Of a DNA stretch of 51,715 nucleotides, positions 1-51,715 are shown piece by piece. A program made the position numbers and the translations under genes. Numbering within the stretch: position 1 is the stretch's first letter; each line of letters starts with the position of its first letter. Source of the DNA: an uncultured Candidatus Nitrosopumilus sp. (GTDB lineage: Archaea > Thermoproteota > Nitrososphaeria > Nitrososphaerales > Nitrosopumilaceae); contig CAJQMY010000022.1 in NCBI GenBank assembly GCA_905479565.1, positions 1 to 51,715 on the forward strand, read 5' to 3'. The notes beneath the pieces are model-generated. The model searched no databases. It saw only the letters and a program-made list of their open reading frames with translations, and had not been told where the DNA came from.

Positions 1-325
1 CTTCCATGACCATTTCTTCTTCCATGACCATTTCTTCTTCCATGACCATTTCTTCTTCCATGACCATTTCTTCTTCTAGTTTTACAGTTTCTTTCTCCAT
101 CATGCTTTCTTCAGTTTTTACTTTTTCAGAAATATCTGCACCAAATGACTCATTTTGAGTTTCTGGTTCAGGCATTTCCTTTGTAACTACTGGAGCAGTG
201 TATGCTGGAGCATTATCTGCAGCGTTTCCTGCAACTGCAATTCCTGCGCCTACTATTGTAATTGCAATTGAGAATATTATTGCTGCCTTGTCTATACTTG
301 CCATAATTGATCCAAAATTTACCAT
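1..325 (-). CDS. Membrane or secreted protein with EEEMVM repeats (3' end outside window)
   Basis: The gene runs leftward from ATG at 325 and is cut by the window edge, so only about 108 codons are visible. A hydrophobic segment at about residues 13-32 (AAIIFSIAITIVGAGIAVAG) looks like a signal anchor. It is followed by an Ala/Pro/Glu-rich linker and then by perfect repeats of the hexapeptide EEEMVM. An in-frame Met at residue 8 is an alternative start. Long acidic Met-rich tracts after an N-terminal membrane segment suggest an exported protein, possibly one that binds metal, but that is inference. I do not recognise the family. The missing C terminus would show whether it ends in a PEFG-type sorting signal like the gene at 6760-7578. 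Confidence 0.7.
   Translation of the reverse strand, partial: MVNFGSIMASIDKAAIIFSIAITIVGAGIAVAGNAADNAPAYTAPVVTKEMPEPETQNESFGADISEKVKTEESMMEKETVKLEEEMVMEEEMVMEEEMVMEEEMVME
4..75. repeat. 18-bp perfect tandem repeat, four copies
   Basis: The unit ccatgaccatttcttctt is repeated four times without change at the edge of the window and lies in frame in the leftward gene, where it encodes EEEMVM. The array may continue beyond the window. Perfect copies at DNA level point to recent expansion by slippage or recombination. Confidence 0.9.
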
Positions 326-540
326 GTTCTAAATAAACCTAATCGTCACAAATGGATATTTTTCAAACAGAAATTATGCCATTCATTATTGTTGAAATAT
401 TTTCAACATTGTTAATCATCTCTTGAAAATTCCATAAGATCGCTCTAATTGACGATAAAGTGCTGTCATCCTAAACGAGCTAATCCTTTTTCTATCCTTC
501 TATCACTGGGTTTAGTTACAATTAATCTTTCATATGATGC

Positions 541-951
541 CTATTCATTTTTGGTTTCAACTTCTTTTATTTTTAGTATTTTATTTGCCATGTTGTCTTT
601 TTGTTCAATCATTTCAAATTGCATCTTCAATTTTCTTTGCATGGTTAATTGCTTGATGAATTTAATTCGATTTGCAATAAATTCATCTCTTGTTTTTAAG
701 CCTGCGCTTAATTGTTCAAACATTGTTTTTTCATCTAATTTTATCTTGATCGTGTCTTCATTTTTTATTTTGAACAATCCTATTCCCCAAAATAATCCAA
801 TATGCAATGCCACATATTTTGATTGTAATTTTGAAACTTTATTTTTGTAAATATCAACATGTTCTTTGTTTTGCTCAATGATTGAATTGCCTGTTTGAAT
901 TATCCAGGAAACTCTATCTGCATTCCCATCTGAATAAAAAACATGATCCAA
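541..951 (-). CDS. Hypothetical charged helical protein, 136 aa
   Basis: This ORF encodes a highly charged, Lys/Glu-rich protein with one short hydrophobic stretch (LHIGLFWGIGLF, residues about 51-62). It is otherwise predicted helical or coiled coil by eye. I do not recognise the family. The overlapping plus-strand ORF is low-complexity Phe/Ser/Ile and is a shadow. The stop is TAG at 541-543. The same frame stays open for a further 18 codons to TGA at 466-468 with charged, protein-like sequence (SYERLIVTKPSDRRIEKG), so the gene may once have been longer. It sits alone in A+T-rich surroundings. Confidence 0.55.
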   Translation of the reverse strand: MDHVFYSDGNADRVSWIIQTGNSIIEQNKEHVDIYKNKVSKLQSKYVALHIGLFWGIGLFKIKNEDTIKIKLDEKTMFEQLSAGLKTRDEFIANRIKFIKQLTMQRKLKMQFEMIEQKDNMANKILKIKEVETKNE

Positions 952-1376
952 TTGTCAATCAAAAAGAGGTCTTTTGTTAATAATTCCATGAATCGAAGTC
1001 TGTTCTTGTTTCAGAATTCTCTGAGATTAATTATGGTATGGGAAGTTACTAAAAATTCAAATCTACTTAATTATTAGGTTTTTTGTAGCAGGGATCTGTT
1101 GAGAATTAATTAATTGGTTGGACAAGGGTTGTGAACTAAATAACAATCAAACAATGTTTTTAGAATTATTAATTGCATTTACTGGTGCAATTATCTTTGT
1201 CCATCGGACCTGATATGTCCTTCGGACTTGATATACCCATCTTGAATATTCATGATCCTGATAATAAATTTTTAAAACATAGTTTATTTTGAAAGTTCAG
1301 TTCAACTATCTGTCAAAGCAGTCAATACCCAAAGAATATTTTCTCTTCATGTCATGCTCAAAAAATAAAATAAAAC
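952..1376. other. Gene-poor spacer with a degenerate 18-bp repeat
   Basis: No convincing gene is visible. Short ORFs exist (for example a 19-codon ATG frame near 1154), but none has support. The one notable element is an 18-bp tandem duplication at 1201-1236 with a degenerate third copy start. An A+T-rich stretch near 1262-1290 could hold the promoter of the gene at 1377. Confidence 0.5.
1201..1236. repeat. Imperfect 18-bp tandem repeat, two copies
   Basis: Copies start at 1201 and 1219. Both read cc-a/t-tcggac-c/t-tgatat, and a fragment of a third begins at 1237. The unit length is a multiple of three and one frame reads CPSDLI twice, but no surrounding ORF with a good start was found. Confidence 0.6.
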
Positions 1377-1655
1377 TTGAAAAAGCTACCTTTTTTGTTA
1401 ATATATTTTGAATCTTCTACTTATGATCATAGATTCAAAGATGTACATATGCTTGAATCCCACGCTTTCTTCTCAAAAATGGTGGATGAGCTAGTTGAAT
1501 TCTCCGAGTATGATCCAGAATTAGCAGATGGAATAAAGTGGCTTGATGATCAGGCTCAAAAAAAAGGCATCACGTTTTATGATATGGTTTTTGAAGTATT
1601 GTACAAACATGATGTGAATTCAAAAGCTAAAGACTGGTTGAGTACAAGAAATTAG
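1377..1655 (+). CDS. Small hypothetical protein, paralogous to the gene at 2915
   Basis: The ORF encodes 92 residues from a TTG at 1377. An internal ATG (MLESHAFFSK, codon 25, position 1449) may be the true start, because the first 24 residues are less conserved-looking. The C-terminal half contains LDDQAQKKGITFYDMVFEVL, which matches IDNQTQMEGLSLYDV in the ORF at 2915-3130: D-x-Q-x-Q-x2-G-hydrophobic-T/S-x-YD. The two small genes therefore seem to be paralogs flanking citrate synthase. It converges on citrate synthase, with stops only 2 bp apart. The function is unknown and no known domain is recognised. Confidence 0.65.
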   Translation: MKKLPFLLIYFESSTYDHRFKDVHMLESHAFFSKMVDELVEFSEYDPELADGIKWLDDQAQKKGITFYDMVFEVLYKHDVNSKAKDWLSTRN

Positions 1656-1657
1656 TT

Positions 1658-2821
1658 TTACTTTCTCAAGTCTAGTGTTTGATATTCACAGCCTTGCGGT
1701 CCGCAGTATTTTCCAACATATGTGGCCTTTGGCCTATACAATGCTGGCTTAGGTGCGGCTTCTGCAAATTTCTCCTCGATGATGTGGGCTGCCCATCCTG
1801 CAACTCTTGAAATTGCAAAGATTGGCGTATTGAGATCCATTGGAATTTTTAACATGTAATATAATGATGCGCTGTACAGGTCTACATTTGGGTAAATCTC
1901 TCTGTCTTTTTGGGATTTCATCTCAGAAATGGTTGCAGTTTCTACTTTTTCTGTAATGTCAAACCATGGGTCTTTGGTCTTTTCTGCAAGTTTTCTGGAT
2001 AATTCTTTTAACACCTGTGCCCTTGGATCGTATGTTTTGTATACTGCATGACCCATTCCCATGATTCTGTCGCCTTTGGTAATTTTTTCTTTAATCCATT
2101 CTTCAACCTTGCCTAGTTCTGAAATTTCTAAGAGCATCTTCATTACTTCTGTATTTGCCCCGCCGTGTAGCTCTCCACTTAATGCTCCAATTGCCGCACT
2201 TGAAGCCGAATACATGTGTGCTCTTGTTGACGCAACTTGTCTGGCTGTAAAAGTGGATGCGTTGAAGGTATGTTCTGCATGAAGGATTAAACACACATCG
2301 AATATTTTTTCAACTTCAGTGTCTGGCTTTTCTCCAAACATCATGTATAGGAAATTTGCAGCGTGACCAAGTGACGAATCAGGCTCTATTGGATCTAATT
2401 CATTCCTTATTCTGTGCCAGCTAGCAACAATGGTTGGAACTTTGGCAATGAGGTTGATTGCCTTGTCATAACTGGCGTCTTTGTTTGAAAATTCTTCATC
2501 ATAATATCCTGCAAGTGCTGAGACGAATGCTTGTAGCATGTCCATTGGATCTGCGTCTTTTCTCCAATTTCCCATGTTTTTTTGCATTTGTTTTGGAATG
2601 TACCTTGCCTCAACTAATTTTGCATTAAATTCATCTAATTGGTTTTTTGTTGGCAGTTTGTCATAAAGTAAAAGATATGCTGTTTCTTCAAATGTTGAAT
2701 TTTTTGTAAGGTCTAAAATATCGAATCCTCGATAAATGAGCTTCCCTTTTTCCCCATCTATGTTGGAAATTTTGGTATCTGCAACTTCAATTCCTCGCAG
2801 ACCTATGTTTTTCGTATCCAT
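1658..2821 (-). CDS. gltA: Citrate synthase
   Basis: A 387-residue protein of normal length for the short archaeal/Gram-positive citrate synthases. It condenses acetyl-CoA and oxaloacetate to citrate in the cytoplasm. The family's active-site blocks are all present: LHAEHTFNASTF near residue 180, GELHGGANTEV near 217 (catalytic His), and MGHAVYKTYDPR near 257 (substrate His/Arg), with the catalytic Asp region in the C-terminal third. The start at ATG 2821 is supported by a TATA-like box about 28 nt upstream, so the mRNA is probably leaderless or nearly so. A 2-methylcitrate synthase role is possible from sequence alone, but no prp-type neighbours are present. The two short genes on either side are related to each other, not to this enzyme. 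Confidence 0.95.
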   Translation of the reverse strand: MDTKNIGLRGIEVADTKISNIDGEKGKLIYRGFDILDLTKNSTFEETAYLLLYDKLPTKNQLDEFNAKLVEARYIPKQMQKNMGNWRKDADPMDMLQAFVSALAGYYDEEFSNKDASYDKAINLIAKVPTIVASWHRIRNELDPIEPDSSLGHAANFLYMMFGEKPDTEVEKIFDVCLILHAEHTFNASTFTARQVASTRAHMYSASSAAIGALSGELHGGANTEVMKMLLEISELGKVEEWIKEKITKGDRIMGMGHAVYKTYDPRAQVLKELSRKLAEKTKDPWFDITEKVETATISEMKSQKDREIYPNVDLYSASLYYMLKIPMDLNTPIFAISRVAGWAAHIIEEKFAEAAPKPALYRPKATYVGKYCGPQGCEYQTLDLRK

Positions 2822-2841
2822 AGTGAGCCTACTGTAAATCT

Positions 2842-2855
2842 TTTATTATATTTTA
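2842..2855 (-). promoter_or_regulatory. TATA box of citrate synthase
   Basis: On the minus strand this reads TAAAATATAATAAA, centred about 28 nt before the ATG at 2821. That is the spacing expected between an archaeal TATA box and a transcription start at or next to the initiation codon. Inferred from sequence only. Confidence 0.55.
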
Positions 2856-2914
2856 GCTAAAATTATGTCTGTGAAGTTTAGTACTTAGTCTAATATGGCA
2901 ACTTTTGCTCATAA

Positions 2915-3130
2915 ATGATAATTTTTAATCAAAACTTAATGACTCCTAAAGAGCGAGAGCATTTGACAAAATTAGATGACTTGATACTAAATGCTTCATC
3001 TGAAGAACTCAAAAAAATCCAAGAAATCGATAATCAAACACAAATGGAAGGACTGTCACTATATGACGTATGTCTTGACTCAAGTTCATTGGTAAATCAA
3101 AGTATTCAAAAGTTTTTTAGAAAATCTTAA
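2915..3130 (+). CDS. Small hypothetical protein, paralogous to the gene at 1377
   Basis: A 71-residue ORF from 2915; the ATG at 2939 (MTPKEREHLTKL) is an equally good start. The sequence is helical and charged, and contains IDNQTQMEGLSLYDVCLD, which aligns with LDDQAQKKGITFYDMVFEVL of the ORF at 1377-1655. It is transcribed away from citrate synthase and sits 29 bp upstream of the DHH phosphoesterase. I do not recognise the family and infer no function. Confidence 0.6.
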   Translation: MIIFNQNLMTPKEREHLTKLDDLILNASSEELKKIQEIDNQTQMEGLSLYDVCLDSSSLVNQSIQKFFRKS

Positions 3131-3159
3131 TTTTGCATTCTTCATTTAAATGAGGGTTT

Positions 3160-4233
3160 GTGATTTTTGAATCTATATTGGTATCTTCTAAAACCAAAAA
3201 AACAGCAGCTAAAAAGCTAACCAAAAAAACAGCAGCTAAAAAAACAAGTGCGTCTAAGCGTACCAAAGTAATTTGTATTTCACACAAAGAGGATTGCGAT
3301 GGTATTAGTTCTGCAGCATTGATTCGTCAAGCATTTGGCGGGGATGCAATATTGGTTGATTATCCTGGACAAATGGAAGCACTAAATCAGGTAGTCTCAG
3401 ATGAAAAATTAAAGTCATTATTTATTTGTGATTTAGGATTAAGCAAAAAAACACAGGACGAATTTATTGATATCTTGACAACCTTGAGAAAAAATAAAGT
3501 TTCAGTAACTTACATTGATCATCATGATATTGATCCTAACATTGTAAAGGCATTAAACAAAATCAAAGTAAAAGTAATTCATGATATCAATGAATGCACT
3601 GCAGTTCTAACCTATACTGCATTCAAATCCAAACTCAATGATCATGCATCATTTGTAGCAGCATGCGCTGCCATCACTGATTACATGGAAGCCCGACCAC
3701 TTGGTGCAAAATTACTACAAATCTATGACCGACAATTTGCGTTGATTAGTGCAACTGTTATGACTTACAATATTGTAGGTCGCCAAAGAGAACCTGACTA
3801 TTTACAATACTTGGTTGAGGAATTGGCAGATTCTAAATTTCCACATGATATCCCAAACACATATGAATTTGCACAAATACAAGTAGAAAAACTGTCTCAA
3901 ATGATTGCCAAAGTAAAGGCGGGATTGAAAACAATGACTAATCTTGGCCATATGGAAATTTTAGATGCTGGTGCAAGTGGTGCGGTCAATTTTGTAATGG
4001 GATTGTCCGGAAAGGATGTTGGTGTTGCATACAAAGAACGAATTGATCATGGCATTTATGCTGTTTCAGTTAGAGGTTCAAAGAACTGCAAGGTTCACCT
4101 GGGTAAGATTGTCAATCTTTTGGCAACCAGTCTTGGCGGTTCTGGCGGCGGTCATGATAAAGCATGTGGCGCTGTAATTCCAAAACCCAAAATAAAAAAA
4201 TTCATTACAGAATTAAATAAAAAAATAAAATAA
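3160..4233 (+). CDS. DHH/DHHA1-family phosphoesterase with Lys/Ala-rich N-terminal tail
   Basis: DHH-family proteins are metal-dependent phosphoesterases or exonucleases (RecJ, nanoRNase and c-di-AMP hydrolases). The family motifs are clear: ISHKEDCDG (motif I, about residues 41-49), CDLGLS (motif II), YIDHHDI (about 118-124) and the C-terminal DHHA1 loop GGSGGGHDKACG near 327. The first 35 residues are an added tail, TKKTAAKKL repeated, resembling basic histone-H1-like or nucleic-acid-binding tails. The start is uncertain: GTG at 3160 or TTG at 3178 both precede the tail. The exact substrate cannot be read from the sequence. The tail favours a nucleic-acid substrate, which is inference. The gene abuts the convergent DoxX gene. 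Confidence 0.85.
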   Translation: MIFESILVSSKTKKTAAKKLTKKTAAKKTSASKRTKVICISHKEDCDGISSAALIRQAFGGDAILVDYPGQMEALNQVVSDEKLKSLFICDLGLSKKTQDEFIDILTTLRKNKVSVTYIDHHDIDPNIVKALNKIKVKVIHDINECTAVLTYTAFKSKLNDHASFVAACAAITDYMEARPLGAKLLQIYDRQFALISATVMTYNIVGRQREPDYLQYLVEELADSKFPHDIPNTYEFAQIQVEKLSQMIAKVKAGLKTMTNLGHMEILDAGASGAVNFVMGLSGKDVGVAYKERIDHGIYAVSVRGSKNCKVHLGKIVNLLATSLGGSGGGHDKACGAVIPKPKIKKFITELNKKIK

Positions 4234-4656
4234 TCACTGTAAGAATCTAGGAATTCTTTTTACTAAATGTGAAATTGATATTCTTCCGTGGCCCGTGACA
4301 ACTATTGCAAGAACTATTGCAAGCATTGCCAAATCCCATTCCCATCCTCCTTTGGAGACAAAAAATCCGTTTTCCCATCTGATGTGAAATATTGCACCAA
4401 GCAGAATTACTGCGAATATTGAGCCCGTTACTCTGGTCAGTACTCCGGTAATCAACAAAATTCCGCCGATGAATTCTGCTAGTGCAATTGGCAATTGCAT
4501 TTCTGGTGGCATCCCAATACTGGTTAACCATTCCTGCCAACTGGGATCGAATTTTTTCAAACTATGAACTATGAATATGGCTCCAATTGATGCTCTGAGC
4601 CCCCAGTGAGTAATATCATGTAATACATTCTCTTTTAGGTTTGCTTCTGTACTCAT
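4234..4656 (-). CDS. DoxX family membrane protein
   Basis: About 140 residues from the ATG at 4656 (MSTEANLKEN). The frame is open upstream to 4734, but the extra 26 residues look non-coding. Four hydrophobic helices are visible, with the DoxX-type first helix (LRASIGAIFIVHSLKKF), the second (ALAEFIGGILLITGVLTRV) and charged loops. DoxX proteins are quinol-oxidase or thiosulfate:quinone-type membrane subunits, or of unknown redox function. Here there is no DoxA partner and no oxidase gene nearby, so only the fold is called. It faces the DHH gene end to end and diverges from the DUF3179 gene. Confidence 0.85.
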   Translation of the reverse strand: MSTEANLKENVLHDITHWGLRASIGAIFIVHSLKKFDPSWQEWLTSIGMPPEMQLPIALAEFIGGILLITGVLTRVTGSIFAVILLGAIFHIRWENGFFVSKGGWEWDLAMLAIVLAIVVTGHGRISISHLVKRIPRFLQ

Positions 4657-4746
4657 GGTTGAATCCTTTGGAAATTTGTTAAAAGAGTTTGTCCAAATTA
4701 AGTTGGAATAATTGTTTAATATTTTGATTACCAAAATTATTTAAAA

Positions 4747-5850
4747 TTGAATCTCAAGGCCATTGTGACAATTGCAATCGTAGGTGTAGCACTAGCAGGT
4801 TTGTCTGTTTTTTATTATGGCGAATCTATTCCTCAAACCACCTTTGCTGGCGAATCTAACGTGTTCTCCGAACTTGCAATGATGGAGACTGATGGTGTAA
4901 AGCATCTGATCCCACTTGATAGGATAAAGGGCGGTGGGCCTCCAAAAGATGGAATTCCATCCATTGACAATCCCGTATTTGCAGATGTGCAAAGTTCCCA
5001 GTTTATGTCTGATTCTGACACCGTAATCGGATTGGATGTTAATGGCGAAGTAAAAGCATATCCGATTTTCATTCTGGTTTGGCATGAAATCGTTAATGAC
5101 AATGTGGGCGGCATTCCAGTTTCAGTTACTTATTGTCCTCTATGCTATACAAATCAGGTCTTTGAGAGAATAATTAACGGACAAGAAGTGGAATTTGGAA
5201 CTTCTGGAAAACTTTACAACAGCAATTTGTTGATGTATGACCGACTAACTGAATCCTATTGGAGTCAAGCTCTTGGAATTGCAGTTAAAGGTGAATTGAC
5301 TGGGTACCAATTGAATCTAGTCCCGTTTGATGTTATTACCTGGGGCGATTGGAAGACACTTCATCCTGATACTTTGGTGTTAACCACTGACACTGGTCAT
5401 ATTCGTTCGTATGCAACTGATCCTTACGGAAACTATTACGCCGAACCACGAATAATGTTCCCGGTGGAGCACAGCGATGATAGATTGCACCCAAAAGAAA
5501 TAATCATCGGATTTAGTCAAGATGACACTTACAAAGCTTACAAGCAAAATGACGTTGAATCTGAAATTCTAATTAATGATTTCATTGGCGATACCCCTGT
5601 AATGCTGGTATCCTTATTTTCTGAAAACTCGCGTGCATTTGAGAGAACCGTTAATGGCAATACGTTAGACTTTGTGTATGATGATGGAAAAATTTTAGAT
5701 GTGCAAACAAATTCTGAATGGAACTATGATGGATTGTCTGTATCCGGTGAGAATGATGGAATGCAGTTAAAGCGAATGCCAATTGAGCCTGGATTTTGGT
5801 TTGAATGGGTTGCGTTTCATCCTCAAACTCTAGTTTATGATGGTATATGA
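4747..5850 (+). CDS. DUF3179 domain-containing exported protein
   Basis: A 367-residue protein starting at TTG 4747. An N-terminal hydrophobic segment (AIVTIAIVGVALAGLSVFYY, residues about 5-24) acts as signal or anchor. The rest matches the DUF3179 family: a GIPSIDNPVF-like entry, the VTYCPLCYTN cysteine motif near residue 128, FGTSGKLYNSNLLMYDR, ESYWSQ and a C-terminal AFHPQT block. Biochemical function is unknown for the family; the CPLC pair may bind a metal or form a disulfide outside the cell. It overlaps the next gene by 4 nt (ATGA), so the two are likely co-translated. Confidence 0.85.
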   Translation: MNLKAIVTIAIVGVALAGLSVFYYGESIPQTTFAGESNVFSELAMMETDGVKHLIPLDRIKGGGPPKDGIPSIDNPVFADVQSSQFMSDSDTVIGLDVNGEVKAYPIFILVWHEIVNDNVGGIPVSVTYCPLCYTNQVFERIINGQEVEFGTSGKLYNSNLLMYDRLTESYWSQALGIAVKGELTGYQLNLVPFDVITWGDWKTLHPDTLVLTTDTGHIRSYATDPYGNYYAEPRIMFPVEHSDDRLHPKEIIIGFSQDDTYKAYKQNDVESEILINDFIGDTPVMLVSLFSENSRAFERTVNGNTLDFVYDDGKILDVQTNSEWNYDGLSVSGENDGMQLKRMPIEPGFWFEWVAFHPQTLVYDGI

Positions 5851-6329
5851 TGAAGCCTGTTAGAAAAGCGACACTTGCTGGTGTGGCCACTGTGGTGGTA
5901 TATCTTTCTGTGGTTGTAATTACAACTCCCGCATTGGAACCATTGGATGCAATTAGTGCGGCATTTCAGCTAAATTCCATAGTGATAGTTGGAATGGGGA
6001 TTGGAATTGGATTGCAAGTGTTTCTTTCAGAGAAAAGTAAGACTTTGGCCTGTAAACTTGATATAAAGAAAAAGGCACTTGGCGGAAATACTGGAAGTAC
6101 TGCTGCCACATCATTTTTCTCATTTTTCTCTTTGGTTCCTCTTGGTTGCTGTGGTTGGTGGCTCTATGCATTGTCTTTACTTCCAGGTGTTGTAGGAATT
6201 GGAGTGTCTGCAATTTTAATAGAATATAGTCAAGTTTTAGCTTATGTTGGATTAATCATAATTTTTGGATTTGCAGGATTAACTGCATACAAATTAAAGC
6301 AAGAACAAAAATTACAAAAAACTATTTGA
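5847..6329 (+). CDS. Four-helix membrane protein coupled to DUF3179
   Basis: A 160-residue integral membrane protein. It has about four hydrophobic helices (residues 8-30, 43-63, 86-118, 126-150) and a basic C terminus. A Cys pair (LVPLGCCGWWLY) sits within the third hydrophobic region. The start codon overlaps the stop of the DUF3179 gene (ATGA), so they form an operon and may act together at the membrane. I do not recognise a named family. A redox or metal-related role for the CC pair is speculation. Confidence 0.7.
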   Translation: MMKPVRKATLAGVATVVVYLSVVVITTPALEPLDAISAAFQLNSIVIVGMGIGIGLQVFLSEKSKTLACKLDIKKKALGGNTGSTAATSFFSFFSLVPLGCCGWWLYALSLLPGVVGIGVSAILIEYSQVLAYVGLIIIFGFAGLTAYKLKQEQKLQKTI

Positions 6330-6367
6330 ACTATTTTCTGTATTCGTAGTTTGTAAAATAATCCAAT

Positions 6368-6736
6368 TTATGATTGCGATATTGTGAATGCAAAAAATTC
6401 TCCCTTGCTTTTGCTAGCAAATTTTGCAATTTTTGCCATAAACCCATATTTTTTATCTCTGATCTTTACTGCTTCCATGGTCTCCTCTTCAGACAGTATT
6501 TTCACGGTACCTGAAATCCATTCGCCTGTAACTTTGCCTGTCATTGTACACAATGCAAATTTCACTTGTGAATTGCCTCTAAGACGTTTTACTTTACCTG
6601 TTTGCTCTCTCGTTACAACGTATACCAAGTCATCTTTGATCACAAACCACACTGGAGTTTTTACTGACTGATTGTTTTTTCGATAAGTTTCGAGCGAAAT
6701 ATATTTTTCAGATTTTATGTCTTCTAAGTTAAACAT
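6368..6736 (-). CDS. PPOX-class F420/flavin-dependent oxidoreductase
   Basis: A 122-residue split-barrel flavin/F420-binding protein. It starts with the pattern typical of the small F420-dependent PPOX family: an N-terminal helix, then KTPVWFVIKDDLVYVVTREQ, VKRLRGNSQVKFALC and VTGEWISGTVKIL. Members reduce substrates with F420H2 or bind flavin or haem; the substrate cannot be predicted. The length is normal. It converges on the membrane protein gene at 5847-6329 and lies downstream of, and in the same direction as, the PEFG protein, 24 bp away. Confidence 0.8.
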   Translation of the reverse strand: MFNLEDIKSEKYISLETYRKNNQSVKTPVWFVIKDDLVYVVTREQTGKVKRLRGNSQVKFALCTMTGKVTGEWISGTVKILSEEETMEAVKIRDKKYGFMAKIAKFASKSKGEFFAFTISQS

Positions 6737-6759
6737 GTTTACTAAGATGAAATCTAGAA

Positions 6760-7578
6760 TTAAAATCTAGTTGATATGGCCAGTCTTGACTTTGATGAGA
6801 CTATGATGATTGAAATAATTGATATTATCAATACTAGCGATGTTATGACTCCAAATTCAGGTATGACTACGCCGTCTTTAATCTCGACTTGAACTGATTC
6901 TTTATGTTCTGAGGCAACTCCTTGGTTTGCAGTGATTGTGTATAATCCGTCTTCTTTCCACATTGCACTTCCTGTTTTAATTTCAACTTCAAAATCCCCG
7001 TATATTCCTGGAGTTACTTGTGCTATGGTCACCAAGTTCCCGTTAGGCGAACTTACAATCAACGTGACGTCTGAGTTTCTAAAATCGGTGTTGCCTGTGA
7101 TTGTAATTATGTCCGAACCGTTTACCGCGTCTGCTACCAATACAATCCCACTTAACGGTGCTGGTGGTTTTTCCTCCGTTACATTTTCTTGAATTAATTC
7201 TGGAATTTCATTTCTTGGCGTTTCTTGTGCTATTACCAAAAATTGTGTGGATACAGTTACCTTTGAATCCTCATGACTTGCTATAATCAGGTATGTTCCG
7301 GTCTTGAAACTTGGAATTGGGGGATTTAACAGTTTTTTAAATTCGCCATTATCCCCAATTGCTAATTGTGGGGCAAAAACCAGTGCTCCATCAGGACCGA
7401 TGACTCGAAGTTTTACAGGCTTAAACTCTGCCACTTCTGTTATTTTTCCTGAAATCCAGATTGAATCCAACGCATTGATTTCTTCAGATGAAACTTGCAA
7501 TTCCAAAGTCGATTCTGCAAACGCTGAGGTGGATGCTATTGAAATTATAATCAACATACTCAAAGAAATCTTTAGCAC
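6760..7578 (-). CDS. Surface protein with PEFG-CTERM sorting signal
   Basis: A 272-residue secreted protein. It has an N-terminal signal peptide (ISLSMLIIISIASTSAFAES, residues 3-22), two beta-sandwich-like repeats (TLELQVSSEEINALDSIWIS and the GIVLVADAVNGSDIITITGN region), and a C-terminal VIPEFG motif followed by a hydrophobic helix and a short basic tail (SKSRLAISTRF). This tripartite tail matches the thaumarchaeal PEFG-CTERM signal, which is thought to be processed by an archaeosortase. The protein is therefore likely displayed on the outer face of the membrane or S-layer. No archaeosortase gene lies in the window. The specific function is unknown. Confidence 0.85.
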   Translation of the reverse strand: MLKISLSMLIIISIASTSAFAESTLELQVSSEEINALDSIWISGKITEVAEFKPVKLRVIGPDGALVFAPQLAIGDNGEFKKLLNPPIPSFKTGTYLIIASHEDSKVTVSTQFLVIAQETPRNEIPELIQENVTEEKPPAPLSGIVLVADAVNGSDIITITGNTDFRNSDVTLIVSSPNGNLVTIAQVTPGIYGDFEVEIKTGSAMWKEDGLYTITANQGVASEHKESVQVEIKDGVVIPEFGVITSLVLIISIISIIIVSSKSRLAISTRF

Positions 7579-7636
7579 ATTTGCTATTCAATTACGTCTG
7601 TATATGAATCATTTCTACAACTGCATCGCAATCTTC

Positions 7637-7804
7637 TTAATCTTGAATTTTTTTATCTGTATTTTTTTTATATCTTAGAATTTTCTTAATCTGTCTGTAT
7701 CCTAACACTGGTAATATGCAATAGATGCAACCTATCTTTGAAATCGAACAACAGCATAGGCATTCACATTTGCCTTTTTCGTGATTACATTCTGGGCAAT
7801 TCAT
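7637..7804 (-). CDS. Cys-rich 55-aa miniprotein (nine Cys)
   Basis: A short ORF from ATG 7804 to TAA 7637, below usual ORF size cut-offs. It begins MNCPECNHEKGKCECLCCCS and continues with another CIYC pair, giving Cys at residues 3, 6, 13, 15, 17, 18, 19, 26 and 29, followed by a Lys-rich tail. Two CxxC pairs plus a CxCxCCC cluster imply zinc or iron-sulfur binding, or a palmitoylation-like membrane cluster; which one cannot be told. Its start lies inside the end of the upstream gene (7785-7982), a 20-nt overlap, so the two are probably translated together. Confidence 0.65.
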   Translation of the reverse strand: MNCPECNHEKGKCECLCCCSISKIGCIYCILPVLGYRQIKKILRYKKNTDKKIQD

Positions 7805-7982
7805 GTTTTTTACTCCTGGCTTTAGTTCTAAGTCTTATTTTACAGCATGGACATGTATTTTCTTCAGTAAAGAAAAATAATGCGCACAGTGAACACCATT
7901 TCTGTCCAATTTTATATCGTGAACTGTTTGTAAATGATGTTAATTTCAGTCGTTCACATAATCCTCGACACATCTGTACCAC
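7785..7982 (-). CDS. Small zinc-ribbon-like protein, 65 aa
   Basis: The ORF begins MVQMCRGLCERLKL and ends in a basic tail. Cys pairs MCRGLC, QKWCSLC and NTCPCC are spaced as in zinc-binding knuckles, with an aromatic stretch (ALFFFTEEN) between the last two. The basic, short form suggests nucleic-acid or protein binding, but no family is recognised. It overlaps the Cys-rich miniprotein downstream by 20 nt. Upstream lies a short spacer to RidA. Confidence 0.7.
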   Translation of the reverse strand: MVQMCRGLCERLKLTSFTNSSRYKIGQKWCSLCALFFFTEENTCPCCKIRLRTKARSKKHELPRM

Positions 7983-8027
7983 AAATGGATGATCTTAAAA
8001 ATATATTTAAGAAAATTTCCAAATTGA

Positions 8028-8483
8028 TTATTCTGAAAATTCTATAATTGCATCTATCTCAGTCATTGAATCCAATGGTAGGCAAGCTACTCCTACTGCA
8101 ACTCTTGAATGTTTTCCATTTTCGCCAAATACCTCAAAGAACAAGTCTGATGCTGGATTGATAACTTTGGGGTGCTGTGTAAAATCTGGCATGGAATTTA
8201 CAAATCCTGAAAGTTTTACGATTTTTGTGACTTTGTCTAGATTTCCCAATTCTCTTTTAATTTGAGCAAGAATATTGATGGCACACATTTTGGCTGATTT
8301 TTGTGCAGTTTCTAAATTATTGTCTGAAACTTTTCCTGCAAACACTACTTTTCCATCTTCCATTGGAATTTGACCTGAGATAAACAACAAATTCCCTGTG
8401 CGTATAACTGGAATATATGATCCCGCAGGTGTAGGTGGTTTTGGAAGTTTAACTCCGATGGATTCCAGTTTTTCTTCAATCAT
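8028..8483 (-). CDS. RidA family protein (YjgF/YER057c/UK114)
   Basis: A 151-residue protein of the RidA superfamily, of the longer subfamily starting with a LESIGVKLPKPPTPAGSY-type motif. RidA proteins hydrolyse reactive enamine/imine intermediates made by PLP enzymes. The core signature is present: TGNLLFISGQIPMEDGKVV in the first half and RVAVGVACLPLDSMTEIDAI at the C terminus. The Arg of the canonical RidA active site (here in HSRVAVGVACLP) is retained. The window carries no PLP enzyme beside it, so the local partner is unknown. Confidence 0.88.
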   Translation of the reverse strand: MIEEKLESIGVKLPKPPTPAGSYIPVIRTGNLLFISGQIPMEDGKVVFAGKVSDNNLETAQKSAKMCAINILAQIKRELGNLDKVTKIVKLSGFVNSMPDFTQHPKVINPASDLFFEVFGENGKHSRVAVGVACLPLDSMTEIDAIIEFSE

Positions 8484-8593
8484 GATTATGATGCTTAGTT
8501 TTAGTCTGATTTTAGTATTTAGAACTGGTTCTATGAGTTTTTTGATTTATCGTGATTCGAAGATGTTGTATATGTGAAAAATTTTATATTAAT

Positions 8594-8644
8594 TGTCACT
8601 AGTGGCGTTTTATGATGAGGATCTAGTAAATGTTGCTAGTGACA
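8594..8644. repeat. Inverted repeat, 9-bp perfect arms
   Basis: TGTCACTAG at 8594-8602 is matched by CTAGTGACA at 8636-8644. The left arm also contains the palindrome CACTAGTG. The element lies between the end of the gene at 8656-9072 and the start of RidA. Read on the minus strand it is followed by A+T-rich sequence, so it could end transcription of the upstream gene. An operator or small RNA is also possible. Confidence 0.55.
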
Positions 8645-8655
8645 CTAAAATTATT

Positions 8656-9072
8656 TTAAATTTTCAGATGTCCTATTTTTGGAATTTTTCCTGTAAACTC
8701 TCGTTGCAATACTATTCTTTCTTGAGTTTTCCTACCCTCAAGTAATCTACTGTTTATCTCTTCCATGAATTCATTTATTTGCTTAAAGCATTTTGATAAT
8801 TCCTTTTTTAATTCCTTGTTTTCATTATTTTCCTTAAACCATAATACTGATGATGCTAATTCAAACATACTTGTCATGCCAATTAGCAATAATTCATAAT
8901 CTGATTTTGTATATTTGCTAAATTTGTGCGAACTGAGATTTTTTGATATATCTAAAAAGATTTTTTTATTTTCTAAATTTTTAATTGCTAAATTTATTTT
9001 AGATTCATACGTAAAAATTAAGTTATTGACAAAACCTATGTGTTCTTCAAGCGAATGGTGATAATATTTCAC
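8656..9072 (-). CDS. Hypothetical helical protein, 138 aa
   Basis: A GTG start at 9072 gives a charged, all-helical protein (repeated KNLENKK, KELKKEL and EFMEEINSRLLEGRK type segments) with no recognised domain. The GTG overlaps the TGA of a short upstream frame (9069-9261) in the arrangement ATGTGA, so the two belong to one transcript. A cytoplasmic helical bundle or coiled coil is the most that can be said. Confidence 0.6.
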   Translation of the reverse strand: MKYYHHSLEEHIGFVNNLIFTYESKINLAIKNLENKKIFLDISKNLSSHKFSKYTKSDYELLLIGMTSMFELASSVLWFKENNENKELKKELSKCFKQINEFMEEINSRLLEGRKTQERIVLQREFTGKIPKIGHLKI

Positions 9073-9261
9073 ATAATATGTCTCGTCTTTATAAACGTGT
9101 TTTTTAATGTGCCCAACACTTCCATTTTTTTTAAAATTTCTTTTAGTTTACTTTTTTTGAATCTTTTTTTTGTTATTTAGACAGGTTTGCCATAAATCTC
9201 CAAGATAATTTTTTTCATCATTCATGCATTCTAAAATGTATTCAATTGAAATCATTTGCAT
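9069..9261 (-). pseudogene. Small helical protein gene interrupted by a frameshift at an A8 tract
   Basis: From ATG 9261 one frame reads MQMISIEYILECMNDEKNYL and onward, and stops at 9148. A second frame, entered by a one-base shift near the A8 run (T8 at 9164-9171 on the plus strand), reads RFKKSKLKEILKKMEVLG and ends at TGA 9069, overlapping the GTG of the next gene. The joined product would be about 63 residues. The tidy overlap with the downstream start supports the second frame as genuine coding sequence. The shift may be a sequencing error, a real mutation or slippage at the A tract. Confidence 0.5.
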
Positions 9262-9675
9262 AGTCTACTTCTTTATCGGAATTATTTATTGATGATGACT
9301 ACAATTTTGTGTCTCATGGGGCCTCTATTGTGTATGGTATGAGAATTGAGTACTTTGTACATCTTTCTTATCTGTTATTATAATGAATGTTGATCTATGA
9401 TTCATAATTGTAATGTTGTATCACGATGAAGAATTAGATGAGGAAGAATTAAACAAATGTTTTGCAAAGTTTGATTCTGAGACTATTGAGCTAATTCGGC
9501 AAGAATACAAAAATAATTGATAATGAAAAACTAGCGAATACAGTATATGCATTTATTGAGAAAACCTGCTGGAAAACGTTCTTTTTCAAAGCATTTCTGG
9601 ATTCATCTCGTATATTGCCTATGTGCAATCTCAGAAAAATTTAATGATAATTCAAAAATATCTGAATGAATTTTT
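9262..9675. other. Intergenic region; one possible 35-aa micro-ORF
   Basis: Mostly A+T-rich with no family recognisable. The only ORF with protein-like composition is on the plus strand at 9413-9520 (35 codons, starting MLYHDEELDEEELNKCF, acidic). It has no partner or known homologue that I recall, so it is noted here rather than called as a gene. Confidence 0.35.
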
Positions 9676-10833
9676 TTAATTTTTACTTATTTTAATGTGG
9701 ATTTTTTCGCCTTTGTTTGAATTATTTTGATACACTGTTCGTGTCTTGTATCCTTGCTTCTGAAGACAGCCGTTTAAAATTGACACCCAAGGTAAAGAAT
9801 GGCCGCTGTTTAATTTTGATTCAATTGTAATATTTTTATTATTTGCCTCAAAATTTGCATGACCTGAACACGTAATTTGCATTACTGCATCAATAATTTC
9901 AATTACATCATCTAGTGTTTTTGATTTTAAAGAGATTCCATTCTTTTCTAAAAGTTTGAGCATGTCTGCTGGCTTTTTAGATACTATTGTAGAGTTTAGC
10001 AAATGTAGTAATCCTGTTTCATTGACAATTTTAATAATTTTGTAAATTTCCTGCGCCTCAACTTTTGTCATGTCTGCTAATGCCTTGGTTTTAATTGCAT
10101 TTTTCCAAATATTTAAAAATATTTTTTCTTGATTTATTCCTAGGATGTCTGTAGATGAAAAGATGGCTCCTTTTCCATTGTTGTTATTTATCACTAGCAG
10201 TTCTGTTTCGTCAAAAATGAAACAATTTTGTGTAATGTCTGATGCTCTAATTTCAACTCCGTCTGGAATCACTCTAAATGATTCAGAACAAATTTGAGCT
10301 GGTGCTACTAGAACTTTAACATCTAGATTTCTACGTAATACTGATAACAATTGTTCTTTACATTCAGCTAGCAATTCAAAACCCCATTGATCAGTCATTA
10401 TTTTGATTGATGACTTTGAGCCTTCAATCATTGTTTGCAGTTGCGATAGTACGTTGTTTGCACTCAAATGGAAATACCTTTTTTCTTCAGAGCCTCTGGA
10501 TTTTCTACTTTCTTCACTTGCTTTCTTTAAATTTGAAATTAAAGTATTCATTGCATTTACCTTATTGATCTGCTCATGAATTATTCCATCAAAAGCATCT
10601 TCTGGGGCAATTGCCGTACACATGATTGGTTTACTTTTTGAAATAATGACTAGCTTTTTATTTTCTAATTTCAATAGCGTTGGATAAATTTTTGTCCTTG
10701 GAATCTCTGAGTAATATGCCAGGTCCCCTGCCGAAATAGTGCCCTTTGCTATTAATGCGACATATGCTTGTGCCTCATACTTGCTTAATCCGAATTCTTC
10801 GAGACTGACTGTTAAAATGTGCTCATTTACCAT
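9676..10833 (-). CDS. TrmB-family transcriptional regulator
   Basis: A 385-residue regulator. The N-terminal winged helix is TrmB-like (LEEFGLSKYEAQAYVALIAK, then ISAGDLAYYSEIPRTKIYPT and a wing), residues about 10-70. A coiled linker follows at about 85-120, then an effector domain containing SIKIMTDQWGFELLAE and LDVKVLVAPAQ typical of the TrmB C domain. The last 110 residues (from about 275) are an extra helical domain I do not recognise. TrmB proteins sense small molecules, often sugars. This one is divergent from the CdvB-like/CdvC operon, sharing an 85-bp intergenic region, so it is a plausible regulator of that operon or of itself. That link is inference. Confidence 0.85.
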   Translation of the reverse strand: MVNEHILTVSLEEFGLSKYEAQAYVALIAKGTISAGDLAYYSEIPRTKIYPTLLKLENKKLVIISKSKPIMCTAIAPEDAFDGIIHEQINKVNAMNTLISNLKKASEESRKSRGSEEKRYFHLSANNVLSQLQTMIEGSKSSIKIMTDQWGFELLAECKEQLLSVLRRNLDVKVLVAPAQICSESFRVIPDGVEIRASDITQNCFIFDETELLVINNNNGKGAIFSSTDILGINQEKIFLNIWKNAIKTKALADMTKVEAQEIYKIIKIVNETGLLHLLNSTIVSKKPADMLKLLEKNGISLKSKTLDDVIEIIDAVMQITCSGHANFEANNKNITIESKLNSGHSLPWVSILNGCLQKQGYKTRTVYQNNSNKGEKIHIKISKN

Positions 10834-10878
10834 GTTTTTTCTTGATTTGTTATTAGGTAAAATTGAGAGCTAAATTCC

Positions 10879-10890
10879 TTTACATAAATA
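10879..10890 (+). promoter_or_regulatory. TATA box in the TrmB / Cdv divergent promoter
   Basis: TTTACATAAATA lies about 29 nt upstream of the ATG at 10919 and so places transcription start at or just before that codon. It supports the 10919 start over the TTG at 10947. The box is partly symmetric, and the same region must also hold the TrmB promoter. Confidence 0.5.
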
Positions 10891-10918
10891 CTCAAAAAAA
10901 TTAAAATTGTATCTGCTG

Positions 10919-11555
10919 ATGGGTGTAACTGTGGTTACTAAAATATTTGATACATCATCCTCAAATACAAAATCTAGAATTGTCAGTAGTCATGTTGGTA
11001 AAATGCAGCGTCAATTCAATAGAAATTGAAAATATCTCTCATTCTGTAACCCTTGTTCCACGATTAGAATACTCTATGAATATGCTTGATGATGTAATTG
11101 ATGTTCTTGGCTCTGAACAAATTAAATTAAAAAAATCAAATCAAGATTTAGTTCACGACTTTGATGACTATGACAAACTTTATACTGATGCATTGAAATT
11201 TGAGTATCTTGTAACGCTTTCTTTAGAGATTTTACTTTTTGTTCGAAAGAACGTGGAAAAAATTTCTAACATAGGTAGTATCCCTGAAGTTTTACCCTCT
11301 ACAATTCCCATGATTAGAACTGTTAGTGCACAACTTTTTGAATTTATTCCGAATTGTAGCCAAAAATTATCTGAAATATCTGTTCACTTGGGCAGTATAG
11401 TGGTAGATTCGGCTGCTCTGACTACCGCTAGATTTGATTTTAGTCAATCCAACTATGAATCATCTTCTAATCTTAATGAAGTAAAATTGATGGTGGACTC
11501 TAAATTAAGTAAGCAGTATCCTAATCTTGATTTTTTGAAATTATGCAATACCTGA
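10919..11555 (+). CDS. CdvB-like ESCRT-III paralog with apparent N-terminal frameshift
   Basis: The main frame (open from TTG 10947, 202 codons) is a helical protein. Its segment EYLVTLSLEILLFVRKNVEK, then IPEVLPSTIPMIRTVSAQLF and CSQKLSEISVHLGSIVVDSA, follows the pattern of CdvB/ESCRT-III: a helix, then the M-P-x-hydrophobic loop, then the L-x-E-I-x-x-x-L-x-x-I helix. ESCRT-III proteins polymerise on membranes and are disassembled by the Vps4/CdvC ATPase, which is encoded two genes downstream. A different frame from ATG 10919 reads MGVTVVTKIFDTSSSNTKSR, then SHVGKMQRQFNR, and stops at 11027-11029. A one-base shift near 11022 joins it smoothly to IENISHSVTLVPRLEYS, which I take as the true N terminus. 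The assignment as CdvB paralog is by pattern and context, not by search. Confidence 0.65.
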
Positions 11556-11556
11556 T

Positions 11557-12042
11557 ATGCTAAATCAAAAACGAGATTTTTCAAAAGACCTAGATCGAAT
11601 CAAATCCATTTCGTCAGCAATTGACAAAAAACTGTCCAAAGTAAACCCCTCAGATGATTCAAAAATTGATAAACTTACCTTGGAGGAACTACAAGATCTG
11701 AACAAAATTGTTGGAATTGCAAATTTTATGATGTGTAAATATGCAGATAAGAAAGAAATGCGCTCGATTCTCAAGCATTTTACCTCGATAATTGATGAAA
11801 CTGCCAGTTCTCTTGAAGGTTTGGATGATGAAGTTTCTGAATTGATAATTTCTGCTGAGGACTCTATTAACAAAGTCAAAGACATGCATGGCCATATTTC
11901 AGACAAATCTGATTTCAAAAAAAATTATCTTGACGGTCCTGATTACGATGAACACGAAACAAGTGCAATTAATTTAACCAATTTTGTGACAGAGGTTAAC
12001 ACCGTAGAATACCAACAAAATTCTCTAGATGAAACTGCGTAG
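11557..12042 (+). CDS. Helical protein of unknown function in the cdvC operon
   Basis: A 161-residue, acidic, largely helical protein starting 1 bp after the CdvB-like gene. Predicted helices are seen around residues 8-28, 42-66, 68-90 and 92-113 (for example LEELQDLNKIVGIANFMMCK, then EMRSILKHFTSIIDETASSL). The tail is disordered and Asp/Glu/Asn-rich. I do not recognise it. Its place between an ESCRT-III-like protein and CdvC suggests a role in the same membrane-remodelling or division process, possibly as a diverged ESCRT-III-type or adaptor protein. That rests on operon context alone. Confidence 0.6.
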   Translation: MLNQKRDFSKDLDRIKSISSAIDKKLSKVNPSDDSKIDKLTLEELQDLNKIVGIANFMMCKYADKKEMRSILKHFTSIIDETASSLEGLDDEVSELIISAEDSINKVKDMHGHISDKSDFKKNYLDGPDYDEHETSAINLTNFVTEVNTVEYQQNSLDETA

Positions 12043-12051
12043 GTAAATGAA

Positions 12052-13245
12052 ATGAGTTTAGCCCCCCAAGAATTGGAAAATACAGCAAGCCGATATGCTT
12101 CTGAAGCCATCAAATTTGATTCTCAAGGTGCTCGTGGAATGGCAATTACCAATTATCAACAAGCAATAGATGCTTTAGTGAAATTATTACAACTTTATCC
12201 TAACAGCAAACTCAATCAAATCTACAAAGAACGATGTAACTCTTACCATGGTAGAATTCAAGCACTACAACAATCTCATGGTATTGAACCTGCAGTTGAT
12301 CCAAAAGCTTCTGATTCAGATCAAAAGAAATCTGTACAAAGACAAGAAAATGAAAACGATTTTGAAGAATTAATTATGAAAGAAAAACCTGATGTTACTT
12401 GGGACCAAGTAATTGGTTTAGATGATGCAAAAAGTGCATTACGTGAATCTATTGTATATCCTACTAAAAGACCTGATTTGTTTCCACTTGGATGGCCAAA
12501 AGGAATGTTACTTTATGGTCCGCCAGGTACAGGAAAAACAATGCTTGCAGCAGCTACTGCAAATGAGATGGATGGCTATTTCATTAATGTGGATGCATCA
12601 TCAATGATGAGCAAATGGTTAGGTGAAGCAGAAAAAAATGTCTCAAAATTATTTGCTATGGCAAGAAAGTATGCTGAAAAAGAAGGAAAACCTGTCATTT
12701 TGTTTGTAGACGAAGTAGATTCTCTGTTGGGTTCTAGAAGCAGTGAAGTAGGTGGGGAAGTAAGAACCAAAAATCAGTTTTTGACTGAAATGGATGGGGT
12801 TAACGGTAAGGGTAAAGACTTGATGTTGTATGTAATTGGCGCAACAAACAAGCCGTGGAGTCTTGATTGGCCTTTTCTTAGAAGATTCCAAAAACGAATC
12901 TATGTATCATTGCCTACTCAAGCGGCAAGAGAAAATCTCTTTGAACAATACACTGCTCCTTTAAGCAAAAGTCTTAATGTGAATAATACTGAATTGGCAA
13001 AATTATTTGATGGATACAGTGCAAGTGACATTAAGGATGTATGTCAAGCCGCACAAATCAAGACAGTTCATGAAATTTTTGATTCTCCTGATTACCATGA
13101 ACCAGTTGAAGGTGAGGCACCTATTCAACCAAGAGATCTAACAACTGCTGATTTCAAAAATATAATGGAGAGAAGAAAACCTAGTGTTTCAACTGAGATG
13201 ATTCGCGCTTATCACAAATGGAGCGAAGAGTTCCAAGCACTCTGA
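12052..13245 (+). CDS. cdvC: CdvC, Vps4-type AAA+ ATPase of archaeal cell division
   Basis: A 397-residue protein. The N-terminal 80 residues form an MIT-like three-helix domain (ASRYASEAIKFDSQGARGMA, then YQQAIDALVKLLQLYP). It is followed by a linker and one AAA+ module: Walker A GPPGTGKT at 156-163, Walker B VILFVDEVD near 215-223, second region of homology GATNKPW, and arginine-finger segment FLRRFQKR. The last residues give the Vps4-like C-terminal helix. CdvC pulls apart ESCRT-III (CdvB) polymers during constriction, using the MIT domain to grip their tails. In this window it is third in an operon with a CdvB-like protein and a helical protein, and starts 9 bp after the latter. Confidence 0.92.
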   Translation: MSLAPQELENTASRYASEAIKFDSQGARGMAITNYQQAIDALVKLLQLYPNSKLNQIYKERCNSYHGRIQALQQSHGIEPAVDPKASDSDQKKSVQRQENENDFEELIMKEKPDVTWDQVIGLDDAKSALRESIVYPTKRPDLFPLGWPKGMLLYGPPGTGKTMLAAATANEMDGYFINVDASSMMSKWLGEAEKNVSKLFAMARKYAEKEGKPVILFVDEVDSLLGSRSSEVGGEVRTKNQFLTEMDGVNGKGKDLMLYVIGATNKPWSLDWPFLRRFQKRIYVSLPTQAARENLFEQYTAPLSKSLNVNNTELAKLFDGYSASDIKDVCQAAQIKTVHEIFDSPDYHEPVEGEAPIQPRDLTTADFKNIMERRKPSVSTEMIRAYHKWSEEFQAL

Positions 13246-13291
13246 TTAGTTGATCTCATTTTGAGATTTTTTGGATTTCATTTACGCACAA

Positions 13292-13300
13292 AACTTAAAT
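13292..13300 (+). promoter_or_regulatory. Probable TATA box of carAB
   Basis: AACTTAAAT is centred about 24 nt before the carA ATG at 13320, which again implies a leaderless or very short-leader transcript. Inferred by position and composition. Confidence 0.4.
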
Positions 13301-13319
13301 TCATAATGACTCGGACTTT

Positions 13320-14471
13320 ATGAGGGTCACAATTACTACAAAGAAATCAAATCACGCAAACAAGTTTGGAAAACTGATCTTTGATGATGGCACTGTTCTT
13401 GATGGTCAAGGTTTTGGTTATTCTACAACTGTTTTTGGGGAAATTGTTTTCAATACAGGAATGGTTGGCTATACTGAGGCCCTAACTGATCCCTCGTATA
13501 ATGGTCAAATTCTTACCTTAACTTATCCTCTGGTTGGAAACTATGGCGTTCCAGATCCGTCCATTGTTGATAAAGATGGAATTTCAAAATTCTTTGAATC
13601 CGATAAAATGCAAATTCGCGGTCTGGTTGTCCATGAATTATCCTTGACTGCTAGTCATTGGAATCTTTCTATGACTTTGGATGAATGGATGAACAATGAA
13701 AAGGTGCCTGGAATTTCGGAAATTGACACTCGTGAATTAACAAAAAAACTTCGAACCCGCGGAGTAATGATGGCAGCTTTGGTAGTATCTGATACTGAAA
13801 TTGATGTTGAATCTGTTAAAAAACAACTAGAATCTGCAAAACACTATGATTCTGAACAATTCATGGATGTGGTCTCTACAAAAGAAGAACAAATCTATGG
13901 CAATGAAGAAAAATGTGTTGTTGTAATTGACACTGGTGCAAAAAATGCCATTTTAAGAAATATCCGTCAACTTGGTTACAAAGCAATTTTGGTTCCATGG
14001 AATACTCCATATGAAAAAGTAATGGCATACAATCCTGAAGGTGTCATACTTAGTAGCGGCCCTGGTGATCCACAACAATGTCCCGATACTATTGATACTG
14101 TAAAAAAACTAATTGAAAATAATGTCCCTACCTTGGGTATTTGTTTGGGTGCACAAATTATTGGCATTGCCGGAAATACTGAAACTTACAAACTAAAGTA
14201 TGGACACCGAGGACAAAACAAACCATGTATTAATTTAGAAAATAATAAAGTTTATGTCACAAGCCAGAATCATGGGTATGGAATTACTCCTGAATCCATT
14301 GAACAATCTGATTTTAAACTATGGTTTACAAATGCAGATGATAAAACAGTTGAAGGAATAAAACATAAAAAACAAAGCTGTATCGCAGTACAGTTTCATC
14401 CCGAAGCAGCTCCTGGTCCTTTTGATTGCAAATTCGTTTTTGAAGAGCTCAAAAATTTAATGGAGAAATAA
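13320..14471 (+). CDS. carA: Carbamoyl-phosphate synthase, small (glutaminase) subunit
   Basis: A 383-residue protein of normal length. The N-terminal CPSase small-subunit domain includes FNTGMVGYTEALTDPSYNGQ and the GVMMAALV segment. The C-terminal class I amidotransferase domain has the nucleophile loop LGICLGAQIIG, GHRGQNKP, VTSQNHGYG and the His-Glu pair in QFHPEAAPGP. It supplies ammonia from glutamine to CarB for carbamoyl phosphate, feeding pyrimidine and arginine synthesis. The nucleophile loop has Ala where many CarA proteins have His (CLGHQ); this residue is not part of the catalytic triad. It is followed 1 bp later by carB. Confidence 0.95.
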   Translation: MRVTITTKKSNHANKFGKLIFDDGTVLDGQGFGYSTTVFGEIVFNTGMVGYTEALTDPSYNGQILTLTYPLVGNYGVPDPSIVDKDGISKFFESDKMQIRGLVVHELSLTASHWNLSMTLDEWMNNEKVPGISEIDTRELTKKLRTRGVMMAALVVSDTEIDVESVKKQLESAKHYDSEQFMDVVSTKEEQIYGNEEKCVVVIDTGAKNAILRNIRQLGYKAILVPWNTPYEKVMAYNPEGVILSSGPGDPQQCPDTIDTVKKLIENNVPTLGICLGAQIIGIAGNTETYKLKYGHRGQNKPCINLENNKVYVTSQNHGYGITPESIEQSDFKLWFTNADDKTVEGIKHKKQSCIAVQFHPEAAPGPFDCKFVFEELKNLMEK

Positions 14472-14472
14472 A

Positions 14473-17400
14473 TTGCCAAAGAATGAATCATTAAAGAAAA
14501 TCCTGGTACTTGGAAGTGGTGCAATCAAAATTGGTGAAGCTGGAGAATTTGATTATTCTGGGAGTCAATGCCTCAAAGCAATACATGAAGATGAAATTAG
14601 CAGTGTCTTAATCAATCCAAATATTGCAACCATCCAAACAGATACCAGATTTGCAGATCAAGTGTATCTTCTTCCAGTTACTGCCGAGTATGTGGAATCA
14701 ATTATTGAAAAAGAAAGACCTGATGGAATTATGTTAGCTTATGGCGGGCAAACTGCTCTTAATTGCGGTGTCAATCTGAATGAATCAGGCATTCTTAAAA
14801 AATATGGTGTCAATGTACTTGGAACTCAGATTGCAGGCATTCAAAAAACCGAGGATAGGCAACTCTTCAAAGACTCTATGAATGAATGTGGCGTGCCTGT
14901 GCTGAAAAGCAAAACCGTCAACAATTTTGAAGATGCTAAAAAGGCGGCCGAAGAACTTGCTTATCCTGTGATTATCCGAGTTGCATATACTCTGGGAGGA
15001 AGAGGTGGTGGTGTTGCATATAACGAAATTGAGTTACATGAAATCGTCGAACGAGGCCTCAAAGCGAGTTTGGTCAAGCAAGTGCTGGTTGAAGAATACA
15101 TTGGCCATTGGAAACAAATTGAATATGAGGTAATGCAAGATCATGATGGAAATAATGTAATCGTATGTAATATGGAAAACGTTCTTTCCATGAAAGCCCA
15201 CACTGGTGACAATATTGTTGTTGCGCCATCACAAACAATTGACAACCATGAATATCATATGTTACGTTCAGCTGCACTTCGCGCAACGAAACATGTTGGA
15301 ATAGTTGGTGAATGCAATATACAGTATGCTCTAGATCCTGATTCTGCCAAATATGTTGCAATTGAAATTAATCCTAGACTTTCCCGTTCGTCTGCATTAG
15401 CAAGTAAAGCGACTGGATATCCATTAGCATACATGTCTGCAAAAATTGGGCTAGGTTACAATTTATCTGAACTTGTAAATAGAATTACGAAAAATACTAC
15501 TGCATGTTTTGAACCCTCACTTGATTACATTGTATGTAAACATCCTAGATGGGATTTTGATAAATTTGAATTAGTTAACAGAAGACTTGGCCCTACTATG
15601 AAATCTGTCGGAGAAGTAATGGCAGTTGGTAGAACATTTGAGGAATCATTTCAAAAAGCAATTCGAATGTTGGATATTGGAAATGACGGACTAGTTTTGA
15701 ATCGTGCAAATGGGACTAAATACACTGAAGAAGAAATTGAATACAAATTATCTCATCATGATGATCAAATTCTATATCATGTTGCGATTGCATTAAAGAT
15801 GGGAATTACAGTAGAGCGAATTTACAAACTCTCTACTGTTGATCCTTGGTTTATTGAAAAAATAAAAAACATTGTGAACATTGAAGCGAAACTAAGAGAT
15901 TCCGAACTCGATGAATCTTTGATGTGGGATGCAAAAAAATCAGGTTTCTCCGATAAGCAGATTGCACGTGCAAAAGATAAGCTGCCTGATGAAATTCGTG
16001 CTTTGAGAAAGAAATTAGGCGTAATTCCGTCAATTAAACAAATTGACACACTTGCAGCAGAATGGCCTACAGTTACAAATTATTTGTATTTGACATATGG
16101 TGGCCGCTCCAATGATGTGGCAATCCCACAGGATGAAAATGGGGTTGTCGTACTTGGTGCGGGTCCCTATAGAATAGGAAGCAGCGTTGAATTTGACTGG
16201 GGTACTGTTAACATGGTTTGGGGTCTTCAGGAAAATGGCGAAAAAAGTGTCTCAGTGGTGAATTGTAATCCTGAAACTGTTTCAACTGATTATGATATTT
16301 GCACAAGATTATACTTTGAAGAACTAACTCAGGAAAGAATTTTAGATATTGTTGAATTTGAACATCCGAAAGGAATCATAACTTGTGTTGGAGGCCAAAC
16401 TGCAAATAATTTGACTCCTAGTCTTGCACAGCACGGTGTAAACATCTTGGGAACTAGTGCACAAGATGTTGATAGGGCAGAAGACCGCTCTAAATTTAGC
16501 GCAGAACTAGATAAACTTCACATTCAACAACCTTGCTGGCAAGCGTTTTCAAATCTGAATGAGGCGAAATCTTTTGCTCAAGAAGTTGAATTCCCAGTGA
16601 TCGTCAGACCTTCTTATGTTTTGTCCGGCGCTGCTATGAAAGTTGTTTGGTCTCAAGAAGAATTAAAGACATATGTCAAGGAAGCTACTGATGTATCCCC
16701 TGATCATCCCGTAGTAATTTCAAAATTCATGTTAAACTCACTTGAAGTTGATGTAGACGGGATAAGTAATGGAAAAGAAGTCATCATTGGTGCGATAGTT
16801 GAACATATCGACAGTGCAGGTGTTCATTCTGGTGATGCTATGATGGTAATTCCTCCTTGGCGTCTAAGCAACAAAACCATCGAAACAATTAATGAGTATT
16901 CCAAAAAGATTGCACTAACATTTAATATCAAAGGGCCATTCAACTTACAATTTTTAATTCATGATGATCATGTCTATGTGATCGAGCTAAACATTAGGGC
17001 ATCGCGTTCAATGCCTTTTGTATCAAAATTAGTTAAAACAAACTTGATTTCTCTTGCCGCCAAGGCAATCTTGGATAAGCCTCTGCCTAAAATACTTGAT
17101 AACAAATGGAAAAAAATCCACAACTATGGAATTAAGGTCCCGCAATTTTCCTTTATGCAATTAGAGGGGGCTGATATTGCATTGGGAGTCGAAATGCAGT
17201 CTACTGGAGAAGCCGCATGTTTTGGAAATAGTTTCTATGATGCATTATCCAAAGGACTGACCTCTGTTGGTTATAATCTTCCAGACAATGGCTCTGCTCT
17301 TGTCACTGTAGGCGGTGCACAAAATAAAGAAAAGCTAGTTCCTACAATTGCAAAACTAAAACAATTAGGATTTAAAATACTGGCAACAGAACACACTGCC

Positions 17401-17715
17401 GAATTCTTTGAAGAAAAAATCGGGCAAGTTGAAATTGTTTATAAAATTTCAGAGCCGGACCGAAAGCCAAACATTTCTGATTTGTTGTATGAGCGAAAGA
17501 TTGATTTTATCATAAACATTCCAAGTACCTCAACCTTGGAAAAATATGTGGGGATGCTTGATGATGAATACCAAATAAGACGAAAATCGCTCGAATTAGG
17601 TATTCCTGTCTTGACTACCATTGAATTAGCTGATTCTTTCGTAAAAACATTGGAATGGTTAAGAACTAACAAAACAACTAAAGATCCAATTGAGCCTTAT
17701 GACGAATATGAATAA
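14473..17715 (+). CDS. carB: Carbamoyl-phosphate synthase, large subunit
   Basis: A 1080-residue protein, full length for CarB, starting at TTG 14473 (MPKNESLKKILVLGSG). It has two homologous ATP-grasp halves: IGEAGEFDYSGSQ and LAYGGQTALNCG in the first, and RIGSSVEFDWGTVN and CVGGQTANNLTPSLAQHGVN in the second. Each half has metal-binding motifs such as VAIEINPRLSRSSALASKA and VIELNIRASRSMPFVSKL. The C-terminal MGS-like allosteric domain follows from about residue 940. It makes carbamoyl phosphate from bicarbonate, ammonia and two ATP. It lies in tight operon with carA and no other pyrimidine gene is adjacent. Confidence 0.96.
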   Translation: MPKNESLKKILVLGSGAIKIGEAGEFDYSGSQCLKAIHEDEISSVLINPNIATIQTDTRFADQVYLLPVTAEYVESIIEKERPDGIMLAYGGQTALNCGVNLNESGILKKYGVNVLGTQIAGIQKTEDRQLFKDSMNECGVPVLKSKTVNNFEDAKKAAEELAYPVIIRVAYTLGGRGGGVAYNEIELHEIVERGLKASLVKQVLVEEYIGHWKQIEYEVMQDHDGNNVIVCNMENVLSMKAHTGDNIVVAPSQTIDNHEYHMLRSAALRATKHVGIVGECNIQYALDPDSAKYVAIEINPRLSRSSALASKATGYPLAYMSAKIGLGYNLSELVNRITKNTTACFEPSLDYIVCKHPRWDFDKFELVNRRLGPTMKSVGEVMAVGRTFEESFQKAIRMLDIGNDGLVLNRANGTKYTEEEIEYKLSHHDDQILYHVAIALKMGITVERIYKLSTVDPWFIEKIKNIVNIEAKLRDSELDESLMWDAKKSGFSDKQIARAKDKLPDEIRALRKKLGVIPSIKQIDTLAAEWPTVTNYLYLTYGGRSNDVAIPQDENGVVVLGAGPYRIGSSVEFDWGTVNMVWGLQENGEKSVSVVNCNPETVSTDYDICTRLYFEELTQERILDIVEFEHPKGIITCVGGQTANNLTPSLAQHGVNILGTSAQDVDRAEDRSKFSAELDKLHIQQPCWQAFSNLNEAKSFAQEVEFPVIVRPSYVLSGAAMKVVWSQEELKTYVKEATDVSPDHPVVISKFMLNSLEVDVDGISNGKEVIIGAIVEHIDSAGVHSGDAMMVIPPWRLSNKTIETINEYSKKIALTFNIKGPFNLQFLIHDDHVYVIELNIRASRSMPFVSKLVKTNLISLAAKAILDKPLPKILDNKWKKIHNYGIKVPQFSFMQLEGADIALGVEMQSTGEAACFGNSFYDALSKGLTSVGYNLPDNGSALVTVGGAQNKEKLVPTIAKLKQLGFKILATEHTAEFFEEKIGQVEIVYKISEPDRKPNISDLLYERKIDFIINIPSTSTLEKYVGMLDDEYQIRRKSLELGIPVLTTIELADSFVKTLEWLRTNKTTKDPIEPYDEYE

Positions 17716-17876
17716 TCATGTTAAATTCTGGCATGTGAATGTCTGTAAAACAATTAGATTTTCATTTTTTCCAAAACTTTCTAGTTGTAAATTTAGATGA
17801 GCATTTGATGTCAAGATAGTCTAAAAAGTTTTTGAATTTTATTGTGTTGAAATTCTTATGTGTACTATCTGTGTAA

Positions 17877-18629
17877 TCATATCACATGATCAATCATCGA
17901 TTCATTTCCAATAATTGTTCCATCAAGAGTAATTATTTTTGCCTCAGATATCTTATTGATTTTATTGATTATTGGGGAAATGGATTTTCTGTATTGTTTT
18001 CTGTGTGTAACGTAAAAATATTTGTTAAATGATGGTACAATTATTATTTCAATTTCGCCTTTCTTGCTTGGGAATATGTTTTCCTTATTGGTTCTAATTG
18101 ATATCCAAACTCTTTGACCATTGATTATGGAATTTTCTTTAAAAAATATAGGATGAAGATGTCCCATGATAATTTTATCTACATGTGAAAAATTTTCTGA
18201 GGGTAACGTGTGACCATGTGTCAGCAAGACATTTTCTTCAACCATTCCTGTTGAACTAATGATTGTAATGTTATCTGGGATTAATCTTTGAATGCCTGCA
18301 TCGTGATTTCCTGGAATTAGTGTTACACCACATTTTTCTCTTATCTTTTTAAAAAATAAAGGAACTTCATCCCATTCGTTTCTTGAAATATTCTTGATGC
18401 TTGATTTGATATCCCCTAACAAAATCACTGAATCTGGTTTTTCTGAATCTATGATGTCTGATAATTCTTGAATTGATTCATTGATTGTTGAATTTTTTCC
18501 TATGAAAATTTCATTTGATTCCATGTTGCTTTCAAATCCAATGTGGATGTCTGTAATTATGAGATTCTTTTCTGCACCTTCTAAAATCAATGCTGGTTTT
18601 GATGGGACGATTCTTGTTTGCAACATCAA
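17877..18629 (-). CDS. SbcD-related archaeal metallophosphoesterase
   Basis: A 250-residue calcineurin-like phosphoesterase. The metal-binding motifs appear in order: TDIHIG (DxH), LLGDIK (GD), IPGNHDAG (GNHD), LTHGHT (GH) and MGHLHP (GHxH). The length and the opening LILEGAEKNLIITDIHIGFE match the archaeal SbcD-related family, which acts on nucleic acids or nucleotides by presumption; the substrate is not known. It is divergent from the SWIM zinc-finger gene with only 31 bp between starts, so the two share a promoter region. The C-terminal 60 residues are less typical. Confidence 0.85.
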   Translation of the reverse strand: MMLQTRIVPSKPALILEGAEKNLIITDIHIGFESNMESNEIFIGKNSTINESIQELSDIIDSEKPDSVILLGDIKSSIKNISRNEWDEVPLFFKKIREKCGVTLIPGNHDAGIQRLIPDNITIISSTGMVEENVLLTHGHTLPSENFSHVDKIIMGHLHPIFFKENSIINGQRVWISIRTNKENIFPSKKGEIEIIIVPSFNKYFYVTHRKQYRKSISPIINKINKISEAKIITLDGTIIGNESMIDHVI

Positions 18630-18660
18630 AGTTATACCGTAGATATCTGATTAAATCCTT

Positions 18661-18963
18661 ATGAGCCAAAATTTGGATCGAGTTCAATTTTTAGTTTCTG
18701 AAAAACGAGTAAAACTGCACATTTTTGAGCCCACACGGCGTAAAATTTGGACTGTGGTTGGAAAAGGTGACGAACACTGGATTGATCCCGATTGCAATTA
18801 TTGTTCTTGTCCTGGTTTTTATTTTGGCAGATTAAACGGAAAAACAATTTGCTATCATCTTGAATCCGCACAACTAGCTAGGACTCAAAATAAAGTTGAA
18901 GAAATAATTTTTTCTGATGATGAATTTTCTGATTTTCTTAGAGGTTTGATTTCTGATTTATAA
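18661..18963 (+). CDS. SWIM zinc-finger protein, 100 aa
   Basis: The pattern CSCPGFYFGRLNGKTICYHL (about residues 48-67) is a SWIM finger, C-x-C-x(n)-C-x-H, a fold that binds DNA or proteins. The preceding part (EPTRRKIWTVVGKGDEHWID) provides the usual beta strands. The protein is cytoplasmic and small, without the ATPase or transposase domains some SWIM proteins carry. Archaeal SWIM proteins can act with recombination proteins (Shu-like complexes in eukaryotes). Its divergent neighbour is an SbcD-related nuclease-like protein, so a DNA-repair link is possible but unproven. Confidence 0.82.
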   Translation: MSQNLDRVQFLVSEKRVKLHIFEPTRRKIWTVVGKGDEHWIDPDCNYCSCPGFYFGRLNGKTICYHLESAQLARTQNKVEEIIFSDDEFSDFLRGLISDL

Positions 18964-19001
18964 TTCGAACTTGTTAATAACTAGAAATTCTTCATACTAT
19001 T

Positions 19002-19253
19002 ATGGATGAATCTCAACAAAATTCCGAAATAGAGAAAATTGCAAATCTTATGGTTCATGACAACATTTCACCTGATGAGCAAGATGTCTCAAAATTAGAA
19101 AAGTACAAAAATCAGATCAAAGAAGACTGTGATTTTGATGATGAAAGTGCCTTAAAGATGGTTTATGAGACATTGCTTTATAGAAAATTAAAAAATTCTG
19201 ATTCTAGTGATGTACTAGAAAAAGGTAATGAGTTTGGTGCTGGATTCAGCTAA
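19002..19253 (+). CDS. Small acidic hypothetical protein, 83 aa
   Basis: An acidic helical protein (MDESQQNSEIEKIANLMVHD, with later KYKNQIKEDCDFDDESALKM) following the SWIM gene by 38 bp in the same direction. It overlaps the convergent gene at 19250 by 4 bp. It has no recognised domain. Codon use and composition fit its neighbours. Confidence 0.6.
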   Translation: MDESQQNSEIEKIANLMVHDNISPDEQDVSKLEKYKNQIKEDCDFDDESALKMVYETLLYRKLKNSDSSDVLEKGNEFGAGFS

Positions 19254-19555
19254 GCCTGCTCTAATGGTGTAGTGCCGATATCATCTTTTGAAACTCCTTT
19301 CCAAAGACCTATCATTCCTTCTGATTCAACTTTTTCAACCTTGGTAATTTGTTGAATCTTGATGTGATCTGGGTTTGGAGGCATCCATAACATTGCCATG
19401 TAGTCTCCTACTTCTCCTGTCTTGGTTGGCAAGGCCATGATGACTTTGTTTGCTACAAATCCTTTTGCAGTTAGTGCATTTGTTGCTTTTTCTTTAAGAT
19501 CCATTCTTCCATGCAGGAACAAATAGACATCTTTTTGAGTATCAATTTCTGCCAT
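19250..19555 (-). CDS. Conserved-looking hypothetical protein, about 101 aa
   Basis: The preferred start is ATG 19555 (MAEIDTQKDVYLFLHGRMDL); an upstream ATG at 19573 adds six residues. The protein is a mixed alpha/beta domain with GFVANKVIMALPTKTGEVGD and MLWMPPNPDHIKIQQITKVE. I do not recognise it as a known family. It is divergent from the ATPase F subunit gene with about 90 bp between starts. Confidence 0.6.
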   Translation of the reverse strand: MAEIDTQKDVYLFLHGRMDLKEKATNALTAKGFVANKVIMALPTKTGEVGDYMAMLWMPPNPDHIKIQQITKVEKVESEGMIGLWKGVSKDDIGTTPLEQA

Positions 19556-19642
19556 AATTTGACTAGTTTTCAAACTAAATCAACCTTTCTTGATCTAATT
19601 CTTCCAAAAAGGGTTAAATTAGAACGTGCAAAATTCACAACT

Positions 19643-19936
19643 GTGAAAATCTTTACTGTTGGTAGCAAATCCTTTGTAACTAGTTTTCAATTGGCTGGAA
19701 TTCCGGGAAAAATTTTTGAAGATCCTCAAAATGCTCTTGAAGAAATTAAGACGCTTACTGATGACTCTGATGTTGGTCTTGTTTTGGTCAGTGATGATAT
19801 TACAGAAGTTATTAGTGATGAGTTAACCTTGTTGCGTGCCGAAAAATCAACTCTAGTGTTTGCATTACCTGCAACTGGAAGTGAAAAAAATGAGGTGGAT
19901 TACAGAGTAATGCTGAAAAAGATTCTCGGCGTATAA
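19643..19936 (+). CDS. atpF: A/V-type ATP synthase subunit F
   Basis: The frame is open from 19511, but the family starts at MKIFTVGSKSFVTSFQLAGI, so I choose GTG 19643, giving 98 residues, the usual size. Signatures: the VGSKSFVTSFQLAGIPG start, DDSDVGLVLVSDDITEVISD in the middle, and a C-terminal KILGV. Subunit F sits on the central stalk of the archaeal ATP synthase and modulates catalysis. The remaining A-ATPase genes are absent here, so this subunit is encoded apart from the main cluster. An isolated F-like paralog is an alternative. Confidence 0.75.
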   Translation: MKIFTVGSKSFVTSFQLAGIPGKIFEDPQNALEEIKTLTDDSDVGLVLVSDDITEVISDELTLLRAEKSTLVFALPATGSEKNEVDYRVMLKKILGV

Positions 19937-19968
19937 TCTTCTTATAATCAAATTTCTAATGCTTTAGC

Positions 19969-20997
19969 ATGAAAAGCGCATCTGTCAAAGAACCCTCTGT
20001 AATTTCTGTTGATGACATAGGGAAACCTCAGTTAACTTCTGGTGATGTCTTAGTACAGATGAATGCTTGTGGAATTTGTGGTTCTGATTTGGAAAAAGTT
20101 TTTGGACAATATGGGCAACTTTCAATGCGATTAGGCCATGAACCTTCTGGAATTATACTTGATGTCGGTTCTGATGTAACTGAATTCAAAAAAGGTGACC
20201 GAGTTTTCACTCATCATCATGTTCCATGCTATGATTGCCATTACTGTAATCATGGAAATGAAACAATGTGCCAAAAATATTCTGAAACTAATCTTTCCCC
20301 CTGTGGGTTATCTGAGGAATATGTAGTTCCTGCATGGAACGTTTCACATGGTGGAATTTTAAAAATCTCGGATTCTCTTAGTTATGAAGAAGCTGCAATG
20401 ATTGAACCCTTGGCATGCTGTGTTAGGGCCTGGTCTAAATTTACTTCCATGGAAGGCGATTCCATTGCAATCTTTGGGGTTGGTCCAACTGGAATGATGC
20501 ATGTGATGCTGGCCCATGTGAAAAAATTCTCAAAAATCTTCTGCTTTGATATAAATGACTTTAGATTAGATTTTGCAAAAAAATTCGACATTACTGCTTC
20601 GATTTCCTCAATGGATGAAAACAGGGAACAAATAATTTTGGATAATACTGGAGGACAAGGCGTAGATGTAGCAATTGTTGCTACAAGTAGCCTCAAAGCA
20701 TTAGGTGATGCTGTCAACATGACCCGGAGGGGAGGTATTGTAATGATGTTCGGTGTTCCATCAAAAGGAGCAAAACTGGATTTGGATATGAATAAAATTT
20801 ATTCTAAAGAAATAACTTTGGTTACCAGCTATGCTGCATCTGATTCAGATACCCGAGAAGCACTCAGTCTGATTGAGTCCTCTCAAATTGATGTCAAACA
20901 ATTAATCACCCATACATATCCTATCTCTGATTCCCAAAAGGCATTTGATCATGCCCGTACCGGTGAAAATGCAATGAAGATAATCATTACAAAATGA
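19969..20997 (+). CDS. Zinc-dependent medium-chain alcohol/polyol dehydrogenase
   Basis: A 342-residue MDR-family oxidoreductase. Catalytic zinc site: CGICGSD and LGHEPSG. Structural zinc: four Cys in CYDCHYCNHGNETMC. NAD(P) fold: IFGVGPTGMMHVM, with a following acidic residue (FCFDIND) that favours NAD. It resembles threonine/sorbitol-type dehydrogenases, but the substrate is not readable from sequence. It starts 32 bp after subunit F and is followed 45 bp later by an LsrF/DhnA-type aldolase, so the pair may act in one sugar-phosphate pathway (inference). Confidence 0.88.
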   Translation: MKSASVKEPSVISVDDIGKPQLTSGDVLVQMNACGICGSDLEKVFGQYGQLSMRLGHEPSGIILDVGSDVTEFKKGDRVFTHHHVPCYDCHYCNHGNETMCQKYSETNLSPCGLSEEYVVPAWNVSHGGILKISDSLSYEEAAMIEPLACCVRAWSKFTSMEGDSIAIFGVGPTGMMHVMLAHVKKFSKIFCFDINDFRLDFAKKFDITASISSMDENREQIILDNTGGQGVDVAIVATSSLKALGDAVNMTRRGGIVMMFGVPSKGAKLDLDMNKIYSKEITLVTSYAASDSDTREALSLIESSQIDVKQLITHTYPISDSQKAFDHARTGENAMKIIITK

Positions 20998-21042
20998 GAA
21001 AGGCTTAAGAAGGGATTTTCATTCTTTCAAAATCGAAGAAAT

Positions 21043-21930
21043 ATGGATTGGGGATTACAAAATAGAATTTCTAGTATAATTAAACCACAAAATAATCGGG
21101 CATTGATGCTGGCTGTTGATCATGGCTATTTCCTTGGTCCGACTGAAAAACTTGAGAATCCGAAAAAAGTAATTGCACCTCTTTTGAGATACTGTGATTC
21201 CTTAATGGTTACAAGAGGTGTTCAAAGATCTTCTGTTCCTGCGACTACTGACACTCCTATGGTCTTGAGAGTGTCTGGAGGTTCTAGTATCATCGGTGAA
21301 GACTTGTCTCAAGAAGATATTACGGTCTCTATTGAAGATGCAATTAGGCTAAATGCCAGTGCTCTTGCAATGTCTATCTTTGTTGGCTCAAAATATGAAT
21401 ATCAGACTGTTGTTAATCTTGGAAAATTAGTTAGCGAGGCAGAAAAATACGGATTACCTGTTTTAGCAGTAACCGCAGTTGGAAAAGAACTTGGTAAGGA
21501 TGCTAGATATCTTTCATTAGCATGTCGTGTTGCCGCAGAACAAGGCGCTCACATTGTCAAGACATATTATTGTGATAATTTTGAAAAAGTAGTCCAATCA
21601 TGCCCTGTCCCAATTATTGTGGCAGGTGGAAAAAAAATCCCTGAGCGTGATGCTTTGCAATTAACATTCAATGCAATAAAATCCGGTGCCGTAGGTGTCG
21701 ATATGGGCAGAAATATTTGGCAATCTGAGCATCCGGTTTCAATGATTAAAGCCGTTAGGGCAATTGTACATAGCAATCAGAATGTTGATCAAGCCTTCAA
21801 ACTATACAAAAAATTAGTCGGTGAAGAATCCAAAAGTAAAAAACGCAAACCATCTAAAAACAAATCAAACAAACCGAATCAAAACAAGCCAAACACTTCC
21901 ACTAAAAACAAATCAAACAAACCGAATTAA
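21043..21930 (+). CDS. LsrF/DhnA-type class I aldolase with Lys/Asn-rich tail
   Basis: A TIM-barrel protein whose core (residues 1-260) follows E. coli LsrF closely: MDWGLQNRISSIIKP, LAVDHGYFLGPTEKLE, VTRGVQRSSVPATTDTP, VTAVGKELGKDARYLSLACR, IVKTYYCDNF (Schiff-base Lys) and VAGGKKIPERDALQ. In archaea lacking AI-2 metabolism, the same superfamily holds class I fructose-bisphosphate aldolases and ADH synthase (AroA'), so the exact reaction is open. The last 35 residues form a Lys/Asn/Ser/Pro tail with the octapeptide KNKSNKPN twice, absent from LsrF. It lies downstream of the zinc dehydrogenase. Confidence 0.82.
   Translation: MDWGLQNRISSIIKPQNNRALMLAVDHGYFLGPTEKLENPKKVIAPLLRYCDSLMVTRGVQRSSVPATTDTPMVLRVSGGSSIIGEDLSQEDITVSIEDAIRLNASALAMSIFVGSKYEYQTVVNLGKLVSEAEKYGLPVLAVTAVGKELGKDARYLSLACRVAAEQGAHIVKTYYCDNFEKVVQSCPVPIIVAGGKKIPERDALQLTFNAIKSGAVGVDMGRNIWQSEHPVSMIKAVRAIVHSNQNVDQAFKLYKKLVGEESKSKKRKPSKNKSNKPNQNKPNTSTKNKSNKPN
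21854..21927 (+). repeat. 26-bp perfect direct repeat inside the aldolase tail
   Basis: The sequence starting ctaaaaacaaatcaaacaaa is identical at 21854-21879 and 21902-21927, a period of 48 bp (16 codons). It encodes KNKSNKPN each time. Perfect identity in the third positions means the duplication is recent. Confidence 0.85.
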
Positions 21931-21962
21931 AATAAACTAAACATTGCTAAAAAAAATAGCAA

Positions 21963-22466
21963 CTATCCTTCAATTTTTGATAAATGAATATGTGCTATTT
22001 TCCATGTTGGTTGCTTTACTAAAACAAATGTTGCACGACCGGTAATTATCATGTGTTCACCTGTGTATGATTTATTATCTACTAACATCCCTTTTTGAAT
22101 TAATTCTAAAGCTACAACTGCTGTGTCTCCAAACAAGCTAATTTTTGGATTTTTAATTTTATATGAATAATCTGATATGCTGATAAATCTTAATTCCTCA
22201 AGTTCAATTGTTGTTTGATAGTCTTTGAGATCGTATGGCGGCAAATCACTGAAACTAGAAAATTTGGGATCATTTAGATGAATACCTTTAAGTTTTGAAA
22301 GATCTTTGTTGATTCCTGATTGAAATAGCGTCTCTATGATGTTGATTATTTCTTCATTATCGTTCAAAATAGTCCATTTTAAATGCAGAAAATATTGGTT
22401 TAAGTCTTCTGTACCATATGGCATGAGTCTCTGATTATTTTTTAGATAATCTTTATTAATTATCAA
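21963..22466 (-). CDS. SnoaL/NTF2-like protein, 167 aa
   Basis: An alpha+beta protein with the order typical of SnoaL-like (NTF2 fold) domains: an N-terminal helix (NEEIINIIETLFQSG), then strands LEELRFISISDYSYKIKNPK, DTAVVALELIQKGMLVDN, GRATFVLVKQPTWKIAHIHL. In this fold the protein is usually a small-molecule enzyme or binding module; the active site cannot be assigned. The frame's ATG at 22466 gives an N terminus (MIINKDYLKN) that may be extended; MPYGTEDL at residue 15 is an alternative start. It converges on the aldolase gene. Confidence 0.65.
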   Translation of the reverse strand: MIINKDYLKNNQRLMPYGTEDLNQYFLHLKWTILNDNEEIINIIETLFQSGINKDLSKLKGIHLNDPKFSSFSDLPPYDLKDYQTTIELEELRFISISDYSYKIKNPKISLFGDTAVVALELIQKGMLVDNKSYTGEHMIITGRATFVLVKQPTWKIAHIHLSKIEG

Positions 22467-22590
22467 TTGATTGTTTTTATGATTTCAATGGACACAAAAT
22501 TAACTAAAATATTTGCTAATGATTTACTTCTTGTCGTTTTACTATAGTGTGCTCAAAATTTACTAGCTTAAAATTATGGAGAAAAATTAA

Positions 22591-24288
22591 ATGAATGAAA
22601 TGGAAACTATGACCGGCGCAAAGGCCTTGATGACGGCTATGGAAAAAGAAGGTGTCAAACAAGTATTTGGATTACCTGGAGGTGCAAATCTTCCAATGTA
22701 TGATGAATTTAATAGATGTGATATTAGACATATTTTGGTAAGACATGAACAGTCAGCTGCTCATATGGCCGATGGTTTTGGACGAGTTAGTAGAAAACCC
22801 GGTGTATGCTTTGCAACCTCTGGCCCTGGAGCAACTAACATTCTAACTGGCATTGCAACTGCACAAGCAGATTCTGCCCCTATGATTGCAGTTACTGGAC
22901 AAGTAGCTGTTAACATGATCGGCAGAGATGCGTTTCAAGAAAGTGATATTATTGGAATGGCAAATCCTGTTGTAAAATATGCATTTCAACCAAGATCTGC
23001 TGGAGAAATTCCCGAAGTTGTTAAGAAAGGATTTTTCATTGCAGAAACTGGAAGACCTGGACCTGTACTAATTGACGTTCCAAAAGATGTTCAAACTAAT
23101 GAAGCCCCAATGGAATTTCCAGATGAATTTAAAATCCAAGGTTATCATCCATGGGCTGATCCTGATATTGTTAATGTCGAAAGAGCAATCGATATGTTAC
23201 TTCATGCTGAAAAACCCATCATCTTAGCTGGCGGTGGAGCTATTATTTCATCGGCATTCGCTGAATTACAAGCAGTTGCAGAAACTCTTATGCTTCCTGT
23301 GGTTTCTACTTTCAAAGGAAAAGGTGCATTTCCTGAAACTCATCCTTTGTCATTAGGTCCAATTGGTATGCATGGACATGCAGAAGCTAACAAAATGATG
23401 GCAGAAGCTGATTGTGTTTTAGCTATTGGAACTAGATTTTCAGATAGATCTGTTGGAACTTTTGAGGCTTTTGAAAAACGATTAAAAATTATTCATATGG
23501 ATGTGGACCCTGCTGAAATTGGCAAAAATCAAAATGCTCAGATTGCAGTTGTTGGAGATGTAAAAGTAAACCTTAGAGTTATGGTAAAGTTGCTTTTGCA
23601 AAAGGCAATTAAAAAAACAGACGAGTCTCTTTGGGTGAAGCATGTTAAGGAAACCAAATCTTACTGGAAAGAAAACTTAAAAATCCATCCAGGTGAATTA
23701 GGTGCTGCTAAAATTTTACGCAAACTTCGTGAACTATTGCCAAAAGAATCTATTGTAACTACTGAAGTTGGACAACACCAAATGTGGGCATCATTATTCT
23801 ATGATGTAGTTCAACCTGGCACTTTCTTTAGTTCTACTGGACTTGGTACTATGGGGTGGGGATTCCCAGCTGCAATTGGTGCTAAAGTTGCAAAACCTGA
23901 CGTTCCTGTTGTGGATATTGCAGGTGATGGCAGTTTTAGTATGACTGAAAATTCCCTTGCAACTGCCGTTTTGGAAGATATTCCAGTAATTGTATTTATT
24001 TTAAACAATTCAACATTAGGTATGGTGGCGCAATGGCAGAGAACTTTCTATGATAGACGAATGACTGGCGTAGAGCAACACAGTTGTCCTGATTATGTTA
24101 AATTAGCAGAGTCTTATGGTGCTCAAGGAATCCGTGCACAATCAATGGATGAACTTGACAAAGCAATCAAAAATGCATTAAGTAGCGATGTTGCCACAGT
24201 CATTGACATTCCGATTGATCCTGAAGAAGATGTATTGCCATTTGTAGCTCCTGGAACTTCGTTATCGGATATGATCTTACCCTCTTAG
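22591..24288 (+). CDS. ilvB: Acetolactate synthase, large (catalytic) subunit
   Basis: A 565-residue ThDP enzyme of normal length. The N-terminal block GAKALMTAMEKEGVKQVFGL includes GLPGGANLP and the ThDP-activating Glu in RHEQSAAHMADGFGR. The FAD/central domain carries HPWADPDIVN and FKGKGAFPETHPLSLGP. The ThDP-binding block is GDGSFSMTENSLATAVLEDI, with NNSTLGMVAQWQ. It joins two pyruvates, or pyruvate and 2-oxobutyrate, as the first step of valine/isoleucine synthesis. It heads the operon ilvB, ilvN, leuA, leuA-regulatory, leuB. Confidence 0.94.
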   Translation: MNEMETMTGAKALMTAMEKEGVKQVFGLPGGANLPMYDEFNRCDIRHILVRHEQSAAHMADGFGRVSRKPGVCFATSGPGATNILTGIATAQADSAPMIAVTGQVAVNMIGRDAFQESDIIGMANPVVKYAFQPRSAGEIPEVVKKGFFIAETGRPGPVLIDVPKDVQTNEAPMEFPDEFKIQGYHPWADPDIVNVERAIDMLLHAEKPIILAGGGAIISSAFAELQAVAETLMLPVVSTFKGKGAFPETHPLSLGPIGMHGHAEANKMMAEADCVLAIGTRFSDRSVGTFEAFEKRLKIIHMDVDPAEIGKNQNAQIAVVGDVKVNLRVMVKLLLQKAIKKTDESLWVKHVKETKSYWKENLKIHPGELGAAKILRKLRELLPKESIVTTEVGQHQMWASLFYDVVQPGTFFSSTGLGTMGWGFPAAIGAKVAKPDVPVVDIAGDGSFSMTENSLATAVLEDIPVIVFILNNSTLGMVAQWQRTFYDRRMTGVEQHSCPDYVKLAESYGAQGIRAQSMDELDKAIKNALSSDVATVIDIPIDPEEDVLPFVAPGTSLSDMILPS

Positions 24289-24298
24289 GTGATTTGTG

Positions 24299-24781
24299 AT
24301 GTGGGCGATTCTTTCTATTTTGGTTGAAAATAAACCTGGAATTTTGTTTAAGATAACTCATCTTTTTAGAGCAAGAAATTTCAATATTGATAGTATCTCA
24401 GTAGGAATTACTGAAAATCCTGATTATTCCAAAATGACCATTACCACATACGGTGATGAAAAACGAATCGAGCAGGTAGTAAAACAACTCGATAAAATGA
24501 TTGATACTGTCAAAGTCGAGCACTTGGATGAGTCTAAAACCGTATTTCGAGAACTATGTATTTTTAAGATAAATCTCAGTAATGCCAATGATAGCATGGA
24601 GGTTAACAAATTAGCAAATGCATATGGTGGCAAAGTCCATGATGTGAAAAAAGACTCTATGATGGTAGAGTTGTCTGCTACTCCTGATCAAGTCAAAGCG
24701 TTTGAGGAATTGGCAAGACCATTTGGAATACTTGATGTTGCACGAACCGGTGTTGCCGCATTACAGCGAAGTGGTGCATGA
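24299..24781 (+). CDS. ilvN: Acetolactate synthase, small (regulatory) subunit
   Basis: About 160 residues. An N-terminal ACT domain (LSILVENKPGILFKITHLFR, then IDSISVGITENPDYSKMTIT) is followed by the ilvH-type C domain (FRELCIFKINLS, GGKVHDVKKDSMMVELSATP). It binds valine and activates or inhibits IlvB. The start is GTG 24296 or ATG 24299; I use the ATG. It starts 10 bp after ilvB and overlaps the next gene by 4 nt (ATGA). Confidence 0.92.
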   Translation: MWAILSILVENKPGILFKITHLFRARNFNIDSISVGITENPDYSKMTITTYGDEKRIEQVVKQLDKMIDTVKVEHLDESKTVFRELCIFKINLSNANDSMEVNKLANAYGGKVHDVKKDSMMVELSATPDQVKAFEELARPFGILDVARTGVAALQRSGA

Positions 24782-25932
24782 TGGTAAATGTCAGAATTTT
24801 TGATACTACATTACGTGATGGTGAGCAAACACTTGGTGTGTCTTTGTCCCCTGATCAGAAATTAGCAATCGCAAAAAAACTCGATGACTTGGGAGTCGAT
24901 GCAATTGAGGCAGGGTTCCCAGTAATTTCTGAAGGCGAATTAAAAGCAGTTAAGATGATTACTTCTGAAGGTTTGTCTTGTGAAATTGCAGGGTTGACCC
25001 GAACCATCAAAAAAGACATTGATGCAGCAGTTGATGCAGGATTAAATTATATTCATACATTCATTGCAACATCTGACATACATTTGGAGCACAAGCTCAA
25101 AATGACTCGAGACCAAGCACTTGAAAAAGCAATTGAGGCAGTAGAGTATGGAAAGTCTCGTGGATTGCAAGTAGAGTTTTCAGCTGAGGATGCATCTCGA
25201 ACGGACCGAGAATTTTTGAAAAAAGTTTTTGGTGATGTTGCAAAAGCAGGTGCTGATCGTGTTAACATTCCTGATACTGTGGGATATTGCACTCCTGAGT
25301 ATATGGCTGAAATAACCAGGGACACTATTGAATCTACAAAGCTCCCAGTAAGTGTTCATTGTCATAATGATTTTGGATTGGCAGTTGCAAATGCGTTATC
25401 TGGAATCCATGCAGGAGCTGCATGTGCGCATGTTACAGTTAATGGAATTGGGGAGAGGGCAGGAAATGCTTCCTTGGAAGAATTTTCAATGGCCCTCAAA
25501 TGCTTGCCATACGAGCAAAACTATGAAACCCGTATCAAATCTGAACTAATCTATGACACTTCTAGATTCATCGCAAAGATTGTTGGGATAATTGTGCAAC
25601 CTAACAAGGCAATAGTTGGGGCAAATGCGTTTGGACACGAGTCTGGAATTCATACTCATGGCGTATTGAATAATCCGCTTACCTACGAACCAATAAGTCC
25701 TGAACTGGTAGGAAGAAAAAGATGGCTAAAGGTGGGAAAACATGCGGGAGTTCATGGGATGAATGCAATGTTAAAAGAATATGGAGTAAGCCCAACTGAA
25801 GAACAAGCGCAACAGATCCTAGACAAGGTCAAAGTACTTGGTGATCAAGGAATACAAGTTACGGATGTAGAATTGCTATCTATGGCAAGCGAAGTTTTAG
25901 GTGAAAAGAACTCAAAAGAATTGTACAGTTGA
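24778..25932 (+). CDS. leuA: 2-isopropylmalate synthase, catalytic domain only
   Basis: A 384-residue HMG-like TIM barrel. The family motifs are clear: IFDTTLRDGEQTLGVSLS (metal Asp and Arg), DAIEAGFPVISEGE, SAEDASRTDREFL, VNIPDTVGYCTPEYM, VHCHNDFGLAVANAL (two metal His) and NGIGERAGNASLEE. It uses 2-oxoisovalerate and acetyl-CoA at the start of leucine synthesis; citramalate or homocitrate synthases share the fold, but the operon favours leucine. The protein ends after the linker subdomains (GVSPTEEQAQQILDK). The leucine-sensing domain is not fused but is the next ORF, overlapping by 4 nt. Confidence 0.9.
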   Translation: MMVNVRIFDTTLRDGEQTLGVSLSPDQKLAIAKKLDDLGVDAIEAGFPVISEGELKAVKMITSEGLSCEIAGLTRTIKKDIDAAVDAGLNYIHTFIATSDIHLEHKLKMTRDQALEKAIEAVEYGKSRGLQVEFSAEDASRTDREFLKKVFGDVAKAGADRVNIPDTVGYCTPEYMAEITRDTIESTKLPVSVHCHNDFGLAVANALSGIHAGAACAHVTVNGIGERAGNASLEEFSMALKCLPYEQNYETRIKSELIYDTSRFIAKIVGIIVQPNKAIVGANAFGHESGIHTHGVLNNPLTYEPISPELVGRKRWLKVGKHAGVHGMNAMLKEYGVSPTEEQAQQILDKVKVLGDQGIQVTDVELLSMASEVLGEKNSKELYS

Positions 25933-26288
25933 CTGGTTTTTCAGTTTCCACTGGAATAGGAACCATGCCTTATGCATTTGTAAAGTTAAACATTGATGGT
26001 CAGGATCACATTGGAACTGATTACGGAGTCGGACCTGTGGATGCTGCACTAAATGCAATCCAGAAAATTACAGGCAAGATTTCAGAGATTAGAATCAAAG
26101 ACTATGGATTGGCGTCAATTTCTGGCGGTTCTGGTGCATTATGTGAAGTGACAGTGAAAGTTGAGGATCCTTTAGGAAACAAGGTCTCAGCAAAATCAGT
26201 CGGTGAGGACATTGTAACCACTTCTGTAAAGGCAGTAGTTGATGCAATCAATCGAATCATGCTTAAAAAAATGCTTAGTGAAAAGTAG
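25929..26288 (+). CDS. Stand-alone LeuA allosteric (regulatory) domain
   Basis: A 119-residue ORF starting at TTG 25929 inside the stop of the catalytic gene (TTGA). It matches the C-terminal regulatory domain of 2-isopropylmalate synthase: PYAFVKLNIDGQDHIGTDYG, VGPVDAALNAIQKITGK, LASISGGSGALCEVTVKVED and GEDIVTTSVKAVVDAINRIM. In most organisms this is fused to the catalytic part and binds leucine (or isoleucine in citramalate synthase). Here it is a separate protein, so the enzyme would be a two-subunit complex. The overlap shows co-translation. Confidence 0.85.
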   Translation: MTGFSVSTGIGTMPYAFVKLNIDGQDHIGTDYGVGPVDAALNAIQKITGKISEIRIKDYGLASISGGSGALCEVTVKVEDPLGNKVSAKSVGEDIVTTSVKAVVDAINRIMLKKMLSEK

Positions 26289-26328
26289 ATAAGATAAACC
26301 TAAAATTCCCTTGCTGTGATGTTTTGTT

Positions 26329-27342
26329 ATGTATACAATTTCTTTAATCACAGGAGACGGAATTGGCCCTGAACTATCAGAATCTGTAATCTCTGTTCTA
26401 AATACAATTCAAGATAAATTTGATTTGAAGTTTGACATTGCTAAATTGTCAGCTGGTGACTTGGCATTGGAAGAAACTGGAAAAGCACTTCCTGCTGAAA
26501 CAGTTGAATCAATAAAGCGTTCTGATGCGTGTTTGAAGGCTCCAGTTGGTGAAAGTGCGGCTGACGTAATTGTAGTGTTGAGGCGAATGCTTGACTTGTA
26601 TGCCAATATTCGACCTGCTAAATCATATCCGCATATGCCTGCATTACGCGATGACATTGACATGGTAATAGTTCGAGAAAACACTGAGGATCTTTACACT
26701 GGAAAAGAATTCAGCTTGGGTGATTCCTCAGTTGCATTGAGAATAATTTCTGAAAAGGCCTCAAAACGAATCGCAAGGTATGCGTTTGAAATTTCAAGAC
26801 AACGTAACTCTATGAGAAAAGTAACATGTGTTCATAAATCAAACGTCATGCGAATTACTGATGGCATGTTTGCAAAAGCATGCACTGATGTGTCAAAAGA
26901 CTATCCTGACATTGCATTTGAAGAAATGTATGTTGATGCATGTGCTATGAATTTAATTCGCCAGCCTGATCAGTTCGATGTTATAGTTACTACTAATCTC
27001 TTTGGAGATATCTTATCTGATGAATCCTCCCAAGTAGTTGGAGGATTAGGTATGGCCCCTGCTGCCAACATTGGAGATGATTTCGCGTTGTTTGAGCCAG
27101 TTCACGGTGCGGCATTTGATATTGCAGGTAAAAACATTGCCAATCCATCATCATTCTTGTTATCAATTAAGATGATGCTTGACTGGTTGGGAAACAAACA
27201 TGGTGATTCAAAATGTATTGAGGTTGGTCAAAAATTAGAATCGACTATTTTTGATTTGGTAAAGACCGGTGTTAAGACCCGAGATATTGGTGGAGATAAG
27301 AGTACGACTGAATTTACAAAACAGATTACAGATAATCTTTGA
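26329..27342 (+). CDS. leuB: 3-isopropylmalate dehydrogenase (isocitrate/isopropylmalate family)
   Basis: A 337-residue beta-decarboxylating dehydrogenase. Motifs: LITGDGIGPELSESV, metal and substrate sites MVIVRENTEDLYTGKEF, CVHKSNVMRITDGMF, VDACAMNLIRQPDQFDVIVT with DILSDESSQVVGGLG (metal Asp), and FEPVHGAAFDIAGKNIANP for NAD binding. It sits at the end of the ilv-leu operon, 40 bp after the regulatory domain, hence leuB rather than isocitrate or homoisocitrate dehydrogenase. A TATA-like AACCTAAAAT about 30 nt upstream could also give it its own promoter. Confidence 0.88.
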   Translation: MYTISLITGDGIGPELSESVISVLNTIQDKFDLKFDIAKLSAGDLALEETGKALPAETVESIKRSDACLKAPVGESAADVIVVLRRMLDLYANIRPAKSYPHMPALRDDIDMVIVRENTEDLYTGKEFSLGDSSVALRIISEKASKRIARYAFEISRQRNSMRKVTCVHKSNVMRITDGMFAKACTDVSKDYPDIAFEEMYVDACAMNLIRQPDQFDVIVTTNLFGDILSDESSQVVGGLGMAPAANIGDDFALFEPVHGAAFDIAGKNIANPSSFLLSIKMMLDWLGNKHGDSKCIEVGQKLESTIFDLVKTGVKTRDIGGDKSTTEFTKQITDNL

Positions 27343-27459
27343 AAAGACCAATTTACATGGTTCTAACCATTTTGTAATTGTTCAATTATATTTTGGACAC
27401 CATTTACGATGTAAAGTTTGACTGGATTTCTTAATTGTGATTTGGATGTTAGAAAATCA

Positions 27460-27582
27460 ATGTTATTCAAATGTCCTGTATGTCCTACCGATGATCCGAT
27501 GAAGTATATTACAAAACAACATTTGGAACTTCACATTAATCACAATCATCCAAATGTGGTAAAAATGGTTAGCAGAGGATAA
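27460..27582 (+). CDS. 40-aa C2H2-type mini zinc finger
   Basis: An ORF below usual cut-offs, ATG 27460 to TAA 27582. It starts MLFKCPVCPTDDPMKYITKQ, with a CxxC pair at residues 5 and 8, followed by His at 21, 25, 28 and 30 (HLELHINHNH). This gives a C-x2-C-x12-H-x3/x6-H classic finger. It stands alone as a single finger, so it likely works as a dimer or partner. The minus-strand ORF here is its shadow. Confidence 0.7.
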   Translation: MLFKCPVCPTDDPMKYITKQHLELHINHNHPNVVKMVSRG

Positions 27583-27934
27583 GACAAAAGGAGAATCAAT
27601 CTTAAATATTTTTAAACAATAACAGTACTGTGTCTTTGACTCGTTATCATCATGGTGTTGTTTCAATTCGTTAAGATGCGATTAATACAATCATAACCAT
27701 AGTTGCAAAAAAGCATAGATGATTTAGAAGTTAGAATGAATAATTAAATTTGACACTGAGAAACAAGATAGATTAAAAAATTGAAATATTTTTTATATTC
27801 ATAATTTTAGTTAGAAATATTATTTGTGTTTGTTACTGGTTCTATTGTGCCATACTGCATAATTTTGTGCGTAAATGTGGGATTTTCGTTTTTTACATGT
27901 GGCCTCTAAATAATTTTTTATTTATAATTAAGAC
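27583..27934. other. A+T-rich spacer without a recognisable gene
   Basis: No ORF longer than about 20 codons with protein-like composition is visible. The strongest elements are T-rich runs near 27788-27800 and the TATA-like stretch at 27914-27929 that precedes the candidate RNA. Confidence 0.5.
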
Positions 27935-28070
27935 AACGAGATACAAGGAAACACGTTGAATAAAGGACGCATTCCTAACATGATGTGTTTCCTGACCGAT
28001 CATTCTACGACGCAGAACAATGGTTTCCCGTCATGTCTGTTACGTGAAAATCATATTTAAGAATGATCTT
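27935..28070 (+). ncRNA. Candidate structured non-coding RNA
   Basis: This block is richer in G+C than its surroundings and has no ORF. A perfect 9-bp stem pairs AGGAAACAC (27946-27954) with GTGTTTCCT (27985-27993). A second 7-bp pair is GATCATT (27998-28004) with AATGATC (28062-28068), enclosing a short GACG/CGTC stem (28009-28012 with 28029-28032). A TATA-like TTATTTATAAT lies just upstream at about 27918-27928. The nested stems and promoter suggest an RNA gene of about 120-130 nt. I do not recognise a known RNA family. The strand is chosen by the TATA position. Confidence 0.5.
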
Positions 28071-28305
28071 AATTCCTGACAAATGCTGTTATCTGAATGT
28101 ATTATCTGTGAATTCTTTTTGTGATTTTATATTATCTGCAAAACCCCTGGCAGTTTGAATTTATGAAAATTCCCTGATTTTTTTGATGAAGATCAACAAG
28201 CACATTCAACTTGATCATTTAGTATTTGGAACCTCATTTTTCTTCCAATTGAATTTTCTTTGGATGATTGCCAATTTTTATTAATTACATTTTTTAAGAA
28301 AATTT

Positions 28306-28437
28306 ATGGCAGATTGTTGTATTTGTAAAGCCGTTCCTGGGACCCTGAAAATCACTGATGGGAATCCGAAATATAAAGGAAAACCGATTTGTAAGGAATG
28401 CTCAGGATATCGTAAATTGCTCAAAGAAACTAGGTAG
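28306..28437 (+). CDS. 43-aa zinc-ribbon miniprotein
   Basis: ATG 28306 to TAG 28437, below usual size cut-offs. MADCCICKAVPGTLKITDGN opens with a CxxC pair (plus an extra Cys), and ICKEC follows in the second half, giving a C-x2-C-x21-C-x2-C treble-clef or ribbon pattern. It is Lys-rich and basic, so nucleic-acid binding is plausible. It converges on and overlaps by 8 bp the end of the gene at 28430. Confidence 0.7.
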   Translation: MADCCICKAVPGTLKITDGNPKYKGKPICKECSGYRKLLKETR

Positions 28438-28684
28438 ATTTTTCTGATTTTGTTTTGTTCTTTGCAGCCCATTCCTCATACATTTTGATTAGTTCATCTA
28501 CGTCTTTGCCTTCTTCAGAATAAGTTACGATTACTCCAAATGTCCCTTTTGCATCGTGTCCCCTTGCAAAGTATCCCCAAAATGAATCCGGTAATTTAGC
28601 AAAACTACTGGAGTCATGTGATATACCAATTAAATTATTTCCAATTACCTCTACAACTTTTTTTGCATCCTTTTGATCAATCAT
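28430..28684 (-). CDS. 84-aa hypothetical protein, last gene of the aspS operon
   Basis: A small alpha/beta protein: DAKKVVEVIGNNLIGISHDS, FWGYFARGHDAKGTFGVIVT, ELIKMYEEWAAKNKTKS. No family is recognised. It begins 2 bp after the zinc-binding gene (28687-28920), so it is the fourth member of a tight operon with aspS. Its function may be tied to translation by context only. Confidence 0.65.
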   Translation of the reverse strand: MIDQKDAKKVVEVIGNNLIGISHDSSSFAKLPDSFWGYFARGHDAKGTFGVIVTYSEEGKDVDELIKMYEEWAAKNKTKSEKST

Positions 28685-28686
28685 GA

Positions 28687-28920
28687 TTAATTGACGCCTT
28701 TTCTTCTTTTTAATTTCTCGCCATTTAATTTGGTGTTCTTTTCAAAATCTTCCAAATTTTTGTCCATATTCTTTTCTTCTTCTTTGGTCCATTCTCTAAT
28801 TATCGTGTCCTCCCCGTCTGCAAAATTCTCACATTTCTCGCATAACCATAACGGAGGTTTGTCCTTTGCAAATACTATTGGCAACCTTCTTTCGTTACAT
28901 TGTTTGCAGAATAATGCCAT
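28687..28920 (-). CDS. Small zinc-ribbon protein downstream of aspS
   Basis: The start is ATG 28920 (MALFCKQCNERRLPIVFAKD), 13 bp after the aspS stop; the longer open frame overlaps aspS and is rejected. About 77 residues. Two CxxC pairs (FCKQC and LCEKC) form a zinc ribbon, followed by an acidic then Lys/Asn-rich tail (LNGEKLKRRKGVN). It lies between aspS and the 84-aa gene in one operon. A role in translation or RNA binding is possible from context. Confidence 0.75.
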   Translation of the reverse strand: MALFCKQCNERRLPIVFAKDKPPLWLCEKCENFADGEDTIIREWTKEEEKNMDKNLEDFEKNTKLNGEKLKRRKGVN

Positions 28921-28933
28921 CTCATCTATGCCT

Positions 28934-30220
28934 CTATGGACTAAGCCTGTCTGGGTCTCGCGGATATAAAACCACTTCCCGAACATTGTCTATTCCGATA
29001 AGTGTAGTCATCAATCTATCTAATCCCATTCCCCAACCTGAGTGTGGCGGCATTCCCCAATCAAATGTTTTGAGGTGGTCTGTAAACTGGTTGGGATCTA
29101 ATCCTTGTTCTTTTAGTCTCTCTTTGAGCATGTCTGGATTATGAAGTCTAGTTCCGCCTGATGATAATTCTAAAAACCCATACTGCAAATCAAAAGAACG
29201 TGAAAGTGTTACATCCTCATCTTTTTCTCTAATGTAAAATGGTTTTAGCTTCATAGGCCAGTCAGTCAAAAAGAAAAATCCTGGATGATTCTGTCCGATG
29301 ATTCTGAGATGTGCATCAAGCAAATCATCTCCAAATTCTACTTTTTCCCCTGCTTTTTTCAATTCTTCGACGCATTGTGTGTATGTGATTCTCTCAAATG
29401 GTGCTGAAGGTACTTTTATTGTGTGCTCGATTGCCTCTTGCTCTGTTTTGCAATTTTCTGAAACATCTTTGTAAACTGACAATACTAGAGATTCTAAAAT
29501 GTTCATGACATCCTCATAGTTCATAAATGCAGCTTCAATGTCTATGCTGGTAAATTCTGTCAAATGTCTTCCGGTGTGCGAATTCTCTGCTCTGTAAAAA
29601 TTTGAAATCTCAAATACCCTTTCTAAACCAATTGTCATTTGTTCTTTGTATAGTTGTGGACTTTGAGCAAGATATGCTGTTTTTCCAAAATAGTCCAATG
29701 AAAATAAATCTGCTCCTCCCTCACTTGCACTTCCGATTATTTTAGGAGTTGTGATTTCAATGAATTTTTTTCCTGCAAGAGTTTTTCTTAAGGATTGTAA
29801 CACATGATGTCGTAATTTAAAAATTGAAGATGTTTTTTGGTTTCTCATATCTAGTGCTCTGTGATTTAATCTTGTATCGATGTTGCTTTCTAGTCTGCCT
29901 ATTGGGTCAACTGGTAATGGATGGATTGCTTTTCCTAAAACTTCTATTTCGTCTGCTTTAATCTCGAATGTAAAATCCCGAGCTTTGGTTTCTTGGACTA
30001 TTCCTCTAATGCTGACAACACTTTGACGATTAATCTCGTCGAGATTGTCATTGAGTTCCCCTTTGAATATAACTTGAGATCTTCCTGAAACATCTCGAAG
30101 AGTGATGAATGACATTTTTCCTAATTTTCTAAGATCCTCGATCCATCCTCCTAATACCACTTCTTTTCCTATCAGTTCTTGATTTAGCTCAGAAATATCG
30201 TGAGTTTTTACAAAAACCAT
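28934..30220 (-). CDS. aspS: Aspartyl-tRNA synthetase, archaeal type
   Basis: A 428-residue class II synthetase. It has an N-terminal OB fold for the anticodon (LGGWIEDLRKLGKMSFITLR, VSIRGIVQETKARDF). The catalytic domain carries motif 2 (FYRAENSHTGRHLTEF near residue 215), the Asp-recognition QSPQLYKEQM and motif 3 (GWGMGLDRLMTTLIGI near 398), plus GFLELSSGGTRLHNPDM. It charges tRNA(Asp), and in some archaea also tRNA(Asn). The length matches the archaeal/eukaryal form without the bacterial insertion. It is the second gene of a four-gene operon. Confidence 0.96.
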   Translation of the reverse strand: MVFVKTHDISELNQELIGKEVVLGGWIEDLRKLGKMSFITLRDVSGRSQVIFKGELNDNLDEINRQSVVSIRGIVQETKARDFTFEIKADEIEVLGKAIHPLPVDPIGRLESNIDTRLNHRALDMRNQKTSSIFKLRHHVLQSLRKTLAGKKFIEITTPKIIGSASEGGADLFSLDYFGKTAYLAQSPQLYKEQMTIGLERVFEISNFYRAENSHTGRHLTEFTSIDIEAAFMNYEDVMNILESLVLSVYKDVSENCKTEQEAIEHTIKVPSAPFERITYTQCVEELKKAGEKVEFGDDLLDAHLRIIGQNHPGFFFLTDWPMKLKPFYIREKDEDVTLSRSFDLQYGFLELSSGGTRLHNPDMLKERLKEQGLDPNQFTDHLKTFDWGMPPHSGWGMGLDRLMTTLIGIDNVREVVLYPRDPDRLSP

Positions 30221-30222
30221 AT

Positions 30223-30735
30223 CTATCTTTTATCCTCAAATTCTATCTCAATGTCAAGGTTTCGGGCATTTCTCACTATTTGTATTACTTTTTCAGTGTC
30301 AATAGGAAATTTTGGGGTCCATTTTCCTGACACGACTGCTTTTGTTTTTTGAACCCCTCCCGGCGCCCAAACCTCGTTAATTGATAGGATTTTGGTGGGG
30401 AAAAACAAGTCTTCTATGAAGCGCTTGTCTGTTTCATCTGATTCTACAAGCCAAATCTTACCTTTGAATTGATCTTGCAATGTTCGATATAATGTCCTGC
30501 TTTGCCTAATCAACAGGATGTCGTTTTTTGCCAGAGATAATACAAAATTCCCATCAAATTCTTTACAAGAATATAGCGTGAAATTTTCAATTTTTTTATT
30601 TATTTTTCCAATTTTTGCAAGAGTCATCGATGCTTCCACATCAGCTTTTGTCAATATGCCTGATTCAACTTTACTTTCACATTGAGGACAAAGAACAGAA
30701 TTTTTTGCATCAAAGCCACAAATAGGTAATTTCAT
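30223..30735 (-). CDS. Zn-ribbon RNA-binding-like protein upstream of aspS (NusA/KH-like)
   Basis: A 170-residue protein. The N-terminal zinc ribbon has Cys in LPICGFD, LCPQCE; then comes a helical stretch (SGILTKADVEASMTLAKIGK) and a domain with YSCKEFDGNFVLSLAKNDIL, ILSINEVWAPGGVQKTKAVV. This composition recalls an archaeal family of zinc-ribbon plus KH-type predicted RNA-binding proteins linked to transcription or translation factors, but I am not certain of the family. It starts the aspS operon (stop to aspS start 2 bp apart). Confidence 0.6.
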   Translation of the reverse strand: MKLPICGFDAKNSVLCPQCESKVESGILTKADVEASMTLAKIGKINKKIENFTLYSCKEFDGNFVLSLAKNDILLIRQSRTLYRTLQDQFKGKIWLVESDETDKRFIEDLFFPTKILSINEVWAPGGVQKTKAVVSGKWTPKFPIDTEKVIQIVRNARNLDIEIEFEDKR

Positions 30736-30766
30736 TTAAATCGACTTTTTCATTCTGATAATGTTG

Positions 30767-30773
30767 TTTATAT
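30767..30773 (+). promoter_or_regulatory. TATA box upstream of the ABC ATPase
   Basis: TTTATAT is 44-50 nt before the ATG at 30817, giving a transcript with a short leader of roughly 20 nt. A purine stretch (taagagaac) just before the ATG could serve as a ribosome site. Confidence 0.4.
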
Positions 30774-30816
30774 CCCTTGATGAAAACAAAAATTCTAGTT
30801 TGGATTTAAGAGAACA

Positions 30817-31755
30817 ATGACATTTTTATCTGTTAGCGGATTGTTTTCTAAATATTCTTCATCTAAAGGATCTGTCTATGCAGTAGACGATGTGGATTTT
30901 GAATTGAATGATGGTGAATCTATAGGGATTGCAGGTGAGAGTGCATGTGGAAAAAGTACCTTGGGTTTGTCATTAATTCGAATGCTTTTGGGAGGGATCT
31001 CTGAGGGATCTGTCTCTTTTGACGGAGTTTCTATTTTAGATGTGGCAGAGTCAGAATTTGATGATACTTATAGATGGAAAAAAATTTCTATGATTTTCCA
31101 GGGTGTCATGAATTCGTTGGATCCTGTATTTACTATCAATGAACAGTTCGTTGAAATTCTAAAAGTACATTTTTTTGATGGTGATTCAAAGAAGATAATT
31201 TCAGATGCCATGAATTCTGTATCCCTTGATGAAAATATTTTAAAAAAATATCCTCATGAATTAAGCGGTGGGATGAAACAAAGAGTTATCATTGCAATGG
31301 CATTGCTACTTAAACCAAAATTTGTAATTGCCGATGAACCTACAACTGCATTAGATGTTTTAATCCAAGCTCAAATCATCAATTTGCTGAAATCTCTAAA
31401 AAAAGAAGGCATGTCTTTTATGCTAATTACTCATGATTTAGCGGTTTTATCTGAAATTGCTGATAAAATTGGTATAATGTATGGGGGACAAATGGTAGAA
31501 TTTGGCTCTTCAGAACAAATTTACAAAAATCCAAAACATCCCTATACTCAGGTACTTTTAGAATCTATTCCTACCTTGAAAGGAAATCCTCCAAAATATA
31601 TCAAAGGAATTCCTCCAAGCTTACTTGACGTCCCAACACAATGCAGATTCATTGAAAGATGTCCATTAGCTATAGAAAAATGTAAAGAACTTCCTCCTAA
31701 ATTTAAAACTGAAACTGGTTATGTAAGATGTTGGTTATACGAAGATGAAAAATAA
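30817..31755 (+). CDS. Oligopeptide/dipeptide-type ABC transporter ATP-binding protein
   Basis: A 312-residue DppD/OppD-like ATPase. Walker A is GESACGKST (40-48), the ABC signature LSGGMKQR (near 149), Walker B FVIADEPTTALD (near 169-180), and the H-loop LITHDLAV follows. The oligo-HPY C-terminal domain (NPKHPYTQVLLESIP, FIERCPLAIEKC) includes Cys residues typical of iron-sulfur or zinc sites in this family. It would power uptake of peptides or nickel-type complexes. There is no permease or partner ATPase next to it; the 3' side holds only a broken membrane-protein gene. Confidence 0.88.
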   Translation: MTFLSVSGLFSKYSSSKGSVYAVDDVDFELNDGESIGIAGESACGKSTLGLSLIRMLLGGISEGSVSFDGVSILDVAESEFDDTYRWKKISMIFQGVMNSLDPVFTINEQFVEILKVHFFDGDSKKIISDAMNSVSLDENILKKYPHELSGGMKQRVIIAMALLLKPKFVIADEPTTALDVLIQAQIINLLKSLKKEGMSFMLITHDLAVLSEIADKIGIMYGGQMVEFGSSEQIYKNPKHPYTQVLLESIPTLKGNPPKYIKGIPPSLLDVPTQCRFIERCPLAIEKCKELPPKFKTETGYVRCWLYEDEK

Positions 31756-31999
31756 TTCTGTCTTATTTTGATTCCGTTTTTGTTGATTATTAATATGCAA
31801 TTTATGAAATTTAGAATAATTTCTAATTCATTTGGATATCTGATAATTTAAAATTACAGATACGGTAGTCTGACTTTTAATGACATCGCTTTATGTAACG
31901 CATGAGAATATCGTGGTTGATTATACTATGATTATATGATGGCCATGCTCGAAAATGTAATCAAATTAAATACATGTTCAGATCCAATTAGAAATCTAG

Positions 32000-32207
32000 A
32001 TGCATGACAACCCCAAATATCTGCCAGGCTATTTATTACTCTCAGTCTCTACTCTGTCTATTATGACTCTCTGGTGGTGATTTTGAATTTGAAGTTTTAG
32101 GATTTGGAATTTTTGTGATTGCGCTTAATTTAGGAATATACGTTGTAGCACTTACGCTAGTTGGATTCAAAGTGTACAGATGGTTAGAAATTAGTTTACA
32201 TTACTAA
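32000..32207 (+). pseudogene. Small two-helix membrane protein gene with frameshift
   Basis: ATG 32000 opens a frame (MHDNPKYLPGYLLLSVSTLS) encoding one hydrophobic helix and stops at TGA 32078. The overlapping frame beyond it reads FEVLGFGIFVIALNLGIYVV and on to YRWLEISLHY, ending at TAA 32205-32207, and has no good start. Joined by a single-base shift near 32075 they make a roughly 65-residue protein with two membrane helices and a basic cytoplasmic end. Either the gene is broken or the assembly has an indel. Confidence 0.5.
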
Positions 32208-32355
32208 TTTTCTTACTACTTTTTTGCATCAATTACATTTGAAATCATGCTGAATTGAAAATAAATTTCTAAAAATAATTTTGTAACATATTTTTGTTAC
32301 ATTTCTGAATTTTTTAGAAAATATGTTGTTTTTTTATATTTGTATGTTGAAAAAT

Positions 32356-32649
32356 TTATTTCTTATTAAGAAATTCTTCATCAATTTTCTTTAAGTATAT
32401 TTCCTGTATTTGGGAAATTTCCCTCCCCGTTGCATTTCTGCTAATAATTTTAGCATACTGAACTAAATCTTGGTTTTTTTGAGTTTTTTCAAACTTTTCA
32501 ATTTTTTTAAATGATTCTTGTTGGAATTTCATGATTTCTCTTAATCCTTTACTAATTTCCATGGCTTTCATTTTTTCATAGTTTTTAGAATTTGACTCTC
32601 TGAAATTAATTTCGTCGATTAACTTTTGAACCTCATCTGATTCATCCAT
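32356..32649 (-). CDS. 97-aa hypothetical coiled-coil protein
   Basis: A charged, all-helical protein (MDESDEVQKLIDEINFRESN; QESFKKIEKFEKTQKNQDLV) with heptad-like spacing of Ile/Leu/Phe. No family is recognised. It lies downstream of the 31-residue zinc finger and the 125-residue protein on the same strand and may share their transcript, although a 25-bp spacer separates them. Confidence 0.55.
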   Translation of the reverse strand: MDESDEVQKLIDEINFRESNSKNYEKMKAMEISKGLREIMKFQQESFKKIEKFEKTQKNQDLVQYAKIISRNATGREISQIQEIYLKKIDEEFLNKK

Positions 32650-32674
32650 ATTTTTCAGAAATTATTCAAATATT

Positions 32675-32770
32675 TTAATTTTGTAATTCTTTTTTATGTT
32701 CTAGTATGTGCTTCAATCCGTCTGTCATACTAAGTGAATCCAGGTGAATTTCACAATATGGGCATTTCAT
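32675..32770 (-). CDS. 31-aa C2H2 mini zinc finger
   Basis: ATG 32770 to TAA 32675, far below usual cut-offs. It starts MKCPYCEIHLDSLSMTDGLK and continues HILEHKKELQN: Cys 3 and 6, then His 21 and 25, a C-x2-C-x14-H-x3-H single finger. It starts 4 bp after the stop of the gene at 32774, so it is translated from the same mRNA. It is similar in build to the 40-aa finger at 27460. Confidence 0.68.
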   Translation of the reverse strand: MKCPYCEIHLDSLSMTDGLKHILEHKKELQN

Positions 32771-32773
32771 GTG

Positions 32774-33148
32774 CTAAGAATTTTTTTTTACAATTGGCAG
32801 ACATGAATCGATGATCCTTAAGACTTCTGATCTGATCACTTTTTTGTCAATTGATATCCAAACCCTTGGTTTTTTAATTGCAAATGAAATGGTTTGTACC
32901 TTTTTCCTTTCTTCCCAGACAAACTCAACCTCTCCTAGGTTTTTATTGAAAAATCCCTCCAAATCTGTCTTCATCGCAATATGTGAGAATTGATACTGGG
33001 TCTTTTTTTCATCTAGGAGTGGAATTAACTCTGCTCTTCGTTTGTATGCCTCCAAATTTCCGTTTTCTCCAATCACTCCCACGAATCTGATAAATGGGCT
33101 AATTGTAGCAATAGCATCACAAATGTTTTGATAATTTTTCTTTGCCAT
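32774..33148 (-). CDS. Hypothetical thaumarchaeal-type protein, about 124 aa
   Basis: An alpha/beta protein: FIRFVGVIGENGNLEAYKRR, ELIPLLDEKKTQYQFSHIAM, GEVEFVWEERKKVQTISFAI, then VWISIDKKVIRSEVLRIIDS. The order resembles a profilin/roadblock-like sensor fold, and I recall small archaeal proteins of this kind without a function. The preferred start is ATG 33148, two codons inside the longest frame. It is in an operon with the 31-aa zinc finger. Confidence 0.65.
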   Translation of the reverse strand: MAKKNYQNICDAIATISPFIRFVGVIGENGNLEAYKRRAELIPLLDEKKTQYQFSHIAMKTDLEGFFNKNLGEVEFVWEERKKVQTISFAIKKPRVWISIDKKVIRSEVLRIIDSCLPIVKKNS

Positions 33149-33234
33149 TTGCACTGGTTGTAAATGAATGATATTTTAATGGATTGTTTTGATGGGGCCT
33201 AAAGACTATATCCTATTTTTACAAAATATATTTT

Positions 33235-33741
33235 TCAAAATAGAGATCCTAACCCAATAACTACGACAATTGTTTTAACTATTTTCCCTGTGATCATAAA
33301 AAATGAAAATTTAACTAACTTCATTTTTTTTGCGCCTGCAGAAATTAAAATTAAATCACCCAACACTGGAATCCAAGACGCAAAAAATATCGCACTCCAA
33401 CCGAATTTATCCAATAATTTGTTGTGTTTCTTTTTGTTCTCTGTATTTTTTTTATTTTTATTTTGTTTGAATCTATTGAATATCTTGTTTCCTCCAAACC
33501 CTATAAAATAATTCAATATTCCACCAATTGTGGATCCTGCAATCAATACTATTCCAACTAGAAAGATATTTTCTCCACCAATTAACAAAGCTGATGTGAG
33601 AATTTCAGTTGGTAGCGGTATTGCGGTAGCTGATAGTAAAGAATTAAGAAATAATCCAATTATTCCATACTCTTGAAATGTATTGTTAGCTAAAATATCT
33701 TGCATTTGTTGGTAATATTCTAAAAATAATTCATATCTCAT
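33235..33741 (-). CDS. VTT/DedA-like membrane protein
   Basis: A 168-residue membrane protein with the DedA/VTT (SNARE-associated) layout: a re-entrant segment (IIGLFLNSLLSATAIPLPTE), a glycine-rich helix (STIGGILNYFIGFGGNKIF), a cytoplasmic Lys/Asn-rich loop, and the FGWSAIFFASWIPVLGD block with a conserved Pro and Asp. VTT proteins act as lipid scramblases or flippases for polyprenyl-phosphate or phospholipids. A second VTT-type protein is encoded divergently at 33969. Confidence 0.82.
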   Translation of the reverse strand: MRYELFLEYYQQMQDILANNTFQEYGIIGLFLNSLLSATAIPLPTEILTSALLIGGENIFLVGIVLIAGSTIGGILNYFIGFGGNKIFNRFKQNKNKKNTENKKKHNKLLDKFGWSAIFFASWIPVLGDLILISAGAKKMKLVKFSFFMITGKIVKTIVVVIGLGSLF

Positions 33742-33968
33742 AATTTACATTTCCTCATTTTGTATAATTTAACATTCTATTGTCTTTATTCGCTTAATTG
33801 TTTTTTCAATTATTTTATCTCTGACATCTTGAATTCTAATATTCTTAATCTATGCAAATAATACAAATTCCTTTGATAATTTTTCATTTATAGGTCAACT
33901 CCAATTTTGATTTATTTATACTTCCAAATGGAGTTTTCATTAAATATCGCCTGAAATTGGTTTAATTC

Positions 33969-34613
33969 ATGGAATTTAGTGATATTTTTCCTTTTGCGCC
34001 TGATGATGGTTATCTAATTTTAGCTTTGGTCAATTTTTTTGGTTCTCTCGTTCCCTTTGTACCTCTGCCTGGATTTTTGTTTCTTGCAACAATGTCTGTT
34101 GGTAATGAATATGATCTGCATGTTTTAGCATTAGTGTCTGCAATTACTGCCACCGCTGCCAAACAAATTATCTTTTTTGTCAGCTTTGGTGGCAGAAAAA
34201 TAATGAATCAAAAGACCCGAACAAGGATGCGGCCTTTTGAAAGACTTGTTAAAAGATATGGTGCAGCAGCAGCGTTTGTTGCTGCGGCGACACCAATACC
34301 TGATGATATAATATTTGTTCCATTGGGATTGGCAAAGTACAATCCAAAAAGATTTCTCATTGCAACACTTGCCGGCAAACTTGTTCTTAGCTATGTGATA
34401 GTTTTCATTTCACATAATATCGGATTGTCTTTTATTGAACCATTCTTGGAAAATGTCGATGATGCCACTCCAGTATACGTTGGTATTATTATTTTTGGTG
34501 CAATTATGACTGCAGTTATTGTTTTACTTTTAAAATTGGATTGGCAAAGAATCATGGTAAAGCTTGCTCCTTGGACCTTGGATGAAAATAACTCTGAAGA
34601 CAAAGATAATTAA
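33969..34613 (+). CDS. Second VTT/DedA-like membrane protein
   Basis: A 214-residue membrane protein with VTT features: LVPFVPLPGFLFLATMSVGN, ISAITATAAKQIIFF-type glycine-poor helix, then FERLVKRYGAAAAFVAAATP with PDDIIFVPLGLAKYNPKRFL. The motif order equals that of the gene at 33235, but sequences differ, so they are separate members. It ends with a hydrophilic acidic tail and overlaps the methylpurine glycosylase gene by 4 bp at the 3' end. Confidence 0.78.
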   Translation: MEFSDIFPFAPDDGYLILALVNFFGSLVPFVPLPGFLFLATMSVGNEYDLHVLALVSAITATAAKQIIFFVSFGGRKIMNQKTRTRMRPFERLVKRYGAAAAFVAAATPIPDDIIFVPLGLAKYNPKRFLIATLAGKLVLSYVIVFISHNIGLSFIEPFLENVDDATPVYVGIIIFGAIMTAVIVLLLKLDWQRIMVKLAPWTLDENNSEDKDN

Positions 34614-35161
34614 ATTGTTATTTTAAAATTCCACATTTTGTCTACTGCTTTTATAATTCCTATTCTTGGGGATGCAATTATTCTTTTTGTTTTTATTCCT
34701 TCAGCAATGTATAGTTTGGATTTTTTTGTTAAATCTGCGCCATAATGTTCTTTGGTAATGCATAACGCTTGTGTTAATTTGGCAGGTCCATTCACCAGAT
34801 TTTTTAAATTTGTATTGCCTCTATTTTCTTGCATTATTTTTATTCCTTTTTCAGGCTCAATTGCACGAATAAGGACAGCTCCGGCTGCTTTTTTAGGATC
34901 TTTTGCTACTACATTAAAACAAAAATGCATTCCGTATGTAAAATATACATAGGCAAAGCCTACATCGCCAAACATTATTTTGTTTCTATCTGTAATCTTT
35001 CTGCACGCATGACTTGATAGATCATCATTATGCCCATACGCTTCAGTCTCAGTAATAATTCCTGATATTTTGCTGCGCCCGATTTTTCTAATTATTCTTT
35101 TTCCTAAAAGATTTTTTGCAACTGCATCTTTCGAATAAAATTCTCTAGGCAGTATAGTCAA
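34610..35161 (-). CDS. 3-methyladenine DNA glycosylase (AAG/MPG family)
   Basis: A 183-residue enzyme of the AAG fold. Signature blocks: LLGKRIIRK, IITETEAYGHNDDLSSHAC (general-base Glu), VYFTYGMHFCFNVVAKD, and VNGPAKLTQALCITKEHYGA. It removes alkylated purines from DNA to start base-excision repair. It overlaps the upstream uracil-DNA glycosylase by 17 bp and so belongs to the same operon, with TldD first. The length is slightly short but complete. Confidence 0.92.
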   Translation of the reverse strand: MTILPREFYSKDAVAKNLLGKRIIRKIGRSKISGIITETEAYGHNDDLSSHACRKITDRNKIMFGDVGFAYVYFTYGMHFCFNVVAKDPKKAAGAVLIRAIEPEKGIKIMQENRGNTNLKNLVNGPAKLTQALCITKEHYGADLTKKSKLYIAEGIKTKRIIASPRIGIIKAVDKMWNFKITI

Positions 35162-35738
35162 TGTCTATTTTTATTTTTTTATTGTTTTTTAACTCTATGA
35201 TTAGATCAAACAATTTTACTATGTCTTTTTTCAGCATTGTGATTAATTTTTGGTTGTAAATAGTTGCTGCTGGATGAACCGTCAAAAAATATAACTGGTT
35301 TTCTTTTCTAACTATCTTTCCTCTAAATTTTGTAATTTCTGAACCTCCCAATAGGGAATTAAATGCTGTATTTCCTAACACGCAAATTATTTTTGGCTTG
35401 ATGATTGCAATCTCTTGTTTTAGATAATCTTGACATGTTTCTCTTTCAATTACAGTTGGAACTCTGTTTTTTGGGGGTCTGCATTTTATGATATTTGTAA
35501 TGTATACCTCTTCTCTTGAAATCCCTGCTTCTTCTAGTGCAATCGAAAGTTTTTTTCCTGCAATGCCGATAAATGGCTCGCCATTCCCATCCTCATTTTT
35601 CCCAGGTGCTTCTCCTACAAAAATTACATCTGAATGAAAATTTCCTTTGCCTGGAACCGAATTGGTTCTTGTTTTAGAAAGGTCACATTTTGTACATTCA
35701 ATGACGTTTTGTCTAATGTTTTCTAATTTTTGTTTCAT
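35145..35738 (-). CDS. Family 4 uracil-DNA glycosylase with [4Fe-4S] cluster
   Basis: A 197-residue family 4 UDG. The cluster Cys pair is ECTKC (15, 18), with later Cys in KCRPPKNR and ETCQDYL. The active-site motif is FVGEAPGKNEDGNGEPFIG and the DNA-binding HPAATIYN. It excises uracil from deaminated cytosine. It is the middle gene of the TldD-UDG-AAG operon: 3 bp after TldD and overlapping AAG by 17 bp. Confidence 0.93.
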   Translation of the reverse strand: MKQKLENIRQNVIECTKCDLSKTRTNSVPGKGNFHSDVIFVGEAPGKNEDGNGEPFIGIAGKKLSIALEEAGISREEVYITNIIKCRPPKNRVPTVIERETCQDYLKQEIAIIKPKIICVLGNTAFNSLLGGSEITKFRGKIVRKENQLYFLTVHPAATIYNQKLITMLKKDIVKLFDLIIELKNNKKIKIDIDYTA

Positions 35739-35741
35739 TTT

Positions 35742-37154
35742 CTAGTTTACACTCTTTACTGTAGCAGTTCCTCTTATTGTTGGTCCGCCGTTTCCCATGA
35801 TCATTGATTGCATTGGATCCCCTTTACCGCAATTAGTTATTGGTCTTACAGTAAAATCGTTCCCGCAGGCATCAATTGATTCGAAGAATTTAGGCGCTGT
35901 TCCCATGACGATGACGTCCCTTAGCAAGTCTGTAATTTCCCCGTTTTCAATCCTCTGAGCATACTGACATGATATGCTCCAATTATATCGTTTCATGTCT
36001 ATTGATGGGATTTTCATATTTGAGATGAGATATCCATGCTTGACCTCTTTGATAATTTCATTTACATTCCTATCTCCGTTGCTGATACAGGTACATGCCA
36101 TTCGTATCAGGGGCATAAATCGATAATTCGTTGCCCTCATATTTCCCGTTGGTACGGAATCAAAATCAATTGCCGTCTCTCTATTTTGCATGTGATTTTT
36201 TAAAACTCCTTTTTCAACTAGAGTTGTCTTTCTAGTTTCAATACCTTCATCATCAAATTGATACCATCCTAAACTCTCTTTTATTGTAGGATCATCGAAC
36301 ACGTTAAGATTATCTGAACCAATTTTTTCTCCTAGTTTGTTTTTCCACCATGCTCCCCCTGCCCACGCCATCTCTTTTCCTAGCACTCTGTCTGCCTCTG
36401 ATGGGTGTCCTAGTATCTCATGTGTAAGTAATGATACAAAGTCTGGATTCATCACTATTGTTGCATTTTCTTCTTTTACTGGTTTTGCAAGTGTTAGTTG
36501 TGATGCTTTTAATGCAATTTCTTTTGCACTTTGTTGAATTTTATTTTTGTTTGTTAATTGTTCCAGTCCGCCCCTTCCACCTTCTGTAATGTTAACTGAT
36601 TGAATTATTCCTGAATCATGAGCTGTTGCCACCATGTCAATTACCGTATCTGTAAAATTTTGCATGATTTCGGAGCCTTCTGTATTTACGAAATATTTTG
36701 AACTAATTGTAAACCATGGGTTTACAATAGATTTGATGATTTTTGGAATATCTGAGATAATTTTATCTGTCTCTAATCCAATCTTTATAATATCTTCTAA
36801 TTCAGGTTTTTTTATTACCAAATAATTGACTTGAGATTTTTTTGCGGGATTGGGATATAGTTTTATTTCATTTTTTTTATTATTCTTGCCAATTTTTATT
36901 GAATTATTTATGGCATCCTTGATCTGCTCGAATGTTTTTGGATTTGTAATCGAGCAAAACTTCCATACATTATCTTTGATAATTCTGATGCCTATTCCTT
37001 TATCATCATTAATCCTGACATGTTCTACTGAATTTTTTTCTATTGCCGCTGATTTTTGTTCTTGTTGTTCTGCTCTGACATCGCAATATTGGGCGCCTGA
37101 CTGCTCCGCATATTTGACTGCCCTGTCTGCAAGATCTTGTAGTCTTGTATCCAT
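35742..37154 (-). CDS. tldD: TldD family metalloprotease subunit
   Basis: A 470-residue protein. It has the N-terminal TldD/PmbA dimer domain (ADRAVKYAEQSGAQYCDVRA, GIGIRIIKDNVWKFCSI), the zinc motif HEILGH near residue 243 within LLTHEILGHPSEADR, and the C-terminal beta domain with RATNYRFMPLIRMACTCISN. TldD pairs with TldE/PmbA to cleave peptides, for example modified or toxin peptides. No tldE is adjacent, so the partner must be elsewhere. It is the first gene of an operon with two DNA glycosylases, an association that is not obviously functional. Confidence 0.9.
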   Translation of the reverse strand: MDTRLQDLADRAVKYAEQSGAQYCDVRAEQQEQKSAAIEKNSVEHVRINDDKGIGIRIIKDNVWKFCSITNPKTFEQIKDAINNSIKIGKNNKKNEIKLYPNPAKKSQVNYLVIKKPELEDIIKIGLETDKIISDIPKIIKSIVNPWFTISSKYFVNTEGSEIMQNFTDTVIDMVATAHDSGIIQSVNITEGGRGGLEQLTNKNKIQQSAKEIALKASQLTLAKPVKEENATIVMNPDFVSLLTHEILGHPSEADRVLGKEMAWAGGAWWKNKLGEKIGSDNLNVFDDPTIKESLGWYQFDDEGIETRKTTLVEKGVLKNHMQNRETAIDFDSVPTGNMRATNYRFMPLIRMACTCISNGDRNVNEIIKEVKHGYLISNMKIPSIDMKRYNWSISCQYAQRIENGEITDLLRDVIVMGTAPKFFESIDACGNDFTVRPITNCGKGDPMQSMIMGNGGPTIRGTATVKSVN

Positions 37155-37194
37155 GCTTTATACAATTTCATATGGTTCGTAAGTCTTCTGTTCT

Positions 37195-37335
37195 CTAATG
37201 GCTTGATATTGCAGGCATGGTGAAATAATACTCGTCTTCAAAATCATAGTCTGTACTGGATTTTTTTCGCAAAAATTCAAAATATTTGGTACAATTTTCA
37301 TAAAATTCCTTATTTTTCTCATGTAGTTGTTCCAT
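37195..37335 (-). CDS. 46-aa acidic hypothetical protein
   Basis: ATG 37335 to TAG 37195, below usual cut-offs. Sequence MEQLHEKNKEFYENCTKYFE followed by a basic patch and an acidic-aromatic stretch (DYDFEDEYYFTMPAISSH). The composition is protein-like and the ORF stands out from its A+T-rich surroundings. It lies 41 bp upstream of tldD on the same strand and might be co-transcribed. No family is recognised. Confidence 0.5.
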   Translation of the reverse strand: MEQLHEKNKEFYENCTKYFEFLRKKSSTDYDFEDEYYFTMPAISSH

Positions 37336-37456
37336 GTTCTGAATGCAAAAATACCAATTTTGTCAAGAGTGTGAGGGATTTTAGTTCTGAAAGTTTGTTT
37401 TCTTTAAGCAGATTTCAAAGTAATCTTAGCGTCAAACTTGGATATGCCCAGAAAAG

Positions 37457-37549
37457 ATGAAATTTATTGTCGTAAAAGAAGTAATTGCATATGATTCTAA
37501 TGAAAAAATTATTTTAACAACTACAAGTGATATTCAAAAGATAATTTGA
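37457..37549 (+). CDS. Possible 30-aa micro-ORF upstream of PINA
   Basis: ATG 37457 to TGA 37549 reads MKFIVVKEVIAYDSNEKIIL and a short end. It has the alternating hydrophobic pattern of a beta hairpin. No homologue or context supports it beyond composition. The rest of 37336-37678 holds nothing else I can support. Confidence 0.3.
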   Translation: MKFIVVKEVIAYDSNEKIILTTTSDIQKII

Positions 37550-37678
37550 TGTTTGGTGTATCGTGCATCTTCACACATATCGTAACCCATTGATTCTGAT
37601 GGCGTTTTAGAATCAATTGAATCTTAAATTTGAGAAAGTAAATTAGGGCACTAGTTATCTAAAGAATTGATCTAAAAT

Positions 37679-39499
37679 TTGTCAAAAATTGTAGCTGATA
37701 CCAGTGTAATTATCAATGGCCAACTTGTATCTCGAATCGAATCTGGGAGTATTAGAAATTTTGAAATTATTATTCCTCAGGCTGTGTTTGATGAGTTACA
37801 GTCACAGGCATCCAAGAAAAAAGAGCAGGGATTCATTGGTCTTGAGAAAGTTCAAAAACTGAAATCACTGTCTGGAAGTTATGGCCTAAGTATTGTTGTA
37901 GGCGGATCTCATCCTTCTTCAGATGATGTGAAGCTTGCTAGTAGTGGAAGAATTGACTCTCTGATAGTAGATATGGCTAAAGAACACAATGCAATATTGT
38001 ACACTTCTGATCATGTTCAACATTTGGTGGCACAGGGAGAGGATGTTGAGACGGTCTTTTTAAAATCTGAAGTTAAGCATGAGTCTTTAGAATTTTTAAA
38101 ATATTTTGATTCTGAAACAATGAGCGTTCATCTGAAAGAAAATCAATGTCCTTTGGCAAAAAAAGGAAAACCTGGAGCCTTTGTATTGACAAAGATAAAT
38201 GATGATCTTCTATCTAAGGATTATTTAGAAATGATTTCGGCGCAGATTTTGGATGTTGTGAATATCTTTGATTCTAGTACTCTGGAAATATCAAAAACAG
38301 GTGCATCTGTCATTCAACACGAGGACTATAGAATTGCAATTACCCATCTTCCTTTTTCAGAATCTTTTGAAATTACCATAGTTCATCCAATTGTAAAATT
38401 ATCTCTTGATGACTATCACATTTCCGAAAAATTGATGGAACGATTCTCTGATAGTGCAGAGGGCATCGTTATCTCAGGTGCACCTGGTTCTGGAAAAAGT
38501 ACGCTTGCATCAGGGCTTGCAAATTTTTATCATAAACAGGGAAAGATTGTAAAAACGTTTGAATCTCCACGAGATTTACAAGTTGATTCGGGTGTGACCC
38601 AATACAGTAAACTTGATGGAAGTTTTGATAATTCTGCCGATATTTTGTTACTTGTTAGACCTGATTATACAATTTTTGACGAAGTAAGACGAAAGGAAGA
38701 TTTTGTTACTTTTGCTGATTTGAGATTAACTGGGGTTGGAATGGTTGGAGTGGTCCATGCAAATTCCCCATTAGATGCGATTCAGAGATTCATTGGAAAA
38801 ATTGAACTGGGAATCATTCCAAATGTTTTGGACACTGTAGTTTTTGTAAGAGACGGTGAAATTCAAATGGTATATGATTTAGAATTAAAAGTCAAGGTTC
38901 CAACTGGAATGACTGAATCTGATTTGGCTAGACCCGTAATTGAAATTAGGAATTTTGAAGATGATGTTCTAGAGCATGAAATTTACACCTTTGGTGAAGA
39001 AAATGTTATAGTCCCAGTAGGCAAGAATGTAGATAAAATTGGAATACGGAAACTTGCTGAGGATAAAATCAAAGAAACTTTCAGACGCTATGATCCAAAT
39101 GCTGAGGTTGAAATTTTATCTGATAATCGAGTTAAAGTCATGGTCAATGAACAAAACATTGCACCCATTATAGGACGTGGGGGCTCAAACATCAATGAAA
39201 TTGAAAAGTTACTCAAAGTCCATGTTGACGTTGTTGAAAAGTCATCTGATGATTTATCCCTAACATCTAATGATTTACCCTTTAGTTTTTCTGAATCAAA
39301 AACCACAATTCTCCTTACTGTGAACCGAGATTTTACATCCATGCATGCAGATATCTATGCCAATGAAAAATTCATTGCGTCTGTTAGGATTGGAAAGAAA
39401 GGGCAAATTAAAATCCCTAAACGCTCAGATGTGGCACGAACATTAATGGATTTTTCATCTTCACAAAACGATATCAGACTTTACCTTAAAGATTTTTAA
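37679..39499 (+). CDS. PINA: PIN domain, VirB11-like ATPase and KH domain
   Basis: A 606-residue archaeal protein starting at TTG 37679. The N-terminal PIN domain (KIVADTSVIINGQLVSRIES; later IDSLIVDMAKEHNAILYTSD) has the acidic residues of PIN nucleases. The central ATPase has Walker A GAPGSGKST near 268 and Walker B-like TIFDEVRRKEDF. The KH domain has IAPIIGRGGSNINEIEKLL near 493-515. In Sulfolobus, PINA is a hexameric ATPase that drives Holliday-junction migration and interacts with Hjc. Presence of all three domains makes the assignment firm. It converges with, and overlaps by 14 bp, the MntR-like gene. Confidence 0.9.
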   Translation: MSKIVADTSVIINGQLVSRIESGSIRNFEIIIPQAVFDELQSQASKKKEQGFIGLEKVQKLKSLSGSYGLSIVVGGSHPSSDDVKLASSGRIDSLIVDMAKEHNAILYTSDHVQHLVAQGEDVETVFLKSEVKHESLEFLKYFDSETMSVHLKENQCPLAKKGKPGAFVLTKINDDLLSKDYLEMISAQILDVVNIFDSSTLEISKTGASVIQHEDYRIAITHLPFSESFEITIVHPIVKLSLDDYHISEKLMERFSDSAEGIVISGAPGSGKSTLASGLANFYHKQGKIVKTFESPRDLQVDSGVTQYSKLDGSFDNSADILLLVRPDYTIFDEVRRKEDFVTFADLRLTGVGMVGVVHANSPLDAIQRFIGKIELGIIPNVLDTVVFVRDGEIQMVYDLELKVKVPTGMTESDLARPVIEIRNFEDDVLEHEIYTFGEENVIVPVGKNVDKIGIRKLAEDKIKETFRRYDPNAEVEILSDNRVKVMVNEQNIAPIIGRGGSNINEIEKLLKVHVDVVEKSSDDLSLTSNDLPFSFSESKTTILLTVNRDFTSMHADIYANEKFIASVRIGKKGQIKIPKRSDVARTLMDFSSSQNDIRLYLKDF

Positions 39500-39950
39500 A
39501 ACTATCGATAATTTTTGGATTTGCTTTCAGAAATGTAATGAATTTTCTTAATTGTTTTATTGTTTTTGGGTTTAGGTGGTGTTCGATTCCTTCTGCATCT
39601 TGGTTGGCTGTATCATACCCTACTTCCAAAATCTCAAAAAATTCTAATAATATTCCATGTTTCTGTCTTATCCCTTCTGCTACCTGTATTCCTTTACTTG
39701 TGAGGTTTATTCCGTGGTATTTTTCATATTCTAAAAATCCATTCTCGTCTAATCTCTGAAGCATTTTTGTAACACTTGGCGCGCTAACATTCATGTATCT
39801 TGAAATATCCAAAGTAGTTGCATATCCTTTCAACTCTACTAATTCCCCAATAATTTCCAAATAATCTTCCATTCTTGAGCTCGAACGGGTTCTCTCCAAT
39901 TGATGAGCTGCTTTGATTGAGTCTAGTCTTTTAGAATCCTTGGTTTTCAT
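39486..39950 (-). CDS. MntR/DtxR-family metal-dependent repressor
   Basis: A 154-residue regulator. The winged helix (SSRMEDYLEIIGELVELKGY, then LDISRYMNVSAPSVTKMLQR, wing LEYEKYHGINLTSKG) is followed by the DtxR dimerisation segment GILLEFFEILEVGY and EGIEHHLNPKTIKQLRKFIT with conserved Glu-His-His ligands. These proteins sense Mn(II) or Fe(II) and repress metal transporters. It lacks the SH3-like third domain, as MntR does. The regulated gene is not evident here. Confidence 0.85.
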   Translation of the reverse strand: MKTKDSKRLDSIKAAHQLERTRSSSRMEDYLEIIGELVELKGYATTLDISRYMNVSAPSVTKMLQRLDENGFLEYEKYHGINLTSKGIQVAEGIRQKHGILLEFFEILEVGYDTANQDAEGIEHHLNPKTIKQLRKFITFLKANPKIIDSFKNL

Positions 39951-40082
39951 GTATCTTTGTATCTGAATAAAATCCAGTATAATTTAGTGTCTTTTTGTTG
40001 ATTTTAGCTACTCTTTGTTGACTTGAATGTGACGTGAGTTGATCTTTGTTTCTTAACTAATTTTTTCTAAATAAATGTTGGA

Positions 40083-40433
40083 ATGGTTGATCCCTTAAAT
40101 GCACGTCTCGAAAAATTAAAGAAATTCTCTGATTCTGCTACCCGTAGAGTCAATTTGTATTCTGAGGTGTGTGGAATGGATGATGAACATACTGCTCGTT
40201 CTTTGGGTTCTCTTCAAAAAGCACCCGCTCCTGGTAAAAAACTTCAAAAAATAGGGTTCTTGATGTTATGGGTACCTGAACCAACAGGGGTGACTTGTGC
40301 TATTGGCGGGCCAATGATTGTTGCCGGAAGATATCTTGATAAAAAATACAATAGTTCCACTCTTCATGACATTGGAGATCAGACAAAAAATAACATGTCT
40401 ACAATTAGTGATTTTAAAAATTCTGTATTGTGA
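40083..40433 (+). CDS. 116-aa hypothetical protein
   Basis: ATG at 40083 (MVDPLNARLEKLKKFSDSAT). The N-terminal half is basic and helical. The middle holds a hydrophobic, Pro/Gly-rich segment (FLMLWVPEPTGVTCAIGGPM, then IVAGRY), which could be a membrane hairpin. No family is recognised. It is followed 39 bp later by the DUF192 gene. Confidence 0.6.
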   Translation: MVDPLNARLEKLKKFSDSATRRVNLYSEVCGMDDEHTARSLGSLQKAPAPGKKLQKIGFLMLWVPEPTGVTCAIGGPMIVAGRYLDKKYNSSTLHDIGDQTKNNMSTISDFKNSVL

Positions 40434-40472
40434 CCACTCTTAGTTTTTAAATGGAGTCAAACCAATTGATTC

Positions 40473-40964
40473 ATGACCACTCGTGCACAAGCATTAATTC
40501 CAATTACAATTGCAGCTGTGATCATTGGGGTAATTGGCATGCTGACTCTTCCAAGTGATAGTAAATTAGAATCAGTTGAATTTCCACGTGGTACTATTTT
40601 GGTTGATGATGTTCCACTAGAAGTACAAATTGCTGATTCTGAACCGCGAAGAGTTCGTGGATTGATGTTCCAGGATCAATTGCCTTATGATCAAGGAATG
40701 ATTTTTGTATTTGCCGAGCCCGGATTGTATTCTTTGTGGATGCTTAACATGCAATTCTCCTTGGATATGATTTGGTTTGATCAAGATGGAAATGTTGTTC
40801 ATATTGAAAAAAATATACCTCCATGTCAAACTGTAGTGGAAATAACTGCTTGTCAGAGTATAGTTCCAGATAATGAAGCATCCTATGTGCTTGAAGTGAC
40901 TTCTGGATTTGTTGATCAAAATAATGTCACTCATGATTCTAAATTGACAATCATTTCAATTTAG
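40473..40964 (+). CDS. DUF192 family exported protein
   Basis: A 163-residue protein with an N-terminal membrane anchor (LIPITIAAVIIGVIGMLTLP, residues 8-27) and a DUF192 domain: VEIAD-like start (LEVQIADSEPRRVRGLMFQD), LPYDQGMIFVFAEP, LWMLNMQFSLDMIWFDQDGN and VLEVTSGFVDQN. It is exported and of unknown biochemical function; two Cys near the end of the domain (PPCQTVVEITACQSI) may form a disulfide. It is upstream of another exported protein. Confidence 0.88.
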   Translation: MTTRAQALIPITIAAVIIGVIGMLTLPSDSKLESVEFPRGTILVDDVPLEVQIADSEPRRVRGLMFQDQLPYDQGMIFVFAEPGLYSLWMLNMQFSLDMIWFDQDGNVVHIEKNIPPCQTVVEITACQSIVPDNEASYVLEVTSGFVDQNNVTHDSKLTIISI

Positions 40965-41005
40965 AATGGTAAAGCCTTATCTTTGAATAAGAAATCTATT
41001 TTTTT

Positions 41006-41638
41006 ATGAACAAGATAATTGTAATTCCTATTTTAGTGGGAATTGCCATTGTTATTTCATCTTTTTTCATATTGTCAAATGATGTATCTTCAGACTCTGA
41101 ATCTCAATTAATCCATGATACTGGTTTTAGTTATTATGACATTGAAAAAATTCAAAATAATTTGGAAGAATATGATGTTTTTGTCTCCTCTCCTACTGCA
41201 ATCACTGATCACACCATAGACCAATACTGTACTTATTTTGAAAAGGGGCTTTCAAAAAGTGTAGAATACTGTACTACCACTGCAGTGTTGGATTATGAAG
41301 GAACTTCACTTGGAAATATCAACATTGGAGGTGATACTCAGTCTCCTATTTTGGCCATTGCTAATCTTGAAACTTCGTCTCTGGAATCAAATCAAGATGA
41401 AGTTTCTGCAGTATTTGAGGTCATGATAGAGACCCTTGTTTGCAACTGCTGGGATGATGAAAAATCAGAAGACTATCCTACGATCTCTTCATGGCTGGAG
41501 GGGGCTCAAACTTTTTACACTGATTCTGGCAAGCGCAATATCAAATCTAAAATCGATGATTTGGCAGGAAATGAAATACTTTTAGAAATAACTACCAAGG
41601 ATGATTCCATTTTGCAGACATTGATTATTCTAAAGTAG
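41006..41638 (+). CDS. Exported hypothetical protein, 210 aa
   Basis: An N-terminal anchor (IVIPILVGIAIVISSFFILS, residues 4-23) is followed by a soluble domain: FSYYDIEKIQNNLEEYDVFV, DQYCTYFEKGLSKSVEYCTT, IETLVCNCWDDEKSED. The Cys pattern suggests disulfides or a metal site outside the cell. No family is recognised. It sits 41 bp after DUF192 and 39 bp before TauE. Confidence 0.65.
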   Translation: MNKIIVIPILVGIAIVISSFFILSNDVSSDSESQLIHDTGFSYYDIEKIQNNLEEYDVFVSSPTAITDHTIDQYCTYFEKGLSKSVEYCTTTAVLDYEGTSLGNINIGGDTQSPILAIANLETSSLESNQDEVSAVFEVMIETLVCNCWDDEKSEDYPTISSWLEGAQTFYTDSGKRNIKSKIDDLAGNEILLEITTKDDSILQTLIILK

Positions 41639-41677
41639 TTTAATTATATAATATGAAATTCTCTGATTGACATCACA

Positions 41678-42439
41678 ATGATTGATCAACTATGGATGAT
41701 TCCTTTGGGGTTTGCAGCTGGACTTTTAGGTTCTATGATTGGTCTTGGCGGCGGCATTATCGCGGTTCCTGTTTTAACATTTTTGGGATTTCCTTCGACT
41801 GTCGCAGCTAGTAACAGTTTGTTTGCCGCATTAAGTAATGCTGCTGCCTCTACAATCTCTTACTCAAAACAAAAACGAATAGAATATTCTTTGGGTATTA
41901 AACTTGGATTGCTCTCAATTCCTGGAACTGTTTTGGGTGCAATGACATCTACGGATATTGCATCTGATATTTTTAAAATTTTATTCGGATTTGTATTGAT
42001 TGCATCGTCTGCATACATATTTTTGAGAAAAAAAATTGAGAGTAAAGAGAAAACAATCTCAAAACAGATGATTGTTTTTGCAATCGGTGCAAGCTTCTTT
42101 GCAGGAATAATTTCTTCTTTCTTTGGTATTGGAGGTGGAATAATCTTTGTACCGTTAATGGTTGCGGGAATGGGAATGGCGATGAAAAAAGCTGCTCCTA
42201 CATCACAAATGATTCTCTTGTTTGCATCTTTGTCTGGAGTTATAGTTCACAGTTTCTTGGGACATCCTGATTTTCTTCAGGCAGGATTCTTATCCATTGG
42301 TTCGTTTGTAGGAGGATTAGTCGGTGCACGATTGTCCATTGACATCAAGGAACGTTATTTGCAAATTCTGGTCTCTGTTGTTATTCTAATTGCAGCTGCA
42401 AAATTATTCTTTGATTCGTTTTCTGGTAACTTGTTTTAG
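41678..42439 (+). CDS. TauE/SafE-family sulfite/organic anion exporter-like permease
   Basis: A 253-residue, eight-helix membrane protein of the TauE/SafE (UPF0721) fold. The duplicated signature GLGGGIIAVPVLTFLGFPST (residues about 23-42) and GIGGGIIFVPLMVAGMGMAM near 149-168 marks the two inverted halves. Substrates in the family include sulfite, sulfolactate and organic anions; this one cannot be assigned. It starts at ATG 41678, 39 bp after the preceding gene. Confidence 0.9.
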   Translation: MIDQLWMIPLGFAAGLLGSMIGLGGGIIAVPVLTFLGFPSTVAASNSLFAALSNAAASTISYSKQKRIEYSLGIKLGLLSIPGTVLGAMTSTDIASDIFKILFGFVLIASSAYIFLRKKIESKEKTISKQMIVFAIGASFFAGIISSFFGIGGGIIFVPLMVAGMGMAMKKAAPTSQMILLFASLSGVIVHSFLGHPDFLQAGFLSIGSFVGGLVGARLSIDIKERYLQILVSVVILIAAAKLFFDSFSGNLF

Positions 42440-42494
42440 AATTTTAGCCTCGACATTTTGTTTTGTGCTTTTATACTAATTTTACAATGTATAT

Positions 42495-42562
42495 TGTTCA
42501 TTAGGTCTTATGACCTAAGGGCGGGGGAGACTAGTCGGCTCTCATGTATTTTATTTTTTAAA
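42495..42562 (+). ncRNA. Candidate small RNA with perfect hairpin
   Basis: A perfect inverted repeat TTAGGTC-TTAT-GACCTAA (42501-42518) is followed by a G-rich run (GGGCGGGGGAGAC) and a second possible short stem GAGA/TCTC (42527-42530 with 42540-42543). The block is far richer in G than its surroundings. A TATA-like TTTTATAC lies about 25-30 nt upstream (near 42469-42476) and a T-rich stretch (attttatttttt) follows, so a ~60-nt transcript fits. No known RNA family is recognised. It may instead be the terminator of TauE. Confidence 0.45.
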
Positions 42563-42859
42563 ATAGCTCCTTACCGTGGTACATTACTAATCTATTATGT
42601 TTGATCATGGGTTACGAAAATATCTCAATACTATGATGAGACATGTAAAAGTCTTCTTTTGTTTTTGACCTGTGTTTTTTTGATTCGATTCGAAGTACGC
42701 AAACGCACGAACAAGAGGGAAAAATTTGAACCAAATCATTGAATGCACTTTTTGATAAACATTAATCTATTTTACCAAAATTTTATCTAAATTTATTTTT
42801 AAAAGATTGGGGTTAAAAATGGAAAATTGGTTTAATATCTAAAATTATTTTGGCATTCA

Positions 42860-43357
42860 ATGACTAACAAAACAATTCAAATTCTATTCATTATGACTGT
42901 CCTAATGACATCTGCCACTGCTGCATCTGTGGATTTGATCCCAAGTGTTGAAGCTTTAAAAAGTCAAGGCAATAACGTACCAGGACAAGTTGGTGCCAAT
43001 TCTTATGGTTCTGCAAACAATAGTATTGTATGCGGTGACAGACTTTGCTCAGAAATAAAGCCTGAAATTAGTATGACTATGATCAAAAAGCAATCACATT
43101 TGTCTAATACTAACTTGCCACTTGATATTCCACTAACAAAAGGTTACGTTGATGGTGGTGAGATTTTCTACATTTCAACTGAAGCATCAGTTGAGGATGT
43201 TGCAAATCATCTAACTGACTTGACAGGATTCAAAGTAGTTTATACCCCTGTATTGGCTGCAACCCCAGTAGAATCACTTGCCCAAATCTACGCATTTACT
43301 AATGGTGTTGAAGGTTCAGGTGCATTTGGGTTTCAATCTCAAGTTACTGATTCATAA
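42860..43357 (+). pseudogene. Secreted tandem-domain protein, first domain, cut by a premature TAA
   Basis: ATG 42860 gives a signal peptide (QILFIMTVLMTSATAASVDL) and about 165 residues. Toward the end it has the motif YVDGGEIFYISTEASVEDVA and AQIYAFTNGVEGSGAFGFQS. The frame then meets TAA (43355-43357), but the same frame continues with clear homologous coding sequence (PGDDKYSTLWNVNAVTWNEG, VIVNCPFVKWNGSH), hits TGA at 43550-43552, and goes on as DNSYVTDADSYGG before a frameshift near 43589-43592. The downstream ORF (43621-44469) repeats the same domain. The 5' half is thus a broken gene; the family is not recognised. Confidence 0.75.
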
Positions 43358-43620
43358 CCAGGTGATGACAAGTACAGTACATTATGGAATGTAAATGCCG
43401 TGACATGGAATGAAGGTTCAAACACTAGAGAATTAAAATCTGAGATAGCAATACTTGAAGCTAGAGACAATGGCGAACTATCATTTGAAGAAGCAGGTGT
43501 TATTGTTAACTGCCCATTTGTAAAATGGAACGGTAGTCATCTACAACTTTGAGATAATTCTTACGTAACTGATGCTGATTCATATGGTGGGGACAAGTAT
43601 TTGATATTGATCTTGAAAAC

Positions 43621-44469
43621 ATGAAAGTGACATTTGTTGCCCGTAGAGGATTTGCACTAAACGGTGATACTATCTACTATATTGCAACTGACGCGTCCTC
43701 AAAAGATGTTGCAGATGCATTAGGTGTGATCCATGTTCCTAGAATTCAAGCAACGCTTTCTACTTCATCATCTTCAGATTTGTATGTATTTACAAATGGT
43801 TTAGAAGGTAATGGTCCGATGGGATTCCAAGCAAGTATTGGTTCAACAACTGTTGGTGATGAATTCTACAGTCTACTTTGGAGAATTCAAACTGCAACAT
43901 GGGATAATCCTGATAATGCAAATTTTCTAAAGACTGTTGGTGAAATAACTGCAGCTGCATCTAAAGGCAAACTTGAAACTGGTTTAGCTGGTTTTGTAGT
44001 AAATTGTCCTTTTGTTGAAGTGGATTCCAAGATGATGATGAGTGATAAACATATGGTGAAAGATGATCATATGATGAAAGATAAGATGATGGATGACACA
44101 ATGATGATGAAAGATAGTTCTATGAACGGTAACTTAACTGCGCCTTCAGGTGATGCCCCATTTGGTGGTAAAACTGTTGGAACTTTTTCAATCTCAGTAG
44201 ATGGTAGTGATCATGTCACTGTAATCACTCACATCAAAAGTACTTCATTAGGGATGGTTCAAGAAGGATGGCTTGTTGATATAGGTTCTGGATATAAGCT
44301 AAGTCTAGGCAAGTCTCATGATGATGGAAAGCTTTCGTTCTCACAACAAATGGTAAATCCTTGGATTTATGATGTAATTGTGATTACCAAAGAACCCGTT
44401 GGAAATTCAAACCCTGCACCTAATGTGCCAGTTGGTGGAATCTTGTTAGAAATCCCATTTGGACTCTAG
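43621..44469 (+). CDS. Second domain of the broken secreted protein, with Met/His/Asp-rich linker
   Basis: This ORF (282 codons from ATG 43621) continues the upstream pseudogene; upstream codons in its frame read QVFDIDLEN without a stop back to the shift point. It has DTIYYIATDASSKDVADALG, LYVFTNGLEGNGPMGFQASI, LLWRIQTATWDNPDNANFLK and FVVNCPFVEV, mirroring the first copy. A linker then follows with dense Met, His, Asp and Lys (KMMMSDKHMVKDDHMMKDKM), then a beta-rich domain (TVGTFSISVDGSDHVTVITH). No signal peptide of its own is visible, so if expressed alone it would stay inside the cell. Met/His-rich stretches bind copper in other proteins; here that is speculation. Confidence 0.65.
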   Translation: MKVTFVARRGFALNGDTIYYIATDASSKDVADALGVIHVPRIQATLSTSSSSDLYVFTNGLEGNGPMGFQASIGSTTVGDEFYSLLWRIQTATWDNPDNANFLKTVGEITAAASKGKLETGLAGFVVNCPFVEVDSKMMMSDKHMVKDDHMMKDKMMDDTMMMKDSSMNGNLTAPSGDAPFGGKTVGTFSISVDGSDHVTVITHIKSTSLGMVQEGWLVDIGSGYKLSLGKSHDDGKLSFSQQMVNPWIYDVIVITKEPVGNSNPAPNVPVGGILLEIPFGL

Positions 44470-44573
44470 TCCAATTTCTTTTTTATTTTTGTTTGATGTA
44501 TGATGCAAGTTTATTTTCCATTGGGGTCTGATTTGGAACTTTAGTTAATACTGATGAATTTTTTAATCTTTTA

Positions 44574-44908
44574 ATGACTGAAATATGTTTTTTACCTTTT
44601 GCTAATTATGATGAATTAAAAAAATGGATTTATCCAATGTTTTTTTCAACAAAAGCCGGACCTCATAGAATTAAGATTGTAAATTCTGTAAGTGTTGAAT
44701 CAAAAAAAAAAAAAAAATTCGTACCGTATCCGATGAAATATGTGTGAAATATGATCATGTAAAATACAATGTCAAATTATTGCTAGAATCTGGGTTTTTC
44801 ATAAAAAGGGGCAAAAAGTATATGATTTCTCCAAGGTTCAAGGAAAATTATGGTGTCCTAACTGATATCGCAAAAAACATTTTTGTTTTTGATGAGAAAA
44901 AATCATGA
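44574..44908 (+). pseudogene. Winged-helix regulator interrupted at an A16 tract
   Basis: From ATG 44574 one frame reads MTEICFLPFANYDELKKWIY and FFSTKAGPHRIKIVNSVSVE, then enters 16 consecutive A residues (44702-44717) and soon stops. One A more, or two fewer, restores a frame reading TVSDEICVKYDHVKYNVKLL, ESGFFIKRGKKYMISPRFKE and ending at TGA 44906-44908. The joined protein of about 110 residues is an ArsR-like winged helix related to the ORF at 51181-51612 (DYKTVSYNLKVLIKNNLIVK). It overlaps the next gene by ATGA, so it once led that operon. The A tract makes either an assembly error or slippage possible. Confidence 0.6.
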
Positions 44909-46431
44909 AATCTCTGATAGTGGATTTCTCAATTAAAAAAGAGGTATTTTTCATTACTTTGGGCTCAATTTTAGGAGCATTTGTAATGTTGATCCCAAAT
45001 TTTCTCTCAGATGCATTGACAAATTCTGAATTTTATATGTTTTGGATAATTACTGCAAGAACTTTGGGTTCTAGCGATTACTTAGTTGGAATTTTTGTAC
45101 ATTTTGGTGTAGCTACGATTATTGGGATTGTTGTTGGAACTATTCTTTACAAAACAAAGATTCTAAATATTTCAAAAATATCAAATGGGTTGTTGTTTGG
45201 AATTTTTGCCGGTTTTGTAGTTACAGTTATTTTTACTATTCCTGTTCAATATTTTTGGATTCAACCTGTAACTGCTGAGATAAACAATACTGCAACACTA
45301 AATTTTGTCTTCTCTGAAGAATTTTTACTAAAATTATTTTTAACTCATTTTCTGTGGGGTGGTACACTTGGAATTTTAGCATCTGTATTGATTACAAAAA
45401 AAGGAATGAGGTATAGATGTCACAAATGCGATGTTGAATTTTCAAAACTCTCCATCTTTGAGGAACATTATCAATACATTCATGTTTCTAGTCATCCTCA
45501 TACTCAAAAAATTGTAATTTTAGGTGGTGGGTATGCCGGAGTTGGAGTATTAGAAAAAATCCAAAAAAGATTTGAAAAAGATGTGGATGTTGATATCTCT
45601 ATTATTTCAGAAAATAATTATTTTCTTCATACTCCAATGTTGCCAGAACTTTCAACTGGAACTATTGAACCTAGACATATTGCCACTCCAATTCGTAATT
45701 TTTGTAAAAGAGCTAGGTTTTATCAAGCCAAAGTAACTAATGTCAATTTAGACATGAAATCTGTTACTATTAACACTGTTAATGGAGAAAATAAAATATC
45801 TTATGATTATTTAGTTATTGCAGCTGGAACTAAAACCGGATTTTTTGGTAATGAAAATTTACAAAAATATTCAGTTACGATAAAATCTCTACAAGATGCA
45901 AGCATAATCCGAAATCAAATTATCACTCAACTCGAATTGGCTGATCAACAAGAAGTTGTAAATCAGGCTCAATTTTTGTCATTTTTTATAGTTGGAGGTG
46001 GATTTTCTGGAGTTGAGACTGCAGGTGAGATTAATGAATTCATTAGAGAATCTGCAGAAAAATATTATCGAAACATCGAATCTAATTCTATTCGGGTATG
46101 TTTGATTGCTGCAAGAGATCACATTTTACCTGAAATTGGTTCCCTTGGAAAATATGCCGCAAAATCGTTAGAAAAATCGGGTGTAAAAATACTTTACAAT
46201 ACCAAAGTTACTGATGCAACTTCTTCGAATGTTTCTTTGAGTGATGGTTCTACATTACATTATTCTATGTTGATATGGGCTGGAGGAAACCAATCTCAAA
46301 GTTTTGTAAAGTCACTTGATACTAAACATGATAAATCTGGTAAAATTATAGTTGATCAATATCTTAGATTGCCAAAATATTCTAATGTGTTTGCTTTAGG
46401 TGACTGCATTTATTTTAGATTCTACTGGTAA
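44905..46431 (+). CDS. NDH-2-type membrane oxidoreductase with C2H2 finger (N-terminal part, frameshifted)
   Basis: The order is: an N-terminal membrane domain of four helices (residues about 13-160); a C2H2 finger with Cys 172, Cys 175, His 188 and His 193; and a two-dinucleotide flavoprotein with the FAD motif IVILGGGYAGVG near 203, then NNYFLHTPMLPELSTGTIEP, the NAD motif FIVGGGFSGVETAGEI near 362, and the C-terminal VFALGDC. NDH-2 enzymes pass electrons from NADH to quinone. The reading frame fails right after VFALGDC; the expected C terminus (AFILDSTGKPYPPTAQHA) lies in the next frame at 46400-46738. A one- or two-base indel near 46409 explains this. The helical domain and the finger are unusual additions. 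Confidence 0.75.
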   Translation: MKSLIVDFSIKKEVFFITLGSILGAFVMLIPNFLSDALTNSEFYMFWIITARTLGSSDYLVGIFVHFGVATIIGIVVGTILYKTKILNISKISNGLLFGIFAGFVVTVIFTIPVQYFWIQPVTAEINNTATLNFVFSEEFLLKLFLTHFLWGGTLGILASVLITKKGMRYRCHKCDVEFSKLSIFEEHYQYIHVSSHPHTQKIVILGGGYAGVGVLEKIQKRFEKDVDVDISIISENNYFLHTPMLPELSTGTIEPRHIATPIRNFCKRARFYQAKVTNVNLDMKSVTINTVNGENKISYDYLVIAAGTKTGFFGNENLQKYSVTIKSLQDASIIRNQIITQLELADQQEVVNQAQFLSFFIVGGGFSGVETAGEINEFIRESAEKYYRNIESNSIRVCLIAARDHILPEIGSLGKYAAKSLEKSGVKILYNTKVTDATSSNVSLSDGSTLHYSMLIWAGGNQSQSFVKSLDTKHDKSGKIIVDQYLRLPKYSNVFALGDCIYFRFYW

Positions 46432-46738
46432 ACCATACCCTCCAACTGCCCAACATGCAATCAGAGAAGCAAAAACTGTCTCTAAAAATCTAATATCGAC
46501 TGTTCGTGATAACAAACAATTTTTTATTTTTGATTATTCATCAAAGGGTTCTATGGCGAAGATTGGTAAACGTGATGGTGTCGCAAAGATGTTGGGAATT
46601 AACTTGACTGGATTTGCAGCTTGGTTTGTATGGAAGCAATACTACTTATCAACACTTCCTGTCTTGGAAAAACGAATTAGGGTGGGATTGGATTGGTTTG
46701 TAGATCTTTTCTTTACTCGGGATATAACAAAACTATGA
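46400..46738 (+). pseudogene. C-terminal part of the NDH-2-type oxidoreductase
   Basis: The frame holds the family's C-terminal block: FILDSTGKPYPPTAQHAIRE, KTVSKNLISTV, FFIFDYSSKGSMAKIGKRDG and GFAAWFVWKQYYLSTLPVLE, which is the membrane-binding end of NDH-2. It has no start that makes sense and belongs to the gene at 44905. It ends at TGA 46738, overlapping the next small gene's ATG by 4 nt. With repair the enzyme would be about 610 residues. Confidence 0.7.
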
Positions 46739-46893
46739 AATTAATTTGTGTTTCTTGCAAACACCATTTTAAAGAAAATAATTCAAAATTTTGCTCTATG
46801 TTTTGTAGATATTCTCACATGGAAGAACTTGAAAGAAAATTGCTAGAAGCAATTTGTAATGATACTAGTCACACTGTTAGCATTAGTCTATAA
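46735..46893 (+). CDS. 51-aa zinc-binding miniprotein coupled to the oxidoreductase
   Basis: ATG 46735 (MKLICVSCKHHFKENNSKFC) overlaps the stop of the oxidoreductase frame by 4 nt (ATGA). Cys at residues 5, 8, 20 and 24 (CVSC, FCSMFC) give a treble-clef-like C-x2-C-x11-C-x3-C site, followed by a His and a helical tail. The longer frame starting at 46693 is rejected because it overlaps the oxidoreductase. Function unknown. Confidence 0.7.
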   Translation: MKLICVSCKHHFKENNSKFCSMFCRYSHMEELERKLLEAICNDTSHTVSISL

Positions 46894-47247
46894 TTTTCTT
46901 AAGGGGAATTATAATTTTGGTAATTCATTACAAGGATAAAAGGAAATGAATATTTTTTTCCTTTGGGGAAATCTTAAACCTGATGTTCAATTCCAAGATC
47001 AAATATTTCAAAGATTGGGGGTGTGTTTATTTTGAATATTTTTATCTCTCTATCTGTCTTTTGACAAGATGTGAGAATGTTGGCAGCATTTTTAATTTTT
47101 GATACCAACTGTTTGAAAAATTTATACCTGGCAATGACTGAATTAATATGTAAAAAGGTTTGACTACTGTAAGGTTTCATCGACTTAAGAAATTATATGA
47201 AAAATTAAAGTAGAAAATCAATATGCCTTTGTATCTGGTACTCTTAG
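46894..47247. other. Gene-poor, possibly decayed region
   Basis: Only short or interrupted frames are present. The plus strand shows stretches resembling coding sequence broken by stops (for example FEKFIPGND and GLTTVRFHRLKKLYEKLK), as a decayed helix-turn-helix gene might, but the match is weak. The minus-strand 68-codon frame at 46974-47180 has no support from composition or context and is not called. Confidence 0.35.
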
Positions 47248-47588
47248 ATGCTATGCGGCGAGGATATTTTCTTAGAATGATGGGGTGATGACGCTTATTT
47301 TAATAATGCAGGATGTGATATTTTGGATAGAAACAACCCTGTCCTGCTCCTCCACATTCAGAACCTGTACCTGTACTCGATACTCCCATCTATGAAAATT
47401 GTGGTTCTGGAACAATTTTACAAGACGGTGTTTGTGTAGTTGCTTTAGAACAAGAGTCCGTTGATACCCTTGGAAAATGGGAAACGCTGTATCCAAAATT
47501 GCCTCCTCCTTATCTTCATGTATCATGTTCATTTGGTGGGGTGATTATAATGGCGGTTTTATCAATTTATTGTGAATCCTTTGCGTGA
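47248..47588 (+). pseudogene. Remnant of a secreted Cys-containing protein
   Basis: From 47248 one frame reads MLCGEDIFLE, TGA (47278-47280), then WGDDAYFNNAGCDILDRNNP. It shifts near 47320-47342 into a frame reading EPVPVLDTPIYENCGSGTIL and QDGVCVVALEQESVDTLGKW, ending at TGA 47588. The CGSGTILQDGVCV motif is typical of secreted thaumarchaeal surface proteins, where it reads CGPGTxLxDGxCV, as I recall. One stop and one frameshift in 340 bp indicate a decayed gene, and its 5' part is not found. Confidence 0.55.
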
Positions 47589-47738
47589 AATTGATATCAA
47601 AATAATGCCTGATTATGAGTGCAATTGTGGCTTTTGACTTTTTGAATCCTTCTCAAGGAATTCATTCTAGTTGAATTTCCATATGTTCATGAATTAAAAA
47701 AAGTTGAAAATAAAATAATTTCTTTTGCTAATTATTGA

Positions 47739-47754
47739 ATCGGTTCAAACCGAT
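47739..47754. repeat. Palindrome ATCGGTT-CA-AACCGAT
   Basis: A perfect 7-bp inverted repeat with a 2-bp spacer lies in the decayed stretch before the PKD-repeat gene. Symmetry of this sort suits a homodimeric repressor operator. It lies about 225 bp upstream of the gene at 47979, so a direct link is uncertain. Around it, 47589-47978 shows only broken short coding stretches. Confidence 0.45.
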
Positions 47755-47978
47755 CTTGTTGCATCTGTTAGGATTCCTGATGCCAAAGTAATTGGAAAGT
47801 GAGGAATGAAACCTGGAATGAATGAACTTGTAAAATAATCTGATGATGAAAATTAGTTTGATTTCCTACTGTGCAACTCTCATTTCAGATCACTTCACAC
47901 TAAATTCTAAGTGTTGTTTAAGATCGCAATATCAAAAATACGTAATGATTAATAATAGGTTGTTTTGAATTATAAATA

Positions 47979-50078
47979 GTGAATTTTTATCTATTATTGC
48001 CTTTGATTTTGGGTGTGTTAGTTGTTGGTAATTTATCAAGTTCTTTTGCTGAAATTGAATCAGTTGATGTTGTTGAAAATAAATTGGTGACTTTGATTGG
48101 CGAAGGTTATGATTCTGATGCAGAGGATCTAACATTCCAATGGACTCAGATTTACGGTGAACCTGTAGTCTTATCCTCAACAACTGATCTTGAACCAACT
48201 TTTATGGCTCCTGATGTTAAAAACGGTGAAATCAAAGTCCTTACTTTTGAACTATTAGTTACAGATCCTCAAGGTGAGAATAGTTCAGATACCGTAGAAA
48301 TTATTGTAAATTCTGTAAATAGTCCGCCTACTGTGGATGCTGGACGTGACAAGTTTGTGATTCAATCAATTAACGCAATTAGTCTTATTCCTCAAATTAT
48401 TGATAAAGATGAGGATGTTCTAACCTACAAATGGGAACAAGTTTCAGGACAAAAAACAAGCTTATCTTCTGTAACACAAAAACACCTTACAGTTCAGCCT
48501 GTTTATTTTGATTTTTCACAAAACGAGCCATTAACTTTTAAAATTACTGTTGATGACGGGTTTGGAGGAATTGCAAGTGATACTGTGAGCATAATATTGG
48601 TTACTAGTCTAGTTGGCAACAGTTCGATATCTATTGACGGAGGGCCTATACAAACAGTAACCGAAGGAGAAATTGTAAGTCTTGATGTTACTGGTAGCAC
48701 ATTGGATAACAAACCAATTAGTTATACTTGGATTCAATTCATTGGAACTCCTGTGATACTTAGTTCGTTTAACGGAGATCACATTGAATTTACAGCTCCT
48801 AGTGTAGATGATCATGAAGAACTATTGTCATTCCATGTTACTGGATATTCTGAAGGTAATGGATATGCAAGTGACATGGTTCTAGTTAAAGTGGTTTCAT
48901 CCAACAATGCTCCGATAGCTGATGCTGGAGAAGATCAAAATGTTCCTCAACAAGTATTTGTAAACTTGGAAGGCACTGGTACTGATCCAGACGGTGATAA
49001 CATCCGATTTTCTTGGTCTCAAAAATCAGGGATTCCAACTCAAATTTATGAAAATACTCAACCCTCTGCATATTTCGTTTCTCCATCAATATCCTCTCTG
49101 TCTGAACCATTGGTGTTTGAACTCAAAGTAACTGATGTCGAAGGAAATTTTGATGTCGATGATGTGGAAATTATTGTTAGTACTCTGAACAGTCCTCCAC
49201 GTGCATATGCGGGTGTTGATAAACGAGTTACTGGTGGTGATGATGTTTCAATCATGGGTACTGCGAGTGATTTGAATAATGATTCTCTAACAATAGAATG
49301 GAAGCAAATTTTCGGTGATGCTTTATCCTTTGACAAGTCTAGTTTGAAATTATCCTTTACTGCCCCTGATGTTGCTCCCACATCTTCTAAGCGATTGGCT
49401 TTTGAACTAACCGTTACTGATCCACATGGACTATCTGATTCTGATCAAGTTGTAATCTTTGTATCTCCTGAAAATAGTTCTCCAAAGGCTAATGCTGGTC
49501 CTGATTTTACTGTAAATGAAAATACCACTGCAAATTTAGTTTGTACCGGAACTGATCCTGATGGTAACCGACTAGGATACACCTGGAGTACCACTTCAAA
49601 GGCTATGATTGAACAAAATCTTAATCCTGTAACTATGGTAAAAATTCCAAATGTTGTGGGTGATTCTACTATGACATTTACTTGTACCGTAACTGATGGA
49701 ACTTATTTTGCTTCTGATAGCGTAAATGTTCTAGTTCTAAATACCCTTAGTGCCGATATTGTAGCTGATGCAGGTCTTGACAAAATAGTTAATGAGGATG
49801 TAAAAGTCTCGTTGGATGCAAGTAATAGTCATGATCCTGAAAATCAATCTCTTTCATTTGAATGGATTCAAATATCTGGAGAATCAGTAATATTGTCTTC
49901 TACTTCTAGCATAAATCCATCATTTACTAGTCCCATTGTAAATAACAATGAAATCAAAGTCCTTACTTTTGAACTCAAAGTATTTGATGATAATGGACGT
50001 TCTGATACTGACACAGTAACAATTACTGTTGACCCTATCAATTCTCCTCCAGAAGCATCTGCATCTGCAAGACAATAA
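47979..50078 (+). CDS. Secreted protein with seven PKD/cadherin-like repeats
   Basis: A 699-residue protein starting at GTG 47979 with a signal peptide (FYLLLPLILGVLVVGNLSSS). The rest is seven beta-sandwich repeats of about 95 residues, each with a W-x-Q core (FQWTQIYGEPVVLSS), a T-A-P/S-P loop, L-x-F-x-L-x-V-x-D (LTFELLVTDPQGENSSDTVE) and the linker NSPPTVDAGRDK or similar. These are PKD-type extracellular adhesion or spacer domains. Boundaries lie near residues 20, 115, 215, 310, 407, 505 and 600. The protein stops abruptly after SPPEASASARQ with no PEFG signal or anchor, so it is either freely secreted or truncated. Confidence 0.85.
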   Translation: MNFYLLLPLILGVLVVGNLSSSFAEIESVDVVENKLVTLIGEGYDSDAEDLTFQWTQIYGEPVVLSSTTDLEPTFMAPDVKNGEIKVLTFELLVTDPQGENSSDTVEIIVNSVNSPPTVDAGRDKFVIQSINAISLIPQIIDKDEDVLTYKWEQVSGQKTSLSSVTQKHLTVQPVYFDFSQNEPLTFKITVDDGFGGIASDTVSIILVTSLVGNSSISIDGGPIQTVTEGEIVSLDVTGSTLDNKPISYTWIQFIGTPVILSSFNGDHIEFTAPSVDDHEELLSFHVTGYSEGNGYASDMVLVKVVSSNNAPIADAGEDQNVPQQVFVNLEGTGTDPDGDNIRFSWSQKSGIPTQIYENTQPSAYFVSPSISSLSEPLVFELKVTDVEGNFDVDDVEIIVSTLNSPPRAYAGVDKRVTGGDDVSIMGTASDLNNDSLTIEWKQIFGDALSFDKSSLKLSFTAPDVAPTSSKRLAFELTVTDPHGLSDSDQVVIFVSPENSSPKANAGPDFTVNENTTANLVCTGTDPDGNRLGYTWSTTSKAMIEQNLNPVTMVKIPNVVGDSTMTFTCTVTDGTYFASDSVNVLVLNTLSADIVADAGLDKIVNEDVKVSLDASNSHDPENQSLSFEWIQISGESVILSSTSSINPSFTSPIVNNNEIKVLTFELKVFDDNGRSDTDTVTITVDPINSPPEASASARQ

Positions 50079-50258
50079 TCTCATAATTTTTAATTCATAT
50101 TCCAAATAGTATCTTGGTTTTGATATTTTCATTTTCAAAAAATATTTACAAATTAAATAATCTATCCCGGACAGAGTTGAATTGGTATATTTGATGTAGA
50201 TTAGCGAGTTAAAACTATCTCTAAAATAATTTTCAATTCATTAAACTTCTCTTTCCAC

Positions 50259-50438
50259 TTAGGAATCTACTTTTGGACTGTAGTCTTCGCATGAACATTT
50301 ACTGCATATGATACTTGATTTTAATTTTCCAGATGGCATAGAAGTTCCTGCTAAGAAGTCCCCATTACCAGTCCTGCCAAGCGAAAGTCGGTGTTCTTTT
50401 TTTGAGTGTGAACAGTTTTTACAATCATCATCTGCCAA
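50259..50438 (-). CDS. 59-aa zinc-binding miniprotein
   Basis: From TTG 50438 to TAA 50259; the upstream frame reaches a stop at codon -12. Sequence MADDDCKNCSHSKKEHRLSL has a CxxC pair, His residues and basic residues; the C-terminal half has ICSKCSCEDYSPK with three more Cys. The C-x2-C and C-x2-C-x-C spacing is a zinc ribbon. The competing plus-strand frame at 50308-50514 is hydrophobic-poor shadow sequence. Function is unknown. Confidence 0.62.
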   Translation of the reverse strand: MADDDCKNCSHSKKEHRLSLGRTGNGDFLAGTSMPSGKLKSSIICSKCSCEDYSPKVDS

Positions 50439-50598
50439 GATTTGTTTTGTATTTGCAACCTCTATTTGTCAGTTTAACTGTGCAATTCTCTTGAGGGTAT
50501 TTTTAAGATTTTAATTAGGTATGAAATACATTGGAGCCTTTCTAAATTAGATAGTGTGAATTCTGCGATATGTTTAAAAGAGAAAACTCGAAAGTTTT

Positions 50599-50967
50599 AT
50601 GATGGAAAACGTTGGAACAAGTTTTAGGTTTTCACTTTTCGCAATTGCGATATTGATTGCAGTTGTAATTGTTCCTAACTTTGATCCTGCCCATGCACAA
50701 CCTTTGCAAGAAGTCCATGTTGGTGTTCTTGAGTTTGATGGAACCTTTGCAATCGTGGAGATTTCGTGGAATGACAACGGTGCATCATACTATGAAGCCG
50801 GATGTGTGAGCTGCATGCCAAATTTGTCTGATGTTACGACTGAAAATTTGCTCATTCTAAATGATGTGACTTCTTTTGCTGGCGGAAATACATTGTTGTA
50901 TGTAATTGCATATGATGATGCTGATGAAATAATTTCAGCAAAGCAGATCATGATACAACTGCCATGA
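50599..50967 (+). CDS. Small exported protein, 122 aa
   Basis: An N-terminal signal peptide (FSLFAIAILIAVVIVPNFDP, residues 11-30, with AHAQ as cleavage site) is followed by a beta-rich domain: VHVGVLEFDGTFAIVEISWN, ASYYEAGCVSCMPNLSDVTT and YVIAYDDADEIISAKQIMIQ. The CVSC pair could form a disulfide or bind metal outside the cell. There is no clear family. Start ATG 50599 or the second ATG at 50602. Confidence 0.68.
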   Translation: MMENVGTSFRFSLFAIAILIAVVIVPNFDPAHAQPLQEVHVGVLEFDGTFAIVEISWNDNGASYYEAGCVSCMPNLSDVTTENLLILNDVTSFAGGNTLLYVIAYDDADEIISAKQIMIQLP

Positions 50968-51180
50968 CCTGTGATAGATGTGGTAATGAATTTTAAATTA
51001 CTGATGTCTGCTATAGTTGAAGTGTCTACAATAGGGGGCTCAAACTAATTGATGATTGAGTCTTTAAGGATTTGAATCTAAAAAATCATTCCTTGCCAGA
51101 AACCATCTATTTAAAAAAATTCCCTAATCTTTTCAAAACATTATTTTTAGATTAAATTATAGAATGAAATAAAATTGTTC

Positions 51181-51612
51181 ATGCCTTTTAGTTCTCTTTG
51201 CAAGAAAAAAATCTTTAAAGATATTCCTGCACTTGAAGATATCCCAATTAACAAATATGCTAATGATTTGTTTTCTTCAGTATTTACAGGAATGGGTGGA
51301 CGATATACTAGATTAAGAATACTGTGTGAGATTGTTGAAGTTTCTCAAAATGCTCTTCAAATTTCAAAAAAATTGAATCTTGATTATAAAACGGTATCAT
51401 ACAATCTTAAGGTTTTAATAAAAAATAATCTAATTGTTAAAGAAGGGAATGGATACGGTGATCTTTATTCTCCTGCAGAAATTGTAAAATCTAATTTATC
51501 TACATTGTATGCTGTAATTAGAAAAGTTGAATCTAAACTTGACGCCAGAGAAAAAATATACATGGACAAATTAGAAAAAGAATGGGGAATCTCTTTAAAT
51601 AAAAATTCTTAA
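51181..51612 (+). CDS. ArsR-like winged-helix regulator
   Basis: About 143 residues from ATG 51181 (a TTG at 51175 is also possible). The winged helix runs GGRYTRLRILCEIVEVSQNA, QISKKLNLDYKTVSYNLKVL, IKNNLIVKEGNGYGDLYSPA, with a C-terminal helical tail (KVESKLDAREKIYMDKLEKE). It is of the ArsR/MarR superfamily with no metal-binding Cys evident. It resembles the broken regulator at 44574-44908 in the recognition helix and wing. The target is unknown. Confidence 0.8.
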   Translation: MPFSSLCKKKIFKDIPALEDIPINKYANDLFSSVFTGMGGRYTRLRILCEIVEVSQNALQISKKLNLDYKTVSYNLKVLIKNNLIVKEGNGYGDLYSPAEIVKSNLSTLYAVIRKVESKLDAREKIYMDKLEKEWGISLNKNS

Positions 51613-51623
51613 AAAAATACTTG

Positions 51624-51715
51624 TTGAGGGAAATCTTAGTTGAACCGCATGTGAACAAAATCACAATGCCTGATAATCTCAAAATGGGTTTGATGATTGC
51701 AGAGCAACGAAAAAA
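51624..51715 (+). CDS. Start of a gene cut by the window edge
   Basis: An open frame from TTG 51624 (or GTG 51651, ATG 51666) runs to the window end: MREILVEPHVNKITMPDNLK then MGLMIAEQRKK. It follows the winged-helix gene by 11 bp and may be co-transcribed. Too little is visible to assign a family. Confidence 0.4.
   Translation, partial: MREILVEPHVNKITMPDNLKMGLMIAEQRK

Follow-up and report, generated by a model that had tools for sequence, protein, structure and literature searches.

Several small RNAs encoded between archaeal genes have been described. Methanosarcina mazei sRNA154 and Haloferax volcanii sRNA132 are intergenic, small, structured and transcribed from promoters of their own, and they are presumed to act in trans (PMC5867862; PMC6560208). 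The RNA gene that we describe here, from a marine, ammonia-oxidizing, Nitrosopumilus-like archaeon, has its own promoter, lies between genes and contains no open reading frame (ORF), as these intergenic sRNAs (itsRNAs) do. Unlike sRNA154 and sRNA132, it belongs to a different lineage, forms a three-way junction with a terminal helix, and occurs as several paralogous types on one scaffold. To our knowledge there is no sequence relation between it and either of those RNAs. A second point of comparison is Tan1, an abundant 229-nt noncoding RNA of marine Euryarchaeota (PMC5069720), which is likewise an unknown noncoding RNA of complex structure; it is twice as long, comes from another archaeal lineage, and is set beside our RNA by description only. 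The same genomes also encode RNase P RNA (RF00373) and the archaeal signal recognition particle (SRP) RNA (RF01857). These too are stable and structured, but they are about 280 to 315 nt long and, in the genome studied here, present in one copy each at other loci. Archaea also use many C/D-box and H/ACA-box modification guides, whose size range is similar and whose hairpins also carry internal loops.

The stretch of DNA that was analysed, called the window here, is 51,715 nt long and belongs to a 1.42-Mb genome in 64 contigs. The RNA locus is intergenic, with a leuB-type gene, whose closest named relatives are from Nitrosopumilus, on one side and a small unannotated gene (28430-28684, minus strand) on the other. 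The product of the latter, of 84 amino acids, has no Pfam match and falls in a cluster of 20 proteins encoded near RNA loci, downstream of the RNA at some and upstream at others. Two plus-strand ORFs at 27460-27582 and 28306-28437 (40 and 43 amino acids) flank the RNA gene on either side; their paired cysteines, or Cys/His, look zinc-finger-like, and neither has a Pfam match. Elsewhere in the window, the LeuA_dimer regulatory domain of an isopropylmalate/homocitrate synthase-like gene (24778-25932, plus) sits on an ORF of its own (25929-26288, plus) that overlaps the first.

A sequence-only reading had proposed a plus-strand structured RNA of no known class at 27935-28070, preceded by a TATA-like box. 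The block folds better than its shuffles on either strand (z = -3.8 for plus, -2.6 for minus). With a 151-base query, blastn found matches in 111 of 250 Nitrosopumilaceae genomes, often at least two in a genome, at E values up to 0.1 and thus with chance tails included. Relatives were 74 to 89% identical to the window block, and aligned in one orientation they revealed a conserved block with many invariant columns. Three covariance models, R1, R2 and a deliberately broad R3, match the window at 27930-28045 on the minus strand (E = 1.5e-27 with R1). Weak matches elsewhere in the window, at 30766-30868 and 6016-6138, lack much of the pairing and resemble chance.

What fold do the relatives support? 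Read on the minus strand, RNAalifold predicted three elements, P1, P2 and P3, and in the 83-row model alignment these form a three-way junction in which the terminal helix P1 closes the hairpins P2 and P3 (Table 1). The compensatory changes that the sequence-only reading had suggested looking for are abundant: across the 83 model matches, pairing holds in 94.2% of cells, and double changes occur in 131 cells spread over 23 of the 29 pairs. These counts lean towards the model's own structure, to which the alignment was fitted. Shuffled counterparts reached 88.4% paired, 11 pairs with double changes and 27 such cells. On all five measures covariation exceeded every one of 500 shuffles as well as the slid controls, which were 36 to 58% paired. 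One row, L158 3035-3147 (minus), mirrors a true copy on the antisense strand, and we omitted it from the loop and cap counts, which are over 82 copies. The P2 cap reads CUGCGUNGUAG in 73 of these, and the loop UCAUGUUA is present in 72, CAUGUUA in 77.

The same alignment tells the strands apart. Read as minus it contains 314 G-U and 33 A-C cells, values that swap when it is read as plus, and pairing drops from 94.2% to 82.4% on the plus strand. Because G-U cells so exceed A-C cells, we assign the RNA to the minus strand. Two peculiarities of the window copy agree with this: an A-to-G change in P1 retains a G-U pair on the minus strand only, and P3 lacks one A and one U, lost from opposite arms. 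The perfect 9-bp stem of the sequence-only reading is real and conserved in relatives; it is the base of P3, where AGGAAACAC (27985-27993) pairs with GUGUUUCCU (27946-27954). Its second stem (27998-28006 with 28060-28068) fared differently, being complete in 1 of 30 sequences, the window itself, and pairing the RNA with its own promoter. Variation in relatives thus breaks that stem and spares both the first stem and the different, minus-strand structure. On the strength of the G-U/A-C counts and of what becomes of this stem in relatives, we rejected the plus-strand orientation. By comparison among relatives, we regard the existence, strand and fold of this RNA gene as very nearly certain.

Upstream of P1 the copies share a fixed layout on the minus strand: GATCA, TTAAATAT, TTTTgACGTA, then the closed structured RNA with a U-rich run at its end. 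Information content is highest over GATCA, TTAAATA and TTTTgACGTA and declines immediately ahead of P1; beyond about 40 nt upstream it is no higher than background. In 70 of 81 copies, 29 nt separate the first T of TTAAATA from the P1 strand. A search of 21 genomes for the composite promoter, allowing one mismatch, found it at RNA loci only. According to PMC8553660, archaeal TATA boxes lie about 28 nt upstream of the start; transcription should therefore begin at or just before P1, and we predict the 5' end of the RNA at about 28033 (±2) in the window. With the RNA occupying about 27930-28033, the rest of the interval given in the sequence-only reading, 28034-28070, is promoter outside the RNA. 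The TATA-like box that had been placed on the plus strand near 27920 lies within an unconserved A+T-rich stretch beyond the minus-strand U-rich 3' tail; the conserved box lies at the opposite end, on the minus strand.

Table 1. Features of the RNA locus, in window coordinates
Feature	Position	Strand	Basis or remark
leuB-type gene	26329-27342	plus	Pfam Iso_dh
Type A structured noncoding RNA gene, about 100-105 nt	27930-28033	minus	Models, covariation, TATA-to-P1 spacing
GATCA, at the position of the TFB-recognition element (BRE); putative BRE by analogy with archaeal promoter layout	28064-28068	minus	1.5-2.0 bits per base
TATA box TTAAATAT	28053-28060	minus	Most conserved promoter element, 80 aligned copies
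Conserved promoter-proximal stretch TTTTCACGTA (consensus TTTTgACGTA)	28041-28050	minus	Copy alignments
P1 5' strand (UGACGGG) of the terminal closing helix	28027-28033	minus	97.2% of cells paired, 6 of 7 pairs with double changes
Hairpin P2, cap UCUGCGUCGUAGA	27995-28024	minus	Helices 2 and 3, 10 of 13 pairs with double changes
Hairpin P3	27946-27993	minus	Helix 4: 92.5% paired, 7 of 9 pairs with double changes
Unpaired UCAUGUUA, P3 internal loop	27976-27983	minus	Unpaired in consensus fold; most conserved loop of the RNA
P1 3' strand (CUCGUUG)	27934-27940	minus	Covariation
U-rich 3' tail, putative termination region	27930-27934	minus	TTGTTTT in most copies; termination inferred

Could this be a member of a described RNA class? 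Rfam 15 gave no match at gathering level in the window; at permissive settings there were only chance matches near the locus, far below threshold, and none on the RNA. ARAGORN reported no tRNA or tmRNA. The RNA gene matches neither RF00373 nor RF01857, and we rejected the idea that it supplies a missing housekeeping RNA, since RNase P and SRP RNAs are encoded on other contigs of the same genome (G000 C13 and C18). A virus- or plasmid-borne origin was likewise rejected: pattern matches in viral contigs had no model match, and phages and plasmids yielded no match. We found no description of the RNA in the part of the literature that was searched; transcriptome supplements may hold one. With its covariation and phylogenetic spread, the earlier assignment to a structured RNA of no known class is upheld. 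The family appears to be new and, in kind, an archaeal intergenic sRNA.

In the genomes sampled the RNA is confined to part of one family. Of 250 Nitrosopumilaceae genomes, R1 detects it in 85, which belong to 4 of the 22 genera, and R2 in 86; R3 reaches 100, the extra genomes being mostly due to the related types B and C described below. No match was found outside Nitrosopumilaceae in samples of 300 and 400 genomes of the class. Genera with the RNA include Nitrosopumilus, Nitrosarchaeum and Nitrosotenuis, the latter two designated "-like" by leuB similarity to named records. Most complete Nitrosopumilus and all four Nitrosotenuis-like genomes of the final set have it, and whole genera of the family are without it. 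Carrying genomes have one to four copies. In nine Nitrosopumilus genomes lacking the RNA (G099, G107, G108, G110, G111, G129, G133, G147 and G162) first-look candidates were also far fewer, which suggests that base composition may differ there; the RNA may truly have been lost from them, or the search may have been less sensitive.

The neighbours of the RNA fall into several recurrent settings and many single ones, and the RNA always stands alone; since neighbouring genes vary, the RNA gene is autonomous and not a leader. Copies sharing a setting are more alike than copies in other settings (86 to 87% identity within groups A and B, 72% between these groups), which indicates old paralogues inherited vertically. 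Some members of the superfamily lie close together: two at L143 (3001-3121 and 3501-3609, minus), one of them type A, are 380 bases apart; types A and C at G136 C3 100658-101243 (L328) are separated by about 330 bases; and at L197 members at 1875 and 3893 are 1.9 kb apart.

Weak R2 and R3 matches with the same promoter spacing exposed two further groups, types B and C. Both have the promoter spacing, P1 and P3 base of type A, the window's type; their loops differ. Type B, about 94 nt, carries GATCAAACTTAAATATTTTT and AACAAGAAAATGC (L275-L284, L266, L268, L270), and was found in Nitrosopumilus genomes; L333 is also of this type. Type C, about 110 to 170 nt, carries ACGAGGAACTATC...GATAG and GGAAAACACGAAAAAGATGGAAGCATC (L264, L267, L269, L272, L285-L306, L323, L325-L330, L332, L334) and occurs in Nitrosopumilus, in Nitrosarchaeum-like genomes and in one further genus. 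TATA-to-P1 spacing is 29 to 30 nt in 13 of 14 type B copies and 28 to 29 nt in all 33 scored type C copies. Five low-scoring R3 matches (L324, L331, L335, L336 and L337) were dropped because they lack the sequence hallmarks. In the window's own genome R3, through which alone types B and C were sought, finds type A alone. Neither type matched Rfam up to E = 2.

Across 25 diverse members, 92.3% of cells in the common scaffold pair, and double changes are seen at 22 of its 29 pairs. The apical hairpin of type C, GATGGAAGCATC / GGTGGAAGCACT, covaries; it alone was recovered when RNAalifold was run on a MAFFT alignment of type C, with 10 to 13 double changes at two pairs, and support for the outer helices of this type comes from the model alignment. 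From the shared P1, P3 base and similar P2 (CTRTCATATCTGC...GTAGAC), a likeness clearest in Nitrosotenuis-like type A, we infer that types A and C are homologous. We tentatively propose, at somewhat less than even confidence, that A, B and C form one modular RNA superfamily peculiar to Nitrosopumilaceae, in which the constant promoter spacing, P1 and P3 base would form a scaffold on which a dedicated protein sits, and loops that are exchangeable but each conserved in its own right would give every type its target.

What might the RNA do? The main rival to a regulatory role is a structural one: the RNA could be the housekeeping component of an RNA-protein machine peculiar to the lineage, much as SRP and RNase P RNAs are of theirs. 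Its strongly conserved structure, closed ends, conserved loops and dedicated promoter speak for such a part, as does its presence in most complete Nitrosopumilus and in the Nitrosotenuis-like genomes. Against it, genomes range from none to four copies, positions vary and whole genera are without the RNA, and RNase P and SRP RNAs are separately present; we consider this reading unlikely, though it deserves to be kept in mind. An unusual modification guide of C/D or H/ACA type is suggested by the P3 internal loop with its conserved bases on one side. Yet by inspection of the alignments there is no conserved pair of C (RUGAUGA) and D (CUGA) boxes and no conserved ANA box beside the hairpins or next to P3, no Rfam model matches, and the strand facing UCAUGUUA is variable, so that there is no bipartite guide. 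A guide function is therefore very improbable.

The occurrence of several copies at different places in a genome might instead reflect a small mobile or repeated element, MITE-like, with the P1 arms as terminal inverted repeats. We give this even less credence: the copies are divergent, not near-identical, and fall into the positional groups noted above, a conserved promoter sits outside the repeats at fixed spacing, and the G-U bias marks a single transcribed strand. A riboswitch, an attenuator or another leader acting in cis could likewise be structured and intergenic. Against this stand the element's own promoter, the U-rich tail at its end and the different genes that follow in either orientation. 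No same-direction downstream gene is conserved across loci, and in the window and at L188 the RNA converges with the leuB-type gene; a leader seems extremely unlikely. Least credible of all is a short coding gene. A conserved ATGTTA, the sole conserved ATG, could open a 6-codon ORF in some copies, but it is followed directly by 1-nt indels between relatives (L184, L193, L200) and by immediate stops in others. The absence of an ORF claimed by the sequence-only reading thus stands, with the addition that the locus is intergenic and this ATG does not code.

Variable copy number and lineage-specific loss are best fitted by a regulatory sRNA in an RNA-protein particle. We lean modestly towards a trans-acting small RNA that would work in such a particle. 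In this mechanism the dedicated TATA/GATCA promoter would start the RNA on the minus strand; its 5' and 3' ends pair as P1, and it carries P2, P3 and the U-rich tail, at which transcription would terminate. A protein would sit on a common scaffold made up of P1, the base of P3 and the tail; the likely contact sites, the unpaired UCAUGUUA and the P2 cap, both type-specific, would bind a target or partner. The gene, its strand, fold, promoter, spread and autonomy are established by comparison; transcription, termination and action in trans are predictions. Does the loop act on start codons? Its complement UAACAUGA would cover one; it is not enriched there, occurring in 1 of 487 contexts against a permutation mean of 1.9. 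General anti-start-codon action is thus unlikely and we rejected it; single targets could still be reached in this way.

Few microbes of the sea are as abundant as ammonia-oxidizing archaea, and the literature we searched contained no regulatory RNA from them. A conserved multicopy family whose promoter is fixed and whose interaction loops are clear offers a concrete probe for RNA-based regulation in the group, and the models are ready for annotating more than 80 genomes and for seeking the RNA in marine metatranscriptomes. If our proposal is true, the superfamily would be an unrecognised RNA-protein regulatory system of these abundant archaea.
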